A stretch of DNA of 64,000 nucleotides from Undibacterium sp. Jales W-56. GTDB lineage: Bacteria; Pseudomonadota; Gammaproteobacteria; Burkholderiales; Burkholderiaceae_D. The notes below the pieces were generated by a model, which worked only from the letters and a program-made list of their open reading frames with translations, made no database searches and was not told where the DNA came from. Made by a program: the position numbers and the translations under genes. Positions 1 through 64,000 of the stretch are shown here, in pieces (within the stretch, counting starts at the first letter, position 1; each line of letters starts with the position of its first letter). Location: contig NZ_JAJLQW010000002.1 of the NCBI RefSeq assembly GCF_025548535.1, positions 558,001 through 622,000 on the forward strand. Direction: 5' to 3'.

Positions 1-2814
1 AAAACTGGCGTATTTAAAAATCTGGTCCATGACAATGACAGGAAGGACAGTATCTCTGGCGACATACTGAACGATATTTGTCTCGACACCCAGCAAGGTT
101 TATGGATAGCAACAGAATCTTCCGGCGTCGATTATCTCGCTGCCGGTACTGATACATTCGGCCATTACCTGCTGGATCCTGGCCTGAAATCCAAATCGAA
201 TAATGTCCGTGCGATCTATGTCGATCGCAGGCAGAATCTGTGGATAGGTTCGGGTAACGGCATTTTTTTGTGGCAACCAGGAACGCCATGGTCAGAACGC
301 AGGCACCTCGATCAACCACCGGGTATCGACGACTTTACGGTCAGGACTTTTTTTGAGGACAGCGCCTCAACTGTCTGGATCGGCACCGAGGCCGGCTTGG
401 CCTACTGGAATAAAAATGCACAAAAGCTGATCGCCTATGAATACTGGTCAAGCGATCCCTATGGCCTGCCAAACGGTGCCGTCACGCTGCTCCAGCAGGA
501 TCGTTCGGATACCTTGTGGGTCGGGGTCTGGCGTTCGGGAGTCAATCGCGTCGACTTGACTAACCAGGGATTTCAGCGCTTCTATCCCCGTCCTCCGGAT
601 ATTAAAAACGATGTCTTCAACAATGCGGTGGGCAGTATTGCCGGCGACGGGCGCGGTCAACTGTGGTTAGGTTCGATGGGAAATGGTTTGCTATTGTTTG
701 ATCCTGCCCGGAATAAAATCATCAGCAGCTTCAAACATGATGCGAAAAATCCGCTGTCCTTACCGACCGACAAGATCGCCAGCCTGTACCAGCAAGCGAA
801 TGGCCCTTTATGGATAGGCACTTCTGCCGGACTGAGTTGGCGTGATCCGGTCAATGGTCGTTACAGCACAGTGCATTTCGACTCTCGTCTGACGGACATC
901 ATCCGTAAGATTACTCCCGGCCGCGGCGACGTCTTATGGTTAGGCACAGAAGGTGGGCTGATACGCTACGACATCAAGACCGGTGTCCCCAAATACTACA
1001 AGCACGATTTTGCCGATCCGGATAGCCGCTCGGTGAATTACACCAACTTCCTGCTGGAGGACAAAGCTGGACGCCTCTGGGTCAGCGGATTTAATGGGGG
1101 CGGTCTGGATATGCTGGATCCGGCAACTGGAAAATTCCGACATTTTTTGCATGATCCGGAAAACATCAGCAGCCTGCTCAGCAATGACGTACGCGGTTTA
1201 TATGAAGATAAACAAGGTCAATTATGGATCAGTACCTTGCCAGGCCTCAGCAAGGCCGTAGTAGGAGCAGATGGCAGCATTAAATTTATCTCCTACAACC
1301 CGCAAGATAGCAGCCTGCAGGCCAGCCAGTATGGCGCGATTATCGGCGATGACGACGGCAAACTATGGATTACCAATCAGACTGGCCTCGCCCAGTTCAA
1401 TCCAAGAACCGGACAAGCCAATAATTACTTTCCTTCCGATGGCATTACGGATGGCCGGTTCTATGATGGCGCTTTTTATAAGGACAACGGGGTTTTATAT
1501 TTCGGCGGTTATAGGGGCATGACCTCAGTCTTACCTCAGCATGTCGAGGTCAATGCATTGCCGCCAACGATTGCGATCACCGATATTACGATCTTCAATC
1601 GCCCGCTCAATCAAAGCCAGCAGTCCGGCGGTATCGAATTGATCGGTACCGAATATGCGCCAAAATCGCTGAGCCTGTCATGGCGCCAATCCGTTTTTTC
1701 CATCGAGTTTGCGGCTTTGCATTTTGCGGACCCGCTGAGTAACAAGTACGCTTACAAATTAGAGGGTTTTGATGAAAGCTGGATAGAAACCGATGCGGCG
1801 CACAGGATCGCTACCTATACCAATCTGAATCCGGGCCGCTATGAATTCCGCGTCAAAGCCAGCAATAACAACGGTGTCTGGAATGAAGACGGCATCTCAT
1901 TACCGATCATTATCCTGCCGCCGTTTTGGAAGACTTGGTGGTTTTATCTGCTGTCCGTCGTCGTCCTGTGTGCGCTGATATTTTTGATGTACCGTCAACG
2001 CGTCCATTATTTGCACAAACAAAAAGCAGCCTTGCAAACCGAAGTAGCATTACGTACCAGCGAACTCTTAGCCGCCAACGAACTGTTGATGCGGGAAAGC
2101 AATAAGCTCAAGGATGCCGATCGTTTTAAATCCGAATTTATCTCCGTGGTCAGTCATGAACTGAGAACCCCGCTCACCTCGATTCGCGGTTCTTTGGGAT
2201 TATTAGAATCAGGACGTATCGCTGAACTGCCGAATAAGGTCCTGGATTTAATCAAGATTGCGCATAAAAATTGCCAGCGCCTGGTCAATCTGGTGAATGA
2301 CATTCTCGACCTGGAAAAAATCCAGTCGGGGGCCCTGAATTTACAAATCCAAACCGTGGACCTGATCGGCATTGCCCGCCAATCGATAGAAGAGAATGCC
2401 GCCTACGCCGATAGTTACGGCGTCCGCTATGAGCTGGAAACCAGCTTAGGCGAAGCGTATGTCAACGCCGATGTGGACAGGCTACTGCAGGTTTTTGCCA
2501 ATCTCTTATCGAACGCCGCAAAATTTTCTCCCGCCAATAGTCTGGTGCATATCCGCATTCAGGCGAATGAGCATTTATTTCGGGTCGAGATAGAGGACCA
2601 TGGCGCCGGCATACCACTGCACTTCCGTGAGCGGATTTTTGGTAAATTTGCGCAGGCAGATGGCACCAACATACGCCAGCAAGGCGGCACGGGTCTGGGC
2701 TTGAATATCACCAGGACCTTACTCGAAAAAATGCATGGGAAAATTAGCTTTACATCGACAGAGGGCATGGGCACCACGTTCTGGTTCACTCTGCCGCACA
2801 CCGGACGGGCCTAG
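1..2814 (+). CDS. Sensor histidine kinase with two-component-regulator beta-propeller, 5' partial
   Basis: The frame is open from base 1 to the TAG at 2812-2814, so the start lies outside the window. The visible 937 codons begin with repeated propeller blades of the Reg_prop type (recurring LW[VLI]G motifs), then a Y_Y_Y-like domain, then one membrane segment near codons 645-666. A short coiled linker leads to a HisKA domain with the H-box SHELRTPL (His at about codon 719) and an HATPase_c domain with NLLSNAAKF, DHGAGIP and GTGLGL. This is the layout of periplasmic-sensing hybrid two-component proteins, but no receiver or AraC domain follows, so this one should phosphorylate a separate regulator. 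The ligand is unknown; in related proteins the propeller often senses glycans. No partner regulator gene is adjacent. Confidence 0.93.
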   Translation, partial: KTGVFKNLVHDNDRKDSISGDILNDICLDTQQGLWIATESSGVDYLAAGTDTFGHYLLDPGLKSKSNNVRAIYVDRRQNLWIGSGNGIFLWQPGTPWSERRHLDQPPGIDDFTVRTFFEDSASTVWIGTEAGLAYWNKNAQKLIAYEYWSSDPYGLPNGAVTLLQQDRSDTLWVGVWRSGVNRVDLTNQGFQRFYPRPPDIKNDVFNNAVGSIAGDGRGQLWLGSMGNGLLLFDPARNKIISSFKHDAKNPLSLPTDKIASLYQQANGPLWIGTSAGLSWRDPVNGRYSTVHFDSRLTDIIRKITPGRGDVLWLGTEGGLIRYDIKTGVPKYYKHDFADPDSRSVNYTNFLLEDKAGRLWVSGFNGGGLDMLDPATGKFRHFLHDPENISSLLSNDVRGLYEDKQGQLWISTLPGLSKAVVGADGSIKFISYNPQDSSLQASQYGAIIGDDDGKLWITNQTGLAQFNPRTGQANNYFPSDGITDGRFYDGAFYKDNGVLYFGGYRGMTSVLPQHVEVNALPPTIAITDITIFNRPLNQSQQSGGIELIGTEYAPKSLSLSWRQSVFSIEFAALHFADPLSNKYAYKLEGFDESWIETDAAHRIATYTNLNPGRYEFRVKASNNNGVWNEDGISLPIIILPPFWKTWWFYLLSVVVLCALIFLMYRQRVHYLHKQKAALQTEVALRTSELLAANELLMRESNKLKDADRFKSEFISVVSHELRTPLTSIRGSLGLLESGRIAELPNKVLDLIKIAHKNCQRLVNLVNDILDLEKIQSGALNLQIQTVDLIGIARQSIEENAAYADSYGVRYELETSLGEAYVNADVDRLLQVFANLLSNAAKFSPANSLVHIRIQANEHLFRVEIEDHGAGIPLHFRERIFGKFAQADGTNIRQQGGTGLGLNITRTLLEKMHGKISFTSTEGMGTTFWFTLPHTGRA

Positions 2815-2838
2815 CAGGATCACAGCACCGCTAGTCCG

Positions 2839-4182
2839 CTATGCCAATGCAGGCTTATCCGTCTGCCGTAAATTTTCTATCCGCATACGCACAAAATTGA
2901 TATGACTGCGCAAGCCGTAGAGTTCTTCCGCGTACGATAGCGGGATCGATATGCGATTCACTTTTTCCTCGATCTCGGTCAGTCTTTGTAACTGTTCTGC
3001 ACAGACTTCCTGTCTTTGTTCGGCAGGAATCTCGTCAATCGCCTGCTCGACCAGGCGCAATTGACCATACCAGCGATACACCCGTGAGCGTATGCGCCAA
3101 ACATACAGCGGCGGAATAATCTTTGACAGCGGCAATATCAAAGCGCCCAAGGCGACCAGCACCACCCACATTCTCTCGATAAAATTCGCCAGCCAAAAAC
3201 TCAGGTAACGCTGCAGCAGCGGCGAGCCATTTTTATAGAATTTTTCAGCCTGTGCTGCCACTGGTATCTCGGTGTATTTATCCGAGGGAAATTCGCCTTG
3301 CTTGCGAAACCATCCGGCACCGCCATGTATCCGCTGCGCGGCTTGCAGTAGCAGGCTGATCAATGCAGGATGCAGGCTTTCATGCGCGACCATAGTTGCC
3401 GTTGGCGAAATCAAATGATAATCGCGGGCAGGAATATCTTTGCCCAAATCGACGATACCGCGCGGCAGCACCACATGCGAAAGAAAGGGAAAGCGCCGGG
3501 TATAGGCTTCTGCCTGGACAAAATCAAATAATTTAATGCCCGGCGTTTGCAACAACATTTGCAGCAAAGGCGAATCCGAAGCCGAGCTGAATACCAGGAC
3601 ATCGACCTTGCCATCCAACAGGGCAACGGTTGCCGGTGTGTTTTCCAGACTGCTCAGATGCACATCCGCTTCTTCCATGCCATTGACGGACAAAATCTGT
3701 TTAAATAAACGCGCAACACCCATGCCATCGGGGCCGACATTCACGGACTTCCCTTTGAATTGGGCAAGGTTGGTGATTTCTTTATTACCGCGGTAAAACA
3801 CCCAGATCGGCTCGTAAAATAAACTGCCCAACGAAATTAAACCTTTTTCTTTTGCCTCGGTCTCGTTGGTAGAACCGCTTTGCACAAAACCCAGTTCAAT
3901 CTCGGAATCGGGATCGCTAATTTTCTGCAGATTCTCTTGTGAGCCCTGGGTTTCTTGAAAATGAATCGTAATATCGTTTTTAGCGAGTTCATCCGCGTAC
4001 TGCCGGGCAAAACGCTGGTAGGCACTATTCTCCTGCCCTGTCGCAAAATCGATGGTGCGTGGCGGCGCCGGATCGACCAGCCAGTAACCAAGACCGCAGA
4101 CCAGCAATACCATCAGCGTCATCGGGCCGAAAGCCACCAGTAAATCTCTGATCGAAAACAAGGTGAATTTTATTTTTGGCAT
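2839..4182 (-). CDS. TAXI family TRAP transporter solute-binding protein, membrane anchored
   Basis: The 447-residue product has an N-terminal membrane segment (about 13-36), a TAXI/NMT1-type periplasmic binding domain (about 42-325, including the conserved stretch VNVGPDGMGVARLF), a second hydrophobic segment (about 335-360) and a charged cytoplasmic tail. Soluble TAXI proteins normally serve a TRAP permease. This long version with a C-terminal anchor is known from betaproteobacteria and here has no TRAP permease gene beside it. It converges on the sensor kinase gene with a 24-bp gap. The ligand cannot be told from sequence, and the second membrane segment suggests a sensing or scaffold role rather than simple substrate delivery (inference). 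Confidence 0.85.
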   Translation of the reverse strand: MPKIKFTLFSIRDLLVAFGPMTLMVLLVCGLGYWLVDPAPPRTIDFATGQENSAYQRFARQYADELAKNDITIHFQETQGSQENLQKISDPDSEIELGFVQSGSTNETEAKEKGLISLGSLFYEPIWVFYRGNKEITNLAQFKGKSVNVGPDGMGVARLFKQILSVNGMEEADVHLSSLENTPATVALLDGKVDVLVFSSASDSPLLQMLLQTPGIKLFDFVQAEAYTRRFPFLSHVVLPRGIVDLGKDIPARDYHLISPTATMVAHESLHPALISLLLQAAQRIHGGAGWFRKQGEFPSDKYTEIPVAAQAEKFYKNGSPLLQRYLSFWLANFIERMWVVLVALGALILPLSKIIPPLYVWRIRSRVYRWYGQLRLVEQAIDEIPAEQRQEVCAEQLQRLTEIEEKVNRISIPLSYAEELYGLRSHINFVRMRIENLRQTDKPALA

Positions 4183-4241
4183 TAACTCACTTCATCTTAT
4201 TTAGTTTACACAGCCAGCGATAAGCGAGACGGTCTGCAAGC

Positions 4242-5027
4242 TCAAGCCGGTACATATTCCGCATTAAAGCCGTCCAGGCCGCGCAGCATCTGTTCAAACG
4301 CAGCATCGACCTGTCTAGGATCGCCTTTGACGCCCAATTCAATATGCCTGCGGATCTGATGATTGCCGACGCTGGGCAGACTGAATACTTTAATCAGCGG
4401 ATATTGTGCTTCGAGCGCCTCCATCATCGGCGTCAGGGTCGATTCCATCGCCTCAAATACCAGAACGGATTTCTCCTCGCGAGCATGCTGATGGAACAGA
4501 TGCGGATAGTGCGTATCCAATACCCAGGCCATCATGGGCCATGCCATGACGGGAAAACCGGGGACAAAATAATGGTTTTGAATCGCAAAACCGGGAATCT
4601 TGTTATACGGATTAGGGATGATCTGAGCGCCTTGCGGGAACTCGCCCATTTTCAGCCGGTGCAGGTTTTCCGGGGTATCCAGTTCAACCGGTTTACCGGC
4701 CTCGATCAGCATGTCGGTGATTCTTTGCTGTATCAGTATCTTTGCCTCGGGATGTAAGGCCAGCGGCAACTCTAGCGCCGCCGCAGCGCATTGCCGCGTA
4801 TGATCGTCCGGAGTAGCGCCAATGCCGCCGGTGCAAAATACGATATCGTTACCTGCAAACGAACGCGCTAACGTCGCCGTGATCCGGGCACGATCGTCGC
4901 CGATATATTCAGCCCAATCCAATTGCAGGCCGCGCTCCGCGAGTAGTTCAATCACTTTGGAGAGATGTTTATCGGCGCGCTTTCCTGACAAAATTTCATC
5001 GCCGATAATGATGACGCCAATAGCCAT
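4242..5027 (-). CDS. Competence/damage-inducible protein A-like (MoCF_biosynth domain) protein
   Basis: The 261-residue protein starts MAIGVIIIGDEILSG, the nucleotide/molybdopterin-binding fold of COG1058, followed by TGGIGATPDD. It corresponds to the N-terminal half of CinA and lacks the C-terminal nicotinamide-nucleotide amidase domain. I chose the ATG at 5025-5027 because GAAGGAG sits 6 bases upstream. A longer frame begins at 5096 but would run into the upstream gene. It is the last gene of an apparent operon with the EI24 and sterol-desaturase genes (11-bp gap upstream). CinA-like proteins hydrolyse ADP-ribose or related dinucleotides in some species; its exact substrate here is not known. 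Confidence 0.88.
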   Translation of the reverse strand: MAIGVIIIGDEILSGKRADKHLSKVIELLAERGLQLDWAEYIGDDRARITATLARSFAGNDIVFCTGGIGATPDDHTRQCAAAALELPLALHPEAKILIQQRITDMLIEAGKPVELDTPENLHRLKMGEFPQGAQIIPNPYNKIPGFAIQNHYFVPGFPVMAWPMMAWVLDTHYPHLFHQHAREEKSVLVFEAMESTLTPMMEALEAQYPLIKVFSLPSVGNHQIRRHIELGVKGDPRQVDAAFEQMLRGLDGFNAEYVPA

Positions 5028-5038
5028 AGGAATCTCCT

Positions 5039-5848
5039 TCAGATTTGTTTTGCGCGGAATTGCGTCAGAGCATCCAGACAATAATACTGAAACCACAATC
5101 CGCTAAATACAAAAATCAAAATATACAAACAAACCGCCACAGCAGCCATGACCGGCAGAAAAACCATCGCCAGCACGCCACCCAGCCACATCATACTGGG
5201 CGCAGCGCCCAGGGCCCCCGTAATCGTGCCTATCAGGAGCAAGGGCCAGCGATGAGTACGTAGCAGCGCCGCACGCTCATCGGCATCCGCATGTTCAGCC
5301 AGTGCGTCATACGCCATCACGCGATAAGTCAGCCAGCCCCACAACACGGCATGTACCGCCACGTTCACTACGGGCACGAATAACAAAGGCAAGGCAAGCA
5401 CCCACAATACAATGAAAATCACAAAAGACGAGACGGCGTGCCACAGGCTGCCGAGCAACGAACCGCCATGACGCGCTTGCATATCCGGATATTGACGGCG
5501 CTGCACATGGCGCGAAATCATCGGCATCGCAAATACACCGATGCACATTAAGGTAGTGACGATCATCAGCGGCAGTAACAGCCACATCGCCAGCAAGGGC
5601 GCCAGCACCGCTTTCAACGCCAAAGCGCCCAGCAATGCCAGGAAATCGCCGGCAATCCGAAAGCCGTCATGCTCCATCAAAGCGGCCTGGATATAATCGA
5701 TCATCGACTGCAAACCCCACCACATCAGTCCGCCCCACAGCAAGATCGAAATGATCAGAGGCAGGATAGTCAACATCAGCATACGCGGATGAAACTGCCC
5801 GACAAACGCGCGCCCCAAGGCACCGCCGACACTCAACAACCTGCGCAT
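5039..5848 (-). CDS. EI24 domain-containing (CysZ-like) membrane protein
   Basis: The 269-residue protein is strongly hydrophobic with about five or six membrane segments, matching the EI24/CysZ family. CysZ members mediate sulfate entry, but generic EI24 proteins in betaproteobacteria have no assigned substrate. The ATG at 5848 overlaps the TGA of the upstream sterol-desaturase gene by one base (TGATG), which indicates translational coupling. A TTG codon directly before it gives a one-residue longer frame and is unlikely to be used. No cysteine-synthesis genes are near, so sulfate transport should not be assumed. Confidence 0.8.
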   Translation of the reverse strand: MRRLLSVGGALGRAFVGQFHPRMLMLTILPLIISILLWGGLMWWGLQSMIDYIQAALMEHDGFRIAGDFLALLGALALKAVLAPLLAMWLLLPLMIVTTLMCIGVFAMPMISRHVQRRQYPDMQARHGGSLLGSLWHAVSSFVIFIVLWVLALPLLFVPVVNVAVHAVLWGWLTYRVMAYDALAEHADADERAALLRTHRWPLLLIGTITGALGAAPSMMWLGGVLAMVFLPVMAAVAVCLYILIFVFSGLWFQYYCLDALTQFRAKQI

Positions 5849-6837
5849 CAAAGATGCTCCCTGCTTACTGGTTTATCTAAACCCAGCATGCGCTTGCAAC
5901 CCAATAATTGTTGCATCCAAAAACCACGTCCATACTCGCGCGCGCTGCCTTCCGGTGCGGGCAATTGATCACGTATGCCGGTCCTGTAAAAATTTTTATC
6001 GAATAAAGCGGTACCAAACACGATGTCCCAGATGGGGAACAGGACCGCAAAATTATGTCCGCCAAGAGTTCCCTCGCCTTTTGATTCATGACCGATGCCA
6101 ATCGCATGGTGGGCACGATGATAGCGTGGCGATACCAGCACACGTTCACCTACTGCGCCAAAATGCACGCGGATATTCGCATGCTGCAGACTCTGTATCA
6201 TGCGCGACACGACCACCAGCAACGCATATTGGGTAGGTTGCACACCGATCGCAATCGCAATTAGTCCCATGTACACATCGCGCAAAAAATCATCGAATAA
6301 GTGATTGCGGTTGTCACTCCACAAATTCATATTACGCTGGCTATGATGCAGGCTATGCAGCCCCCACCACCAATCGAACTGATGCTCGGCGCGGTGGTAC
6401 CAGTAATCGAAAAAATCCAGCACCACCAGGTACAACATGAACACGATGACCGGATGATTATTCATGTCCGGCCAGAGATTTTCCAGGTTAAAAGGATTCA
6501 TTCCTTCCAGCCGCAACATGCCCGTTAATGCATCTAAGGCGGGGTCGAGAACGAAAAAAATCAGCAGCGTAAAAATGCCGAGACGGTGTAAAGCGGTATA
6601 GATAAAATCATTCCATCGCGCCCGGCGGTCGGTAAAGCTATGTACCGGTATCCAGGCTTCCATCGGGCGCAAGACCAGGTATAGCACGACTAATTCGCAG
6701 ATACCGATGAGAAACCATTCGACCCCTTCAAACGCTTGCTCGGTGAACTCACCCAAGCCGGCGTAAAGAACAAATGGTTGAACCAGGGATTCAAAAATCC
6801 AGGCCTGTAACCAGGCAAACGCGTCTGAAAAATTCAT
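5848..6837 (-). CDS. Sterol desaturase / fatty acid hydroxylase family protein
   Basis: The 329-residue integral membrane protein carries the di-iron histidine boxes of the fatty acid hydroxylase superfamily: HRAEH (148-152), HSLHH (161-165) and HRAHH (240-244), set among hydrophobic segments. Enzymes of this family use O2 and a di-iron centre to hydroxylate or desaturate lipids; the substrate here is unknown. It is the first gene of a three-gene unit with EI24 and the CinA-like gene, overlapping the next gene by one base. The ATG at 6835-6837 is the natural start. Confidence 0.88.
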   Translation of the reverse strand: MNFSDAFAWLQAWIFESLVQPFVLYAGLGEFTEQAFEGVEWFLIGICELVVLYLVLRPMEAWIPVHSFTDRRARWNDFIYTALHRLGIFTLLIFFVLDPALDALTGMLRLEGMNPFNLENLWPDMNNHPVIVFMLYLVVLDFFDYWYHRAEHQFDWWWGLHSLHHSQRNMNLWSDNRNHLFDDFLRDVYMGLIAIAIGVQPTQYALLVVVSRMIQSLQHANIRVHFGAVGERVLVSPRYHRAHHAIGIGHESKGEGTLGGHNFAVLFPIWDIVFGTALFDKNFYRTGIRDQLPAPEGSAREYGRGFWMQQLLGCKRMLGLDKPVSREHL

Positions 6838-6970
6838 TAGATAAAGTGAATACTTTTTTAGTGGAAACGGTAAAACTGCTCACATCGAAGATTAAGCTGG
6901 CTATTAGCGAATCTTACCTGTAACTCGTGAGCGCCGCAGCGGATGACAACAACGTAGTGATCTGATTCAC

Positions 6971-7828
6971 TTATTTCGCTTGATAACGCGGATGCTCACG
7001 CAAAGTCGCAAAGCAAAAACCTTTCTGTTCCAGACCGGTCAGCAGCGGCTCCAGATTGTCCGGCATCCACGCTTGCTCACGCGACCAGATCCCAAGGTGG
7101 GCCATAAAGATATCGCCATCTTTCAACTGCTGCAAGGCGCGTTGCAATAAGACAGGATTGCTCCATTTTTCGCTGGGCAGCTCATCGCCGGAAAATCCGG
7201 CAGGATCCCACCCCACATGCGCATAACCGCAGGCTTGTCCTGCCTTCAGCAAATTGGGAGTCAGCTTACCGCCCGGGGCGCGCCAAAACGCATCCAGCTT
7301 ACCGCCGGTGAGTTGCTCAAAACGCTGATCTACCCGCTTTAGTTCGTCGCAATATTGTTGCGCCGTCCAGCTGATGTTGTGCCCTGCATGAGCGCCGAAC
7401 TGCGGTCTTACCTCAATCCGGCCACCGGCAAGATCTCTGACTGCATACACATGATCGTAGGTATGCGTACCAAATGCGTGACCATCCGCAACCAGGTTTT
7501 TCCAGTAAGCGCGCCATGCCGGATCCAGTGAATAATCGCCATTCACTGTTTTTTCATTCGCCAGAAAAAATGTCGCCTTGATCCGATGACGACGCAAGGT
7601 GCTCGCAACCAATTCTGCCTGCGACTGGCTGCCGGTATCAAAAGTAAGATAGATTTTGCCTTTGCAGGCTGCCGCAGGCGCTGTAGCTGCAGTAGCCGCA
7701 GTAGTTGCCATGAGGCTTAACGCCACCAGTGCGCTCGCTCCGCCGACCCATACAGGAGTCAAGCCAGCGACAGGTTTGAGCAAGGGGAATTTACATGCGC
7801 GGCGCATGATTGATGAAGTAAACGCCAT
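6971..7828 (-). CDS. Polysaccharide deacetylase family protein with altered motif 1
   Basis: The 285-residue protein has an N-terminal signal or anchor segment (about 24-50) and a NodB-homology domain. Motif 1 reads TFDTG (62-66) rather than the usual TFDDG, so the second Asp, normally a metal ligand, is Thr. Motif 2 is intact as HTYDH (122-126), and RAPGG and MAHLG correspond to the later motifs. It probably acts on a cell-wall or extracellular glycan in the periplasm, if active. The start at 7828 overlaps the upstream YncE-like gene by 38 bp. An internal ATG at 7807 (MRRACK...) would give a more typical positively charged signal peptide and is a real alternative. Confidence 0.85.
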   Translation of the reverse strand: MAFTSSIMRRACKFPLLKPVAGLTPVWVGGASALVALSLMATTAATAATAPAAACKGKIYLTFDTGSQSQAELVASTLRRHRIKATFFLANEKTVNGDYSLDPAWRAYWKNLVADGHAFGTHTYDHVYAVRDLAGGRIEVRPQFGAHAGHNISWTAQQYCDELKRVDQRFEQLTGGKLDAFWRAPGGKLTPNLLKAGQACGYAHVGWDPAGFSGDELPSEKWSNPVLLQRALQQLKDGDIFMAHLGIWSREQAWMPDNLEPLLTGLEQKGFCFATLREHPRYQAK

Positions 7829-8756
7829 GAGGTGAACGACCCACCGGTATCAATTTAACAACCTTTCTGGACGCAACATCGATCACTGCGACCTTTTTAA
7901 TCCAGCGCAAGGTGGCCCACAAGGTTTTGCCATCATCGCTGAGCTCCATACAATCCGGGCCGCCAGGAACCGGGATGGTCGCGACATTTTCCAGCGTGGC
8001 CTGATCAATGATATTAATCGAGTTGGCGACGCGATTCGATACGAACACATGGCGTTTGTCGCCAAGCGCACGGAAATTATGCGCGCCGGCGCCGGCCTTA
8101 ATGCGCTTGATGGTTTTTTGGGTGCGCCAGTCTATCACTTCGACATAATCGCTCCCCATGATACCGACTAACAAATACTTATCATCGGGCGTCATGGTGA
8201 TGCCGGCAGGCAGTTTGCCGACGGGAATAGTCCATTTGATTTTTTGCGTAGCCAGATCGATCGCAGAAATCTGATCGCTGCCTTGATGCGTGATGAATAC
8301 TGTCGTGCTGGCGGCATCGAATGCCATGTGACTAGGCAATTTCGCCAGGGGCACGCGGCTCACCAGCGTCAGATCCTTACCGTCATATTTATAAAAATCG
8401 ACGCGATCGAGGCGTAATGAATTGGAAACAAACCATTTTTGATCGGGTGAAAAGCCGATTTGATAAGGATCGGCGATATCTTTGATACGGCGTTGAATTT
8501 GTCCGGTCTTAGGATCCAGAAACACCAACTCATCGCCAACCGCGTTTGCCACGATCAGGGATTTATTGTCTGGCGTCGCCATCAGATGATGCGGTTCTTT
8601 GCCAATCGGAAAAGTGCTGATTTCTTTTTGTGTATCTTGATCCAGCAAACTGACGGTCGCATCGCGCGAATTCAGGATCACGACCACACTGGCTTCTGCT
8701 TGTGAAATAAGGACGGAGGACAAGGACAACAGCAAACACAAAAAACGACTACGCAT
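7791..8756 (-). CDS. YncE/YVTN-type beta-propeller protein, exported
   Basis: The 321-residue product begins with a signal peptide (hydrophobic stretch to about residue 22, cleavage near QAEA). About seven YVTN-like blades follow, with recurring patterns such as PVGKLPAGITMTPDDKYLL and IPVGRSPHGVYF. Such proteins are periplasmic seven-bladed propellers of uncertain function, some binding DNA or metals. The 3' end overlaps the deacetylase start by 38 bp, so the two are probably co-transcribed and may act together at the envelope (inference). Confidence 0.85.
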   Translation of the reverse strand: MRSRFLCLLLSLSSVLISQAEASVVVILNSRDATVSLLDQDTQKEISTFPIGKEPHHLMATPDNKSLIVANAVGDELVFLDPKTGQIQRRIKDIADPYQIGFSPDQKWFVSNSLRLDRVDFYKYDGKDLTLVSRVPLAKLPSHMAFDAASTTVFITHQGSDQISAIDLATQKIKWTIPVGKLPAGITMTPDDKYLLVGIMGSDYVEVIDWRTQKTIKRIKAGAGAHNFRALGDKRHVFVSNRVANSINIIDQATLENVATIPVPGGPDCMELSDDGKTLWATLRWIKKVAVIDVASRKVVKLIPVGRSPHGVYFINHAPRM

Positions 8757-8797
8757 GAATTTTTACCGCTTTGCAGTGAAGAATAAGTATGAAAAAT

Positions 8798-8873
8798 AAT
8801 TACCGTATTTTACCCTGCCCAGCAGCTTAGTATCGTGACAAGCTGCCAATTACTGTCAATTACCGCGAATTAC
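8798..8873. repeat. Helically phased AATTAC direct repeats in a divergent promoter region
   Basis: The hexamer AATTAC occurs at 8798, 8848, 8858 and 8868. The last three are spaced exactly 10 bp and the first lies 50 bp upstream, so all four fall on the same face of the helix. The 278-bp region separates the YncE-like gene (minus) from the FKBP gene (plus). The arrangement resembles a multi-site operator, but no cognate regulator is identified. Confidence 0.4.
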
Positions 8874-9034
8874 TACCGCTTTCTTCTCGCTTCAGGCCTG
8901 CTTTTTACCTGTTTTTGCGGAAAATCAAGGCATATGTCGCTGCCGGGCAAGGGATTTATGACGGTACTGCAAATCCAGCCGCAGATTTTGGGTACAATTG
9001 CGCCAGTTTTTCGATCCACATTGAAGGAAATATC

Positions 9035-9391
9035 ATGTCCACTATCACTACCGTGTCCGGTTTGCAATACGAAGATAAAGTCGCAGGTTCTGGCGCTGAA
9101 GCAGTTGCCGGCGATCATGTTGTTGTGCACTACACAGGCTGGCTGCAAAACCCTGACGGCAGCGCAGGCAAAAAATTCGACTCCAGCAAAGACCGCAACG
9201 ATCCTTTTTCTTTCCCATTGGGCGCAGGTCATGTGATTAAAGGCTGGGATGAAGGCGTGCAAGGCATGAAAATCGGCGGTACACGTATTTTGACTATTCC
9301 ATCGTCGCTCGGTTACGGCCCACGCGGTGCCGGTGGCGTGATTCCCCCGAATGCGACTTTGATTTTTGAAGTGGAATTATTGGGCGTCTAA
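9035..9391 (+). CDS. FKBP-type peptidyl-prolyl cis-trans isomerase
   Basis: The 118-residue protein is a single FKBP domain: [31 protein letters not shown] and the closing [14 protein letters not shown] are diagnostic. It has no signal peptide, so it is a cytoplasmic foldase that isomerises prolyl peptide bonds. The start at ATG 9035 is set by GAAGGA just upstream and by the family's usual length; a longer frame from 8915 has no support. A TACAAT hexamer at 8993-8998 could be the -10 box, though no good -35 is evident. Confidence 0.95.
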
Positions 9392-9880
9392 TTTAAAAAA
9401 AGTCAGCAATAGAGGGAGTATGACTTAAAACCGTAAGCAATGCGCTTGCTGGTATTGCGCATTGAAAATATACTTATCCCCAGTATGTAAAAGCCCTCGA
9501 TATCATCGGGGACTTTTTATTGGCATTCCCCGCTCTGCAATCACACTATACAAGTCCAAACAATATCAACACCTGGTGTCATGCTGCCCACTAAAAGAAA
9601 TCCTCTCATTCTCAATCCCGACATCAAGATCGCCGGCACATCTTCGCTATTCCTTGGCCATGTCATTGAGCACTCTATAACTGGCTAAATAATTCAGTAA
9701 CTCATTCAATCCAGCATCTATCCCCCAGCAATAAAACTCAATAAATTCAATATGTTGGCAAAAAATTGGGTTTAACAGTGTTTCACGGTTTTCTTTGCGG
9801 CATCAGTGTAAGCTTGCCAGGCGGATACACAAATAGAGTTATCCGAATGAATAAAAGACCATGGCATGAGAGAGCATTCA
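9392..9880. other. Gene-free stretch between FKBP and receiver-kinase genes
   Basis: No convincing coding region is present in these roughly 490 bases; a 72-codon open frame at 9462 starts with TTG and has no ribosome site. The stretch holds an 8-bp perfect inverted repeat (CAATGCGC at 9438-9445 and its complement at 9457-9464) and the terminator-like hairpin annotated separately. The rest is AT-rich and presumably contains the promoter of the downstream kinase gene. Confidence 0.5.
9494..9519 (+). terminator. Probable intrinsic terminator downstream of FKBP gene
   Basis: CCTCGAT and ATCGGGG pair with one G-T wobble around a 3-base loop, followed by CTTTTTAT. It lies about 100 bp after the FKBP stop codon, on the same strand. 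Confidence 0.5.
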
Positions 9881-11137
9881 ATGGGCGAACAATCGATAAT
9901 GAGAGAAGCGCATACGACGCCGCGGTTTCGCTTGTTGGTGGTAGATGATCAGGCCATCAATATTCAGCTCCTCTATCAAATTTTTTCTGCGGATCACGAG
10001 GTATTTATGGCGACCAGCGGCGAACAAGCTCTGTCGTTTTGTCAAAACACGCCGCCAGACCTGATCCTGCTGGATGTCTTAATGCCTGATCTGGATGGTA
10101 TTGAAGTCTGTCGGCGATTGAAGGCCGATCCGGCTACAGCCGATATCCCGGTGGTATTTGTTACCGGTCAAAATAATCCCAGGGAAGAAGCGATGGGCTT
10201 ATCGGTCGGCGGCGTCGATTTTATTTCTAAACCCGTCAATACTGCCGTGGTCAGGGCAAGAGTAAAAACGCACCTGATGCTGAAATTCCAGACCGGGCGA
10301 ATTGAAGAAGTCAATCGCACCTTAGAAGCAAGAGTTGCCGAGCGCACGGCAGAGTTGCAGCTCGCCATGGAGCATCTGCTGCAAAGAGAGAAGATGGCAA
10401 CGTTAGGCAACCTGGTCGCCGGCATCACGCATGAATTGAATACCCCCCTCAGCAATATGCGCTTGGCCTCAGCAGCACTACTTGACCGGGTTGAGCAATT
10501 GGCTGGCGAACTCGATACCGGCAAAATTTCCCGTTCGAATCTGGATAATTTTATTTCTTATTGTCGTGACAGCAGCGCCCTGATAGAACGCGCATCACAG
10601 CGCTCTTATTCGTTGATAGAGAGTTTCAAACGAGTTTCGGTGGATCAGAGCAGTGATCGTCGTTGTCAATTCGACTTACGCGACATCATCAGCCACACCG
10701 TCAGCACCTTGCGCCCCACCCTCAGGGCGACGCCATTCACGGTCGAAATAGATATTCCACAAGGAATCATACTGCAGAGTTTCCCGGGGCCCTTAGAACA
10801 AATCGTGACGAATCTGATCACCAATTCTATCGCCCACGCTTTCCCTGACAGAAGCTCTGGCGTAATGCGTGTCAGCGCCAGGCACAATGAAGATCAACTG
10901 ATCATCACTTATGAAGATGATGGCGTCGGCATCTCCGATGATATCAAGCTGCGCATCTTCGATCCTTTCTTCACCACCAAAGCAGGGCAAGGCGGCTCGG
11001 GAATCGGCATGTACACCGTCTACAATCTGGTCACAAACTTGTACGGTGGAACCATCGACGTTGATGGCCGTCCGGGAAAAGGCGCGAGGATCACAGCCAT
11101 TTTTCCGAATATACCTGTCCTGAGTAACGCACTCTAA
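9881..11137 (+). CDS. Response regulator-histidine kinase fusion (REC-HisKA-HATPase)
   Basis: The 418-residue cytoplasmic protein has an N-terminal receiver domain (phospho-acceptor Asp at about 65 in LILLDVLMPD, conserved Lys in FISKPVN), a coiled-coil linker, a HisKA-like domain with GITHELNTPLSN and an HATPase_c domain with DDGVGISDD and GSGIGMY. There are no membrane segments, so it takes its input through the receiver. I chose ATG 9881 because GAGAG lies 6 bases upstream; ATG 9866 (five residues longer) and ATG 9899 are alternatives. It converges on an Hpt-domain gene, which suggests a split phosphorelay (inference). Confidence 0.9.
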   Translation: MGEQSIMREAHTTPRFRLLVVDDQAINIQLLYQIFSADHEVFMATSGEQALSFCQNTPPDLILLDVLMPDLDGIEVCRRLKADPATADIPVVFVTGQNNPREEAMGLSVGGVDFISKPVNTAVVRARVKTHLMLKFQTGRIEEVNRTLEARVAERTAELQLAMEHLLQREKMATLGNLVAGITHELNTPLSNMRLASAALLDRVEQLAGELDTGKISRSNLDNFISYCRDSSALIERASQRSYSLIESFKRVSVDQSSDRRCQFDLRDIISHTVSTLRPTLRATPFTVEIDIPQGIILQSFPGPLEQIVTNLITNSIAHAFPDRSSGVMRVSARHNEDQLIITYEDDGVGISDDIKLRIFDPFFTTKAGQGGSGIGMYTVYNLVTNLYGGTIDVDGRPGKGARITAIFPNIPVLSNAL

Positions 11138-11220
11138 GGTATTTCTATGACGACTCAAATCGGTGCTTGAAACCGGCCATATTGCGTCGGCTTGACAACA
11201 ATATCCAGATGAGTTGGTGC

Positions 11221-11880
11221 CTATCCGAGTAAAGCTAATACATGCTCAAAATCCAGTTCCTGCATGCGCTGGTCAAGTTCATCCAATTTATCTTTTGCAT
11301 AAGTGCCTGCTAGCCGGGAACGAATCTGCGCATAGACATCGCAAGCCCGCATATTTTTTTGCACCAACAAAGACTTGAATTCGCCCAGAACAGTGGCATC
11401 AAGATTTGAAGTTTTTTTATCAAGTGTGCTGTAGGTGTCTGCATACGCATAATGCTGACGCCATAGTTCAGCAGCATCGACAAGAACTTGCAAACGTTGT
11501 GCTGCAATATCGAACAAGATTGCGATCTGCGCCTCTGGTCCGTTCTGTCCATGCGGATCATTCTGGATAGCCATTTCTATTTGCCCGGCGATATCCTGAA
11601 AATCCGCTGCGCCCAGCATGCCTAAACTGCCGCGCAAAGTGTGAAACAACGCAATGACCTGATCATTTTTACCGGCTTGCCAGGCTTGCCGTGCCTGCGC
11701 TATCGGCGCCTGTCCCTGTGCAATCAGCTTTTGCATCAAGCCATTGACCGCCAAGCGAAAACCAGGGTGCCTCGCGCACATCGCCCGCAGATGCTGGACA
11801 TCGAATACGGCAGCAAGATGGTCCAGCATCGCATCAGCCTGGACTGACGAGGGTAGCGCTTGATGTTCTGCCGCATTCAT
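11221..11880 (-). CDS. Hpt (histidine phosphotransfer) domain-containing protein
   Basis: The 219-residue helical protein carries the Hpt signature HTLRGSLGMLG with the phospho-accepting His at residue 80. Hpt domains shuttle phosphate between receivers and kinases. The C-terminal part (about 150-219) is a further helical region not typical of a minimal Hpt and may be a docking segment. It converges on the receiver-kinase gene across 83 bp, making that protein its likeliest partner, though the receiver at 61-62 kb is also possible. Start ATG at 11878-11880. Confidence 0.85.
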   Translation of the reverse strand: MNAAEHQALPSSVQADAMLDHLAAVFDVQHLRAMCARHPGFRLAVNGLMQKLIAQGQAPIAQARQAWQAGKNDQVIALFHTLRGSLGMLGAADFQDIAGQIEMAIQNDPHGQNGPEAQIAILFDIAAQRLQVLVDAAELWRQHYAYADTYSTLDKKTSNLDATVLGEFKSLLVQKNMRACDVYAQIRSRLAGTYAKDKLDELDQRMQELDFEHVLALLG

Positions 11881-11940
11881 CAGAACTATTACTCCTGCCT
11901 TGACTTCAAATCATGAACCCAGACACCTGATCGCGACAGA

Positions 11941-12543
11941 TTATTCCTTGATGAAATGCTCGCGATAGTACTTAAGCTCTTCGATCGATTCAATAATATC
12001 GGCCATCGCCGTATGTTTCTGGTGTTTCTTAAAGCCGCTGGCAACCGCCGGCTTCCAACGCTTGCATAATTCTTTCAAGGTGGAGACATCAAGATTGCGA
12101 TAGTGGAAAAAAGCTTCCAGCTTCGGCATGCCACGCGCCATAAAACGCCGGTCCTGACAAATAGAATTGCCGCACATCGGTGATTTGCCGGCGGGCACAT
12201 ACTTTTTCAGAAACGCGATCAATTCCTTTTCTGCATCTGCCTCCGATACGGTCGATGCTTTAACCCGATCGATCAGGCCGGAGCGGCCATGCGTCCCTTT
12301 ATTCCAGGCATCCATCTTATCCATGATATCGTCAGGCTGGTGAATCGCGAACACCGGCCCTTCGGCCAGCACATTCAATTGCATATCGGTGACGACCACC
12401 GCTACCTCGATGATGCGATCGTTGTCCGGATCCAGTCCGGTCATTTCCATGTCGAGCCAAATCAGATTAAACTCATTAGGCTTGGTCGGCGTGGCCGGTT
12501 CAGTCGATACAGCGTTTGCTTGAATATCGGCAGCTTGTGACAT
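11941..12543 (-). CDS. orn: Oligoribonuclease
   Basis: This is the 3'-5' exoribonuclease that degrades 2-5-nt RNAs and pGpG to mononucleotides. The 200-residue product has the DEDDh exonuclease motifs: [10 protein letters not shown] near the N-terminus, the central [11 protein letters not shown] and HTAMADI at the C-terminus. The N-terminus carries about 20 extra residues of low conservation before [10 protein letters not shown]. It is divergent from the M48 peptidase gene with only 21 bp between the start codons, so the two promoters must overlap the opposing coding regions. Confidence 0.97.
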
Positions 12544-12564
12544 AATTCTTCCTTCTCTTAATCA

Positions 12565-13845
12565 ATGCGGCATTTTCCCATGATTTCTGTAGCATTTTCT
12601 GTTTTATTCGCGGCATTTTTACTATTGACACTGGTATTGCGCTTCTGGCTGGGCTCGCGCCATATTCGCCATATCTTGCAGCACCGCGCTGCGGTTCCTG
12701 CCGAGTTTGCAGAAAAAATCCCGCTCGCTGCACATCAAAAAGCAGCCGACTACACGATTGCCAAGACCAAGCTGGACATGGTGTTGCTGGTATTGAATAC
12801 TGCCGTGCTGATCGGCTTTACCTTGTTAGGCGGCTTGCAACTGCTATCTGTGACGCTGGTCAAGATCACCGGTCCCGGGATGACCTATCAGCTGAGCTTA
12901 TTGGCTTCGTTTGCCCTGATCGGCAGCCTGATCGACTTGCCTTTTGATTACTACAAACAGTTTGTGCTGGAACAGAAGTTTGGCTTCAACAAGATGACGC
13001 CAGCCCTGTTTTTTGCCGATCTGCTGAAAAGCAGCTTGCTCGGCGCGGCGATTGGCCTGCCCCTGATCTGGATCGTGTTGAGCCTGATGGATAAATCCGG
13101 CGCCTGGTGGTGGTTGTATGCATGGCTGGTCTGGAGCGGCTTCCAACTCTTGATGATGCTGATCTATCCTAGCGTCATTGCGCCGCTGTTTAATAAATTC
13201 ACACCGCTGGAAGATGACAGTCTGCGTACCCGCATCGAGGGCTTAATGCAACGTGTCGGTTTCGCTTCGAGCGGCTTGTTCGTGATGGACGGCTCCAGGC
13301 GCAGTGCCCATGGTAATGCGTATTTTTCCGGCTTTGGCGCGGCCAAACGTATCGTATTTTTTGATACCTTGTTGTCGCGCTTGTCGCCGCCGGAAATCGA
13401 AGCAGTGTTAGCCCATGAGCTCGGCCACTTCAAGCTCAAACACATCGTCAAACGTATCAGCGTGATGTTCCTGGTGTCGCTCGGCTTCCTTGCCCTGCTC
13501 GGCTATCTGAAACAGCAACTCTGGTTTTACCACGGTCTCGGCGTCGAACCTATGCTGCTGGCATCGAATGACGCCATGGCCCTGATCCTGTTCATGCTGG
13601 TTTTGCCGGTGTTTACTTTTATCTTGTCCCCGCTGACATCGATCAGTTCACGCAAGCATGAATTTGAAGCGGATGCCTTTGCCGCGCAACATACCAATGC
13701 GAACGATCTGGTGGCCGCGCTGGTGAAACTGTATGAAGACAATGCGTCGACCTTAACGCCGGACCCCTTGCATTCTAAATTCTACGATTCGCACCCGCCT
13801 GCCTCTGTGCGCATTCATCAACTTCTTTCGGTACATCCATCATGA
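12565..13845 (+). CDS. M48 family zinc metallopeptidase (Ste24/CAAX protease type)
   Basis: The 426-residue membrane protein has several N-terminal hydrophobic segments and the zinc motif HELGH (284-288), with a third ligand in the later KHEFEAD (Glu near 366-368), as in Ste24-type M48 proteases. Such enzymes cut membrane or misfolded proteins at the cytoplasmic face. The gene is the first of a coupled unit: its TGA overlaps the phhB ATG (ATGA). ATG 12580 is an alternative start five codons in. Confidence 0.92.
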   Translation: MRHFPMISVAFSVLFAAFLLLTLVLRFWLGSRHIRHILQHRAAVPAEFAEKIPLAAHQKAADYTIAKTKLDMVLLVLNTAVLIGFTLLGGLQLLSVTLVKITGPGMTYQLSLLASFALIGSLIDLPFDYYKQFVLEQKFGFNKMTPALFFADLLKSSLLGAAIGLPLIWIVLSLMDKSGAWWWLYAWLVWSGFQLLMMLIYPSVIAPLFNKFTPLEDDSLRTRIEGLMQRVGFASSGLFVMDGSRRSAHGNAYFSGFGAAKRIVFFDTLLSRLSPPEIEAVLAHELGHFKLKHIVKRISVMFLVSLGFLALLGYLKQQLWFYHGLGVEPMLLASNDAMALILFMLVLPVFTFILSPLTSISSRKHEFEADAFAAQHTNANDLVAALVKLYEDNASTLTPDPLHSKFYDSHPPASVRIHQLLSVHPS

Positions 13846-14192
13846 TCAACACTACGACCTTGCTCGCCAAAAAATCTGTCCATACTGAGACCGCGCTCGA
13901 TGTCAGCGCCTTGCCTGCGTATTTTGCAGCGACGCCAGGCTGGGCGCAGGATGGACCGCGCATCGTAAAAACCTTTCACTTCAAAAATTATTACGAAACG
14001 CTGGCCTTCATCAATGCGATCGCTTATGTGATCCATGCAGAAGACCATCACCCGGAGCTGGTCGTCACCTACAACCGTTGCATCATTAAATTCGACACGC
14101 ATACCGTCAACGACGGCAAAGGCGGCATTTCAGAAAACGACTTTATCTGCGCCGCCAAAGTCGATGCGATTTTTCAGCAAAGTTTTTCTTGA
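13842..14192 (+). CDS. phhB: 4a-hydroxytetrahydrobiopterin dehydratase
   Basis: The 116-residue protein matches pterin-4a-carbinolamine dehydratase, which regenerates the tetrahydropterin cofactor used by aromatic amino acid hydroxylases. The active-site motif DHHPEL and the following [12 protein letters not shown] are clear. It overlaps the M48 gene by four bases (ATGA) and rsgA by one base (TGATG), so translation of the three is coupled. No phenylalanine hydroxylase gene is in the window. Confidence 0.95.
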
Positions 14193-15094
14193 TGAGTAAG
14201 GCCAGGCTGCTAGCAACCGTCATCGCTGCCCATGGCAGACACTATCTGGTACAGGCGGAAGACATCAAATTGCATTGCGTCACCCGTGGCAAAAAAACGG
14301 ATGTGGCCGTCGGCGACATCGTCGAATATCAGCTTACCTCGAAGAACCAGGGGGTGATTGAAGCGATTACACCGCGCAAGACGTTGCTGTACCGCTCCGA
14401 CCAGTACAAATCCAAGATGCTGGCAGCAAATCTGACGCAACTGCTGATCGTGGTCGCCACCGAGCCCAGCTTTGCCGACGACTTGATTTCACGGGCGCTG
14501 GTTGCGTCCGAATCGTCTGGCATCAAAGCCACCATCGTCCTGAACAAAATCGACGTCGCCGCAAGCTTGCCCAAAGCACGCGAGCGTCTCGCCTTATATG
14601 CCGGTCTTGGTTATCCGGTACTGGAAGTCTCGGTTACCGCAGCGCCCGAGGCTACCCGCGCGACCATGCTGAATCTGATCCAGGGCAATAGCACCATCCT
14701 GATCGGTCAATCGGGCATGGGCAAATCCTCGTTAATCAACTTGTTAATCCCGGACGCTGAAATCGCCACCCGTGAAATCTCGGCAGCGCTCGATACCGGC
14801 AAACACACCACGACCTTCACCCGGCTGTACCAGATGGAAGGCGACACGGCAGTCATCGACTCACCGGGTTTCCAGGAATTTGGTTTGCATCATTTGAGCG
14901 AAGGCATGCTGGAACGCGCGTTCCCGGAATTTTTACCGCATCTGGGCAAATGCAAATTCTATAATTGCCATCACCATACCGAACCTGGTTGCGCGATTTT
15001 AGCCGCCGTTCAATCCGGTGAAATTGCACAAATGCGCCACGATTTATTTGAGCAACTGGTGCACGAAGCCGCCCAAACCATAGGCTATAAATAA
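14192..15094 (+). CDS. rsgA: Small ribosomal subunit biogenesis GTPase RsgA
   Basis: This circularly permuted GTPase acts in late 30S maturation. The 300-residue protein has an N-terminal OB fold, then G4 (LNKID), G1 (GQSGMGKSS at 172-180) and G3 (DSPGF) in the permuted order, and a C-terminal zinc knuckle with the pattern [17 protein letters not shown] 14192 is used; a TTG three bases upstream only adds one codon. It converges on the ABC permease gene with 51 bp between and no clear terminator there. Confidence 0.97.
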
Positions 15095-15145
15095 AGCCAT
15101 AAGGTTCGTACCGGACTGATCAGACCGATGCGTCAACGAATCGGC

Positions 15146-16315
15146 CTAAGACGCCCGCAGACAATCCACGATCTTCATGTGCGAGGCACGCCAGGCTGGG
15201 ATAAAGCCGCCGACAAAACCCATCGCCAATGAAAATATCAACGTCTGCACCACGATCTGCGGCGTCAGTTTGAACTGGAATGCGAGTTCGCTAAAGGTCT
15301 GGAAGTTGGTCGTTGAAATATCAACGGCCTGCATCCACGATGCAGCGAACAAGCCTATCGCGCCGCCGACCAAAGACAGTAAAAGCGACTCCAGCAAGAA
15401 GGCAATCAGCACCGCCATCCGGCGAAAACCCAAGGCCCGCAGTGTACCGATCTCGCCAACACGCTGCGCCACTGCGGCAAACATCGTGATCATGGCGCCG
15501 ACCACGGCGCCGATCGAAAAGATCACCGACAAACTCAGTCCCAGAATGCGGATAAAGGTCGCCAGGGCTTCACTCTGTTCAGCATAAAACCGTATCTCCG
15601 GCTTGGCATCGATCTGTAAACGCGGATCGGCTTCTATCGCTTTCGTCACGGCTGTTGTCGCACTCTGGTCGGCGAGGCGAAACACGATAGTGGAATACGC
15701 ATTGCGTCGGAAGGCCGCCATCATCTGTTCGCTATCGCCCCAGATTTCGCTATCGAATCCGGTTTTACCGGAATCAAAAATCCCGACGACCAGCCAGTCC
15801 CGTTGGGCGAAATGCAGGGTCTCCCCCAAACCTGTTCCTTTAAAGCCGCTGGCAATCGAATGCCCGGCGATGATCTCCGCAGTACCGGGGCGGAACATGC
15901 GCCCTTGCACCAACTGTACTTGCGGACGCAACTCAAGACCCAATGCCGAGGTGCCGCGGACAGTCACATTGCTGGGCTTGCCGTTACTGCGTTTCGGCAG
16001 ATTATTCAGCACCACCGGCTCTTTGCTGACTAATGGCAAACCCTGACGATTACTCGCGATACCGGGCAAGCTTTCAATAATCGCGGCCTGGTCGCGACTG
16101 ATACCGCTATTGATTTCCGCCCCCGCCCCTTTACGCAGCACCAGCATATTATCGGCCTGTCCGGTTGCCACCAAAGTCGCGCGTATGCCCTCGCTCATCA
16201 TCAGCACCACGGCAAATACGAACACCACCAATGCCATACCGCCCGCAGTCAATAAGGTCGTCACCCGGCGTACCCAGAGATTACGCGCCACATAGGATAA
16301 GGGAATGGCTCTCAT
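15146..16315 (-). CDS. ABC transporter permease, FtsX/MacB type (second permease)
   Basis: The 389-residue protein shows the MacB layout: one N-terminal membrane helix, a large periplasmic MacB_PCD domain and three C-terminal helices (from about residue 265 on) forming the FtsX domain. It is the last gene of a unit ordered adaptor, ATPase, permease, permease. Together with the permease at 16344-17501 it should form a heterodimer. MacAB-type pumps act by mechanotransmission on periplasmic substrates; the substrate here is unknown. Confidence 0.92.
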   Translation of the reverse strand: MRAIPLSYVARNLWVRRVTTLLTAGGMALVVFVFAVVLMMSEGIRATLVATGQADNMLVLRKGAGAEINSGISRDQAAIIESLPGIASNRQGLPLVSKEPVVLNNLPKRSNGKPSNVTVRGTSALGLELRPQVQLVQGRMFRPGTAEIIAGHSIASGFKGTGLGETLHFAQRDWLVVGIFDSGKTGFDSEIWGDSEQMMAAFRRNAYSTIVFRLADQSATTAVTKAIEADPRLQIDAKPEIRFYAEQSEALATFIRILGLSLSVIFSIGAVVGAMITMFAAVAQRVGEIGTLRALGFRRMAVLIAFLLESLLLSLVGGAIGLFAASWMQAVDISTTNFQTFSELAFQFKLTPQIVVQTLIFSLAMGFVGGFIPAWRASHMKIVDCLRAS

Positions 16316-16343
16316 GTCGTTCTCATCGGGTGTTTACTGGCGT

Positions 16344-17501
16344 TCATCCCACATGCCTCAAACCATTGACGATATCGATCCTGCTCATTTTCCAGGCTGG
16401 CCATGCCGCTGCCGCCACCCCGACCACGATACTGGCAGCCAGTTGCAGCAGCATTGTGGTCTGCGATACGACGAAGACTGGAAACAAGGTGCCGACCGCT
16501 TTTGCAAAGGCATTCGCAATCGGCAGCGTGACGAATAAACCGGCCGCGCCGCCGATCAGAGCAATCACCAGACTTTCACCAAATAATAATTTCACGACAA
16601 AGCCGGGGGAGAAACCCAGTGCCTTGAGCGTCGCATATTCTGCCAGCCGTTCACGCGCCGTCATCATCATGGTATTCGCCATCACCGCCATGATGATGAT
16701 CACGATGACGATACTGACGGCATTGATCGCCACCAGAATCGCCTCACTCATGGAAACAAAGCCGAGTTGAAAGGCTTTTTCTGTTTCGGTCAGCGTCTCT
16801 GCCAGCGAATTTTTGAATAAGGCATCGAGACGCTCGGAGACCAGCGGCGCATTATTCGGTTCATTGATACGTACAATATAGACGCCGACAAAATCGGCAC
16901 CTTTACCCAGGCGCTTACGTACCGATTCGGACAAAAATTGCCAATGGAAGAGTAATTGCGATTCATCCGTTTTGGCATCCACGCCGTCCCAGATACCGCG
17001 TAAGGTAAACGTCCAGGTACCCGGATAAATCGTACCGCGAATCGGAATCTGGTCGCCTATCTTCCAGCCATATTGATTGGCGAGTTTGCGACCGACGATG
17101 GCGCCTTGCCGGTCCAAGATAAAGGCTTTTTTCTCTTCGTCTTTCAGGACATATTCCGGATACAGGGCGAGATAGCTGGCGGGTTCTACCGCAAATTGCG
17201 GGAAAAAATTACGCTCAGTGATGTAGACGCCGCCGAACCAATTCGACCAGCTTAGGCCGGTCACGCCTTCCACATTGCGCAGGCGCTCAGCGTAGCTGAG
17301 CGGCAAAGGAAAAGTCAGGGAAATCGAATTGCGCGTCACCAGACGGGTACTTGAGGTTCCCTCCACGCCGGCATACCAGGCATCGACAATCGTCCGCAAT
17401 AAACCAAAAGCACAAATCGCCACGACCAGACCGACCATAGTCAGCAAGGTTCGCAAGCGATGGCGAAAGGCATTCTTGAGTAATAGCTTGAGTATGAACA
17501 T
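16344..17501 (-). CDS. ABC transporter permease, FtsX/MacB type (first permease)
   Basis: The 385-residue protein has the same plan as its neighbour: N-terminal helix (about 10-33), periplasmic domain, three C-terminal helices and an FtsX domain. It is separated from the ATPase gene by 11 bp and from the second permease by 28 bp. The two permeases are diverged from each other, consistent with a heterodimeric transporter rather than a recent duplication. Confidence 0.92.
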   Translation of the reverse strand: MFILKLLLKNAFRHRLRTLLTMVGLVVAICAFGLLRTIVDAWYAGVEGTSSTRLVTRNSISLTFPLPLSYAERLRNVEGVTGLSWSNWFGGVYITERNFFPQFAVEPASYLALYPEYVLKDEEKKAFILDRQGAIVGRKLANQYGWKIGDQIPIRGTIYPGTWTFTLRGIWDGVDAKTDESQLLFHWQFLSESVRKRLGKGADFVGVYIVRINEPNNAPLVSERLDALFKNSLAETLTETEKAFQLGFVSMSEAILVAINAVSIVIVIIIMAVMANTMMMTARERLAEYATLKALGFSPGFVVKLLFGESLVIALIGGAAGLFVTLPIANAFAKAVGTLFPVFVVSQTTMLLQLAASIVVGVAAAAWPAWKMSRIDIVNGLRHVG

Positions 17502-17512
17502 ACGTCGCGTCG

Positions 17513-18274
17513 TTAATGTGCGACGGCAAGAGCAGCGCTGCCATTAAGCGCCTCATCCGGCACCAGCACGCCTTTTTCCAGATGCACCAGGCGCCGTGCG
17601 CGCGATGCCGCCTTGGGGTCATGCGTTACCATGATGATGGTCTTACCCAAATTGCGATGCAGTTCATCGAGCAAATTCAAGATCTCTTCCGCAGTCACCC
17701 TATCCAGGTCGCCGGTAGGCTCATCGGCCACAATCAAGGCCGGATCAGTCACCAGGGCGCGCGCGATTGCGACGCGTTGTTGCTGGCCGCCGGATAACTC
17801 ATTCGGATAATGATCCATGCGGTCATCGAGACTGACCATATGCAAGGCCGCGGTTACATGGGCTTTGCGCTGGGTGCCGGATAAATGGGTCAGCAATAAG
17901 GGCAGTTCGACATTCTCAAATGCCGTCAGCACCGGCATCAGGTTATAGAACTGGAAAATGAAGCCCACATTGGCGGCACGCCAGTCCGCCAGTTGCCCTT
18001 CGCTCAGCTCGGCGATATTGACACCGGCTATTTCTATGGTGCCGCTGCTTGCTTTATCGATCCCCGCAATTAGGTTCAACAAGGTGCTTTTACCCGAACC
18101 ACTCGGCCCCATCAGCGCCAGGAACTCGGCTCTTTGGACATCCAGATTGACGCCCTGCAACACAGGTATCAACTGACCGCCGCGCACATAGGACTTATCC
18201 AGCTGACGTATCCTGATGATCGGCTCTTCAGGAACAATTTGCTGAACTGCTTCAACCACGGCGCTATCGTTCAT
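17513..18274 (-). CDS. ABC transporter ATP-binding protein (LolD/MacB-like)
   Basis: The 253-residue ATPase contains Walker [13 protein letters not shown], the signature [15 protein letters not shown], Walker [11 protein letters not shown] and the H-loop MVTHD. The sequence type matches the MacB/LolD class, which pairs with FtsX-like permeases. Its ATG overlaps the stop of the adaptor gene (ATGA), so the two are coupled. Confidence 0.95.
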
Positions 18275-19512
18275 TTGCTGGCCACCACAATTTTTGTTCC
18301 GGCAACTAATTTTTCGCCCGGAGACAACACCAGTTTGTCGCCCGATTGCAGCGCTGCCTTGATCTCGACATTGTCGCCGATTTTGCGGCCGACGCTGACC
18401 TCGATAGCCTCGACGGTATCATCCTTGATGCGGAACACTTCTTTCTTCCCTGCGCGTTCGACGATTGCTTTAGGATTCAGTGCCAACACCGGTTTTTGAT
18501 CCGCATCGGTCGCCGCCTGCGACAGGATAGTGACCTTGGCGCTCATCTCGGGCAGGATACGCGGATCGAGTTTTTCAAAGCGTATCTTGGTCATGACCGT
18601 GGCTTTGGCCCTGTCCACGGTTGGGACTATCCCGACGACGTTGCCGCGAAAACGGCTATCCGGCAAGGCATCCAGGGTAATCTCGACAGGCTGGCCGATT
18701 TTGGCTTTTGCCAGATTGCTCTCCGATACATCCGCCTCGACTTCCAGGGTGCTCATGTCGGCCATCGTCACTACCGCCCCCTGGCTGCCGGCCGCGCTGG
18801 AGAATGGCGTAATGATGTCGCCGACATTGGCGTTCTTGACCAGCACCACACCGTCGAAAGGCGCGCGGATCTCGGTAAAGTCCTGATTCACCTGTTGCAC
18901 TTTAAGCTGGGCGCGTGCCACTGCAACTGCCGCTTGCGCGGAGATCACTGCCGCCTTTGCCGAATTCACGCGCGTGGTTGCGCTGTCGAGCGCCTGCGCA
19001 GAGACAAAGCCTTGCGCTTTTAAACCCTGGCTGCGTTTAAGTTCTGCTTCGGCATTGATCAGTTCCACATTGCTCTGGGCGACCCCGGCTTCGGCCTGCC
19101 GGATACTCGCTTGCGCCGAGGCGATCGAGGCTTGTACATCACTCGCATCCAGCTTGGCGATCACCTCCCCTTGCTTGACCTGACTGCCTTCGCGTACATT
19201 CAGCCAGACCAGTCGCCCGGTGGCCTTGCTCGCCACCGCGGCACGGCGTTGTGCGACCACATATCCCGAAGCGGTCAGCTGCGCATACTGCTGCGATGGG
19301 TAAGCGGTCAGCACGGAGGTCGCCTGCACTTCGGTTTTGCCCGGGCGCAGCGCAACGCCTGTGGCGACCACGATGGCGACGATAATCGCAAGCCATTTAC
19401 CTCGCCCCGATTTCTTGCCGGAAGGAACGACGCTACGATCGATTTTGAGTTGGTTCAGGGACGAAGGCGGGGATGCCTTTGCGGGAGAGTTCGCTGGTAT
19501 TGGCTCTGTCAT
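18271..19512 (-). CDS. Periplasmic adaptor subunit (HlyD/MacA family)
   Basis: The 413-residue membrane-fusion protein has an N-terminal membrane anchor (about 42-57), a biotinyl-lipoyl-like half motif, a long alpha-helical hairpin (Ala/Gln-rich, about 110-210), then beta-barrel and membrane-proximal domains. It links the inner-membrane ABC pump to an outer-membrane channel. It leads the four-gene operon. No TolC gene is adjacent, so a channel encoded elsewhere is expected. Confidence 0.92.
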   Translation of the reverse strand: MTEPIPANSPAKASPPSSLNQLKIDRSVVPSGKKSGRGKWLAIIVAIVVATGVALRPGKTEVQATSVLTAYPSQQYAQLTASGYVVAQRRAAVASKATGRLVWLNVREGSQVKQGEVIAKLDASDVQASIASAQASIRQAEAGVAQSNVELINAEAELKRSQGLKAQGFVSAQALDSATTRVNSAKAAVISAQAAVAVARAQLKVQQVNQDFTEIRAPFDGVVLVKNANVGDIITPFSSAAGSQGAVVTMADMSTLEVEADVSESNLAKAKIGQPVEITLDALPDSRFRGNVVGIVPTVDRAKATVMTKIRFEKLDPRILPEMSAKVTILSQAATDADQKPVLALNPKAIVERAGKKEVFRIKDDTVEAIEVSVGRKIGDNVEIKAALQSGDKLVLSPGEKLVAGTKIVVASK

Positions 19513-19993
19513 TTTTCCGGTACCGGGAAGAAGAAAATAAGACTCAATGGTGGGCTAGCCACCCTCGCGTGTTTCATATAACCTGCACAATCTTAACAAT
19601 TTTAACATTCAAAAATCGCCCTGATGTGGCAGTTGCGGCAGTAAACATCGCAAATTAAACCTAATTGAATCGTCGGGACTTACGCAAAAACTAAAACCTC
19701 TCATCACAGAGACACGCAGACATAGGGCAAAGACCGGAGAGGAAAGGCGTTATGGCATTTCAATATTCAAATGAACCGCAAGCCGGGTGCGGCTGTTGGC
19801 ACGAAATGCCCCGGAAAGCCGCATCCAGTCTGCGGGTTCAATCTGAATTGTGGCAAACAGTTTTCTATTTTGCGTAAGCCCGCATAGTCATTCAATTTAA
19901 TTTAATTTGAATTTAATTCGATTCAACGCATCAAAAAATACCTTGCATCAGTCAATATCATCAACCCGGCCAAAAACATCAAAGGAGAATCGA
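19513..19993. other. Intergenic region between adaptor and Tricorn-like genes
   Basis: This 481-bp divergent region contains no gene. Its centre is occupied by MITE-like repeat copy 1 (19676-19881). The AT-rich 110 bp after the repeat presumably hold the promoter of the Tricorn-like gene. Confidence 0.6.
19676..19881 (-). mobile_element. MITE-like repeat, copy 1 of 3
   Basis: A 206-bp element bounded by imperfect 14-bp terminal inverted repeats: GGACTTACGCAAAA at the left and the complement of GGGCTTACGCAAAA at the right (13 of 14 match). In reverse complement it aligns with copies 2 and 3 across the central hairpin (19773-19839) and both ends. It encodes nothing. The lack of a transposase and the presence in several intergenic sites fit a non-autonomous element; a clear target-site duplication is not visible at this copy. 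Confidence 0.75.
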
Positions 19994-22900
19994 ATGCGCA
20001 GGACAAACCTCGGTAACAAGACGATCTTAGGTCTCATATTAAGCACCTGTTTTGCAGTGCAGTCTGCCGACGCCGATACGCTGCTGCTACGCCAGCCCAG
20101 CGTATCGCGCGACCATCTCGCCTTTGTCTATGCCGGCGATATCTGGCTGACCAGTCGTAGCGGCCAAAACCCGGTGCGGCTGACTACGCATCCTGCATCC
20201 GAGTTTTCTCCCAAGTTTTCGCCCGACGGTAAATGGCTCGCCTATTCAGCCAGCTATGACAACAATACCGACGTGTATGTTATCCCGGTTGACGGTGGAG
20301 AAGCGCGTCGCCTGACCTGGCATCCGGGTCAGGACGTCGTGGTCGGCTGGAGTGCCGACGGCAAGCGCGTCTTGTTCGCATCGAATCGCGAGATCGCCAA
20401 TAGCCGCAGCAATCAGCTATATGAAGTGCCGCTGGAAGGTGGCTACGAGAAAAAAGTCATGGAAGCCATCGCCTTTGAAGGCAACTGGTCAGGCGATGGC
20501 AAATATCTCGCCTATCGTCCCTTCCGCCAGGCCTATAGCGGTCCCAGCGGCTGGCGGCTGCACCGTGGCGGCACTACACCGCCGATCTGGATCATGGATG
20601 TCGCGAATAACAAGCTGGAAAAAATACCGCATGACAATGCCAACGACAGCAATCCGGTCTGGGTCGGCGACGAGGTATTTTTTATTTCCGACCGGGATAA
20701 CAAAGTAGCGAATCTGTTTGCCTATAACCGCAACACCAAAGCCGTGCGTCAAGTCACCAGGGAAACCACCTGGGATATCCGTAATATCAGCGCGTCCGGC
20801 AATAGCGTGGTGTACGAGGCCGGTGGCGAGCTGAAAGAATTCGATGCAGCGACGGGCAAGACGCAAACCATTCATATCAATCTGGAAGCGCAGACCACGC
20901 TAGCGATTCAGGCCCGTCCGCAATGGAAAGATGCCAGCAGCACCATCACCTCGGCCAATCTGTCGCCAACCGGCAAACGTGTCGTGCTGAGCGCGCGTGG
21001 CGAGGTATTTACCGTCCCGGTAAAAGACGGCTCGGTTCGCAACCTGACCGAGAGCTCCGGCATACGCGAAAAAGACGGCTTATGGAGCCCCGACGGCAAA
21101 CGCATTGCCTACATCTCTGACGTCGGCCGTCAGCATCGCCTGGTATTGCGTGACCAGGCCGGACTCGATCAAGCGAAAACACTGAGCTTAGGTCAGTCGG
21201 GCTATTACACGCTGCTGGCGTGGTCGCCGGATAACCAGATGATCGTGTATCAGGACAACCATCTCCAGTTGTATGTAATTCATCTCAATAACGGCAGCAT
21301 CAGCAAGATCGACGCGAGCGCGCGACGTTCAAAATTCAACGTCTCGTTTTCTTCCGACAGTAAATGGCTGGCCTACACCGTCGTGGGCGCCAATCATTTT
21401 TCGCAAATCAAATTACATGATTTCACGACGGCGAAAAATACCAGTCTGACCGACGGCATGAGTCACGCCGACCATCCTGTGTTTGCGGCGGCCGACTATT
21501 TATACTTCACCGCCTCGATCAATGCCGGCCCGACCCAGGTCGGTCTCGATATGTCAACCCAGGAACGGCCGCTACGCAATGGCTTGTATGTCGCGGTTCT
21601 GGCTGCGGATGGCAAGTCGCCTTTGTTACCCAAGACTGGCGATGAGGGAAGCAACAAAGACGATGAGAAAAAAGACGAACTTAAAAAAGAAGCGGCTAAA
21701 GACCCTGCAAAAGATGCGGCGAAAGACAAAGACGCAAGTAAGGACGCCGCTGCCAAAGTCATCAAGCCAGTCAAGATTGATCTGGCCGGTTTGCCGCAAC
21801 GTATCGCCGCTCTGCCGGTCGCAGAGCGCAATTACGACAATCTCGCAGTAGCATCGGATGGTTCCTTATTCTATCTGGAGCATCGCCAGCCCGGCGTCAG
21901 CCATGAGCCGCCAGCCAATAAGGACGATGATGATGCGGACCTGATGCGTTTTAGTTTTGAAGATAAAAAAGCGAAATCACTGCGCCAGGGCATCGCCTCT
22001 TTCAGCCTCAGCGCCGACGGTAAAAAGATCCTGATCCAGTATGCCAAGAGCAAACTCGACATTGGCGATGCCGGCGAAAAACTGGATGCGAAACCGATCG
22101 ATTTATCGCAAGTACGTATGCAAGTGAATCCACGTGAAGAATGGGAGCAAATCTTCAATGAAACATGGTGGATGGAAAAAGAATTTTTCTACGATGCCAA
22201 CCTGCACGGTATCGACTGGGATGCCATCTATACGCGCTACCATGCGCTGCTCAAACACGTGCAGCGTCGGGAAGATCTGAATGAGTTGCTGGTCGAGATG
22301 ATAGGCGAGCTGCAAGTCGGCCATAATCGCACCGGTGGCGGCGATGTCTATCAAGAGAAACCTGTCGCCGTTGGTCTGCTCGGCGCCGATTATAGCTATG
22401 AGCAGGGACATTATCGTATTAAAACCATCTATCGCGGCGATCGCTGGAATCCTTTCCTCGCAGCACCTTTGGCGGCTCCCGGCATGAATATCAAGGAAGG
22501 CGATTACTTGCTGGCGATCAACGGCAAAGCTTTGGATAAGGGTAAAAATCTGTACTCGCTGTTAGCTAACACAGTCGGTAAACAAGTGACCCTGACCGTC
22601 GCCGGCGACCTGACGAATACGCCAGGCAGGCACGTGATCGTGCAACCGGTCGCCAATGAAACAGCATTGCGCCAATGGCATTGGATAGAAAAAAATCGCG
22701 AATACGTCCAGAAAAAAACCGACGGCAAAGTCGCTTACGTGTACTTGCCGGATACCGGTTCCGACGGCTATCAATACTTTAACCGCATGTTTTATGCACA
22801 AGCCGACAAGTCCGCCCTGATCATCGACGAACGCCGCAATGGCGGCGGGCAAGCGGCCAACTACATCACCGACATCCTGAACCGCCAGTACCTGGCAAGC

Positions 22901-23332
22901 TGGAAAGACCGCGACGGCCTGTTGTTTACCACGCCGGGCGCTGCGATTTACGGCCCGAAAGCGATGTTGATCGATCAGGATGCCGGCTCCGGCGGCGACT
23001 TCTTGCCGTATTCATTCAAGCGTCTCGGTCTGGGCACCTTGATAGGCAAACGCACCTGGGGCGGCCTGATCGGGATTTCCGCCAATCCCGAACTGATTGA
23101 CGGCGGATTCTTGCTGGTACCTTTCTTCCGATTCTTTACGCCCGAAGGTGAATGGCGCATAGAAAATGAAGGCGTATCGCCGGATATCGATGTCGAACTC
23201 GATCCTACCGAGGTCAATGCAGGCAAAGACACTCAGCTCGATGCGGCAATCCAGAATGTCATGCAAAAACTCCAGACATATCAAGCGGTACAGAGACAGC
23301 AGACGCCGACGATGCCCAAGTTAGGTAAATAG
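19994..23332 (+). CDS. Tricorn-like S41 family peptidase
   Basis: The 1112-residue protein has a signal peptide (about 1-27), two successive beta-propeller regions of WD40/PD40-like repeats (recurring FSPDGKWLAY, WSPDGKRIAY), a Lys/Asp/Ala-rich linker (about 552-592), a C1-like domain, a PDZ-like region and a C-terminal S41 protease domain. The nucleophile is probably Ser999 in AGSGGD, and the motif around His777 reads QVGHNRTGG. The family degrades peptides; this one should act in the periplasm. The start at 19994 is fixed by AAAGGAG 7 bases upstream; the frame is open from 19907, but that adds an unsupported N-terminus. Confidence 0.9.
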   Translation: MRRTNLGNKTILGLILSTCFAVQSADADTLLLRQPSVSRDHLAFVYAGDIWLTSRSGQNPVRLTTHPASEFSPKFSPDGKWLAYSASYDNNTDVYVIPVDGGEARRLTWHPGQDVVVGWSADGKRVLFASNREIANSRSNQLYEVPLEGGYEKKVMEAIAFEGNWSGDGKYLAYRPFRQAYSGPSGWRLHRGGTTPPIWIMDVANNKLEKIPHDNANDSNPVWVGDEVFFISDRDNKVANLFAYNRNTKAVRQVTRETTWDIRNISASGNSVVYEAGGELKEFDAATGKTQTIHINLEAQTTLAIQARPQWKDASSTITSANLSPTGKRVVLSARGEVFTVPVKDGSVRNLTESSGIREKDGLWSPDGKRIAYISDVGRQHRLVLRDQAGLDQAKTLSLGQSGYYTLLAWSPDNQMIVYQDNHLQLYVIHLNNGSISKIDASARRSKFNVSFSSDSKWLAYTVVGANHFSQIKLHDFTTAKNTSLTDGMSHADHPVFAAADYLYFTASINAGPTQVGLDMSTQERPLRNGLYVAVLAADGKSPLLPKTGDEGSNKDDEKKDELKKEAAKDPAKDAAKDKDASKDAAAKVIKPVKIDLAGLPQRIAALPVAERNYDNLAVASDGSLFYLEHRQPGVSHEPPANKDDDDADLMRFSFEDKKAKSLRQGIASFSLSADGKKILIQYAKSKLDIGDAGEKLDAKPIDLSQVRMQVNPREEWEQIFNETWWMEKEFFYDANLHGIDWDAIYTRYHALLKHVQRREDLNELLVEMIGELQVGHNRTGGGDVYQEKPVAVGLLGADYSYEQGHYRIKTIYRGDRWNPFLAAPLAAPGMNIKEGDYLLAINGKALDKGKNLYSLLANTVGKQVTLTVAGDLTNTPGRHVIVQPVANETALRQWHWIEKNREYVQKKTDGKVAYVYLPDTGSDGYQYFNRMFYAQADKSALIIDERRNGGGQAANYITDILNRQYLASWKDRDGLLFTTPGAAIYGPKAMLIDQDAGSGGDFLPYSFKRLGLGTLIGKRTWGGLIGISANPELIDGGFLLVPFFRFFTPEGEWRIENEGVSPDIDVELDPTEVNAGKDTQLDAAIQNVMQKLQTYQAVQRQQTPTMPKLGK

Positions 23333-23345
23333 TTTTGCAACCGAC

Positions 23346-23386
23346 TAAACCGATTCGGTTAAGCAGAACCTAGCTGAATCGGTTTA
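23346..23386 (+). terminator. Hairpin downstream of Tricorn-like gene
   Basis: An 11-bp perfect inverted repeat (TAAACCGATTC and its complement) with a 19-base loop lies just after the stop codon, before the stronger terminator. It lacks a T-tract and may protect the mRNA 3' end or assist termination. Confidence 0.4.
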
Positions 23387-23394
23387 GCCAAAAT

Positions 23395-23431
23395 AAAAAG
23401 CGGCTATCTGCTCGCAGATAGCCGCTTTTTT
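23395..23431. terminator. Bidirectional intrinsic terminator between Tricorn-like gene and gcvP
   Basis: A 16-bp perfect stem, AAAAAGCGGCTATCTG and its complement around a CTCG loop, is flanked by A- and T-tracts on both sides. It can terminate both the plus-strand peptidase transcript and the minus-strand gcv operon. Confidence 0.92.
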
Positions 23432-23451
23432 CATATTACTAACTGTCGTTC

Positions 23452-26331
23452 TTATTCGTAGTCGCTCACAGGAATGCAAGAACAGAAAAGATTACGGTCG
23501 CCATACACGTTGTCCGCGCGACCTACCGGTGCCCAGTATTTTTGCTTGCGCAAAGACGGTAGCGGGAAAGCAGCGATTTCACGACCGTAGGCATGGGTCC
23601 ATTCATTTGCGACCAAGACTTCAGCCGTATGCGGGGCGTTTTTCAATGGATTGTCTTGGGCGTCGAACTCGCCGCTCGCGACCTTGGCGATTTCTTCACG
23701 AATCGCGATCATCGCGTCGATAAAACGATCCAGCTCCGCTTGCGATTCGCTTTCGGTCGGTTCTATCATCAGCGTACCCGGCACCGGGAAGCTCATGGTC
23801 GGTGCGTGGAAGCCGAAGTCGATCAGGCGTTTTGCTACGTCTTCATTGCTGATGCCAGTCGCATCGGTCAAGGGGCGCAGATCCAGGATACATTCATGCG
23901 CGACCAGGCCATCGTGGCCTGAGTACAGTACCGGGTAATGCGGCGCCAGACGTTTCGCGATGTAGTTCGCGGCCAGAATCGCTGTCTCGGTTGCCGCTTT
24001 CAAGCCTTCAGAACCCATCATGGCGATGTACATCCATGAGATCGGCAAAATGCTGGCCGAGCCGAATGGCGCTGCGCTCACCGCAGAAATGCCGTCTTCA
24101 CCGCGAATATATCCTGTCGATTTTTGATTCGGCAAGAACTTCGCCAGATGCGCACCGACTGCCACCGGGCCAACGCCAGGACCGCCGCCGCCGTGAGGGA
24201 TGCAGAAAGTTTTATGCAAGTTCAGGTGGCTGACATCGCCGCCGAATTTACCCGGAGCGGCAACGCCGACCAGCGCATTCATGTTCGCGCCATCGACATA
24301 CACCTGGCCGCCGTGCGCATGGACGATCTCGCACAACTGTTGAATGCCTTCTTCAAACACGCCATGCGTCGATGGATAAGTAACCATGACCGCCGCCAGA
24401 TTCGCGCTGTGCTTTTCCGCTTTGGCTTTGAGGTCAGGCAGATCAACGTTACCTTTGTCGTCGCATGCCACCACCACCACATCCATACCGACCATACTGG
24501 CTGATGCCGGATTGGTGCCGTGTGCCGATGAGGGGATCAGGCAGATATTGCGATGCGCCTCGCCGCGCGATGCGTGATATGCCTGGATCACCAGCAAACC
24601 GGCGTATTCGCCCTGGGAACCGGCATTCGGCTGCAGGGATACGGCATCATAGCCGGTCGCTGCGCACAGCATGGCTTCTAACTGCGCGATCATTTCGCGA
24701 TAGCCGATGGTCTGATCGTCCGGTGCGAATGGATGGATACTGGAAAATTCCGGCCAGGTGACCGGGATCATTTCTGATGTCGCATTCAATTTCATCGTGC
24801 ATGAACCCAATGGAATCATGGTGCGATCCAATGCCAGATCTTTGTCCGCCAGGCTGCGCAGGTAACGCAGCATTTCATGTTCGGAGTGATAGCGATTGAA
24901 TGTCGGATGCGTCAGGTAAGTGCTGGTGCGCAACAAGGCTGCTGGCAAGGCGTCGTTCACAGCGGCTTCCGTTGCAGCAAAGTCAGGAATCGAAAGGCCA
25001 TTTGCAAAGATGGCCCACAAGGCGTCGATATCGACACGCGTAGTCGTTTCATCCAGCGATACGCCAACTTGGGTTGCGCTGATCTGGCGCAGGTTGTAGC
25101 CCGCTGCTTGTGCGGCTTGATGGGTTGCTGCTGCGTCCTTGACATTGATGGTCAGGGTGTCGAAGTAAGTGTGATTCGCGACGCTCACGTCGAGCTTGTT
25201 CAGGCCAGCCGCCAATACGCCGGTGAAGCGATGCACGCGTTGTGCGATTTGACGCAAACCGGCCGGGCCGTGATACACGGCATACATGGAAGCCATCACT
25301 GCCAGCAAAACCTGGGCGGTACAGATGTTCGATGTGGCTTTTTCGCGGCGGATATGTTGTTCACGTGTTTGCAATGCCAGGCGATACGCTTGCTTGCCCT
25401 GTGCATCGATGGTCACCCCCACCAGGCGTCCCGGCATGCTGCGTTTGAACGCATCGCGGGTCCCCATGTAACCGGCATGCGGACCACCGAAGCCGAGCGG
25501 CACGCCAAAGCGCTGGCTGTTGCCGACGACCACGTCGGCGCCCCACTCGCCTGGCGGCGTAATCAGTGTCAAGGCCAGCAAATCGGCAGCGGCAATCACC
25601 ATGGCGCCTTTGGCATGCACAGCCGCAGCGAATTCGCGGTAATCGCGGATCGTGCCATCCACACTTGGATATTGCAACAGGACGCCGAAGCAATCGTTTT
25701 CCAGGGCTTCGTTAGCGGTCAGGGTACGGACTTCGATACCCAGAGGCTGGGCGCGGGTTTCGATAATTTCACGGGTTTGTGGCAAGACATCGTGAGCCAC
25801 GTAGAACACATTCGAGTTCGATTTGCCGACGCGCTGGATCAGCGTCATCGCTTCCGCTGCCGCTGTACCTTCGTCCAGCATTGAGGCATTCGCGATGTCC
25901 ATGCCGGTCATATCGGTGACGACTTGCTGGAAGTTCAGAATCGCTTCCAGACGGCCTTGAGAAATCTCTGGCTGGTAAGGCGTGTACGCGGTGTACCAGG
26001 CCGGATTCTCAAAAATATTCCGCAGAATCACGCCGGGCGTATGGGTGTTGTAATAACCCTGACCGATCAGGGATTTGAGTACCTTGTTTTTACCAGCCAA
26101 TGCTTTCAAGCTTGCCAGCGCTTCTGTTTCTGATTTGGCGTCGGTGAATTGCGCCAGCGGCAGTACGTCATGGCGGCGGATATTGGCGGGCACAATCGCA
26201 TCGATCAAAGCGGTGCGCGTCGCATAACCCAAGGTCTTGAGCATGGCGGCTTGTTCTGCCTCGGAAGGTCCGATATGTCGGGCGATGAAAGCGTCATGCG
26301 CTTCGAGTTGGGTCAGGCTGGTGCGGGTCAT
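23452..26331 (-). CDS. gcvP: Glycine dehydrogenase (decarboxylating), P protein
   Basis: The 959-residue protein is the full-length, fused form of the pyridoxal-phosphate P protein. It decarboxylates glycine and passes the aminomethyl group to the lipoyl arm of GcvH. The PLP lysine is Lys707 in [16 protein letters not shown], and the N-terminal half keeps the ARHIGPS-like start and FGGPHAG. It is the last gene of the gcvT-gcvH-gcvP operon and ends just before the bidirectional terminator. Confidence 0.98.
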
Positions 26332-26388
26332 AATATGTCTGCAGAAAAAGTGGCGATGATGAAAGCGACTTCAAATAAAAATCGCTGC

Positions 26389-26416
26389 TGCCGGAGCGAT
26401 GACATCCACTCCGGCA
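26389..26416 (-). other. Hairpin in the gcvH-gcvP gap, possible attenuator
   Basis: TGCCGGAG and its exact complement flank a 12-base loop within the 136-bp space between gcvH and gcvP. On the coding strand a T5 run follows about 7 bases later. It could be a weak terminator or RNA-processing site that sets the GcvH-to-GcvP ratio; this is inference. Confidence 0.4.
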
Positions 26417-26467
26417 ATCAAAAAAGCGTATCAATGGATCAGTTGTGCGATTGAACAGTGACAGGAA

Positions 26468-26845
26468 TTAGCCGATATTTTTGGCGTAAGCATCGGCGTC
26501 CATCAAGGCATCGACATCGGCCATGTTCGCTGGCTTCAGTTTGAACATCCATGAACCGAAGGCATCCGTATTGATGGATTCCGGCGCATCGACTACCGCT
26601 TGATTGACTTCGACCACTTCGCCAGAGACAGGGGCGTAGATGTCGCCTGCCGCTTTGACAGATTCCACCACAGCGCAATCTTTACCGGCAGTCAATACCT
26701 GACCGACTTTTGGCAAATCGACGAACACGATATCGCCCAAGGCATCTTGCGCGAAATCGGAAATACCGACAGCGATCGTGCCGTCGGCTTCAACGCGCAC
26801 CCATTCGTGGGACGCTGTGTATTTGAGGTTAGCTGGAATTGTCAT
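26468..26845 (-). CDS. gcvH: Glycine cleavage system H protein
   Basis: The 125-residue lipoyl carrier shuttles the aminomethyl intermediate between the P and T proteins. The lipoylated residue is Lys64 in [12 protein letters not shown] 26845 (MTIPAN) is chosen because GGAG lies 6 bases upstream; the frame extends four codons further to a TTG, which overlaps that ribosome site and is not a start. Confidence 0.98.
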
Positions 26846-26935
26846 GGGGTTCTCCAAAAAATTAAAATAATAAATTGTTACGGATAAGCTTACGAGACGA
26901 AATCATTAAAAACATAAAAACCTCTCAAATATGTC

Positions 26936-28066
26936 TTACGCTACCAATACCTTGCCGTTACGCACGAAAGGCAATTTCACTACCGTCGCAGCCAATTGCT
27001 TATCGCGAATCGCGACGTGCACGGTATCGCCGATCGCAACGCCCATAGGCAGGCGCGCCAGAGCGATCGCTTGCTGCATGCTTGGGCTGAACGTGCCGCT
27101 GGTGATTTCGCCTTCGCCTTGTGCGGTAATGACTGTTTGGTGAGCGCGCAGGATGCCGCCTTTTTCACGCAGAATCAGGCCGAGGAATTGTGCGGTCTGG
27201 CCTTGTTCCTGCAAGGCTTTTTTACCGACGAAATCGCGCTCGGCAACCAGATCGATGGTCCATGCCAGACCGGCATTCAATGGATTGACTGTTTCATCCA
27301 TGTCTTGTCCGTACAGATTCATACCGGCTTCCAGGCGCAGGGTGTCGCGTGCACCCAGACCTGCGGGCTTGACGCCGACGGCAGCCAGAGCGTTCCACAG
27401 ATAGGTGACACGTTCCGCAGCGACCGCGATTTCAAAACCATCTTCACCGGTGTAACCCGTGCGAGCCACCATGACTTCGCCGAATGCCGTGCCGGCAACA
27501 ATGACGGCGTTGAAAGGCTTGATCTCGGCGCTGGCGGCCTTGGTTTCCGGTAAAACTTCCCATGCTTTGGCGCGGGCATTCGGGCCCTGTACGGCGACCA
27601 GGGCAAAGGCGTTCGCACCATCGCGACGCTGCGTAATGGTGATACCGGCCTGGGTTGCAAGATTATGCGCATTCATCCAGGCTACGTCTTTTTCTGCGGT
27701 GCCTGCATTGACGACCAGACGGAACCAGTCTTCGCTGAAATAATAAATAATCAGATCGTCAACGACCGTACCTTCCGGCTTCAGCATGCAGGAATACAGC
27801 GCTTTGCCAGGAACTTGTAATTTATCGACGTTGTTGGCAACCAGGCCGCGCAAGAAGCTGCGGACATTTGTCCCTTTGAGATCGACTACGCACATGTGGG
27901 AAACGTCGAACATGCCGCAATCGGTACGGACTGCATGATGTTCTTCGATTTGTGAACCGTAGTTGACTGGCATGTCCCAACCGCCAAAATCGACCATCTT
28001 TGCGCCGGCGGCACGGTGGGCTGCGTTGAGGGGGGTTGCCTTGAGAGTTGCGGCTGCTTGCGTCAT
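26936..28066 (-). CDS. gcvT: Aminomethyltransferase, T protein
   Basis: The 376-residue folate-dependent T protein releases ammonia from the aminomethyl-lipoyl arm and forms 5,10-methylene-THF. The folate-binding N-terminal domain with [10 protein letters not shown] and FDVSHM is clear. ATG 28066 (MTQAAATLK) is chosen from family length and the GAGG upstream; the frame extends to 28105 inside the riboswitch leader, where translation is unlikely. It is the first gene of the gcv operon and is controlled by the glycine riboswitch. Confidence 0.97.
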
Positions 28067-28146
28067 GAGAACCTCATTACCAAAATAGAAGGGACAATGC
28101 ATCACGCAGACGGGAACTTGCCCATCACATGCGATGACATCGCAGA

Positions 28147-28367
28147 CCCCTCTGTCCTGATACCTGAGAGATTACGGACTGGCTATAACGCCCATCCGTG
28201 CGCACCTTCGGTGGATAGTTCGGCTTGATGACAGTTGCCGCTACCGCTCTCCAGAGTTTGGGGTGTTTCTACAACCCCGCTGATCAGTCCTTTTGCCTGA
28301 GAGTTTTTGGGTGTTAGCCCCTTCGGCGGCGGCTGACAAAACTTTGTCCAGCCACGCTCTCCTGATC
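28147..28367 (-). promoter_or_regulatory. Tandem glycine riboswitch
   Basis: Two glycine aptamers lie head to tail in the gcvT leader. Aptamer 1 (28282-28367) is closed by GATCAG/CTGATC and has the conserved GGAGAG, CCGAAGGGG and CTCTCAGGCAAAAGGAC elements. Aptamer 2 (28147-28263) has GGAGAG, CCACCGAAGGTG and CTCTCAGGTATCAGGAC with a closing P1 of CCCC/GGGG plus CTCTG/CAGAG. The class activates glycine cleavage genes when glycine is abundant. About 80 bases of expression platform separate it from the gcvT start. Confidence 0.96.
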
Positions 28368-28377
28368 AAGTAGCGCG

Positions 28378-28406
28378 ATTATAAGGGCTTCGTTCCCTGT
28401 TGTGAA
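28378..28406 (-). promoter_or_regulatory. Sigma-70 promoter of the gcv operon
   Basis: On the minus strand TTCACA (28401-28406) and a perfect TATAAT (28378-28383) are separated by exactly 17 bp. Transcription would begin near 28371, directly before the first riboswitch aptamer, which independently supports the call. Confidence 0.85.
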
Positions 28407-28449
28407 CTTTAGCGCGCTAAATATTTGCGCCAGGCATCATATAAAACTG

Positions 28450-28472
28450 AAGCCGCATATCTGATGCGGCTT
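28450..28472 (-). terminator. Probable terminator of the DUF2799 gene
   Basis: AAGCCGCAT and its exact complement form a 9-bp stem with a 5-base loop, followed on the minus strand by CAGTTTTAT. It lies about 60 bp after the DUF2799 stop codon and upstream of the gcv promoter. Confidence 0.7.
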
Positions 28473-28532
28473 AGCAGGCATAAATGGCTCAAAAGGCGCA
28501 TGGAATATGCGGATGCAATTCTTCCATCTAAC

Positions 28533-29942
28533 TTAATCATTCCGGTAAATATCGCGTTTGATCTGCTGCATTTGCTGGCTATAACGGAACTCCCAGCTGC
28601 GCAGCTCCTCCATGCGGTAGGCAGAACCTTGCAAAAATTCGCGCAACTCCTGCCGTTCGCGTTCACGCCTGCGGTCATTACTGGCGGTATCGTTATTGGT
28701 CACACGATTCTTATCATCCTGATCACGCCGGATCTCACGCTCAATCCGCTCCAGGCGGCGAGCGGCATCAGCGCGCCGGTCGTTTAACGAGGCCAGATCG
28801 ATATGAATGTTGCTGAGCTTTCTGGCAATATCCTCGTAGTCCTGGCCTGCATTCCAAGCGCGGCGTACCTGATTTTGCTGGCTGGCTTGACAGACTTCGA
28901 GAGCCATCCGGTGATTGCGGCGGCCAAAAGCGAAGGCATTCTCAGGGCTGCAGTAGACGGCGTTTTGCGCAAACCATGCCTGATTGTAGGTATCGCGCGT
29001 TTGCGGAATCACGAACACATTATTGCGCCGGGCGTTGCTGATGCGCTCTTCGATTTGATTCGGTTGGCCGAAGCCATCTGCATTCCCGGCTTCGCGCCAA
29101 TACTGGATCAGTCTTTGCTCCCATTGCTGCTGGTATTCTGCTTCGCTGAATTTCAAGCCACGCGCCCTGGCATCGGCACGTCGGGTAATCACATCGCGCC
29201 CCTCAGTCGCATCGCTCCAGCCGAGGCGGCGCCAGTATTCGACGATTTCTTTATTCCAGGCTGCTTTATAGGCATCTTCGCGTACCTGCACACCCTTTGC
29301 CTGTGCCGCTTGCGCGTGATTTTTCAGCTCGCTATCCGGCACTCCGTCATGCGCATCCTGAAAACCGGTCTGCGTCCAATACGCATAATTGCCGGCATGC
29401 CAGCCTTGCTGGTAACTGCCTTGATTGAAACCGATCGCCTGGCCGCTGGCAGCCCTTAGCTGCTCGTCTTTGGCGGAACGTCCTGCTTTGCCATCGGTAT
29501 CGCCAACACCATACCAATAGTCGGCATTGCCGCGCACCCAGCCGCGCTGATACGCATCCTGATTCGGCGGTGTGTGATTTTTAACGATGGTGTCAGTCTT
29601 CAACTGCTGCTCATAATTCGAGATTGCCAGGGCACTGATGCCATCCTGCACGCCGACCTGCTCCCAAAAATGCTGATTACCCTGTTGCCAGCCAGCTTGG
29701 TACTGACTCGCAGACTCCTGCTTAATTTTGTCGCCGTCAACCGTCGCACAAAACTGGCGACGCTCCTCAAAGCGCGCATCAAAACCTTGCGCACCGTCTT
29801 TATTGCCGATGAAGTTCCAGTCGCCTACCTTGCAATCCTGCCTCAGATTCATGGTGGTCTGGCAGGCCGCCAATGGCAGAAGCATTACCGCAGCGAGCAG
29901 AAACTTGCGAAAAAATATCAGCATAAATAGCACGGGTTTCAT
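28533..29942 (-). CDS. DUF2799 lipoprotein built from tandem repeats
   Basis: The 469-residue product has a lipoprotein signal ending LPLAAC (Cys about 26), so it is probably anchored in the outer membrane. It starts with a DUF2799-like segment (DCKVGDWNFIGNKDG...). From about residue 75 to 330 it consists of five or six diverged copies of a 45-50-residue unit with the core YQxGWxxGNxxYWxxxGxxDG. The C-terminal 100 residues are a charged coiled coil rich in Arg, Glu and Asp. Typical DUF2799 proteins are much shorter. ATG 29942 is used; ATG 29924 also gives a good lipoprotein signal. Function unknown. Confidence 0.8.
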   Translation of the reverse strand: MKPVLFMLIFFRKFLLAAVMLLPLAACQTTMNLRQDCKVGDWNFIGNKDGAQGFDARFEERRQFCATVDGDKIKQESASQYQAGWQQGNQHFWEQVGVQDGISALAISNYEQQLKTDTIVKNHTPPNQDAYQRGWVRGNADYWYGVGDTDGKAGRSAKDEQLRAASGQAIGFNQGSYQQGWHAGNYAYWTQTGFQDAHDGVPDSELKNHAQAAQAKGVQVREDAYKAAWNKEIVEYWRRLGWSDATEGRDVITRRADARARGLKFSEAEYQQQWEQRLIQYWREAGNADGFGQPNQIEERISNARRNNVFVIPQTRDTYNQAWFAQNAVYCSPENAFAFGRRNHRMALEVCQASQQNQVRRAWNAGQDYEDIARKLSNIHIDLASLNDRRADAARRLERIEREIRRDQDDKNRVTNNDTASNDRRRERERQELREFLQGSAYRMEELRSWEFRYSQQMQQIKRDIYRND

Positions 29943-30442
29943 ATTGGAATACCTGACTAACGTTTGCCGCCCCTGTTTTGTTGACCTTATCACCAACATA
30001 AAACGCCTTCTAACGATACCGCAACACGATGCGACCCGGCTCTCGCAAGGGCTGAGCGCAACACGCCCGGGATCAGCCCTGCTATAAAACGACTTGGCTA
30101 GTCAACTTGACGTCAGGTATTCTTCGCACCTGGACTCGCCCTGTTCAAGCGTTCCTTAATCTTGTTTTAATCTGTTTTAATCTGTTTTAATCTGTTTTAA
30201 TCTTATTTATTACGCCCTACATCGCCATCAAAGATGAATATCAGGAATAACACTGGCTGTTTCATCGACGTACCAGGTCAGGATTTTCTATTTCTATTCC
30301 CCCAATTTTGCAGACTGTCGCATGTTAATGGCAATCACCCGCCGATTTCTTTACAGTAACAACATGTCTTAAATCAGTTTGCTTTGGTAATTCCCTATGG
30401 TTGGCCAAGCAAAAAAGTAACACTTTATTAGAGAATCCCATC
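29943..30442. other. 500-bp gap upstream of the LytS-type kinase, with decamer repeats
   Basis: No gene is seen here. Apart from the divergent promoters expected for the flanking genes, the notable content is a run of 10-bp direct repeats (annotated separately) about 240 bp before the kinase start. Confidence 0.6.
30161..30200. repeat. Four tandem 10-bp repeats (TCTGTTTTAA)
   Basis: Three exact copies of TCTGTTTTAA at 30171-30200 are preceded by a one-base variant pair CTTGTTTTAA at 30161-30170, and followed by the partial unit TCTTATTTAT. The 10-bp period puts each GTTTTAA on one helix face. LytTR regulators bind spaced direct repeats, and a LytTR gene lies downstream, so this is a candidate autoregulatory site (inference). 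Confidence 0.6.
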
Positions 30443-31801
30443 ATGCATCCCAACGCTATCCAAACCGTCAAACAACTTGCCACTGCATTCCTGCATTGGT
30501 TGAGTCAGGCATTTGACAAGACTGCTGCCTGGGTGACTCAGTTATCCTGGTGGAAGTTTTTTTTGTTTGCCTTAATCATGATGATTGCCGGTTCGATCTT
30601 TCAGGACAATATCCTGAGCTCGGAAGACAGTGTCATTGTCACCAATAAAAAAGCCGCAAAAAAAGCCAGCAAGACCAAGAACCTCAATGATGGCGATACC
30701 AATATTGAAATCGACGGTACCGGTATTCATATTCGCAAAAACAAAACGGACGGTAGCGGCAAGCAAATCGAAATTGATGAAAACGGGATCCGTGTCCTGA
30801 AGGAAGCCAGCGTACCGGTACCACCCGCTCCGCCGTCCCCATCGGCAGTCCCGGCGGCACCTGCCGCACCCACGCCTCCCGCCGCACCAGATGCCTCCAG
30901 GCCCGCATCAGCGCCAACTCCGCCAGCCGTGCCAAAAGTTGGTCAGGATGATATCCATATCAAGCTGCCGCCAGACATTGCCCAAGAGATCAGCAATGAT
31001 ATCGAGGACGCGGTGGCAGATGCCGCCGATGAGGAAGTGAAAAGCTACCAGAAGAAATCATCCAAATGGTTTATCAATTTTGTCATGCTCCTGATCTTCG
31101 GTCTTTTAGGCATGAAGGCATTGATGGGCGGTAAAGTCCGGGCAGAAGAAAAAGCCAGGGAAGCAAATCTGTCTGCCGAACGCGAGTCCCTATTGCGCCA
31201 GGTCAGTGAAGCGCAGATGCAAATGATGCAGGCGCAGGTCGAACCGCACTTTTTGTTTAACACCTTGGCATCCGTCGAGCATTTGATCGAGACAGACCCG
31301 CCAAGGGCCGCTGCGATGCAACGCAGCCTGATCTCTTACCTGCGTGCGGTGCTGCCGCAAATGCGCGAGAACGCGACCAAAACCAATCTCGGTCGCGAAG
31401 CCGATATGGTGAAGTCGTATCTCGAGCTTTTAAAAATGCGCATGGAAGAAAGATTGGAAGTCGACTTCAATATGCCAGAGGGATTACGCAGTGCCTGCTT
31501 CCCGCCAATGATGCTGCAATCGCTGGTCGAAAATGCGATTAAGCATGGATTAGAGGTAAAAGCAGAAGGCGGCACGGTGCGCTTCCACGTGGAAGTCGCC
31601 CACAACAAGTTGCGTGTATCGGTCAGTGACGACGGTCTTGGTTTTGGTGCGATGCCTAGCAACGGCACCGGCCTGGGTTTGCAGAATATCCGGGAACGCC
31701 TGAAACTCATTTACAAAGAAAAAGCACAAATGATCATTACACCCAATCAACCAACGGGAGTTTGCGTTACTATAGAAATTCCTTATGAGTTAGCCAACTA
31801 A
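30443..31801 (+). CDS. LytS/YehU-type sensor histidine kinase (His_kinase PF06580 family)
   Basis: The 452-residue protein has membrane helices at about 36-53 and 209-226 that enclose a periplasmic segment. That segment holds two short repeats (NIEIDGTGIHIRK and QIEIDENGIRVLK) and a Pro/Ala-rich stretch (about 124-165). After the second helix come a coiled coil and the kinase core with EPHFLFNTL (His269 as phospho-acceptor), MLQSLVENAIKHG and GLGLQNIRERL. ATG 30443 is chosen with GAGA upstream; an earlier TTG at 30401 has no ribosome site. Its partner regulator begins 17 bp downstream. Confidence 0.9.
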   Translation: MHPNAIQTVKQLATAFLHWLSQAFDKTAAWVTQLSWWKFFLFALIMMIAGSIFQDNILSSEDSVIVTNKKAAKKASKTKNLNDGDTNIEIDGTGIHIRKNKTDGSGKQIEIDENGIRVLKEASVPVPPAPPSPSAVPAAPAAPTPPAAPDASRPASAPTPPAVPKVGQDDIHIKLPPDIAQEISNDIEDAVADAADEEVKSYQKKSSKWFINFVMLLIFGLLGMKALMGGKVRAEEKAREANLSAERESLLRQVSEAQMQMMQAQVEPHFLFNTLASVEHLIETDPPRAAAMQRSLISYLRAVLPQMRENATKTNLGREADMVKSYLELLKMRMEERLEVDFNMPEGLRSACFPPMMLQSLVENAIKHGLEVKAEGGTVRFHVEVAHNKLRVSVSDDGLGFGAMPSNGTGLGLQNIRERLKLIYKEKAQMIITPNQPTGVCVTIEIPYELAN

Positions 31802-31818
31802 TTAACACTGATTCCACT

Positions 31819-32577
31819 ATGCCTACAGCGATACTAGCCGATGATGAAAGACTGATGCGCGACCAATTAAGGTCGCGCCTGGAGCAGGTCTGGCCGGAAC
31901 TGCAAATTCTCGATGAGGCCAAAAATGGCGAGGAAGCGATTCAGCTAGTCGAGAACCTGACGCCTGATTTCGCCTTTCTGGATATCCGCATGCCAGTAAA
32001 AACCGGATTGGAAGCGGCGAAAGAAATTGGCAGCAAAGCGCACATCGTCTTCATCACTGCCTACGACCAATATGCGATTGAGGCATTCGATCACGGTGCC
32101 GTCGATTACGTCTTAAAACCGGCAGATATAGAGCGGCTTAGCAAAACCGTCGATAGGTTAAAAGCTCGCTTGAGCAGCAAAGACGAGCCGAACGATATGA
32201 GCAATATGCTGGCTCAGCTCGCCAGGCAAATGGGTATAGGCACCAAGGTCAATTACCTGCAATGGATACAAGCATCGATTGGCCAGGAGTTGCGCCTGAT
32301 TCCGGTAGAAGAAATTTTATTCTTTCAGTCGGATGAAAAATATACCCGGGTGCAAACGGCAACGTATGAGGCGCTCATCAGGAAACCGGTGCGCGATCTC
32401 GCCGAAGAACTTGATCCGGCCTTATTTTGGCAAATTCATCGCGCCACGCTGGTCAATGCAAAAGCCATCTCGGGTGTCGTGCGTGATTTGCGAGGGCGCC
32501 ACTTAGTGCAAGTAAAAGGACTGACAGAAAAATTAGAAGTAAGCCGCAGCTTTGTACATTTGTTCAAGCAAATGTAG
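31819..32577 (+). CDS. LytTR family response regulator
   Basis: The 252-residue protein has an N-terminal receiver (Asp55 in FLDIRMP, Lys in YVLKPAD) and a C-terminal LytTR DNA-binding domain (about 145-250, with EEILFFQSDEKYT and FWQIHRATLVN). It forms a two-component pair with the kinase gene immediately upstream (17-bp gap). AlgR- and LytR-like members control virulence, pili or envelope genes; its targets here are unknown. Confidence 0.94.
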   Translation: MPTAILADDERLMRDQLRSRLEQVWPELQILDEAKNGEEAIQLVENLTPDFAFLDIRMPVKTGLEAAKEIGSKAHIVFITAYDQYAIEAFDHGAVDYVLKPADIERLSKTVDRLKARLSSKDEPNDMSNMLAQLARQMGIGTKVNYLQWIQASIGQELRLIPVEEILFFQSDEKYTRVQTATYEALIRKPVRDLAEELDPALFWQIHRATLVNAKAISGVVRDLRGRHLVQVKGLTEKLEVSRSFVHLFKQM

Positions 32578-32726
32578 CCTGATTAAAAACTTTGCAGCAC
32601 AACGCCGAACATATCCGGTGCTATCAAGAAAAATTACCTATATTGATAGAAACAGGTAGTGCAGCGATGAGTCTGGCAGATGTGTTATTCATCGTATCGA
32701 CATAACCGCCAGGGACGAGGAGAGCT

Positions 32727-33431
32727 ATGATGAGGAAAATGCAATTATTCCCGATGGCGCTCCTCTGTCTATGCGGACTTCTCACGAATCAGGCACTGTC
32801 CCAGACCAGTTTTCAACTGCGATGCAATAGAGAATTGCCGCAAGCCAGCATCATCGTGACTGAAGCCGAGGGACCCTACTCCATACACAATAATGTGAGC
32901 AGCCGAAAATTGCGCACAATGAGTAGCAAAGCCTATTCCACCGACTATATTCTGGGACTGACCTCAAGACACAGTATTATTCAAATCGATTTTGAGGGCC
33001 CTATGATCGAAGACAAGCAGAATAATCAGGAATGCTTCGCGCCACGAATCGAAATAAGCATGGAGCATCCTGCAATTGATGTCTATGTGAGTAAAGAATT
33101 TCCCGAGAATTCATGCGTCTATAACGAGATTCTCGAACATGAAATGCAGCACGTAAAATTGTATAAAGAAAAATTGCCCGCTTTAGCCGATTTAGTACGT
33201 CAGGAGATGAGCAAACGCTACGCCAATACCCCTTTGATTGGTCCCATAGGAAGAACCAAAGAACAACTCAGCGAAGACATCAACCGTACGTGGATGCCAT
33301 TTATCAAGGCTGAACTGGAAAAAATTGAAGATTTGCAGGCCGCACTTGATTCTGAGGATGAATACACCAGGCTGAGCTGGTCGTGTCTTGGCCAGGCTCA
33401 GACGATCTTAGGTTTTCGCGACCGGCACTAA
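32727..33431 (+). CDS. DUF922 family putative secreted zinc protease
   Basis: The 234-residue product has a signal peptide (hydrophobic core 8-20, cleavage near ALSQ) and an HExxH motif, HEMQH at 138-142, in the context EILEHEMQHVKLYKE. This is characteristic of DUF922 proteins, thought to be zinc peptidases. Several cysteines (33, 103, 130) suggest periplasmic disulfides. Two adjacent ATGs (32727, 32730) follow GAGGAG; either may serve. Substrate unknown. Confidence 0.75.
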   Translation: MMRKMQLFPMALLCLCGLLTNQALSQTSFQLRCNRELPQASIIVTEAEGPYSIHNNVSSRKLRTMSSKAYSTDYILGLTSRHSIIQIDFEGPMIEDKQNNQECFAPRIEISMEHPAIDVYVSKEFPENSCVYNEILEHEMQHVKLYKEKLPALADLVRQEMSKRYANTPLIGPIGRTKEQLSEDINRTWMPFIKAELEKIEDLQAALDSEDEYTRLSWSCLGQAQTILGFRDRH

Positions 33432-33450
33432 ATGCGATCTCGTCAATAGC

Positions 33451-33482
33451 AAAGCCGCAACCACTGATATGGTTGCGGCTTT
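33451..33482. terminator. Hairpin terminator between DUF922 and pit genes
   Basis: AAAGCCGCAACCA pairs perfectly with TGGTTGCGGCTTT around a 6-base loop. The flanking A and T runs are only three long, so it may be a weak terminator in both directions between these convergent genes. Confidence 0.7.
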
Positions 33483-33580
33483 GATGGATAACAATCCAAT
33501 ACTCCCTCTATGAATTTTTAAATAATCCAGTCCTTACTGCGCGATCTACCCTATTTATACAAATTCACTGGGGGGAGTAT

Positions 33581-34591
33581 TTATAAAATATGGAGTCCGA
33601 TCCACCAGGCAATCGCTGCAACAAAAGCGCTGGCAGGGATAGTCAAAATCCAGGCCCAGACAATATTCCCCGCGACACCCCAACGCACTGCCGACATTTT
33701 TTGGGCCGAACCTACGCCAACGATGGCGCCCGTGATGGTATGGGTAGTCGAGACAGGGATCCCGAAATGCGATGCAACAAACAAGGTAATCGCCCCGCCG
33801 GTCTCGGCACAAAAGCCGCCCACAGGTTTTAATTTGGTAATCTTTTGCCCCATGGTTTTCACAATGCGCCAACCGCCAAACAAAGTCCCGAGACCGATCG
33901 ATGCATAGCATGAAATGACGACCCACATCGGCGGCAGAGCGTCACTATTGGAAACGTAACCGGCAGACACCAGCAACATCCAGATAATGCCAATGGTTTT
34001 TTGGGCGTCATTGCCGCCATGCCCAAGGCTGAACATCGATGCGGACACCAATTGCAAGCGGCGGAACCATTTGTCGACCTTCAATGGCGTCGATTTGACG
34101 AACAGCCAGGACACAATCAGCATCATGACGGAGCCCAGGACAAATCCCAATAAGGGCGACACCACAATAAAGATGATCGTGGTCCACAAACCTTTGGAAA
34201 CCAAGGCACCGGTACCGGCCTTGGCTACTGCGGCACCCACCAGGCCGCCGATCAGGGCGTGGGATGAGGAAGACGGGATACCAAAATACCAGGTAACCAA
34301 ATTCCAAAAGATAGCCCCGACTAAAGCACCGAAAATCACATAATGATCAACCACGGATGGATCGATAGTACCCTTACCGATCGTCGCAGCAACTTTCAAT
34401 TGAAAAAACAAGATAGCAATGACGTTAAAAAACGCGGCCATCGCGACCGCTTGCTGCGGCTTTAACACTCCTGTAGAGACCACCGTCGCAATCGCGTTGG
34501 CAGCATCATGGAAGCCATTCATAAAATCAAATAACAAAGCCAGGATCACCAGTAAGGCGATAACGTACAGGCTCATGTGGACGGTTTGCAT
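33581..34591 (-). CDS. Inorganic phosphate transporter, PiT family
   Basis: The 336-residue membrane protein carries both PiT signature repeats: FMNGFHDAANAIATVV near the N-terminus and GHGGNDAQKTIGI in the middle. PiT proteins import metal-phosphate with protons. ATG 34591 (MQTVHMSLY) is preferred to the GTG at 34600. A DUF47 gene lies 145 bp upstream on the same strand, the usual partner of bacterial Pit transporters. Confidence 0.95.
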   Translation of the reverse strand: MQTVHMSLYVIALLVILALLFDFMNGFHDAANAIATVVSTGVLKPQQAVAMAAFFNVIAILFFQLKVAATIGKGTIDPSVVDHYVIFGALVGAIFWNLVTWYFGIPSSSSHALIGGLVGAAVAKAGTGALVSKGLWTTIIFIVVSPLLGFVLGSVMMLIVSWLFVKSTPLKVDKWFRRLQLVSASMFSLGHGGNDAQKTIGIIWMLLVSAGYVSNSDALPPMWVVISCYASIGLGTLFGGWRIVKTMGQKITKLKPVGGFCAETGGAITLFVASHFGIPVSTTHTITGAIVGVGSAQKMSAVRWGVAGNIVWAWILTIPASAFVAAIAWWIGLHIL

Positions 34592-34736
34592 GGAATTCAC
34601 TTCTCTTTTAAGTTCTCATTTCAATTCCCTGAGTCAACCGGGAACGAGCACCTGTTAAAACTATTGCCTAAATATCTTGATCAACTATCTCGCACCAAGC
34701 GAGCAAAGCTGAGTTTGATGACTCAGTTGATGAGGT

Positions 34737-35363
34737 TTAAGCGTTTTCGACAATGATGCCTTCAATGATGTTTGCCACATCTTCGCAACGATCGGTAACC
34801 GTTTCAAGAATTTCGTAAATCGCCTTCAGCTTGATCAGGTTACGCACGTCCGGCTCATCGCGGAACAACTTGGACATCGCCGCGCGCATGACGTGATCTG
34901 CATCCGATTCCAGGCGATCGATTTCCTCGCAGATGGAGAGCATCTGACGCGAGTTCGCCATATTCGGCAATAATGCCACCGCATCCTTGACCTTTTCAGC
35001 GCAAGCGAGGCACAACTCCGCCAGGCGCTTCGCTTCAGGCGTGATCTCACGAATATCGTACAAAGAAATGGTTTGGGCAGCGTCCTCCAGCAGATCGAGA
35101 ATATCGTCCATACGCGTGATCAGCTTATGGATATCGTCTCGATCTATTGGAGTAATGAATGTCTTGTGCAAGAGCTCGATAGTGTTGTAAGTGACCGTAT
35201 CCGCCTGTTTTTCAATCGCTTCGATCGCATGAACCCTGATTTCCAGATCATCAAAATTAGTCATCAGAGCGACCATTTCTTTTGATCCTTTGACACACAA
35301 TTCAGCATGCTGATTAAAGAGTTCAAAAAACTTTCCCTCTGTAGGCATCAATCGTCCAAACAT
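34737..35363 (-). CDS. DUF47 family (PhoU-like) Pit accessory protein
   Basis: The 208-residue, all-helical protein belongs to the DUF47/PhoU-like group (TKxxDRDDIHxLxxRMDD-type core seen as TPIDRDDIHKLITRMDDILD). These proteins regulate the adjacent Pit transporter. The ATG at 35363 begins MFGRLMPTEGKFFELF, the standard N-terminus. It lies downstream of dnaB, with a strong inverted repeat in between. Confidence 0.93.
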   Translation of the reverse strand: MFGRLMPTEGKFFELFNQHAELCVKGSKEMVALMTNFDDLEIRVHAIEAIEKQADTVTYNTIELLHKTFITPIDRDDIHKLITRMDDILDLLEDAAQTISLYDIREITPEAKRLAELCLACAEKVKDAVALLPNMANSRQMLSICEEIDRLESDADHVMRAAMSKLFRDEPDVRNLIKLKAIYEILETVTDRCEDVANIIEGIIVENA

Positions 35364-35400
35364 TTTTTTCTCACTAAAGTAGTAACACTAAAATTGTGTC

Positions 35401-35429
35401 GAAGTTACAGGGGTGTTCCCTATAACTTC
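35401..35429 (-). promoter_or_regulatory. 12-bp inverted repeat between dnaB and the DUF47-pit operon
   Basis: GAAGTTACAGGG and CCCTATAACTTC are complementary at 11 of 12 positions around a 5-base spacer. The site is 38 bp upstream of the DUF47 start codon and 60 bp after the dnaB stop. It may be an operator for phosphate uptake or a poor terminator of dnaB; the following bases lack a T-tract, which favours the operator reading. Confidence 0.45.
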
Positions 35430-35488
35430 AGACGCTTTTCAATATTGAATAAATTTACTAAAACCAACTGCGAAGAACGAAACTAGAA

Positions 35489-36886
35489 CTATTCGTTATC
35501 GCCATAAATAGACAATGAACCTGTGTAGTTGTCGAACTTGGTGTACTCGCCCAGGAAGGTCAGGCGTACGCTACCGATTGGACCGTTACGCTGCTTACCG
35601 ATAATAATCTCAGCGGTACCTTTGTCGGGCGAATCCGGGTTATATACCTGGTCGCGATAAATAAACAAGATCACATCCGCATCCTGCTCAATCGCACCTG
35701 ACTCACGCAAATCTGACATGACGGGACGTTTATTCGGGCGCTGCTCAAGTGAGCGATTCAACTGGGATAATGCAATGACCGGGCATTGCAATTCTTTCGC
35801 CAGGCCTTTTAAACTACGGGATATTTCAGAAATTTCCGTCGCACGATTTTCACCACTGGAATTACCCGACATCAATTGCAAGTAATCGATAATGATCAAA
35901 CCCAATTTGCCACATTGACGCGACAAACGACGTGAGCGGGCGCGCAACTCGATTGAACTGAGCGCCGGAGTCTCATCGATATACAACTGCGCATCGTTCA
36001 TCTTTTGAATCGCATGCGTCAAACGCGGCCAGTCCTCATCGACCAGACGTCCTGTACGCAAGCGATGCTGATCCAGGCGACCGACCGACCCCAGCATACG
36101 CATCGCTAATTGCGCACCACCCATCTCCATCGAAAACACGGCAACCGGCAAACCGCTTTCGATAGCGACATTTTCGCCGATATTGATAGAAAACGCAGTT
36201 TTACCCATCGATGGACGGCCTGCAACGATGATCAAATCGCCCGGCTGCAAACCAGAAGTCATGCGATCCAGATCCGCAAAACCCGTCGGGACGCCGGTAA
36301 TATCACTCGTATGGTCGCGGTTATACAGTTCATCAATACGCTCTACGACTTGCGTCAGTAAAGGTTGGATCGCCGTAAAGCCTTGCGCACCGCGTGCGCC
36401 CTCTTCGGCAATCGCAAAGATTTTCGACTCGGCCTCGTCCAGCATCTGCTTGACTTCTTTGCCTTGCGGATTAAACGCATTGCCGGCAATTTCATCCGAG
36501 ACCGAGATCAACTTACGGAGCACGCCACGGTCACGCACAATCTCGGCATAGCGACGAATGTTTGCCGCAGAAGGGGTATTTTGCGCCAACGCATTCAGAT
36601 AGGTCAGGCCACCAGCATCATCGGCTTTATTGATGCCGGTTAAGGCCTCATACACCGTGATCACGTCGGCCGGCTTGGTCGCATTAATCAGCTTAACGAT
36701 CGCCTGGAAAATAATACGATGATCGTAGCGATAGAAATCATCCTCACGAATGAAGTCAGCAATCCTGTCCCAGGCCGCGTTATCTAACAGTAGACCTCCC
36801 AACACAGATTGCTCTGCCTCGATGGAATGTGGGGGTACGCGAATGGAGTCTAACTGCGGATCGGAAGGTGCTTTCATGGCGCGCAT
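35489..36886 (-). CDS. dnaB: Replicative DNA helicase DnaB
   Basis: The 465-residue hexameric helicase unwinds DNA at the replication fork. The N-terminal primase-binding domain (VPPHSIEAEQSVLGGLLLDN) and the RecA-like core with Walker A GRPSMGKTAF and IIIDYLQLM are intact; no intein is present. The start could be ATG 36886 (with AAGG 4 bases upstream) or ATG 36877. A TATAAT hexamer overlaps the first ATG, so a promoter there would favour the second. Confidence 0.96.
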   Translation of the reverse strand: MRAMKAPSDPQLDSIRVPPHSIEAEQSVLGGLLLDNAAWDRIADFIREDDFYRYDHRIIFQAIVKLINATKPADVITVYEALTGINKADDAGGLTYLNALAQNTPSAANIRRYAEIVRDRGVLRKLISVSDEIAGNAFNPQGKEVKQMLDEAESKIFAIAEEGARGAQGFTAIQPLLTQVVERIDELYNRDHTSDITGVPTGFADLDRMTSGLQPGDLIIVAGRPSMGKTAFSINIGENVAIESGLPVAVFSMEMGGAQLAMRMLGSVGRLDQHRLRTGRLVDEDWPRLTHAIQKMNDAQLYIDETPALSSIELRARSRRLSRQCGKLGLIIIDYLQLMSGNSSGENRATEISEISRSLKGLAKELQCPVIALSQLNRSLEQRPNKRPVMSDLRESGAIEQDADVILFIYRDQVYNPDSPDKGTAEIIIGKQRNGPIGSVRLTFLGEYTKFDNYTGSLSIYGDNE

Positions 36887-36959
36887 TATACCTTTTTATT
36901 CAAGCTCAAAAACAAAGAAAACACAGCGAACAGCTCACCTGAAACACAATTTATAACGC

Positions 36960-36988
36960 AAAAAAAGCCGGGCAAGCCCGGCTTTTTT
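36960..36988. terminator. Intrinsic terminator of the rpsF-rplI operon
   Basis: AAAAAAGCCGGGC and its complement form a GC-rich perfect stem with a 2-base AA loop and a T6 tail. It lies 17 bp after the rplI stop and separates the ribosomal operon from dnaB. The A-tract on the other side makes it potentially bidirectional. Confidence 0.93.
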
Positions 36989-37005
36989 GAAACTGAAATG
37001 GCGTA

Positions 37006-37458
37006 TTAAGCGTGCTCGCCCAATACAGCAACAGTGACATTCACAACCACGTCTGTGTGCAATGCGACTGCAACAGAGTAATCGCCAACGATTTTCAATG
37101 GGCCTTGTGGCATACGGATCTGTGCTTTTTCAACCGCAAAACCTTGTTTAACCAGGGCTTCAGCGATGTCGAAGTTAGTCACAGAACCGAACAAACGGCC
37201 ATCAACGCCAGATTTTTGTGAGATCTGAACCGTCAGACCTGACAGTTTTTCGCCCGCAGCTTGCGCTACAGCCAAACGCTCGGCAGCAGCTTTTTCCAAG
37301 TCTGCACGTTTCGCTTCGAACTCAGCGATTGCAGCAGCGGTTGCGCGACGAGCCATACGTTGCGGGATCAAGAAGTTACGTGCGTAACCGTCTTTAACTT
37401 TAACTACATCGCCCAGATTGCCGAGATTAACGACTTTATCAATCAGAATAACTTGCAT
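37006..37458 (-). CDS. rplI: 50S ribosomal protein L9
   Basis: The 150-residue protein shows the L9 N-terminal domain ([31 protein letters not shown]), the long connecting helix and the C-terminal RNA-binding domain ([14 protein letters not shown]). It ends the S6 operon, which here reads rpsF-priB-rpsR-rplI. Confidence 0.98.
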
Positions 37459-37485
37459 ATTTTTCTCCTAGTACCTTGTCGTCAA

Positions 37486-37770
37486 TTACGCTGTGTGCAG
37501 ATCAGTGTACGGCAGCAACGCGAGGTAGCGTGCGCGCTTGATCGCTGTGTCGACTTGACGTTGGTACAAAGCTTTAGTACCGGTCAAACGTGCTGGCATG
37601 ATTTTGCCGTTTTCTTGCACGAAGTCTTTCAGTGTATCGACATCTTTGTAGTCAACTTGCGCTACGTGTGCTGCTGTAAAGCGGCAGAATTTTTTACGCT
37701 TGAACAAAGGGTTTTGTTGCTGGCGCTTTTGTTTCAGTTTGCTTTTGTCAAATTTTTTACCGAATGCCAT
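37486..37770 (-). CDS. rpsR: 30S ribosomal protein S18
   Basis: The 94-residue basic protein has the S18 core: [25 protein letters not shown] and YLALLPYTD. The N-terminal Lys/Gln-rich extension is common in betaproteobacteria. It binds S6 on the platform of the 30S subunit. Confidence 0.98.
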
Positions 37771-37779
37771 TTTTGGCTC

Positions 37780-38079
37780 CTAATCTAGTAAAGTCGTCTC
37801 GAACTCAGTAATGTGAAATACGAGACTTTTGCTGTTACGGTTCTTGCGCGACAAAAACCCGGTGAATTGCATGACTACACCCAACTCTATCTCTAAAAAT
37901 CGTTTTGAAATATCGCCTGCTGCTACTGCGTTGATTTCAAATTCGACTACACGTTGGGTACTTGCCTGCTCTTGCTTAGAACTGTGAGCCAGTACTGCAG
38001 AGGCTATCGGAATTCCTGCTGGCGTATAGCGCAGTGCCGATTTCTCCAAAATACTGGCAACAACTTTAAGCTGATTCAC
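37780..38079 (-). CDS. priB: Primosomal replication protein PriB
   Basis: The 99-residue OB-fold protein is PriB, a single-stranded-DNA-binding factor in PriA-dependent restart (MNQLKVVASILEKSALRYTPAGIP). It starts with GTG at 38079, there being no ATG in the right place, and lies between rpsF and rpsR as in other betaproteobacteria. The following gene starts 10 bp downstream. Confidence 0.93.
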   Translation of the reverse strand: MNQLKVVASILEKSALRYTPAGIPIASAVLAHSSKQEQASTQRVVEFEINAVAAGDISKRFLEIELGVVMQFTGFLSRKNRNSKSLVFHITEFETTLLD

Positions 38080-38108
38080 TGACTTCTGTTGCGTCCTCTA
38101 AAGGTCAA

Positions 38109-38477
38109 TTATGCTGCTGGCGCTTCTACGCGTTGCGTCTTGGCAGCATCTTCTTTCTGTACAGCTTTCATCATTGGAGATGGCGCTGTTTCAGCTTTCT
38201 TCATCTTGACTGTGAGGTGGCGCAGAACAGCATCATTGAATTTGAATGCGGTTTCCAACTCAAGCAGAGTCTCAGCATCGCACTCAATGTTCATGCAAAC
38301 ATAATGTGCTTTAGCCAGTTTTTGAATCATGTAAGCCAATTGACGACGGCCCCAATCTTCAACACGGTGTACTTGACCGTTACGAGCAACAACAGAAGCC
38401 TTGTAACGTTCGATCATTGCCGGCACTTGCTCGCTTTGATCAGGATGTACGATAAATACGATTTCATAATGACGCAT
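38109..38477 (-). CDS. rpsF: 30S ribosomal protein S6
   Basis: The 122-residue protein begins [18 protein letters not shown] and contains [16 protein letters not shown], typical of S6. The C-terminal tail is Ala/Lys-rich and variable. It is the first gene of the operon, with AAGGAGA 5 bases before the ATG. Confidence 0.98.
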
Positions 38478-38503
38478 ATATTCTCCTTGTGGACAATAAA
38501 ATA

Positions 38504-38532
38504 GCCCGCCTCGGCGTCAAGACGAGTGCGGG
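38504..38532 (-). promoter_or_regulatory. Candidate S6:S18-binding leader hairpin of rpsF
   Basis: The rpsF leader can fold into a hairpin with outer stem CCCGC/GCGGG and inner stem CTCG/CGAG. A CCG triplet lies at the stem side in GACGCCGAGG. Known rpsF leaders bind the S6:S18 complex through a CCG-bearing hairpin, giving autoregulation. Assignment is by structure and position only. Confidence 0.5.
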
Positions 38533-38549
38533 AAGAGGAAAAGCCCATG

Positions 38550-38578
38550 ACTATACTGCATTTTTTCAATTTACTCAA
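38550..38578 (-). promoter_or_regulatory. Probable promoter of the rpsF operon
   Basis: TTGAGT (38573-38578) and TATAGT (38550-38555) lie 17 bp apart on the minus strand, about 75 bp upstream of the rpsF start and just before the leader hairpin. Confidence 0.65.
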
Positions 38579-38654
38579 TAGTTTCAAGCACTTATTATGA
38601 TAAGTGAAGTAATTGTGACTTCAATCAATTTATCCAATGTCGAATTAAAAATTT

Positions 38655-38683
38655 TTGGTTATTCAAGCATTTATGTTTATACT
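38655..38683 (+). promoter_or_regulatory. Probable promoter of lexA
   Basis: TTGGTT (38655-38660) and TATACT (38678-38683) are separated by 17 bp. The -10 box overlaps the SOS box, as expected for LexA autorepression. Confidence 0.6.
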
Positions 38684-38699
38684 GTACAAAAATACAGGC
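38680..38699 (+). promoter_or_regulatory. LexA-binding SOS box
   Basis: The sequence contains CTGT-N8-ACAG (38682-38697) within TACTGTACAAAAATACAG, matching the gammaproteobacterial-type LexA operator. It sits 43 bp before the lexA start and implies autoregulation in the SOS response. Confidence 0.92.
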
Positions 38700-38742
38700 T
38701 GCATATAAACCCAGCCCAACTCTGTTTAAACGGAATTTCATT

Positions 38743-39411
38743 ATGTTAAAACTCACTGCCCGCCAAGAACAGATTCTGAATCTGATTAAAGATGCGATTC
38801 AGAATACAGGCTTCCCTCCGACCAGGGCAGAAATTGCGACCGAGTTAGGTTTTCGCTCAACCAATGCAGCAGAAGAGCATCTGCAAGCACTGGCGCGCAA
38901 AGGCGTCATCGAAATAGCTCCAGGCACATCGCGCGGCATCCGCTTGCTTGATTCTGCATTGAGCAATATCAAAGGGAAATTTAGCTCCGGAGCACAGCTG
39001 GCTTTGCCCCATCCCGCGTTGATGCAACTCAGCTTGCCTTTAGTCGGCAGAGTAGCTGCGGGTTCACCTATCCTCGCACAGGAACATATCGACACAAGCT
39101 ATCAGGTTGATCCGGCACTATTTTCCGCCATTCCTGATTACTTGTTAAAAGTAAGGGGCATGTCAATGCGCGATGCCGGCATTCTGGATGGTGACTTGCT
39201 TGCAGTTAAAAAATCCAGTGAAGCAAAAAATGGGCAAATCGTGATTGCCCGCATGGGCGACGATGTGACTGTTAAACGATACAAAAAATCAGGCAACATG
39301 ATTGAATTGCTTGCCGAAAATCCCGATTATCCAAATATCAAAATTACAGAGCAAGACGAAGATTTTTCTTTGGAAGGACTGGCGGTCGGATTGGTACGTG
39401 CATGGACGTAA
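38743..39411 (+). CDS. lexA: SOS response repressor LexA
   Basis: The 222-residue repressor has an N-terminal winged helix ([15 protein letters not shown]...[10 protein letters not shown]) and a C-terminal S24 self-cleavage domain. The cleavage site is Ala106-Gly107, with Ser141 (GMSMRDAG) and Lys178 (VTVKRYKK) as the catalytic pair. RecA-bound DNA damage signals trigger autoproteolysis. The gene is monocistronic here and converges on manC with 12 bp between stop codons; no sulA- or imuB-like gene follows. Confidence 0.98.
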
Positions 39412-39423
39412 ATTGGCGGATGA

Positions 39424-40839
39424 CTAGAAACGACCATAAATATCCTGGAACCTAACAATGTCGTCTTCACCAAGATATTCACCACTCTGGACTTCAATCA
39501 TGACCAGATTCAGAATCCCGGGATTCTCTAATCTATGCTTGTGACCAGCAGGAATAAAAGTAGATTCATTGGTGCTAATCAATAACTCTTTGTCGCCGTT
39601 GACTACCTTTGCCATGCCACTCACAACGATCCAGTGTTCGCTGCGGTGATGATGCATTTGCAGGGACAATGACGCACCAGGTTTTACTTCAATACGCTTA
39701 ATTTTATATTTAGTGTCTTGTTCAAGCACCGTGTAAGTACCCCAAGGGCGATGTACCGTCTGATGCAATTTATGTGCGTCGTGACCGCTGCTTTTCAGCG
39801 CTGCGTACAGATGCTTTACATCCTGGACGCTGGACTTATCAGCAACCAGCAATGCATCAGGAGTATCGACAATAATCAGATTATCGACGCCAACCGCGCC
39901 AATGACGCGCTTATTGCTTTGGATATAGCAATTTGACACATCGTGGAGCAAGGCTTCGCCGTCAATACGATTGCCATTGGTGTCTGGCATTGTCAGGTCG
40001 CCTAATGCAACCCATGAGCCGACATCACTCCAGCCCAAATTGCAAGGGATAACAGCAACCTGGTCCGATCGCTCCATCACGGCATAGTCGATCGAATTAT
40101 CCGGGATAAGCTCGAACGTTGCTGGTTCAAGCTCGACCTGGCTGTATCCGGTACCTTTGAGGGTACGCGATTGTGCCATGCATTTTTTTGTTGCCGTAAG
40201 AATGTCGGGGCAATATTGCTCCATGGCTTTCAGTATGGATCCCGCCTTGAAACAGAACATGCCGGAGTTCCACAAATAACGGCCTGAGGCAAGGTATTCT
40301 TTGGCTTTTTCAAGCGAAGGCTTTTCTACAAAGCGCACAACTTTGTTGCCATCTGCTTCTATGTAACCATAACCAGTTTCAGCCGCTTCGGGTTGAATAC
40401 CGAACGTAACGAGACTACCCTGCTCTGCCAGCCTGGTCGCCTCTTTCACCGCGGTCGCAAATGCAGCCTGATCTTCGATTAAATGATCTGCCGCCAGGAC
40501 CAGCATCATCGCATCGGCTCCGTAGGCTTCTGTCAAATACAGCACTGCTGATGCAATAGCGGCGGATGTATTGCGGCCAAAAGGTTCAAGGATGAAAGAG
40601 GTATCAAGTTTGTCGCGATTGATTTCTTTATACTCATCCTGCGTTTTAAAAAAAAGTTCCCGGTTGGTGACCGTTAAAACTTCTTTTACTTCGGGTAAGT
40701 GCGCTCCGCGCAAAAAAGCCTTTTGTAAGAGACTTTGACCGTCCGCGAGGCGAATAAAAGGTTTCGGGTGCAACTCCCGGGAAACTGGCCACAAGCGCGC
40801 CCCTACGCCACCACACAAAATTGTCGGGAAAAGTTGCAT
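39424..40839 (-). CDS. manC: Mannose-1-phosphate guanylyltransferase / mannose-6-phosphate isomerase
   Basis: The 471-residue bifunctional enzyme makes GDP-mannose for exopolysaccharide or LPS. The N-terminal nucleotidyltransferase has CGGVGARLWPVSR and FVEKPSLEKA, and the C-terminal cupin domain has HHHRSEHWIVVSG. It stands alone, without other polysaccharide genes nearby, as do many housekeeping copies. The alternative symbols algA and cpsB are used in other species. Confidence 0.95.
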   Translation of the reverse strand: MQLFPTILCGGVGARLWPVSRELHPKPFIRLADGQSLLQKAFLRGAHLPEVKEVLTVTNRELFFKTQDEYKEINRDKLDTSFILEPFGRNTSAAIASAVLYLTEAYGADAMMLVLAADHLIEDQAAFATAVKEATRLAEQGSLVTFGIQPEAAETGYGYIEADGNKVVRFVEKPSLEKAKEYLASGRYLWNSGMFCFKAGSILKAMEQYCPDILTATKKCMAQSRTLKGTGYSQVELEPATFELIPDNSIDYAVMERSDQVAVIPCNLGWSDVGSWVALGDLTMPDTNGNRIDGEALLHDVSNCYIQSNKRVIGAVGVDNLIIVDTPDALLVADKSSVQDVKHLYAALKSSGHDAHKLHQTVHRPWGTYTVLEQDTKYKIKRIEVKPGASLSLQMHHHRSEHWIVVSGMAKVVNGDKELLISTNESTFIPAGHKHRLENPGILNLVMIEVQSGEYLGEDDIVRFQDIYGRF

Positions 40840-41311
40840 TAATTCCTCTGTTTCATTTCAATAAATTGTTTATCTTTATTTTTCAACAATTATCAAAGAT
40901 TTTGTTAAATCAATATTTTTTCAGTATTATCCCATGCGAAATCAGTTCAGCTCGGTTTAACGATGTTTAGTGCGATGCGATCAATAGATCATGGGTATTT
41001 TTCGAAATTGATTTGCTATTGTTACAGCAATATATGTTTTTATTATCAATAAATCAATTTAATTTTCTCTTTTTGATCGATGCACTCATAAACAATCGCC
41101 CCTTGCTTTGTTTGACTTTTTCTTTGTTCAAAGATCAGGATGAAATACAGATCAAGCTAGGTGTATTTGGTAGCGTTAACCACCGCTCCAGCTTTTATCG
41201 TCATTCGGGATGACAAGGCGCAAATAGTTTATTGCAGACGATATTAAAAAGCGGCGCAGACTAAAAATCTGCACCGCTTTTTTTAAACAAAATTACAAAT
41301 AATTTAAAAGC
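40840..41311. other. Gene-free AT-rich stretch upstream of manC
   Basis: No supported gene is seen in these 472 bases. A 66-codon frame at 41013 starts with TTG and encodes a hydrophobic, Phe/Leu-rich peptide without a ribosome site. The stretch contains the manC promoter region and, at its right end, the terminator annotated separately. Confidence 0.5.
41246..41284 (-). terminator. Intrinsic terminator of the small secreted-protein gene
   Basis: AAAAAGCGG and GCAGA pair with TCTGC and CCGCTTTTT, with a one-base internal mismatch and a short loop of CTAAAAA. On the minus strand it ends in a T5 run about 30 bp after the stop codon. Confidence 0.85.
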
Positions 41312-41707
41312 TTATTTCGTTGTTTTATCTTTGCGGACACCTGCTGCTGTTGCCGGCAGATATTTCAAAGGATCGTTCATACCGGCAACATAAGCTGTTG
41401 CCACGGTGCGAGGTTTGAGGCATGTGGCGCTCAGTACGCGGGAATCAGCGGAGATGTCATTTGTGCAGATAGACAAATCCTTGACCGTATCGAGCGAGAT
41501 ACCAGCCGCTGCTGCGACGGATACGACTGAACCGGCGCCAGCGCCGTTCGCCATCAATGTATCGACAGTTGCTTGCAAATCTTTGCTGTTTGTCAGCGCA
41601 GTGAAAATGCCATCGACAGATGTATCTACAGTACCTGCTTGTGCAACTGAGGCAATGCCTGAAACCAACAACAAACCAATAACTGCTTTTGAGACAAATT
41701 TCTTCAT
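41312..41707 (-). CDS. Small secreted protein of unknown family
   Basis: The 131-residue product has a clear signal peptide (MKKFVSKAVIGLLLVSGIAS, cleavage after AQA at about 24). The mature part is Ala/Thr/Asp-rich with two cysteines that could form one disulfide. I do not recognise a domain. The start at ATG 41707 has CAGGAG 5 bases upstream; the longer frame from 41839 has no such site. The gene is monocistronic with its own terminator. Confidence 0.75.
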   Translation of the reverse strand: MKKFVSKAVIGLLLVSGIASVAQAGTVDTSVDGIFTALTNSKDLQATVDTLMANGAGAGSVVSVAAAAGISLDTVKDLSICTNDISADSRVLSATCLKPRTVATAYVAGMNDPLKYLPATAAGVRKDKTTK

Positions 41708-41892
41708 GGCGACTCCTGAGTGAATTGAATAGCCTGGCGAGGCTATATTGATTTTAATTAAGTTTAGATCAAATTCAAAGCCTAAATTTGTATCCTGTGA
41801 ATCAACTGTTTTTCGAAAAACGTTTTTAGAGGGAAGCATGCCTTTTCAGTCATGATTTATAGCCGAGACAGAGGCATTCCTTTGTTTTTTTA

Positions 41893-42091
41893 GGGCTTAC
41901 ACAAAACGGCAAGCTTACCACCGTTCATATTGAACCCGCAGGCTGGATGCGGCTTTCAGCGGCATTTCGTGCCAACAGGCGCACCCAGCTTGCGGGTTCG
42001 TTTTTATATTCATTTCATAGAACCGGTTCTCTTGCTTTTCTCTGTGTCTCCGTATCTCTGTGGTGAGAGGTTTTGATTTTTGCGCAAGTCC
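41893..42091 (+). mobile_element. MITE-like repeat, copy 2 of 3
   Basis: A 199-bp element with terminal repeats GGGCTTACACAAAA and the complement of GGACTTGCGCAAAA, flanked on both sides by the dinucleotide TA. The central hairpin (41932-41999) pairs GAACCCGCA...TGCGGC with GGCGCA...TGCGGGTTC at 19 of 22 positions and holds an inner GGCA/TGCC stem. The right end supplies the last base of the M14 peptidase stop codon (42091-42093). TA duplication is the hallmark of Tc1/mariner/IS630-type transposition. Confidence 0.8.
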
Positions 42092-43785
42092 TATTCAAAG
42101 ATTGCCAACACAGGATAACGTCGCCATTCTGGTTCGGCAAACCGTTGGCAGTGCGCGAAGATAAAATCTAGAACGGCACTTTGCTGCATCAGCAGTTCTG
42201 GATGCGCGAGTTTCCATGCTTCAAACTGGGTTTTAAGCGCTGGCTCGGTCTCCAGTAATTCAGCAGCCATGTCTTCGAATACATAATCTGAGTAGGCTTC
42301 TTTTTTCTCCAGCACGCTATTAAAAAATCCCCAGCGGAAAAAACTGTCATGCGCCTGCGGCTCCAGCGTCTCGATCACGTATCGTGCCTGCTCCTGATTG
42401 AGCGGAACCCAGACATCTCCCTCTCTGAGCTGGTGCTGACCGATGGCAGTTTCCAACTCCATTTCATCATGAAACATGTGGCCTTCGTAAGGATGCGGAC
42501 GCGATTTGACTGAGCGTATGGTATAGCTCTGTGCCTGCACTGGTTTATTCGCGCTGAGTCGCTCAAACTCCACGCCATTCCATTGCAGGCGCTCAATCGC
42601 AGCGCGCCATTGTTGCGGCACCACGTAAGCAAGCGGCGCACGCACCACGACGGCTGCTTTGAAATGATTGTAGTAAGGGATCTCTTTTTCCCAGATTTGA
42701 TTCTTGTCGTAATACAAGCGACTGTAGTCGCCCACTATACTAGGACGATGGCAAGCGGCATATCCCTTAAAGCGTACCGTCGACACCCTCTCATCGTCGC
42801 GTTGCCAATTAACAGGCCAATGATTGCGGGTCTTGCCGTTTTGCCGCGCTGCATCACGCAATTGCTGAATCTGCGCAGCATGATCGATTGTGAATTCGAG
42901 TGCGACCTCGACCAGCGCGCGCATTGATGCATAACGATCGGCAAAGGGCTTCAGCATGTGCGTCTCCGGCATAAAACCGATGGTGTGATGTAATGCTGCA
43001 TAGCCAGTTGAGAAACGCGCCGTTTCTAAAAATTCTTCAATACCCTGATCCGGGCTTTCCTGAACAGGATTCACATAGGGGCAAGTCGGCCAGCCGCGTT
43101 GCTGCATGCCTTGATATATGGCCGGCAGCATCGTCTCGCGCAGGAATTGCCCGAGGCCACCGCCCAACTTATCTGCCTGGGTATGAATCAAGGTCATCGT
43201 GTAAGGATAATCCGCACCATTCGAGGTATGCGTATCAACCATCACATCAGGATCCCAGGCCGTAAAAAATTGATTGAAAACCTGCGCATTCAGGCTATCG
43301 CATTTGATGAAATCGCGGTTCAGATCCAGATGTAGGCTATTCCCGCGAAAACCAAACATTTCCGGTCCATCCTGATTCACCCGCGAGGTATTTTGCCGAT
43401 GATGGCAACCATCTACGTTATAGATCGGGATGAATAAAAATACGCTACGACCTAAGCGGGCAAGCCGATCCGGCTGCATACAGAAATCGCGCACCAGCGC
43501 CATGCAAGCATCAATCCCCTCCGGCTCTCCCGGATGAATGCCATTGTTATTAAAAAACACCGGGCGTTTTTCAAGCGCGATCTGCTCCCGATCAAACACG
43601 CCATCGGCCGTCACCACGCCGGCATGAATAGGTACGCCCGCATCCGACACACCGATCTGACCGAAATGCAAAATCGTCGGAAAACGTTGCGCCAGTTGCT
43701 GATAAAAAGCGATGCACTGCTCCCAGGTCGTGGTTTGATTATGATTGCCTAGTTCGTAAGGTGTTTGCAGATCTGCTGACATCAT
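42091..43785 (-). CDS. M14 family zinc carboxypeptidase-like metallopeptidase
   Basis: The 564-residue protein has the M14 zinc motif HPGEPEG (His84, Glu87), a later His in DTHTSNGADY and a glutamate in MPETHMLKPF as catalytic candidates. It has no signal peptide, so it may be cytoplasmic or exported by another route. M14 enzymes remove C-terminal residues from peptides or act on cell-wall peptides. The two first codons are both ATG (43785 and 43782), with no strong ribosome site. The stop codon coincides with the edge of MITE-like copy 2. Confidence 0.87.
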   Translation of the reverse strand: MMSADLQTPYELGNHNQTTTWEQCIAFYQQLAQRFPTILHFGQIGVSDAGVPIHAGVVTADGVFDREQIALEKRPVFFNNNGIHPGEPEGIDACMALVRDFCMQPDRLARLGRSVFLFIPIYNVDGCHHRQNTSRVNQDGPEMFGFRGNSLHLDLNRDFIKCDSLNAQVFNQFFTAWDPDVMVDTHTSNGADYPYTMTLIHTQADKLGGGLGQFLRETMLPAIYQGMQQRGWPTCPYVNPVQESPDQGIEEFLETARFSTGYAALHHTIGFMPETHMLKPFADRYASMRALVEVALEFTIDHAAQIQQLRDAARQNGKTRNHWPVNWQRDDERVSTVRFKGYAACHRPSIVGDYSRLYYDKNQIWEKEIPYYNHFKAAVVVRAPLAYVVPQQWRAAIERLQWNGVEFERLSANKPVQAQSYTIRSVKSRPHPYEGHMFHDEMELETAIGQHQLREGDVWVPLNQEQARYVIETLEPQAHDSFFRWGFFNSVLEKKEAYSDYVFEDMAAELLETEPALKTQFEAWKLAHPELLMQQSAVLDFIFAHCQRFAEPEWRRYPVLAIFE

Positions 43786-44082
43786 AGGATTGATTAACTG
43801 TGAGTCTTGTTTAAAAAAGAAAAGGAACTTAAAAAATAATCTTTACCGAAGTGATATTTTTTATTTTACGCTTGTTGAGGTTTTCTCAATTCAGGCAATA
43901 AGTCATTGGGGTATCGACAAATTTGTATTGTTGTATAAATCTAATAAGTAGATCGCTGTGCGACTTACAGTTTGTTGCAAGTTTGTTTAATTTGCTGTCA
44001 TCCAGTTTATTGTCCATTTCGTTTTTGTGATTGAGACCACGTAAAAATTTACGGTCTAAATCTACTTTTAAAAAAGGACATC

Positions 44083-44490
44083 ATGAAAACGAAATTCATT
44101 CTTACTGCAATAGCAACAGTCTTTTCAGTCTCGGCTTTCGCCCAAGTGCCAGCCTCCAATCCGGTAGATCAAGTCAAACAAGACAACAAAGAAATCCATC
44201 GCGATAATAAAGATATCCGTAAAGACAAACGTGACATCAGTAAAGATCAAAAAGAACTGGCGGAAGATCGTCAGGCACGTAATGCAGCTCAGCGTGCAGA
44301 AAACAGAGATATTAAAAACGGTAATCTGGCCGGCGCAGAAAAAATGGAAAAGCGTCGCGAACACGAGCAACATGAAATTAACCACGACAAGCACGATCTT
44401 AACAAAGACAAAAACAATCTTCATAAAGATCGTAAAGATCGCAATAATGACGTAAAGCAACGCAACAAGGATGCCGCGCAAATTAAGTAG
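44083..44490 (+). CDS. Small secreted, highly charged repeat protein
   Basis: The 135-residue product has a signal peptide (cleavage near AFAQ, about 21). The mature part consists almost wholly of Lys, Asp, Asn, Arg, Glu and His in a recurring [DN]xxxIxKD pattern (HRDNKDIRKDKRDISKDQ, then NHDKHDLNKDKNNLHKD). It is likely helical and hydrophilic. I recognise no named family with a known function. The gene is followed after 51 bp by the YXWGXW lipoprotein gene on the same strand. Confidence 0.7.
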   Translation: MKTKFILTAIATVFSVSAFAQVPASNPVDQVKQDNKEIHRDNKDIRKDKRDISKDQKELAEDRQARNAAQRAENRDIKNGNLAGAEKMEKRREHEQHEINHDKHDLNKDKNNLHKDRKDRNNDVKQRNKDAAQIK

Positions 44491-44541
44491 CCATCTTGGG
44501 ATATTATTGTCATTAAAGAGTCGAATTTTATAGGAAGTCCA

Positions 44542-45879
44542 ATGAAAAAAATGATCTTGGCAACTGGTCTTGCAAGCACGATGCTAAGTGCTTGCGTTAC
44601 AGCACCGCCGCCTTCGCCAAGAATCGTTTATGTTCAACGAGCTCCGGACTCGACCACCTATACACTGCCGGCACCGCAATCCGTTGTCAGTGTATATGTG
44701 GAACCTCCTATTTATCAGCCGCCGCCCGTAAGGGTCGCCTGGGCTCCCCCTCCGATGTTGGTGGAACTCCCGCCGCCGCAGCCATACGAAGAAGCTGTTT
44801 GGACTGGTGGATATTGGATATGGGAGGGAAATTGGGTTTGGGCGCATGGGCGCTGGGCTCCGCCGCCACGCCCTGGATACGCCTGGATCCATCCTTATTA
44901 TGAAAATCGAGGCGACTCTGTCATCTTCGTGAATGGTTTTTGGGCCGCTCCCGGCGTTCATTTCGTCGCGCCGCCCCCCAGCCTGAATATTGCATTTGCA
45001 TCAGTGAATATCGGCGTAGTAATGGGCCCTCGTCCGATAGGTCCGATTGGTTGTTTTGTTCCGCCGCCGCCAGGATCGAGGTTCGGCCTGGTGATCCCGG
45101 CGCCAATAGGTACGCCGCCTGCGGTAGTAACAAGCGCGCCGCCTGTGATTAGGGAGGGTATGCGCATCAATATGAATAATGTTAGCAACACTACGATTAT
45201 CAATAATGTGTCTAACATCAAAAATGTAACCATTGTTGCCCCGGCATTTGCGACCCTAAACGGACAAGCGGTTAACTCTTCAGTACCCAATCAAGCTCAC
45301 CTAGCTGCGAAAATCTCCCCTGTTGTAAATAGTATGGCGCCAGAACCCTTATCTACAAAACCTGTATCGACTTATGCTCAAGGAAGAGATCGCTTTTCTC
45401 CAAATACGGCACGGCCGATATATGAACAAGAGGTAACAGGATTTATGCGGGAGCGTGCGGCAGAACAAATTCATCCCAATGTAATCACCACGCCAAGCCA
45501 GCAACAGGGAGTCGTACAGCCAGCGATGAATCCAGCACCACTGAATATACAATCATCTCAAAACAACAAAATGCCAACTGACCAATTCCAACAAGACCGC
45601 AGAACCTATATTCAGAACCAAGCAGAAAACGGACGGATTCAGGGCAACGCCTACAGCTCTCAAAATAGAGCGCCATTTGAACATACTCCAGAGAGTATCA
45701 AGCAGGCTCCGCAGCCCATTGTCTCTCCCGCGGGTACCCAACAACCATTAAACAGAAATGACATACATCCAGCAAATAGCGCATCAATCAGCTCAAAGCC
45801 CATCCCTCATTCGCAAAGTGATGAACCAAAAGAAGAAAAGAAGCGAACTGAACGAGATAGACGTGAGCATGAACGCTAA
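44542..45879 (+). CDS. YXWGXW repeat-containing lipoprotein
   Basis: The 445-residue protein has a lipoprotein signal (LSAC at about 15-18). A Pro-rich segment leads to a tryptophan-rich YXWGXW-type region (about 93-135, with WTGGYWIWEGNWVWAHGRW). The C-terminal half is low-complexity, rich in Asn, Gln, Pro and Ser, and ends in a charged KKRTERDRREHER-type tail. The family is found in surface or periplasmic proteins of betaproteobacteria without a known function. Confidence 0.75.
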   Translation: MKKMILATGLASTMLSACVTAPPPSPRIVYVQRAPDSTTYTLPAPQSVVSVYVEPPIYQPPPVRVAWAPPPMLVELPPPQPYEEAVWTGGYWIWEGNWVWAHGRWAPPPRPGYAWIHPYYENRGDSVIFVNGFWAAPGVHFVAPPPSLNIAFASVNIGVVMGPRPIGPIGCFVPPPPGSRFGLVIPAPIGTPPAVVTSAPPVIREGMRINMNNVSNTTIINNVSNIKNVTIVAPAFATLNGQAVNSSVPNQAHLAAKISPVVNSMAPEPLSTKPVSTYAQGRDRFSPNTARPIYEQEVTGFMRERAAEQIHPNVITTPSQQQGVVQPAMNPAPLNIQSSQNNKMPTDQFQQDRRTYIQNQAENGRIQGNAYSSQNRAPFEHTPESIKQAPQPIVSPAGTQQPLNRNDIHPANSASISSKPIPHSQSDEPKEEKKRTERDRREHER

Positions 45880-46025
45880 ATCTGTTCGATAGTTACTGGC
45901 TCAAAATTAAAATTTATTTTTCTATATACAGAAAATCTAGCAATCGTTATTCTGATGTTTACCCATACTGACATAGGTTTTCTATGCCGGTCGTTTTGAG
46001 TAGTACTTCTGAAAGGAAATATCAA

Positions 46026-46363
46026 ATGAAATTCAATTCAATTCAGTTCTATTCGCAATTGGCACTCTCATTGCAGGTGTGAGTTTTGCTCAAACTCCCG
46101 CTCCAGCGCCTGCTTCAACACCTGCCACCAAAATGCCGCCGCCGGCCGCAGCCAGCGCAAAAGCTACGGCGAAAGCGTCTGCTTCTGCAACGCCTGAAGC
46201 AGCCGGTGGCGGTGCAGGTAAGGTTTGGGTAAACTCAAAATCGAATACCTACCACTGTCCGGGCAGCAAATTTTATGGAAAAACAAAGGCAGGCGAGTAT
46301 ATGACGGAAGCCGAGGCCAAAACCAAAGGGGCGCATGCTGATCACGGCAAGGCCTGCAGCTAA
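46026..46363 (+). pseudogene. Small secreted protein gene, frameshifted in its signal peptide by a 5-bp repeat
   Basis: AAGGAA precedes ATG 46026 at a normal distance, but that frame stops at 46080-46082. The +2 frame continues as VLFAIGTLIAGVSFAQTP and on to 46363, ending in a WVNSKSNTYHCPGSKFYGK-type domain seen in betaproteobacterial small proteins (Cys-containing, C-terminal HGKAC). ATTCA is present three times in a row at 46031-46045. Removing one copy restores MKFNSVLFAIGTLIAGVSFA, a perfect signal peptide, fused to the rest. It is either a phase-variable gene or an inactivated one; a GTG at 46079 could start an uncleaved cytoplasmic form. Confidence 0.75.
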
Positions 46364-46444
46364 TATCCGCATTACAGCGCCATCTTTAGTATTTGCCTTT
46401 TATCTGGTCTGTAACGGAATTAGTTGAATTTAAACACGACTTTG

Positions 46445-46492
46445 AGCCTGTTACTCTTTACATCGACGGTACGATGTAAAGAGTAACAGGCT
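46445..46492. repeat. Perfect 21-bp inverted repeat with 6-base loop
   Basis: A 21-bp arm starting AGCCTGTTACTCTTTACATC is followed by ACGGTA and its exact complement. It has no T-tract on either strand, so it is not a standard terminator. It lies 81 bp after the frameshifted secreted-protein gene and may be an mRNA-stabilising hairpin, an operator or a remnant of an element. Confidence 0.8.
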
Positions 46493-46682
46493 GTATTTAT
46501 ATCCATCATTTCAAAGATGAAATTTGCGGAAATAATTTTTTGTGTTTGGGGGCAATTAATCTGCGAATTCATCGTATTCTGCAACGACAAAAGATTGGCA
46601 AACGGGAGACAAAATCGGCGCGGCGTCACAGCATGCTATTGCGACAGAATAGACGTTTTGAGAAAATATCTTCCAAAAAATG

Positions 46683-46706
46683 AAAAAGCCCGCTCGAAAG
46701 CGGGCT
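46683..46706 (-). terminator. Intrinsic terminator of tRNA-His
   Basis: On the minus strand AGCCCGC and GCGGGCT pair around a TTTCGA loop and run into T5. It follows the tRNA 3' end by 17 bp. Confidence 0.88.
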
Positions 46707-46722
46707 AAATCATTTAATATTT

Positions 46723-46799
46723 TGGGGTGGACGATGGGGCTCGAACCCACGACAACAGGAATCACAATCCTGGACTCTACCAACTGAGCTACGACCACC
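46723..46799 (-). tRNA. tRNA-His (anticodon GTG)
   Basis: The 77-nt gene includes the histidine-specific extra G(-1) opposite C73 and an encoded CCA. The anticodon loop TTGTGAT sits in the CAGGA/TCCTG stem, with D-arm GCTC...GAGT and T-arm GTGGG TTCGAGC CCCAT. The acceptor stem GTGGTCG against CGTCCAC has a U:U mismatch at position 5-68; all other pairs form. A terminator follows. Confidence 0.95.
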
Positions 46800-46924
46800 A
46801 CTGAAAACTTACTGAGATTTATTTTGCAACAATTCTCTGCAAGAAAGCAAAACATTATACGAGATTTTTACGTTCCTGGCAAACTCTTTGTTATGAATTG
46901 CCAATGACCGCACGACTAAAATTC

Positions 46925-46956
46925 AAAAAAAAGCCCGGGCAGCGTTAGCACGGGCA
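46925..46956 (-). terminator. Probable terminator of the PCuAC gene
   Basis: GCCCG and CGGGC pair, with a further GC/GC pair inside after a one-base mismatch, and a T9 run follows on the minus strand. It lies about 150 bp after the PCuAC stop. The rest of the 305-bp gap (46800-47104) shows no gene. Confidence 0.65.
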
Positions 46957-47104
46957 GAACTCACGATCGGCGTGAGGGTAAGGAAGTAAGTTTGAAACAA
47001 TTGAAATATAGCCGGCCAATAACCAACAACTGCCAATTTTTACAAATTATTACCGGTGCATAGATGAGGAAATTAACTTACCACTAAGTAGTAAGAATCA
47101 TCAA

Positions 47105-47554
47105 TCACATCTTCCCTTGAGCACCGTTCAACGCCCTCGCCTTTGCTTTCACCTCAATCACTTCGCGTTTTTTGTCTTTGCCTTCTACCGTCAAGGTCAT
47201 GATCACGGTATCGCCCTCTTTAATTTGCGTTTTTAAATCCATCAGCATGACATGGTAACCGCCGGGCTTCAATTCGATTGCTTTGCCTGCCGGCAAGGTC
47301 AATTGGGGGATTGCGCGCATTTTCATGATGTTGTTATCCATTTTCATTTCATGGATCTCAGCGACGCCTGCTACTGCGGTTTGCACGTCAACAATTTGTA
47401 CATCGCTGTTGGACTGCAATTGCATAAATGCGCCTGTCGATTTCTGCTGTGCGACTGTTGCTCTGATCCAGGCATCTTTCACGCTGACTTCGGCATGTGC
47501 TGCGACGCTGATCAAGGCCAAGCTTGCAATGACAATCTGTGCTTTGAATTTCAT
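47105..47554 (-). CDS. Periplasmic copper chaperone PCu(A)C
   Basis: The 149-residue protein has a signal peptide (cleavage near AHA, about 21) and the PCu(A)C copper-binding pattern: HEMKM and MKMRAIPQ in the middle, then YHVMLM near residue 102. Such proteins deliver Cu(I) to the CuA site of cytochrome oxidase. Here the gene stands 15 bp downstream of dusA, with no SCO or oxidase gene beside it. Confidence 0.92.
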   Translation of the reverse strand: MKFKAQIVIASLALISVAAHAEVSVKDAWIRATVAQQKSTGAFMQLQSNSDVQIVDVQTAVAGVAEIHEMKMDNNIMKMRAIPQLTLPAGKAIELKPGGYHVMLMDLKTQIKEGDTVIMTLTVEGKDKKREVIEVKAKARALNGAQGKM

Positions 47555-47569
47555 GGGTTCATCCTCTTT

Positions 47570-48601
47570 CTAAACGTGTTTATGTTCAACGTAATCCCGC
47601 AATCCCTGCATACGCGTTATTGCCTCAAGCAGCAAAGCGGGATCACCGAGTGCCAATTTTTTACTATCCGATAAAGTCTGACGAAAAACTCTGGCGCCCG
47701 GCAAACCCGTCATCAGCCCCAGCATGTGGCGGGTAATGCTATTGAGCCTGAGGCCACCGCCTTTGGGGGCGCTGCCGCTGCCGAACTGCGTCAGTTGGGC
47801 ATGAATATACGGCAGCATCGCCTCAACCACTTCCTCTCTCGATTTAACCGGCGCGGCATCACCGTAATAGCGCTGATCAAACGTCGCCATCAGATACGGA
47901 TTGTGATATGCCTCACGTCCCAGCATCACACCATCGGTATGTTGTAAATGCAAATCGATTTCTTCTATCGTTTTGATGCCGCCATTAATCAAAATCTCTA
48001 ATTGCGGGAAGTCTTTTTTCAACTGATAAGCATACTCATATTTCAAAGGCGGAATTTCACGGTTTTCTTTTGGGCTTAATCCCTTGAGTATCGCATTGCG
48101 TGCATGAACGATAAACGTATTACACCCTGCCTCTGCAATTTTCCCAACGAAATCACGCACGAAATCATAAGACTGGATGTCATCAATACCAACCCTGTGC
48201 TTGACGGTGACATCAATACTGACCGCATCTTTCATCGCTTTAACGCAATCAGCGACCAAGGTTGGCTCCGACATCAGACAAGCGCCGAAAGCCCCTTTTT
48301 GTACACGCTCGGATGGGCAGCCACAATTAAGATTGATCTCGTCGTAACCCCATTGCTGACCTAACCTGGCACTCTGCGCTAAATCAGCAGGCTCACTGCC
48401 GCCCAGTTGCAAGGCAAGCGGATGCTCTTCTTCGTTAAATTGAAGATGGCGCGGCACGTCTCCATGCAATAAAGCACCGGTGGTCACCATTTCGGTATAC
48501 AGCCAGCTATGCCGCGTAATCTGCCGGTGAAATTGACGGCAATGTCTGTCTGTCCAATCCATCATGGGCGCGACAGATATTCTTCTTGATTTGTAACTCA
48601 T
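47570..48601 (-). CDS. dusA: tRNA-dihydrouridine(20/20a) synthase DusA
   Basis: The 343-residue FMN-dependent enzyme reduces uridine to dihydrouridine in the tRNA D-loop. It starts RRISVAPMMDWTDRHCR and has the catalytic Cys in NLNCGCPS and the NGGIKT motif; the long insert typical of DusA is present. It is followed after 15 bp by the PCuAC gene and is divergent from the glycine-zipper gene. Confidence 0.96.
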   Translation of the reverse strand: MSYKSRRISVAPMMDWTDRHCRQFHRQITRHSWLYTEMVTTGALLHGDVPRHLQFNEEEHPLALQLGGSEPADLAQSARLGQQWGYDEINLNCGCPSERVQKGAFGACLMSEPTLVADCVKAMKDAVSIDVTVKHRVGIDDIQSYDFVRDFVGKIAEAGCNTFIVHARNAILKGLSPKENREIPPLKYEYAYQLKKDFPQLEILINGGIKTIEEIDLHLQHTDGVMLGREAYHNPYLMATFDQRYYGDAAPVKSREEVVEAMLPYIHAQLTQFGSGSAPKGGGLRLNSITRHMLGLMTGLPGARVFRQTLSDSKKLALGDPALLLEAITRMQGLRDYVEHKHV

Positions 48602-48792
48602 TGATTTATTTGCTATTTATCGATCATTTTTGATCAATAAGAGGGATTTTCGAATGCCCGAATTATAGCTGACATAGGGCATACAGGCCTTATTTACCAT
48701 CAGATAAGGGATATCCATGCTTAGTGCGGCAACGTACAGACCCTGTGATTTATCGGTTCTATTCTGGTCGCACACTTAGCCAGGAGAACAAA

Positions 48793-49284
48793 ATGAAATC
48801 AACCTCTGTCGTCCGTATATTTATTTTTGCAACACCATTGCTTGCAATCAGCTTGCTGACGGGTTGCGCGAGTAATGCCCCCAACAATGTGCCGAATTAT
48901 GCGCAACAAAATTCCAATACGTATTCAACGCCCTATCAAAATAATGCGAGTAACTATGGCGTCATCGACGCTATCCAAGTGATACGTCCAGCCAATAATA
49001 CCAGCGGCGGTGGCGCGATTGTTGGTGGCCTGATTGGCGGTTTGTTAGGTAATCAGGTAGGGAATGGCAATGGTCGGACAGCTGCGACAGTGGCCGGCGC
49101 AGTTGGCGGCGCAATGGTGGGCAACAGTGTAGAACAAAATAAAAATGTCCGTACTTCAGATCAATTTCAAATTCAAGTACGCCTGGATAACGGCAGCTAC
49201 ACCACTATCGTTCAAGACAATATTTACGACCTGCGCGTCGGCGACCGTATTCGACTTATCAACGGCCAGGTTAATCGCTATTAA
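48793..49284 (+). CDS. Glycine-zipper 2TM-domain lipoprotein
   Basis: The 163-residue product has a lipoprotein signal (LLTGC, Cys at about 19), an Asn/Tyr-rich linker and a Rick_17kDa-type glycine zipper (GGAIVGGLIGGLLGNQVG, then VAGAVGGAMVG). A small beta domain ends the protein. Such SlyB/Pcp-like proteins sit in the outer membrane and respond to envelope stress. Start ATG 48793 with AGGAG 6 bases upstream; the frame from 48724 is not used. Its C-terminal half is a paralogue of that in the gene at 50424. Confidence 0.88.
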   Translation: MKSTSVVRIFIFATPLLAISLLTGCASNAPNNVPNYAQQNSNTYSTPYQNNASNYGVIDAIQVIRPANNTSGGGAIVGGLIGGLLGNQVGNGNGRTAATVAGAVGGAMVGNSVEQNKNVRTSDQFQIQVRLDNGSYTTIVQDNIYDLRVGDRIRLINGQVNRY

Positions 49285-49358
49285 CAAGAATACTGGCGAA
49301 TGTATTTTTTATCTGGCGCCATCATCACTGACATTTTTCACCTGTCAAAGGAATCATC

Positions 49359-49652
49359 ATGCTTAGCAAATACAGCGGAGACAGCCATATCGCCGCAATG
49401 AAACGACAACTTGATGAATTAAATTTCACCATGCAAGAACTTGAAGCTAAAACGCAAAAAGCAAGGGAAGAAGCGCATGAAAAATATGTCATGGAGATGG
49501 CGAAACTACGTGAGCAATCAGAACTAGCGGCCGAAAAACTCATGGAGCCCAAAGATGCGGCCGAAGAATCATGGAAGGATCTGGTCATCGGTACGGACAA
49601 AGTGCGCGACGCATTTATCAAAACTTTTCACGACTTTAAAGCGAAGCATTAA
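49359..49652 (+). CDS. Coiled-coil stress protein, sll1863-type
   Basis: The 97-residue product is almost entirely one amphipathic coiled coil (MKRQLDELNFTMQELEAKTQ, then KLREQSELAAEKLMEP), followed by a short helix ending KTFHDFKAKH. It resembles the sll1863 family of small stress proteins common in Oxalobacteraceae. AGGAATCATC precedes ATG 49359. It lies within a run of small envelope and stress genes on the plus strand. Confidence 0.75.
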   Translation: MLSKYSGDSHIAAMKRQLDELNFTMQELEAKTQKAREEAHEKYVMEMAKLREQSELAAEKLMEPKDAAEESWKDLVIGTDKVRDAFIKTFHDFKAKH

Positions 49653-49726
49653 CCAGATAAGCAGCACAGAACACTCGATCCGCTCTTATTTCTTACTATA
49701 TTTTTACTATCTTTCAGGATTACATC

Positions 49727-49879
49727 ATGGGCACCATCTTAATCATTATCTTAATCCTCGCCTTGATCGGCGTTTTTCCAAGCTGGCCGCATAGCCGTAA
49801 CTGGGGCTATGGACCAAGCGGCTTGACGGGTTTAATCGTTATCGTACTTATTGTCATGCTGCTGACGGGTCGATTATAA
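49727..49879 (+). CDS. DUF3309 small membrane protein
   Basis: A 50-residue protein, MGTILIIILILALIGVFPSW, with a hydrophobic segment, a central WPHSRNWGYGPSG motif and a second hydrophobic segment. This is the typical DUF3309 pattern, a family of tiny membrane proteins often found beside stress genes. The ribosome site is weak (CAGGAT 9 bases upstream). Function unknown. Confidence 0.85.
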   Translation: MGTILIIILILALIGVFPSWPHSRNWGYGPSGLTGLIVIVLIVMLLTGRL

Positions 49880-49964
49880 GGCGCTATTTTCACGTGATCG
49901 TATGAACCTCGCCTGGCGCAGCATTATTTTTAATCACACACCAGCATATCACCAAGGAATTGAA

Positions 49965-50297
49965 ATGAAAAAATCTATTCGTTATTTTTGTCAGACCGTG
50001 ATGGGCATTGCCACATCCGTGTTGCTGATGAATGCAGGCTGGGCACAGACATCGCCAGAAGGCATGCCGCAAGCAGGTGCACCGTTGATTGATCCACCCC
50101 GCTGGTTCCAGGAAGATACGACGCCACAAGCGCGCTTCCTGACCTTAAAGAAAGAAGCGGGTGCGGTTCTTCAAGAATCACAATTCGCTTGCAAAAAATT
50201 AGCACGTGTTGCGCGCGCCGGATGTTTGCGCGAAGCACAGGCTATGTATCAACAGGATCTGGCAAGAGCCAGATCAATGACACAAGGATCACAGTAA
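49965..50297 (+). CDS. Small secreted protein of unknown function
   Basis: The 110-residue product has a signal peptide (hydrophobic core about 8-24, cleavage near GWAQ). The mature part has two cysteines (about 77 and 88) and a helical C-terminus rich in Ala, Arg and Gln. AAGGAA precedes ATG 49965. I recognise no family. Its context in the envelope cluster suggests a periplasmic role (inference). Confidence 0.72.
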   Translation: MKKSIRYFCQTVMGIATSVLLMNAGWAQTSPEGMPQAGAPLIDPPRWFQEDTTPQARFLTLKKEAGAVLQESQFACKKLARVARAGCLREAQAMYQQDLARARSMTQGSQ

Positions 50298-50423
50298 GTA
50301 GCGCGTGCTGAAGCAACTAAAAATGTAGGTATGCCTGCAGCCTGGTGAATTCGCATCTAACAATATATCGGCTAATTCATCTGTATTAGTCGTTCTCATC
50401 TCACAAAAAATCAGGAGAATCAC

Positions 50424-51524
50424 ATGATTATGTCAAAAAAATTCGTTGTCGGCATGTTCGCCCTATCCGGTCTGATACCAATGCTGGCTACGCCTATTCA
50501 AGCTCAGGCGCAACAATATAACGCATCACAAGCAACACCCCGGATCGAGGGCTTCAATGTCGATGAAGTGCCGCGGATTGCACCTGGCGTTGAACTCAAT
50601 TTTAGTATCTACGGTACACCAGGCGGCATGGCGACATTACGTATTGCCGGCGCGACCCACAATCTCAATCTGATTGAAGTCGAAGCCGGTCAATACGAGG
50701 GAACCTACACCATCAACAGCCGAGACAAAATCGCCGCACGCAGCGCGGTCACTGCCAATCTGCGGGTTGGCAATCAAGTCACCAGCGCCGTGTTAAATGA
50801 ATCCCTGCAAATCGGTGTTGGCTATCATACTAATCAGCCGGTCTCGGGACTCATGCCAAAAATCGACCGTTTCAATGTTGATCCTGTATCAGACCTTGGG
50901 GGCGGTAACGATTTGCGTTTTACCGTATTCGGCACACCCGGCGGCAAAGTCGATCTCACGATCAACGGTGTCAAGGGAAAATTACTTTTATCTGAAGTAA
51001 GCAGCGGCGAGTACAGCAACACCTACACCATCAGGAATCGTGATCACATTACGGCAAATAGCAGTGTTATTGCGAATTTACGCGTCATGGATCGTGGTGT
51101 GGAACGCGTGACCAGTGCGACATTGGGTAAAAATTTGCAAATTGCAGCAGCACAAGCGCCAGCTAAAGCACCTGTGCAAGCCGCCCGCATTTGCTATAAC
51201 TGCGGCACCGTAGAAGCGGTCAACCTGATTGAAGTCAACGGTGAAGGCGGCTACCTCGGCACCATCGGCGGCGGTGTGGTCGGCGCACTCCTTGGCAGCC
51301 AGGTAGGTGGTGGCAATGGACGTACCGCAGCAGAAATCGCCGGGGCTTTAGGCGGCGCCTACGTAGGTCGTAACATCGAAGGTAATACACGCAAAACGAA
51401 TCACTACGAAGTCGTAGTACGTCTGCAGAACGGCGCGACGCAAACGATTCCATTTACGAGCGAACCGGGCTATCGGGTCGGTGACAAAGTACAGATCAAT
51501 AATGGCGTCATCGCACGCAATTAA
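50424..51524 (+). CDS. Glycine-zipper protein with two tandem beta domains
   Basis: The 366-residue exported protein has a signal peptide (cleavage near IQAQAQ), two tandem, related domains of about 95 residues (each with IYGTPGG or VFGTPGG, then ATLRIAG- or VDLTING-type strands) and a C-terminal glycine zipper (GGGVVGALLGSQVGGGNGRT, then AGALGGAYVG). The last 90 residues match the lipoprotein at 48793-49284, so the two are paralogues with different N-terminal additions. ATG 50424 follows AGGAG. Probably surface or periplasmic; function unknown. Confidence 0.85.
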   Translation: MIMSKKFVVGMFALSGLIPMLATPIQAQAQQYNASQATPRIEGFNVDEVPRIAPGVELNFSIYGTPGGMATLRIAGATHNLNLIEVEAGQYEGTYTINSRDKIAARSAVTANLRVGNQVTSAVLNESLQIGVGYHTNQPVSGLMPKIDRFNVDPVSDLGGGNDLRFTVFGTPGGKVDLTINGVKGKLLLSEVSSGEYSNTYTIRNRDHITANSSVIANLRVMDRGVERVTSATLGKNLQIAAAQAPAKAPVQAARICYNCGTVEAVNLIEVNGEGGYLGTIGGGVVGALLGSQVGGGNGRTAAEIAGALGGAYVGRNIEGNTRKTNHYEVVVRLQNGATQTIPFTSEPGYRVGDKVQINNGVIARN

Positions 51525-51624
51525 CAACGATCGGTTTTACCAGTCAATTCCAGAGCGCTGCACAGGCGTTCTGGGATGACTAGCCATATTAAAGATAGCC
51601 AGAACAGAGTCACTTGGAGCAAGC

Positions 51625-53046
51625 ATGCAATTCAACACTCGTCCTCGCTTGATCGCCAGCATTACCAATCATGTTATTGACGTAATTCGTACTCTTAGCA
51701 TCATCATGGTCAGCCTGATGGCAACTGCCTGCGCTGCGCTGCCTGAGGTGCGCTATCTGAATACGTCGCTCACTGCGCCAGGCAGCCCGACTGTTACGAA
51801 TGCGCAAGGCGCGCTCAGCGCAAAGAAAACCAATCTTCTGCTGACCAAACGCTGGCGCAATTCCCACACGGATCTTGCCGCGTTGGCCGCACTTGAGGAA
51901 GCGGCTACCGGCAGCCCACTCATCGCCGGCAATAAAGTTTCCTTGCTCTACGACGGCCCGCAGACGATAGCCGCGATGATGGACGCAATCAGCGCCGCAA
52001 AAGACCACATCAATTTGGAGACCTATATCTTCGACCAGGATGAACTGGGTATCCGCTTTGCCGACTTATTGATTGCCAGGCAAAACGCAGGCGTACAGGT
52101 CAACATCATCTACGACAGCGTTGGGACGATAGGAACACCTCAAGCATTCTTTAACCGGATGCAGTCTGCAGGGATTCACCTGCTAGCTTTCAATCCAGTC
52201 AATCCATTAAAACTGATCGGACCATGGGAACCGAATAACCGAGACCATAGAAAAATTCTGATCGTCGATGGTACGGTGGCTTTTACCGGCGGCGTCAACA
52301 TCAGCGCTGCCTACGCCAATAGTTCATTATTCCGTTCAAAAACCAAACGCGATACCAAGGTGGGCTGGCGCGACACCCACATCAAAATTGAAGGTCCGGC
52401 AGTCGCTGCCCTGCAATGGATATTTATCAATACCTGGACAAACCAGAAATCGCCGGAGCTGTCCGACAGTAATTTCTTTCCGCCTTTAAAAGAAATCGGG
52501 GATAAATTGGTGCGGGTACTCGCCAGCGAGCCAGGCAGCAATTACGAAATTTATAAAGCCTATATTCTGGCGATACAAGAAGCCAGGCAGAGTATCCACA
52601 TCACCAGCGCCTATTTTGTGCCGGATGCGCAGATCCTGCGCGCTTTGAGCGAGGCCAGCCAACGCGGGGTGGACGTCAAGATTATTCTGCCGGGCGTCAC
52701 GGATAGCGGCTTGGTATTTCATGCCGCGCAGTCTTTTTATAGTGAGATGCTTGCCAGCGGGATCAAGATTTATCAGTTGCAGATCGCCGTCTTGCATGCC
52801 AAAACTGCCGTTATCGACCAGGTCTGGGCAACGATAGGATCGACCAATATCGATACCCGCAGTTTCCTGCATAATAATGAAATCAATGTCGTGGTATTTG
52901 GCGAAGAATTTGGTAAAACGATGGAAGCGACCTTCCTGGAAGATTTACGCTATTCAGTCGAAATCACGCAGCAAGAATGGGCACGTCGGCCAATGAGCGA
53001 CAAACTGAAGGAATGGGCTGCGCGCAGCATGGAATATTGGCTCTAA
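51625..53046 (+). CDS. Phospholipase D / cardiolipin synthase-like protein
   Basis: The 473-residue protein carries two HKD motifs, DHRKILIVDG and LHAKTAVIDQ, both with GG/S contexts typical of the PLD superfamily (TGGVNIS, GSTNIDTR). An N-terminal hydrophobic segment with a Cys (TACAAL, about 36) may be a lipoprotein signal. ClsB-like members make cardiolipin from phosphatidyl glycerol. The neighbours (a PAP2 phosphatase and glycine-zipper proteins) agree with a membrane-lipid role. Confidence 0.88.
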   Translation: MQFNTRPRLIASITNHVIDVIRTLSIIMVSLMATACAALPEVRYLNTSLTAPGSPTVTNAQGALSAKKTNLLLTKRWRNSHTDLAALAALEEAATGSPLIAGNKVSLLYDGPQTIAAMMDAISAAKDHINLETYIFDQDELGIRFADLLIARQNAGVQVNIIYDSVGTIGTPQAFFNRMQSAGIHLLAFNPVNPLKLIGPWEPNNRDHRKILIVDGTVAFTGGVNISAAYANSSLFRSKTKRDTKVGWRDTHIKIEGPAVAALQWIFINTWTNQKSPELSDSNFFPPLKEIGDKLVRVLASEPGSNYEIYKAYILAIQEARQSIHITSAYFVPDAQILRALSEASQRGVDVKIILPGVTDSGLVFHAAQSFYSEMLASGIKIYQLQIAVLHAKTAVIDQVWATIGSTNIDTRSFLHNNEINVVVFGEEFGKTMEATFLEDLRYSVEITQQEWARRPMSDKLKEWAARSMEYWL

Positions 53047-53138
53047 TCCTGACGAGTCATCGCAAGGACAGTTCTCAGTGAACATGGCCTCATAAATCAT
53101 TGAAGAAACTTCCCTCAAAAAAAATCAATGGAGTTGCA

Positions 53139-54089
53139 ATGCCAAGCATCAACAATATAAAGCTGGCCCGCTTATCACAGCATGTCAGCTTTGCTCCGCT
53201 ATTTTTCGCGCTATTCCTATTTGTAAATATTAACCACAAGGTACTGGCAGACAATGATCCGAAGGCGTTCGATCCCGTCAAAACCATGCAAGCCAAGTAC
53301 GCGGCATTCGAGCCTCAGCTTAAACAAAATCAATTCAATCGGCCATTGGTGCTCGAATCGGCAGAGATAGATCATCGTTTAAAAGGCGATATTTACGCCG
53401 TCGTCAACTACCCGATCGCTACCGTCGCCACGGGACTCAACAATCCGGAACACTGGTGCGACATCATGCACTTGCACATTAATACCAAGTACTGCCATGT
53501 CATTAAGGGAGCAGAGAGCGATTCTCCTGCCACCAAGCTGAGAATCTATATCGGAAAAAAAATACCGGAAGACTTAGCCGATGCAAAGCGTGTGGAATTC
53601 AACTATATGCTCGCAACAAGCAGACCTGACTATCTGCAAATCAACCTCAGCGCCGACGAAGGACCGCTGGGCACGAGCGACTATCGCATCATCCTCGAAG
53701 CCATCGCGCTGTCAAAAACAAAAACCTTCCTACACCTGACCTACTCCTACGCAGTCAGCGTTGCCGGACGCATCGCGATGCAAACCTATCTGGCTACCGT
53801 CGGTCATGGCAAAGTCGGATTCACCATCACCGGCAAACAGGCAGATGGTCAGCCCGACTATATCGGCGGCGTACGCGGCCTGATGGAGCGCAATACCATG
53901 CGCTATTACCTGGCGATTGATAGTTATCTGGACTCGGCAAATAGTGCTCCTGATGGGCAATTAGAGAAGCGCTTGCTAAGCTGGTATTCCGCCACCGAGA
54001 AATATCCCCGCCAATTGCACGAACTCGATCAAAGCGATTATGTTGAGATGAAACGGGCTGAGTATGTTCGACAGCAAGCCGTCCATTAA
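53139..54089 (+). CDS. Exported protein of unknown function
   Basis: The 316-residue product has an N-terminal hydrophobic segment (about 20-38), probably a signal peptide with cleavage after LA (near residue 38). The rest is a mixed alpha/beta protein with a Cys pair around WCDIMHLHINTKYCHV. I do not recognise a family; a START-like lipid-binding fold is only a guess. ATG 53139 is chosen because GGAG lies 5 bases upstream; a TTG at 53100 is the only longer alternative. It follows the PLD gene in the same direction. Confidence 0.7.
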   Translation: MPSINNIKLARLSQHVSFAPLFFALFLFVNINHKVLADNDPKAFDPVKTMQAKYAAFEPQLKQNQFNRPLVLESAEIDHRLKGDIYAVVNYPIATVATGLNNPEHWCDIMHLHINTKYCHVIKGAESDSPATKLRIYIGKKIPEDLADAKRVEFNYMLATSRPDYLQINLSADEGPLGTSDYRIILEAIALSKTKTFLHLTYSYAVSVAGRIAMQTYLATVGHGKVGFTITGKQADGQPDYIGGVRGLMERNTMRYYLAIDSYLDSANSAPDGQLEKRLLSWYSATEKYPRQLHELDQSDYVEMKRAEYVRQQAVH

Positions 54090-54191
54090 TAGGAAACAAG
54101 CACGCAGCATTCCTTAAAATCAACGGGTTCATGTGCGATTTATTATAAAATTCCGCACATTCGGTTAATTTCAGACAATTCCATAAAACCA

Positions 54192-54830
54192 ATGACCAAT
54201 CTTGTCTATCGTATTGATCAATCTTCCGATTTTTTAGAGCAACTTAATCAATCTGTTTTTTTACAAATCAATGCAGATTTAACGACCTCGAACTGGCAAC
54301 TCAATCTAGCCATATTCATCGCTGAATACTTGATTCTGGCGATTCCCTTGCTGCTCATCATCCTATGGTGTTGGGGTAATACTGTTCAACGCAACCTGGC
54401 GCTGAAAGCATGTGCCGTCGCATTGATTGCACTTGGAATGAATCAGCTCATTATTATGTATTGGCCGCATCCCCGACCTTTTATGATAGGCCTGGGTCAC
54501 AGCTTTATTCCGCATGCGGCTGACGCATCATTCCCTAGCGATCATGGCACTGCATTTGCATCGATAGGATTAACGTTCTTGTTTTCATCGCTGCGATCGG
54601 CAACAGGATGGATAATTTTAGCCATGGGCGCCCTGGTTGCCTGGTCGCGTATATTTTTGGGCGTCCATTTTCCACTGGATATGCTGGGAGCGGTTCTTGT
54701 ATCCTGCATCGCTTGGCTAGGCCTGACTTTTTTGTGGAATAAAATGGGCGATGCGATCACAAAATGGTGTGAGAAAATTTATCGCGTTCTGTTCGCCCAG
54801 CCAATTGCACGCGGATGGATTCGCCGCTAG
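54192..54830 (+). CDS. PAP2-family membrane phosphatase
   Basis: The 212-residue membrane protein has the PAP2 triad: a KX6RP-like region reading YWPHPRPF, PSDHGT, and SRIFLGVHFPLDMLGA. Members dephosphorylate phosphatidic acid, phosphatidylglycerol phosphate or undecaprenyl diphosphate at the outer face of the inner membrane. Between a PLD gene and a DMT transporter it fits a lipid or cell-wall task; the exact substrate cannot be told. Confidence 0.92.
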   Translation: MTNLVYRIDQSSDFLEQLNQSVFLQINADLTTSNWQLNLAIFIAEYLILAIPLLLIILWCWGNTVQRNLALKACAVALIALGMNQLIIMYWPHPRPFMIGLGHSFIPHAADASFPSDHGTAFASIGLTFLFSSLRSATGWIILAMGALVAWSRIFLGVHFPLDMLGAVLVSCIAWLGLTFLWNKMGDAITKWCEKIYRVLFAQPIARGWIRR

Positions 54831-54940
54831 TTCACGATACCAGTTCACCATACACGGACCAGCCAGCACGGTTTACACATAGCAAATGCGGAATATCTTG
54901 CAGCGTCATTTGCTACCGCACTGCCAAAGAATAGGATGAT

Positions 54941-55987
54941 ATGGTCACTCAGCGTTTTTTTCAATCGGGTGTCATGGCGGCTCTCGGTGCTGCCTTATTA
55001 TTCGGCATAGGTACGCCGCTCGCCAAATTACTATTGGGATCGATTAATCCGTGGATGCTGGCCGGATTGCTGTACCTGGGATCCGGCACAGGCTTATTCC
55101 TGTATCGCTATGTGCGTCGATCTGCGAGCGTCGCATTAGCTCGTAGCGACATCCCCTGGTTTGTCAGCGCCATCGTTGCCGGAGGCATCATTGGCCCCGT
55201 CTTGCTGATGCTGGGCTTGAGCGGCATGTCGGCATCGGGCGCCTCGCTCCTGTTAAATGCAGAAGGCGTGTTTACAACGGCATTGGCCTGGTTCGTATTT
55301 AAAGAAAACCTCGACCGCCGTATCGCATTTGGGATGTTCGCCATTATTGCCGGCGCTTTGATATTAAGCTGGCCCGATGATCTCCGGATGGAAAATATCT
55401 GGCCTTCATTGTCGATCCTGGGAGCCTGCCTGGCCTGGGGGATCGATAATAATTTAACGCGCAAAGTATCATTATCCGATGCGTCGTGGATTGCCTCGGT
55501 TAAAGGTCTGGTAGCGGGATCGGTAAATTTATTTTTAGCCTTTATGTCAGGAGCGGCCATTCCGCCAATGCCCGACTTGATCGCAGCCACGCTGCTTGGC
55601 TTCTTTGCTTACGGTGTCAGCCTGAGCCTGTTCGTGATCGGTTTGCGACACCTTGGCACCGCCAGGACGGGTGCGTATTTTTCGCTTGCCCCCTTCCTAG
55701 GGGCGACGCTGGCAGTGCTGCTGGGCGAGCCACTGAGCCTCAGCCTGATCTTTGCCGGGCTATTAATGGCGTTGGGAATTTATTTGCATCTGACCGAACA
55801 CCATCATCATCTGCACACCCACGAAGAATTGGAGCATGGGCATGAACATGTTCATGACAAGCATCATCAGCATGCACACGAATTTCCAGTTGAGACAGGC
55901 GTTAAGCACAGCCATCCTCACAAGCACAGCCAATTGACGCACGGTCATGCACACTTCCCTGATGCACATCATCAGCACAAGCACTAA
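54941..55987 (+). CDS. EamA/DMT family transporter with long His-rich tail
   Basis: The 348-residue protein has ten predicted membrane helices in two EamA halves (about 8-280). The last 65 residues hold about 25 histidines in HH, HxH and HGH clusters (EHGHEHVHDKHHQHAH). Such tails bind Zn, Ni, Co or Cu and are typical of metal transporters, not of generic metabolite exporters. The natural inference is a metal-linked DMT carrier. The start at ATG 54941 is standard. Confidence 0.87.
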   Translation: MVTQRFFQSGVMAALGAALLFGIGTPLAKLLLGSINPWMLAGLLYLGSGTGLFLYRYVRRSASVALARSDIPWFVSAIVAGGIIGPVLLMLGLSGMSASGASLLLNAEGVFTTALAWFVFKENLDRRIAFGMFAIIAGALILSWPDDLRMENIWPSLSILGACLAWGIDNNLTRKVSLSDASWIASVKGLVAGSVNLFLAFMSGAAIPPMPDLIAATLLGFFAYGVSLSLFVIGLRHLGTARTGAYFSLAPFLGATLAVLLGEPLSLSLIFAGLLMALGIYLHLTEHHHHLHTHEELEHGHEHVHDKHHQHAHEFPVETGVKHSHPHKHSQLTHGHAHFPDAHHQHKH

Positions 55988-56164
55988 GCGAATAAGGCTT
56001 TTGCAACCATTTTTTCGTTTATCGAGATGACTCGGAATAAATTCATCTCAAGACGCATTTGACGATTCGCCTGCTTTATCAACGCCCCAATTCAATATCA
56101 TCTGCAGCAATTACCCGTATGCGGATAGCGCGTAAATATCAGCAAACTACATCTGGCAGTTGGT

Positions 56165-56467
56165 CTATTTCCGGCGCACTACCATGCCCAGTAACAATCC
56201 AACACCGGCAGCGGTGGCGATCGCACACCACGGATTTTCTTTGACATAAACATCGGCAGAGGTTGCCAATTCCTTACCCTTAATGATGGCGTTGGCTTGC
56301 GCTTCCTGTGCTTTCACCAGAGCCGCATCCAGCATCTGCATGGCACGAGCGCGTGCTTCTTCCGCCTTCTCGCCGGTTAACGCAGCGGCGGCGACGAACA
56401 GGGCTTGCGAATCTTTCAATAAGACTTTAACGTCGGTGTTGACTGCTTTTAAATTTGATTCCAACAT
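56165..56467 (-). CDS. DUF883 (ElaB/YqjD-like) membrane-anchored protein
   Basis: The 100-residue protein is helical through residue 75 and ends in a C-terminal membrane segment with a glycine-rich patch (ATAAGVGLLLGMVVRRK), the DUF883 signature. ElaB and YqjD attach to the inner membrane and bind ribosomes in stationary phase. It lies in the envelope/stress cluster and converges on the DMT gene. Confidence 0.9.
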   Translation of the reverse strand: MLESNLKAVNTDVKVLLKDSQALFVAAAALTGEKAEEARARAMQMLDAALVKAQEAQANAIIKGKELATSADVYVKENPWCAIATAAGVGLLLGMVVRRK

Positions 56468-56611
56468 GATGTTTTCCTAAAAAATGTGTGATTATTTAAC
56501 TTACCTGGCCTGATATTTTTGATCTCAAGCTGTCAAGCTCAAACGAATTCAAAACACGTCGTTTAAGTTTAAGATTGAGGTTTAGTCAATTTTTAATAGT
56601 TACTTGCGGAG

Positions 56612-57148
56612 TTACGCCAGCAAATCCCGCATATCGTCAGCATGCTCTTCTTCCATCGCCATAATGCCAGTGAGCATGTGTTTCGTCGTCGGGTCGGTGT
56701 CACCGATCTGCTCTATCATCTGGCGATAGGCCTCGATCGCGATGCGTTCGGCAATCAGGTTGGCTTTGATCATCGACTGGATATTGTCAGAATCATCGTA
56801 CTCCGCATGACTGCGCTCGACCAGGGTAGCCGGATTAAAATCCGGGCTGCCGTTGAGTTGCACGATCCGTTCCGCCAGCAAGTCGGCGTGCGCCTGCTCT
56901 TCCATCGCATGCTGTAAAAACTCTGCTTTGATGGGGCCATTCTGCAAACCGTTAGCGGTGTAATAATGGCGCTTATAGCGTAATACGCACACCAGTTCGG
57001 TCGCCAATGCGCCATTCAACATAGCAATCACCTCTTTACGATCGGCCTGATAACCGACGGTCACTGCGCCATCGTCGAGATTTTTGGCAGCATCCCTGAT
57101 GGCGGCGGTGTCGATTGCGGTATGTTTCATTTTTTTAACTTCGTGCAT
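56612..57148 (-). CDS. Ferritin-like domain protein (bacterioferritin/DPS relative)
   Basis: The 178-residue protein has the four-helix ferritin-like pattern with two ExxH pairs (MEEQAH and MEEEHADD) and further glutamates in ATELVCVLRY and ANLIAERIAIEAY, the ligands of a di-iron centre. It probably handles iron or peroxide stress. ATG 57148 is chosen with GGGAG 8 bases upstream; ATG 57130 is another option. Confidence 0.87.
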   Translation of the reverse strand: MHEVKKMKHTAIDTAAIRDAAKNLDDGAVTVGYQADRKEVIAMLNGALATELVCVLRYKRHYYTANGLQNGPIKAEFLQHAMEEQAHADLLAERIVQLNGSPDFNPATLVERSHAEYDDSDNIQSMIKANLIAERIAIEAYRQMIEQIGDTDPTTKHMLTGIMAMEEEHADDMRDLLA

Positions 57149-57193
57149 GATGCTTTCTCCCAAATTGACGTATTGAATGAATCAAGAAATTGA

Positions 57194-58084
57194 TTAACGC
57201 TGCGCAACTTTGCCGCTGGCATCAGACAGCACGATCTCTACCCGGCGATTCAACTGGCGATCCTGCGCGGTGGCATTGCCAGCGACCGGATAGGCTTCGC
57301 CATATCCGCGGAGCGCGATGCGTTCACCCGCGATACCCATTTCCTGCAAGGCGCTGCGCACTGCCATGGCGCGGCGTTCGGACAATTGCTGGTTATGGGC
57401 GGCCGTGCCTGTGCTATCGGTAAAACCTTCAACCAATACCGTCCGTTGCGGATTCTGCTGTAATACATCGGCGAGTTTTTTTGCAGTACGCATGCCTTCT
57501 GGATTCAGGCGCGCCATGTCCGTACCGAACAAGACATCACCCAAGGTGATCACCATACCCCGCTCGGTTTTTTTGGCGGCCAGGTCGGCTAGCTGCGCCT
57601 CTAATTGGGCAGCGCGTGCCTGTGCATCCTTGGTCTGACGTTGCGCATCGGCAGCTTCGCCTTGCGCTATTTGTGCGGCCAACTTCGCCTGATCGGCGCT
57701 GACCTTCGCTTGATTGGCTTCATTGGTGCGTTGATCTAAACGAATTTGGTCGCGCTCTTTACCGGCATTGGCCACTTCGGCTTCTGCAGATTTTTGCTTG
57801 GCAACTTCTAGCGTCAATGCGATTTTTTGTTTGGCGACATAGGCTAATTTGTCGATTTTTTCTATGGCGTCTTTATTCGCTGCTGCCACGTTTGCCTGAT
57901 CCAATGCATCAGTTGCCTGTTTCATTTCCAGCGGTGCATAACTCGCTACCTTGGGATTGCTTTGCGCTGCGGCATAGTCATTGCGGGTCTGGTCTAGCAA
58001 ACTCGTTGTTGTTGGCATGGAACTGCATGCCGATACAAAAACAGCCATCGCCAACAGAACTGGGGTGAAATGTGTTTTCTTCAT
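57194..58084 (-). CDS. OmpA family lipoprotein with DUF4398 region
   Basis: The 296-residue product is a lipoprotein (VSACSS, Cys about 20) with a DUF4398-like region (about 25-85), a long Ala/Gln/Lys-rich coiled coil (85-165) and a C-terminal OmpA peptidoglycan-binding domain with the motif NQQLSERRAMAV. It should tether the outer membrane to peptidoglycan. The DUF4398 region matches the small lipoprotein gene upstream at 58187. Confidence 0.93.
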   Translation of the reverse strand: MKKTHFTPVLLAMAVFVSACSSMPTTTSLLDQTRNDYAAAQSNPKVASYAPLEMKQATDALDQANVAAANKDAIEKIDKLAYVAKQKIALTLEVAKQKSAEAEVANAGKERDQIRLDQRTNEANQAKVSADQAKLAAQIAQGEAADAQRQTKDAQARAAQLEAQLADLAAKKTERGMVITLGDVLFGTDMARLNPEGMRTAKKLADVLQQNPQRTVLVEGFTDSTGTAAHNQQLSERRAMAVRSALQEMGIAGERIALRGYGEAYPVAGNATAQDRQLNRRVEIVLSDASGKVAQR

Positions 58085-58186
58085 GATAGGACCTTTTAAT
58101 TTTTTGGAATAAGCTTAACGTGCCCACTTAAAGCGATGCACACTGCACTGCAGATCCATCGACAACCAGTCTGCAGTAATACCGTT

Positions 58187-58570
58187 TTATTTGATTGCGT
58201 TATTGCGGGCTAACTCTTCACGCAGAACGCGAATATCGTCTTGCAGAGCATCGGCTGCGGCTTGTGCCTTAGTTGAATTCGCCTTGCCTTGGGCCAGCTT
58301 GGCATCAGCCTGCGCCTGGGTCGCCAGGTCGTTCGCCAGCTTATAGTCTTTTGCCGCCATGGCTTTGTTGGCGAGCGCCATTTTGTCGCGGGCAGATGCC
58401 ATTTCGACTGGTGCGAATTCCGCACCGCCTGCACTAGAGGCATTGTCTACGGCGGCTTTAGAAACGGCAACATTCGCTGTCGCCGGGGTCTTCATACTGC
58501 TGCAACCAGTAGTCAATATCACTGCAGCACCACACAGGGCCGCGAAGTATAAGTTTAGATGTATCGTCAT
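58187..58570 (-). CDS. DUF4398 lipoprotein
   Basis: The 127-residue product has a lipoprotein signal (TTGCSS, Cys about 23) and an Ala/Lys-rich helical DUF4398 domain (VEMASARDKMALANKAMAAK). It is 103 bp upstream of the OmpA/DUF4398 gene on the same strand, so the two are probably co-expressed and related. Confidence 0.88.
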   Translation of the reverse strand: MTIHLNLYFAALCGAAVILTTGCSSMKTPATANVAVSKAAVDNASSAGGAEFAPVEMASARDKMALANKAMAAKDYKLANDLATQAQADAKLAQGKANSTKAQAAADALQDDIRVLREELARNNAIK

Positions 58571-58795
58571 TATTTCTCTCCGGTGAACTATTCATCGAGC
58601 AGGGTTTTGCCCACGATGTAGAAGGTTATAGGCCGTATTACTGGAGAGATCGGTACGCTGACGCACACACGTAGTATTTTTAAAAATTAAATTAAACCTC
58701 AATTCGGTATGTCAACGTACATATCGAAAAATCTGGATAACCTAGCCTGACGTTCATCGTATCCAATATCTACCCAACATCGAAAGTCTGGCATC

Positions 58796-58948
58796 ATGAA
58801 TACCTCGCTTATGTTTATGCCGCTGATGTCACTGATCGCCAAGTTTTCCGCTATTGTGGTACCGCGCCCGATGGCGGCAGTGATGAGCGTATACATGCTG
58901 ATCGGCAATCTGACGAAGTTCCTCGATGTAAATAATTTTTTTCAATAG
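58796..58948 (+). CDS. Possible 50-residue membrane peptide
   Basis: The frame encodes MNTSLMFMPLMSLIAKFSAI and a further hydrophobic stretch, ending 5 bp before the AsmA start. The ribosome site is poor (AAAG, 11 bases upstream). It is Met-rich and could be a small membrane peptide, but its reality is doubtful. Confidence 0.3.
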   Translation: MNTSLMFMPLMSLIAKFSAIVVPRPMAAVMSVYMLIGNLTKFLDVNNFFQ

Positions 58949-58953
58949 AATCT

Positions 58954-61014
58954 ATGTATCGCATCAAACTCATCGTCTTTACTTGCCTGCTGGCGATTCC
59001 CGTCATCGCACTTATCGTATTCACCCATCTCGATTGGAATCGTGCCAAGCCCTGGCTCAACGCCCGTACCAGCGAAACGCTTGGACGACCGTTTGCGATC
59101 CGTGGCGATCTGTCTCTGACCTGGGATAAGCAAGCAGTGGGACCGGAGCTGGAAAAAAATTGGCGCGGCATGATTCCGTGGCCGCACCTGATTGCCAAAG
59201 ATATTCACATCAGCAATCCGGCATCGCTGGCTGTGTCAACGGTCGGGGGATCAAGTGACGCTAGCCCGGCTGCTGAAATGGCGAGTATCGAGCAGTTTGC
59301 TTTTTCATTAAATCCTTTAGCTTTATTGGATAAAAAAATCGCTATCCCGGTACTGCGTTTTGACGCCCCCTCAGTAAACTTATTGCGCAATGCAGACGGA
59401 CAAAATAATTGGACGCTCCCCGGCAACGATCAGGCATCCGTCTGGAAAATCGAATTACAGCGGGTGATTTTTACCAAAGGCAGCGTACATTTACTCGACG
59501 CGGTAAAACATGCCGATGTACATGCCGATATCGATACTATCGACACCGATCCTGGCTACGGCGTTAGCTGGAAATTGCATGGCAAATACGATGGAGAAAC
59601 CGTCAGTGGCAGCGGCAAAGCAGGCGCGATACTGTCGCTGCAACAGCAGACCGCGCCCTACCCGATAATGGCCAATCTGCACCTCGGTAAAACCATGATC
59701 GCGATTGAAGGTACGCTGACCAAGCCGACTGAATTGGCTGCGCTGGATATGCGTTTGAAAATAGCAGGAACCAGCATGGCGCGCCTGTATGCGCTGAGCG
59801 GCATTGTGATGCCGGAGACGCCGCCGTTTACCACCGAGGGGCATCTGATCGGGACGCTGGGTCGGCACAGCAGCCATTGGATCTATGACAACTTCAGCGG
59901 CAAAGTCGGTTCCAGCGATATCGGTGGAACCCTCGACTTACAAACCCGGCCAAGCCGTCCTGTACTGACAGGAACAATTCTGTCGCACCTGTTGCAATTC
60001 TCCGACCTTGCGCCGCTGATTGGCGCAGACTCGAATAGCAGCAAAGCAGAACGCGGCGCGACGGCACATCAACCGGCCGATAAAGTATTGCCAGTAGAAA
60101 AATTCAAGACAGAGCGCTGGACTAGCGTCGATGCAAAAATACAATTCCGTGCAGAAAAAATTATTCGCGAGAAAGAATTACCGATCAATAAACTGACCAC
60201 CACCTTGCAACTACAAGACGGCGTGCTGCGACTATCTCCTCTGAGTTTTGATGTCGCCAGCGGCAAGCTCAATGCCGATATCACTCTGGACGGCAGCGGC
60301 AAAGCCGATCAGCATGCCATCAAGGCCAGGATGAAAATCAGCGCCCGTCATCTCAAGCTGAAACAATTATTCCCGACCCTGGACGCGCTGCAAGCCAGTA
60401 TAGGCGAGATCAACGGCGACGCGTCCTTATCGGCAACTGGCAACTCGGTCGCCAGCTTATTAGGCGCATCAAACGGCGAAATCAAGACCCAGATCAATCA
60501 AGGTAGTATCAGCAAGCGCTTGCTGGAGGAAATGGGATTAAATATCGGCAATGTCGTCCTTACCTACCTTTCCGGCGACAAGCAAGTCAAACTCAATTGC
60601 ATGGCGACGGATTTTTCCGTGACCAATGGCGTGATGCAAACCCGTACTTTTATTGTCGATACGGATGATGCGATATTAAATGTCAACGGCAATATCAATA
60701 TGACGCAAGAACAATTAGATCTGACGATCAAGCCCAATAGCAAAGGTCTGCGCATTTTTTCGCTCAGGACACCGCTCTATGTACGCGGCAGTTTTAAAGA
60801 TCCGAAAGTCAGCATCGATAAAGGCGTATTAGCCTTAAAGGCCGGCGGCGCGCTCGCCCTGGCCGCCGCCGCACCTGTTGCAGCCCTGTTGCCGCTGATC
60901 AATGCCGGACCTGATGCAGAGAGCGGCTGCACCCAATTGCTGGCAGATGCCAGGGTAAAACCCGTCGCACCGGCACCGGGTAAAACCTACCGCGCTAAAG
61001 CGGCTGTTAAATAA
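58954..61014 (+). CDS. AsmA family protein
   Basis: The 686-residue protein has an N-terminal membrane helix (about 5-25) and the AsmA domain (RTSETLGRPFAIRGDLSLTW near 45, and repeating beta-strand blocks to the C-terminus). AsmA-like proteins form long beta-groove bridges that move phospholipids between the membranes. It is last in the plus-strand run before MITE-like copy 3 and ends in an Ala-rich tail. Confidence 0.93.
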   Translation: MYRIKLIVFTCLLAIPVIALIVFTHLDWNRAKPWLNARTSETLGRPFAIRGDLSLTWDKQAVGPELEKNWRGMIPWPHLIAKDIHISNPASLAVSTVGGSSDASPAAEMASIEQFAFSLNPLALLDKKIAIPVLRFDAPSVNLLRNADGQNNWTLPGNDQASVWKIELQRVIFTKGSVHLLDAVKHADVHADIDTIDTDPGYGVSWKLHGKYDGETVSGSGKAGAILSLQQQTAPYPIMANLHLGKTMIAIEGTLTKPTELAALDMRLKIAGTSMARLYALSGIVMPETPPFTTEGHLIGTLGRHSSHWIYDNFSGKVGSSDIGGTLDLQTRPSRPVLTGTILSHLLQFSDLAPLIGADSNSSKAERGATAHQPADKVLPVEKFKTERWTSVDAKIQFRAEKIIREKELPINKLTTTLQLQDGVLRLSPLSFDVASGKLNADITLDGSGKADQHAIKARMKISARHLKLKQLFPTLDALQASIGEINGDASLSATGNSVASLLGASNGEIKTQINQGSISKRLLEEMGLNIGNVVLTYLSGDKQVKLNCMATDFSVTNGVMQTRTFIVDTDDAILNVNGNINMTQEQLDLTIKPNSKGLRIFSLRTPLYVRGSFKDPKVSIDKGVLALKAGGALALAAAAPVAALLPLINAGPDAESGCTQLLADARVKPVAPAPGKTYRAKAAVK

Positions 61015-61064
61015 GGATATTCACCAAGTTTGGTGGCGCGTTTGGATATGCATGTACGCTGAAA

Positions 61065-61237
61065 TGCAAAACCACATCCCGCTTAGCCACAGGCTGAATG
61101 CGGCTTACAGAGACATTTCGTGCCAACAGGCGCATCCGGCTTGCGGCTTCGTTTTTAATATCGACATTCTATCGAGCCGTTTACTCTCGCCTTTTTCTAT
61201 GTCTCAGTAGTGAGTAATTTTGGTTTTGCGTAAAACC
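61065..61237 (+). mobile_element. MITE-like repeat, copy 3 of 3 (decayed)
   Basis: The core (61087-61150) aligns with copy 2 through GGCTGAATGCGGCTTACAG, CATTTCGTGCCAACAGGCGC and GGCTTGCGGC. The right end still reads TTTTGCGTAAAACC. The left terminal repeat is reduced to TGCAAAAC, and the hairpin pairing is poorer than in copies 1 and 2, so this copy is older or damaged. Confidence 0.6.
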
Positions 61238-61284
61238 TACGGCTGAAACAACTATGACGATAATGTGAACCGCCTTCACCCCAA

Positions 61285-61308
61285 CCCTCTCCCGCATGCG
61301 GGAGAGGG
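61285..61308. repeat. REP-like palindrome
   Basis: CCCTCTCCCGCA directly abuts its exact complement, a 24-bp perfect palindrome inside CACCCCAACC...GGGGGTT. This motif recurs as REP-type repeats in many proteobacterial genomes. A single copy is present in the window. It could act as a transcription or RNA-stability signal after AsmA. Confidence 0.7.
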
Positions 61309-61395
61309 GGTTAAATGCGGTTAGATTTGGAGGGTATCTGCCTTGATCTACCTAAGAAAGACCAAGTTGAAGTTCAAGCAAATATAAAGCCAACG

Positions 61396-62229
61396 CTATT
61401 TGCGCTCAGGTCGCATGCGATGCGTGACATCCATACCGATGCCGCGATAGCCGGTAAAGCGACTCGATGAGTCGAACATCGGTTCGCCGCTGACTTGCAG
61501 ATATTGAATACTGCCATCCGCATTGGTACGGCTATACACAAAATCGAGAAACGGGCGGCGACTCGCGATGTTGGCATTCAATTGGGCGCGCTCGGCGGCA
61601 TTCCAGCCAGCCAGGGCTCTAGGACTTTCGCCCAGCATATCGTCGGCATCAATACCCAGCATCTCGAACACCGGACCGGATATGCTGGTGAAATTACCCT
61701 GAGGATCCTGTTCCCAGTACCAGTCGGAAGACAGTTCAGTAAAACTCTTGAAGCGGGCTTCGCTCGCGCGTAATTCTGCGGTGCGCTCCATGACGGTTTG
61801 CTCCAGCACTTTGCTGTAATTTTCCAACTTGCGATACAACAGCCGTACTTCCAGCATATTGTGAATCCGCGTTTGCACCTCAACCAGATCAAACGGCTTA
61901 CTGACAAAATCTTTGGCACCGGCTTGCAGTGCCTTCAACTTGTGTCCCGGCTGCGCGGTGATGACCAGTATGGGGAGATAACTATCGGCGTCAATTCTCT
62001 TCAATGCCTCCATCACCTCAAAGCCATCAAATCCAGGCATTTGCAAATCCAGCAAAATCAAATCATAGCGATGTTCTGCATGCAGATCGCAGACTGTGCG
62101 TGGATCCATGGTGCTGGTGATATTGGTATAACCGCGATTCGTCAGCATCTGCTCCAATAACATCACATTCGCTTTTTGGTCATCGACGACCAGGATACTC
62201 GCATTGAGGAATTCGGCTGCTTCTAACAT
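61396..62229 (-). CDS. Receiver-PAS domain protein without output domain
   Basis: The 277-residue protein has an N-terminal receiver (Asp61 in LILLDLQMPG, Lys in FVSKPFDLVE), a coiled-coil linker and a PAS/PAC domain (about 160-270, with SSDWYWEQDPQGNFTSIS and GYRGIGMDVT). It stops right after the PAC motif, with no GGDEF, EAL or kinase domain. ATG 62229 is chosen with GGAAG 6 bases upstream. The hybrid kinase gene upstream ends 64 bp away and is the likely partner. Confidence 0.87.
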   Translation of the reverse strand: MLEAAEFLNASILVVDDQKANVMLLEQMLTNRGYTNITSTMDPRTVCDLHAEHRYDLILLDLQMPGFDGFEVMEALKRIDADSYLPILVITAQPGHKLKALQAGAKDFVSKPFDLVEVQTRIHNMLEVRLLYRKLENYSKVLEQTVMERTAELRASEARFKSFTELSSDWYWEQDPQGNFTSISGPVFEMLGIDADDMLGESPRALAGWNAAERAQLNANIASRRPFLDFVYSRTNADGSIQYLQVSGEPMFDSSSRFTGYRGIGMDVTHRMRPERK

Positions 62230-62293
62230 GATGATCTTCCAAATATTTTTCAAAAACGCTTATATCGCTCATACCGCGACTATGACCAGCGGC

Positions 62294-64000
62294 CTACTTT
62301 TCTAGCAAGCTATTTTCTGCGGCAAAATGCAATGCGACATCCAGTGCATCCATGAATTCATTGACCTTAATCGGCTTGGTTAGATAGCGGAAGAATCCCG
62401 CCTCCAGCCCTCTCTCAATATCGCGCGGCACGGCGTTTGCCGATAGCGCCATGATGGGGATATGACTGGTCAATGGATCGTCATGTAAAATTTTAAGAGC
62501 GCCGAATCCGCTTAATCCGGGCAAGTTGATATCCATCAAAATCACGTCTGGCAGGTATGCACGGGCTAAGCGGATACCAAGATGCGCATCAATCGCGGAC
62601 AACAGTTTTAAATCGCTGCGGCGCGCCACCAATTGCGCTACCAAGGCCAGATTGGCTGGATTGTCTTCGACATAGAGCAAGGTACGTTGAGCCGCGATAA
62701 CTCCATTATTCGAACGGTCCACACTATCTTCGACAATGTCCTTGCTGCTATCGGTGGTCAGCTCGGGGGCGTTACAGGCGGGTAACTCGACCCAAAATAC
62801 GCTGCCGATACCGACATTGCTTTCAACACCGATCACGCCGCCCATCAACTCGACCAGCTGCTTGGTCACGACCAGGCCAATGCCTGTACCCTCCTCGGCG
62901 CTAGTCTCTTGCCCCAAGCGATTAAAGGGCTGAAATAACTGCGCTAACTGGGTTGCGCTCAAACCAGCACCGGTATCCTGCACGCTGATACGTATACGCT
63001 TGTCGCCGCTCGCATTGCATTGAACAATCACGACGCCGCCATCCCGATTGTATTTAATCGCATTCGATAATAGATTGATGACGATTTGCTTGACCCTGGT
63101 TCTGTCCGCGTGTACGTAGAACAAATCATCGAACTGCGGAAACGTCATATGGATCCCGCGCTTTTGCGCTTGCGGCTCTATCATGGCCTGGCAGTCTTGC
63201 AATACTTCGGTCAGGGATATCGCCTCGTGCGACATCGTGACTTTGCCCGATTCAATCATGGCCAGATCGAGGATCTCATTAATCAGGCGCAGCAAATACC
63301 AGCCGGCTTGCAAGATTTGATCGATCGACAATTTTTGTGCCGAGGTCGGTGGCGGCGTCTCGGATGCCATCAATTGTGCAAAACCCAGCACCGCATTGAG
63401 CGGCGTGCGCAACTCGTGACTCATACTGGATAAGAATTCCGATTTGGCTAAATTGGCTTTTTCCGCAATGGCCTTGGCGTTCTCCAGTTCCACATTATTC
63501 TCTTGCAAAGCATGCTCAAATTGCTTGCGCTCCGTGACATCACGCGCAGCCGCAAATACACCTTGCAACTTACGATCACGATCATGAAACGTGGTGGCGT
63601 TATAGGACACCACCGTTTCTTTGCCGTCCTTGGCATGGGCGGTCAATTCATAATTTGTCACCTTGCCTTCACGCAGGACCCGGGTAATCGCGGCTTCGGC
63701 GCGGTCCGGATCGGTAAAATAATTTTTGAACGGCACCCCGATCAATTCGTCGCGCGTACAACCCGTCAAGGCCTCCATCTGCTGATTCACGTCGCTGATG
63801 ATGCCTTTGGGGTCGGTCGCTATCAAGGCATCAATATTCGATTCGATTAAAGAGCGGGTATAGAACTGCTGATCGCGCAGACGCTGGTCCAGCAAAGCCT
63901 GCTCGGCTTCGACTTGTTTGCGCGCCGTATTATCGGTACCGATCAACAGATAGCCGATCACCTTATCGGCTTCGTCACGCAAAGCCGTCACCGAAACGAT
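62294..64000 (-). CDS. Hybrid sensor histidine kinase/response regulator, 5' partial
   Basis: The frame is open to the window edge, so the N-terminus is missing; the GTG at 63991 is internal. The visible 568 codons hold the end of a PAS domain, a complete PAS/PAC domain (IDALIATDPKGIISDVN, VFAAARDVTERKQ), a HisKA domain with SMSHELRTPLNAV, an HATPase_c domain (NLLSNAIKYN, DTGAGLS, GTGIGLVV) and a C-terminal receiver (Asp in DVILMDINLP, Lys in YLTKPIKVNE). It is probably co-transcribed with the receiver-PAS gene 64 bp downstream and may act with the Hpt protein at 11.2-11.9 kb. Confidence 0.93.
   Translation of the reverse strand: MVSVTALRDEADKVIGYLLIGTDNTARKQVEAEQALLDQRLRDQQFYTRSLIESNIDALIATDPKGIISDVNQQMEALTGCTRDELIGVPFKNYFTDPDRAEAAITRVLREGKVTNYELTAHAKDGKETVVSYNATTFHDRDRKLQGVFAAARDVTERKQFEHALQENNVELENAKAIAEKANLAKSEFLSSMSHELRTPLNAVLGFAQLMASETPPPTSAQKLSIDQILQAGWYLLRLINEILDLAMIESGKVTMSHEAISLTEVLQDCQAMIEPQAQKRGIHMTFPQFDDLFYVHADRTRVKQIVINLLSNAIKYNRDGGVVIVQCNASGDKRIRISVQDTGAGLSATQLAQLFQPFNRLGQETSAEEGTGIGLVVTKQLVELMGGVIGVESNVGIGSVFWVELPACNAPELTTDSSKDIVEDSVDRSNNGVIAAQRTLLYVEDNPANLALVAQLVARRSDLKLLSAIDAHLGIRLARAYLPDVILMDINLPGLSGFGALKILHDDPLTSHIPIMALSANAVPRDIERGLEAGFFRYLTKPIKVNEFMDALDVALHFAAENSLLEK

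Follow-up and report, generated by a model that had tools for sequence, protein, structure and literature searches.

The 64-kb stretch of Undibacterium DNA analysed here (the window) carries a sequence of about 200 bp at three intergenic places, and the locus raises the question of what this repeat is, how it travels, and what its central hairpin is doing there. The initial annotation had described the three stretches as one family of MITE-like elements with inverted ends and a conserved hairpin. When aligned with copy 2, copy 1 gave an E-value of 1e-40 with 77.8% identity over 207 columns and copy 3 gave 1e-26, so that the three indeed form one family; their features are collected in Table 1. 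Copy 1 lies between two divergent ORFs, one with an HlyD/CusB-type domain (18271-19512, -) and one with a tricorn-type peptidase domain (19907-23332, +), and copy 3 is flanked by two convergent ORFs, AsmA on the left (58954-61014, +) and a response regulator on the right (61396-62253, -). The right end of copy 2 provides the TAG stop of a Peptidase_M14 ORF (42091-43785, -), and this copy is also located upstream of a 175-aa ORF without a Pfam match. A search of the window against Rfam at the gathering threshold yielded two glycine riboswitch aptamers and a tRNA, all away from the MITE copies, and five of the loci searched at E at most 0.5 gave 8 matches, none of which reached its gathering score and every one of which was to an RNA family of eukaryotes. 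Within these tests, the family is not a known structured RNA. The two aptamers (RF00504) stand side by side at 28142-28374 on the minus strand.

Table 1. Coordinates in the window of the three MITE copies and of their parts
Feature	Position	Strand	Evidence
MITE copy 1, whole, including degenerate outer dinucleotides	19674..19883	-	alignment, reading
H palindrome core of copy 1	19773..19839	-	core match C12:577788-577822 -
MITE copy 2, whole element	41891..42093	+	alignment, reading
Left terminal inverted repeat, copy 2 (TAGGGCTTACACAAAA)	41891..41906	+	reading, family consensus
H palindrome core of copy 2 (GAACCCGCAGGCTGGATGCGG ... GCGCACCCAGCTTGCGGGTTC)	41932..41999	+	core match
CTCTGTG module of copy 2	42040..42070	+	reading
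Right terminal inverted repeat, copy 2 (TTTTTGCGCAAGTCCTA)	42077..42093	+	reading, family consensus
MITE copy 3, decayed on the left, where its limit is uncertain	61041..61239	+	alignment, reading
H palindrome core of copy 3, with a degraded outer arm on the left	61083..61150	+	core match C12:619100-619134 +

Across the 4.19-Mb genome that holds the window (G000, 20 contigs), a 35-base core pattern had 116 matches with at most 3 mismatches, 52 forward and 64 reverse, while the reversed pattern used as a control had none. With up to 5 mismatches allowed, we gathered 117 distinct elements from 180 loci of this genome, which is a lower bound on the number of copies. A family with many genomic members had been predicted and exists, with at least 117 copies, and the count of three was too low for the genome as a whole; one additional copy lies about 0.7 kb to the left of the window (C12:557063-557267). 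Elements with both ends placed (77) have a median length of 204 bp, the outer dinucleotides not counted, and each copy, at about 205 bp, is too short to encode a transposase, in agreement with the first reading. No DNA similar to the MITE was found in plasmid sequences, nor any exact match in viral contigs. We found no account of miniature inverted-repeat elements in Undibacterium in the literature. Judged by title and abstract opening, the papers on palindromic repeats and Undibacterium do not concern this element, and the matches to an 11-mer of its end include no transposon paper; judged by title, those on ISKra4 and MITEs contain nothing on these ends.

The ends of the family, YAGGACTTACGCAAAA / TTTTGCGTAAGTCCTR, are consistent inverted repeats. 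Both ends were placed in 77 of the 117 elements, the left one only in 24, the right one only in 11, and neither in 5. Copy 2 runs from TA-GGGCTTACAC to GCGCAAGTCC-TA; the inverted repeats reported at first are present and consistent in the family, but they extend 2 bases further on each side, and copy 3 has lost a recognisable left repeat. Target duplications were sought by a grid over offsets and lengths, with shuffled pairings of the flanks as the control. The grid had a single clear optimum, a 5-bp duplication directly outside YA-GGACTTACGC ... GCGTAAGTCC-TR. An exact 5-mer duplication was found in 25 of the 77 elements, compared with 1.45 in shuffled pairings, and with at most one mismatch the numbers were 54 of 77 and 7.15. 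Because the duplicated 5-mer lies outside them, the terminal dinucleotides Y-A / T-R belong to the element itself. By eye, a clean duplication is absent from all three window copies; the duplication is a property of the family as a whole.

These duplications bear directly on the origin proposed by the initial annotation, namely a MITE derived from an IS630/Tc1-mariner element with a TA duplication. Copy 2 and many other copies do start with TA and finish with TA. However, since the 5-mer duplication stands outside the terminal dinucleotides, this TA is part of the element; the duplication test on the 77 elements leads us to reject the proposal, and we give such a derivation almost no credence. 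With inverted ends, a target duplication, a high copy number and no space for a transposase, the family has the structure by which MITEs are recognised, and the element is a MITE, a non-autonomous DNA transposon. The MITE-like nature and consistent ends assigned to it from three copies hold for the family of at least 117 copies, in 77 of which both ends were placed.

The ends are not confined to this genome. In the relative G014, the family end sequence had 254 matches compared with 8 in the control, at about 100 places among those listed. From 20 fetched stretches and two earlier loci, 19 G014 elements were kept by the pair filter. Their lengths are 99-104 bp in 13, 58-85 bp in four, and 201 and 209 bp in the two that carry two CTCTGTG modules. 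Exact 5-bp duplications border 7 of the 19, compared with 0.06 expected. As these elements share both the ends and the duplications, the ends define a group of MITEs with exchangeable interiors, present in at least two Undibacterium genomes. The loci L331-L350 of G014 hold MITEs of about 103 bp with YAGGACTTACGC ends like those of the family and a different interior.

The partner to be expected is a transposase that makes 5-bp duplications, which corrects the earlier expectation of an IS630. ISKra4, considered as a partner because of the look of the ends, had no match in G000 and matches in 2 of 37 genomes, and the strong match (in G018) lacks the MITE ends. PF01609 was searched in 4 genomes with 34 matches, and 30 loci were fetched, from G000, G014 and G035; 13 of them were read for the MITE ends, and at none of the 30 did these flank the gene on both sides. 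At one locus (L380), a PF01609 gene is located 0.7 kb from an ordinary MITE copy. A scan of 330 fetched loci for end pairs 0.7-5 kb apart returned 7 rows, 6 of them distinct (L030 is the same as L059). Each pair encloses one ORF of at least 150 aa, none of which is a transposase by Pfam; the domains found were Exo_endo_phos, TctC, Acetyltransf_6 (below the cut-off), Rotamase and Band_7. The full-length element with the same ends that the initial annotation had anticipated was not found by the ISKra4 search (37 genomes), the PF01609 search (4 genomes) or the end-pair scans of the fetched loci.

The core of the MITE belongs to a palindrome family of about 75 bp, which we call H. The loop CATTTCGTGCCAACAG, described from the window as invariant, is strongly conserved but not invariant, being exact in 42 of 117 copies and within 2 mismatches in 112, and the inner GGCA/TGCC stem, although present, is fully paired in just 58 of the 117. 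Copy 2, the sole copy so tested, folds much better than shuffled sequence (z -4.7). Among the 117 copies of G000, the arms of H are paired in 89.5% of cells compared with 89.3% when arms are shuffled, and there is no excess of covariation (13 double changes compared with 11.6 in shuffled arms). Since the arms pair no better than shuffled ones, selection on pairing in each MITE copy is not supported. Variation in the core appears three-periodic by eye, as it might be if the core were coding, a reading that we did not adopt.

Most of the 117 elements had been collected through the core, and this inflated the core conservation in our first figures. We therefore assembled a set free of this bias from 81 distinct right-end matches (83 in another count), of which 23 of the left type were dropped, leaving 58; a further 11 fell below the threshold for the left end or the module, leaving 47 elements. 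In these 47, identity to the consensus was 0.895 for H and 0.745 and 0.746 for the two spacers. The CTCTGTG module and the left end, both of which had served as filters, reached 0.823 and 0.892. H was more conserved than the left spacer in 43 and than the right spacer in 44 of the 47 elements, and over all 58 right ends the values were 0.855 for H and 0.680 and 0.724 for the spacers. H in the MITE is thus better conserved than the spacers, even when elements are selected by the right end only. As regards position, genes were called with a simple ORF finder that had been trained on the window. None of the 107 elements that could be judged in G000 (10 of the 117 could not) has over half of its length within a called gene; 32 occupy convergent, 61 tandem and 14 divergent gaps. 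In three of the 117 copies (L104, L176, L196), the CTCTGTG module is found only on the opposite side of the core. By eye, the H core of L104 and L176 runs opposite to the MITE arms, an arrangement that an exchange at the hairpin arms might give.

H also exists outside the MITE. A covariance model built from the 117 G000 cores, run with search filters that lose some weak matches, matched 10 of 40 other Undibacterium genomes. With the same loss, it had no match in the 28 genomes that represented other families of the order. An exact hairpin pattern occurred in three stretches of the GTDB contigs, all from Undibacterium MAGs, one being contig C328 of G035. We gathered 69 hairpins from the relatives, most of which, by eye, stand without MITE arms, and some G000 copies likewise appear outside the MITE by eye (L358, L360, L365, L369). 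The inner parts of H are constant, with ATGCGSCTT on one side, AGSCGCAT on the other and a CATTTYGTGCC-like loop. The outer stem varies between the copies of the relatives, yet it remains paired: in 67 of the 69 hairpins, 684 of 804 outer cells are paired, compared with 517.7 +- 11.7 (maximum 558) in 1000 shuffles that exchanged arms between copies, a count in which L235 (G013) and L298 (G015), identical in sequence, were entered twice. Paired arm cells numbered 174 of 192 in G006 (143.6 shuffled, maximum 161) and 157 of 192 in G015 (134.6, maximum 153); in G025 they numbered 153 of 180 compared with 139.2, and the best shuffle, 155, exceeds the observed value. The hairpins L227 (G033), L234 (G017) and L237 (G027) lie upstream of the same ORF start, and some H are therefore old and common to several species. 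Being repeated, mostly extragenic and kept as a hairpin by compensatory change, H is a REP-like palindrome in a loose sense. The initial annotation had set a REP family against its own reading of the repeat; the core is indeed part of a REP-like palindrome family that occurs in the genus independently of the MITE, but neither a constant GTAG tag nor the paired flanking of RAYT genes goes with it.

H might nevertheless be a genuine REP that a RAYT tyrosine transposase mobilises, the arms seen in G000 being merely conserved flanks of a REP-based element. RAYT-family genes are common (24 of 46 genomes above the cut-off), H is palindromic and repeated, and one H (E 5.6e-10) lies about 0.2 kb downstream of the RAYT gene L249. 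With the filters off, H-like matches also appear at the RAYT loci L281 (1e-5), L282 (1.5e-4) and L278 in G000 (0.016), and about 0.9 kb from the orthologous RAYT pair L279/L280 (1e-3). With default filters, however, H is present at only 1 of 21 RAYT loci, and the palindromes that adjoin the RAYT genes L252, L278 (G000) and L249 (G013) are, by eye, others that begin with GTAG. Few H have GTAG close to the base, 5 of 117 copies in G000 and 2 of 69 in the relatives. In REP systems two cognate inverted copies flank the rayt gene, and no RAYT locus here had a strong H on each side. Single-strand mobilisation by a RAYT would not be expected to leave inverted ends with 5-bp duplications, which also counts against this alternative, and we consider it unlikely. 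The RAYT genes L252, L278 and L249 with their GTAG palindromes are classical REP/RAYT systems distinct from H, and a few H copies of G014 and G035 read CGTCC at the palindrome base by eye. REPs with RAYT (PMC2817692; PMC3733652) resemble H in being repeated and mostly extragenic, in having a constant part and in serving as insertion targets. Unlike them, H has no constant GTAG tag, the RAYT genes read here carry other palindromes, and most of the collected G000 copies of H are part of a transposon that is bordered by 5-bp duplications.

The positions of H in the relatives bear on what it may do. There, H lies in 24 convergent, 23 tandem and 2 divergent gaps (49 of the 69 were classified, 17 could not be judged and 3 overlap an ORF), compared with 9, 65 and 16 in the other gaps of the G000 loci, which come from a different genome. 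Many of these H are within 40 bp of a gene boundary, by the printed distances, and A- and T-runs stand beside many of the palindromes by eye. A role at transcript ends would fit these positions. H could accordingly be mainly a bidirectional terminator or an mRNA 3'-end structure for which the MITE is the vehicle, a proposal that concerns the role of H only and is compatible with its capture by a MITE. On the other hand, a simple scan for terminators was negative at copy 2, the sole copy examined in this way; the T-run does not directly adjoin the GC stem; the constant inner segment would be superfluous for a plain terminator; and the distribution of the MITE gaps in G000 is close to that of the intergenic space of the window. 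On balance we regard this role as possible, while leaning against it as the main one.

The right part of the MITE also occurs in relatives. With copy 2 as the query, the matches listed come from at least 23 of 35 relatives within the genus and from one genome that belongs to another family, and they cover the CTCTGTG module and the right end, not the core. At 20 of 28 fetched module loci there is no MITE end, and in the loci read the module forms facing pairs. Of six loci with PF13366 genes, four have the module on either side of the gene, one has it on one side, and one, near a contig edge, lacks it; a seventh PF13366 match (L217) was below the cut-off and left out. The CTCTGTG repeat is presumably a companion of GxxExxY genes, and the six loci agree. 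As a candidate partner of the MITE, PF13366 (GxxExxY) was rejected, none of the six loci read having MITE ends. At L212 (G000:C16:372178-372525), a PF13366 gene flanked by inverted CTCTGTG modules sits between ORFs that resemble a trp operon by eye; L211, L213, L215 and L216 are further PF13366 genes with modules beside them. No occurrence of 15-mers of the module was found in the literature.

A second MITE, a 124-bp repeat with the ends AGGGAACTTCTAAAAACCC ... TTTTTAGAAGTTACCT, is associated with H. At least 21 copies covering at least 100 bases are present in G000 (40 of 46 candidates scored), and in 17 of the 21 an H match (model E at most 0.1) starts or finishes within 20 bp, on either side. 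Of the remaining copies, L357 has a degenerate H by eye, and L367, L372 and L374 have no H within that 20-bp range. The same junction occurs in G006 (L219, L239, L247), G013 (L221, L322) and G015 (L223, L302). As the second MITE is so regularly found at the base of H, H must be a preferred landing site for it. Its own duplication is 4 bp by eye: TTTA (L351), TTGA (L353) and TACA (L352). The G000 copies of the second MITE, with GGGAACTTCTAAAAA ends, are among L351-L372, and the second MITE also adjoins L196, one of the copies with a displaced module. Insertion sequences that choose REPs are already known; ISPsy8, ISPa11, ISPpu9, ISPpu10, ISRm22 and ISRm19 (PMC1525189) are likewise found specifically at a repeated palindrome. 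Unlike those, the targeting element here is a MITE of about 124 bp, it stands at the hairpin base on either side, and the targeted H copies also include ones inside another MITE.

Taken together, our results very probably describe a MITE that took up a REP-like palindrome, was amplified with it, is mobilised in trans and has kept H, and whose H is in turn the target of a second MITE. A transposase of the cut-and-paste type would recognise the MITE ends and move the element in trans. The interior would be a mosaic, with the genus-specific REP-like palindrome H at the centre and the CTCTGTG module at the right, and all copies would descend from a single capture of H. Some factor may recognise the hairpin together with the inner segment that stays constant (ATGCGSCTT ... 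CATTTYGTGCC ... AGSCGCAT); alternatively, or in addition, H may end or protect transcripts. For these reasons H would have been kept, so that insertions near genes could be tolerated.

To our knowledge, the ends of RUP, NEMIS, Bcr1, ERIC, YPAL, Nezha and EFAR differ from those reported here. These bacterial MITEs (PMC3733652) are like our element in their size of 70-300 bp, inverted ends, absence of genes and many gene-adjacent copies. Unlike them, the present one has as its interior a palindrome of which the genus also has free-standing copies, and no parent transposase was found for it in the families and loci searched.

MITEs and REPs are usually held to be separate classes of small bacterial repeats, and we found nothing in the literature that treats the two as a nested or mosaic element. 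In one species, a MITE has a REP-like palindrome as its conserved heart; in the relatives, the palindrome stands alone; and a second MITE sits at the palindrome. More tentatively, H could be a genus-specific palindrome read by a factor specific for its sequence and structure, at once a signal at gene ends and a docking site for transposition, which the MITE has spread. If so, the MITE that swallowed H would have gained harmless or even useful insertions and carried H to more than 100 intergenic places in one species, and a transposon would be the distribution vehicle of a regulatory hairpin. Collectively, these genomes offer a natural before-and-after system for asking what keeps palindromes of this kind, whether transcripts end at the hairpin, and how it comes to be chosen as an insertion site.
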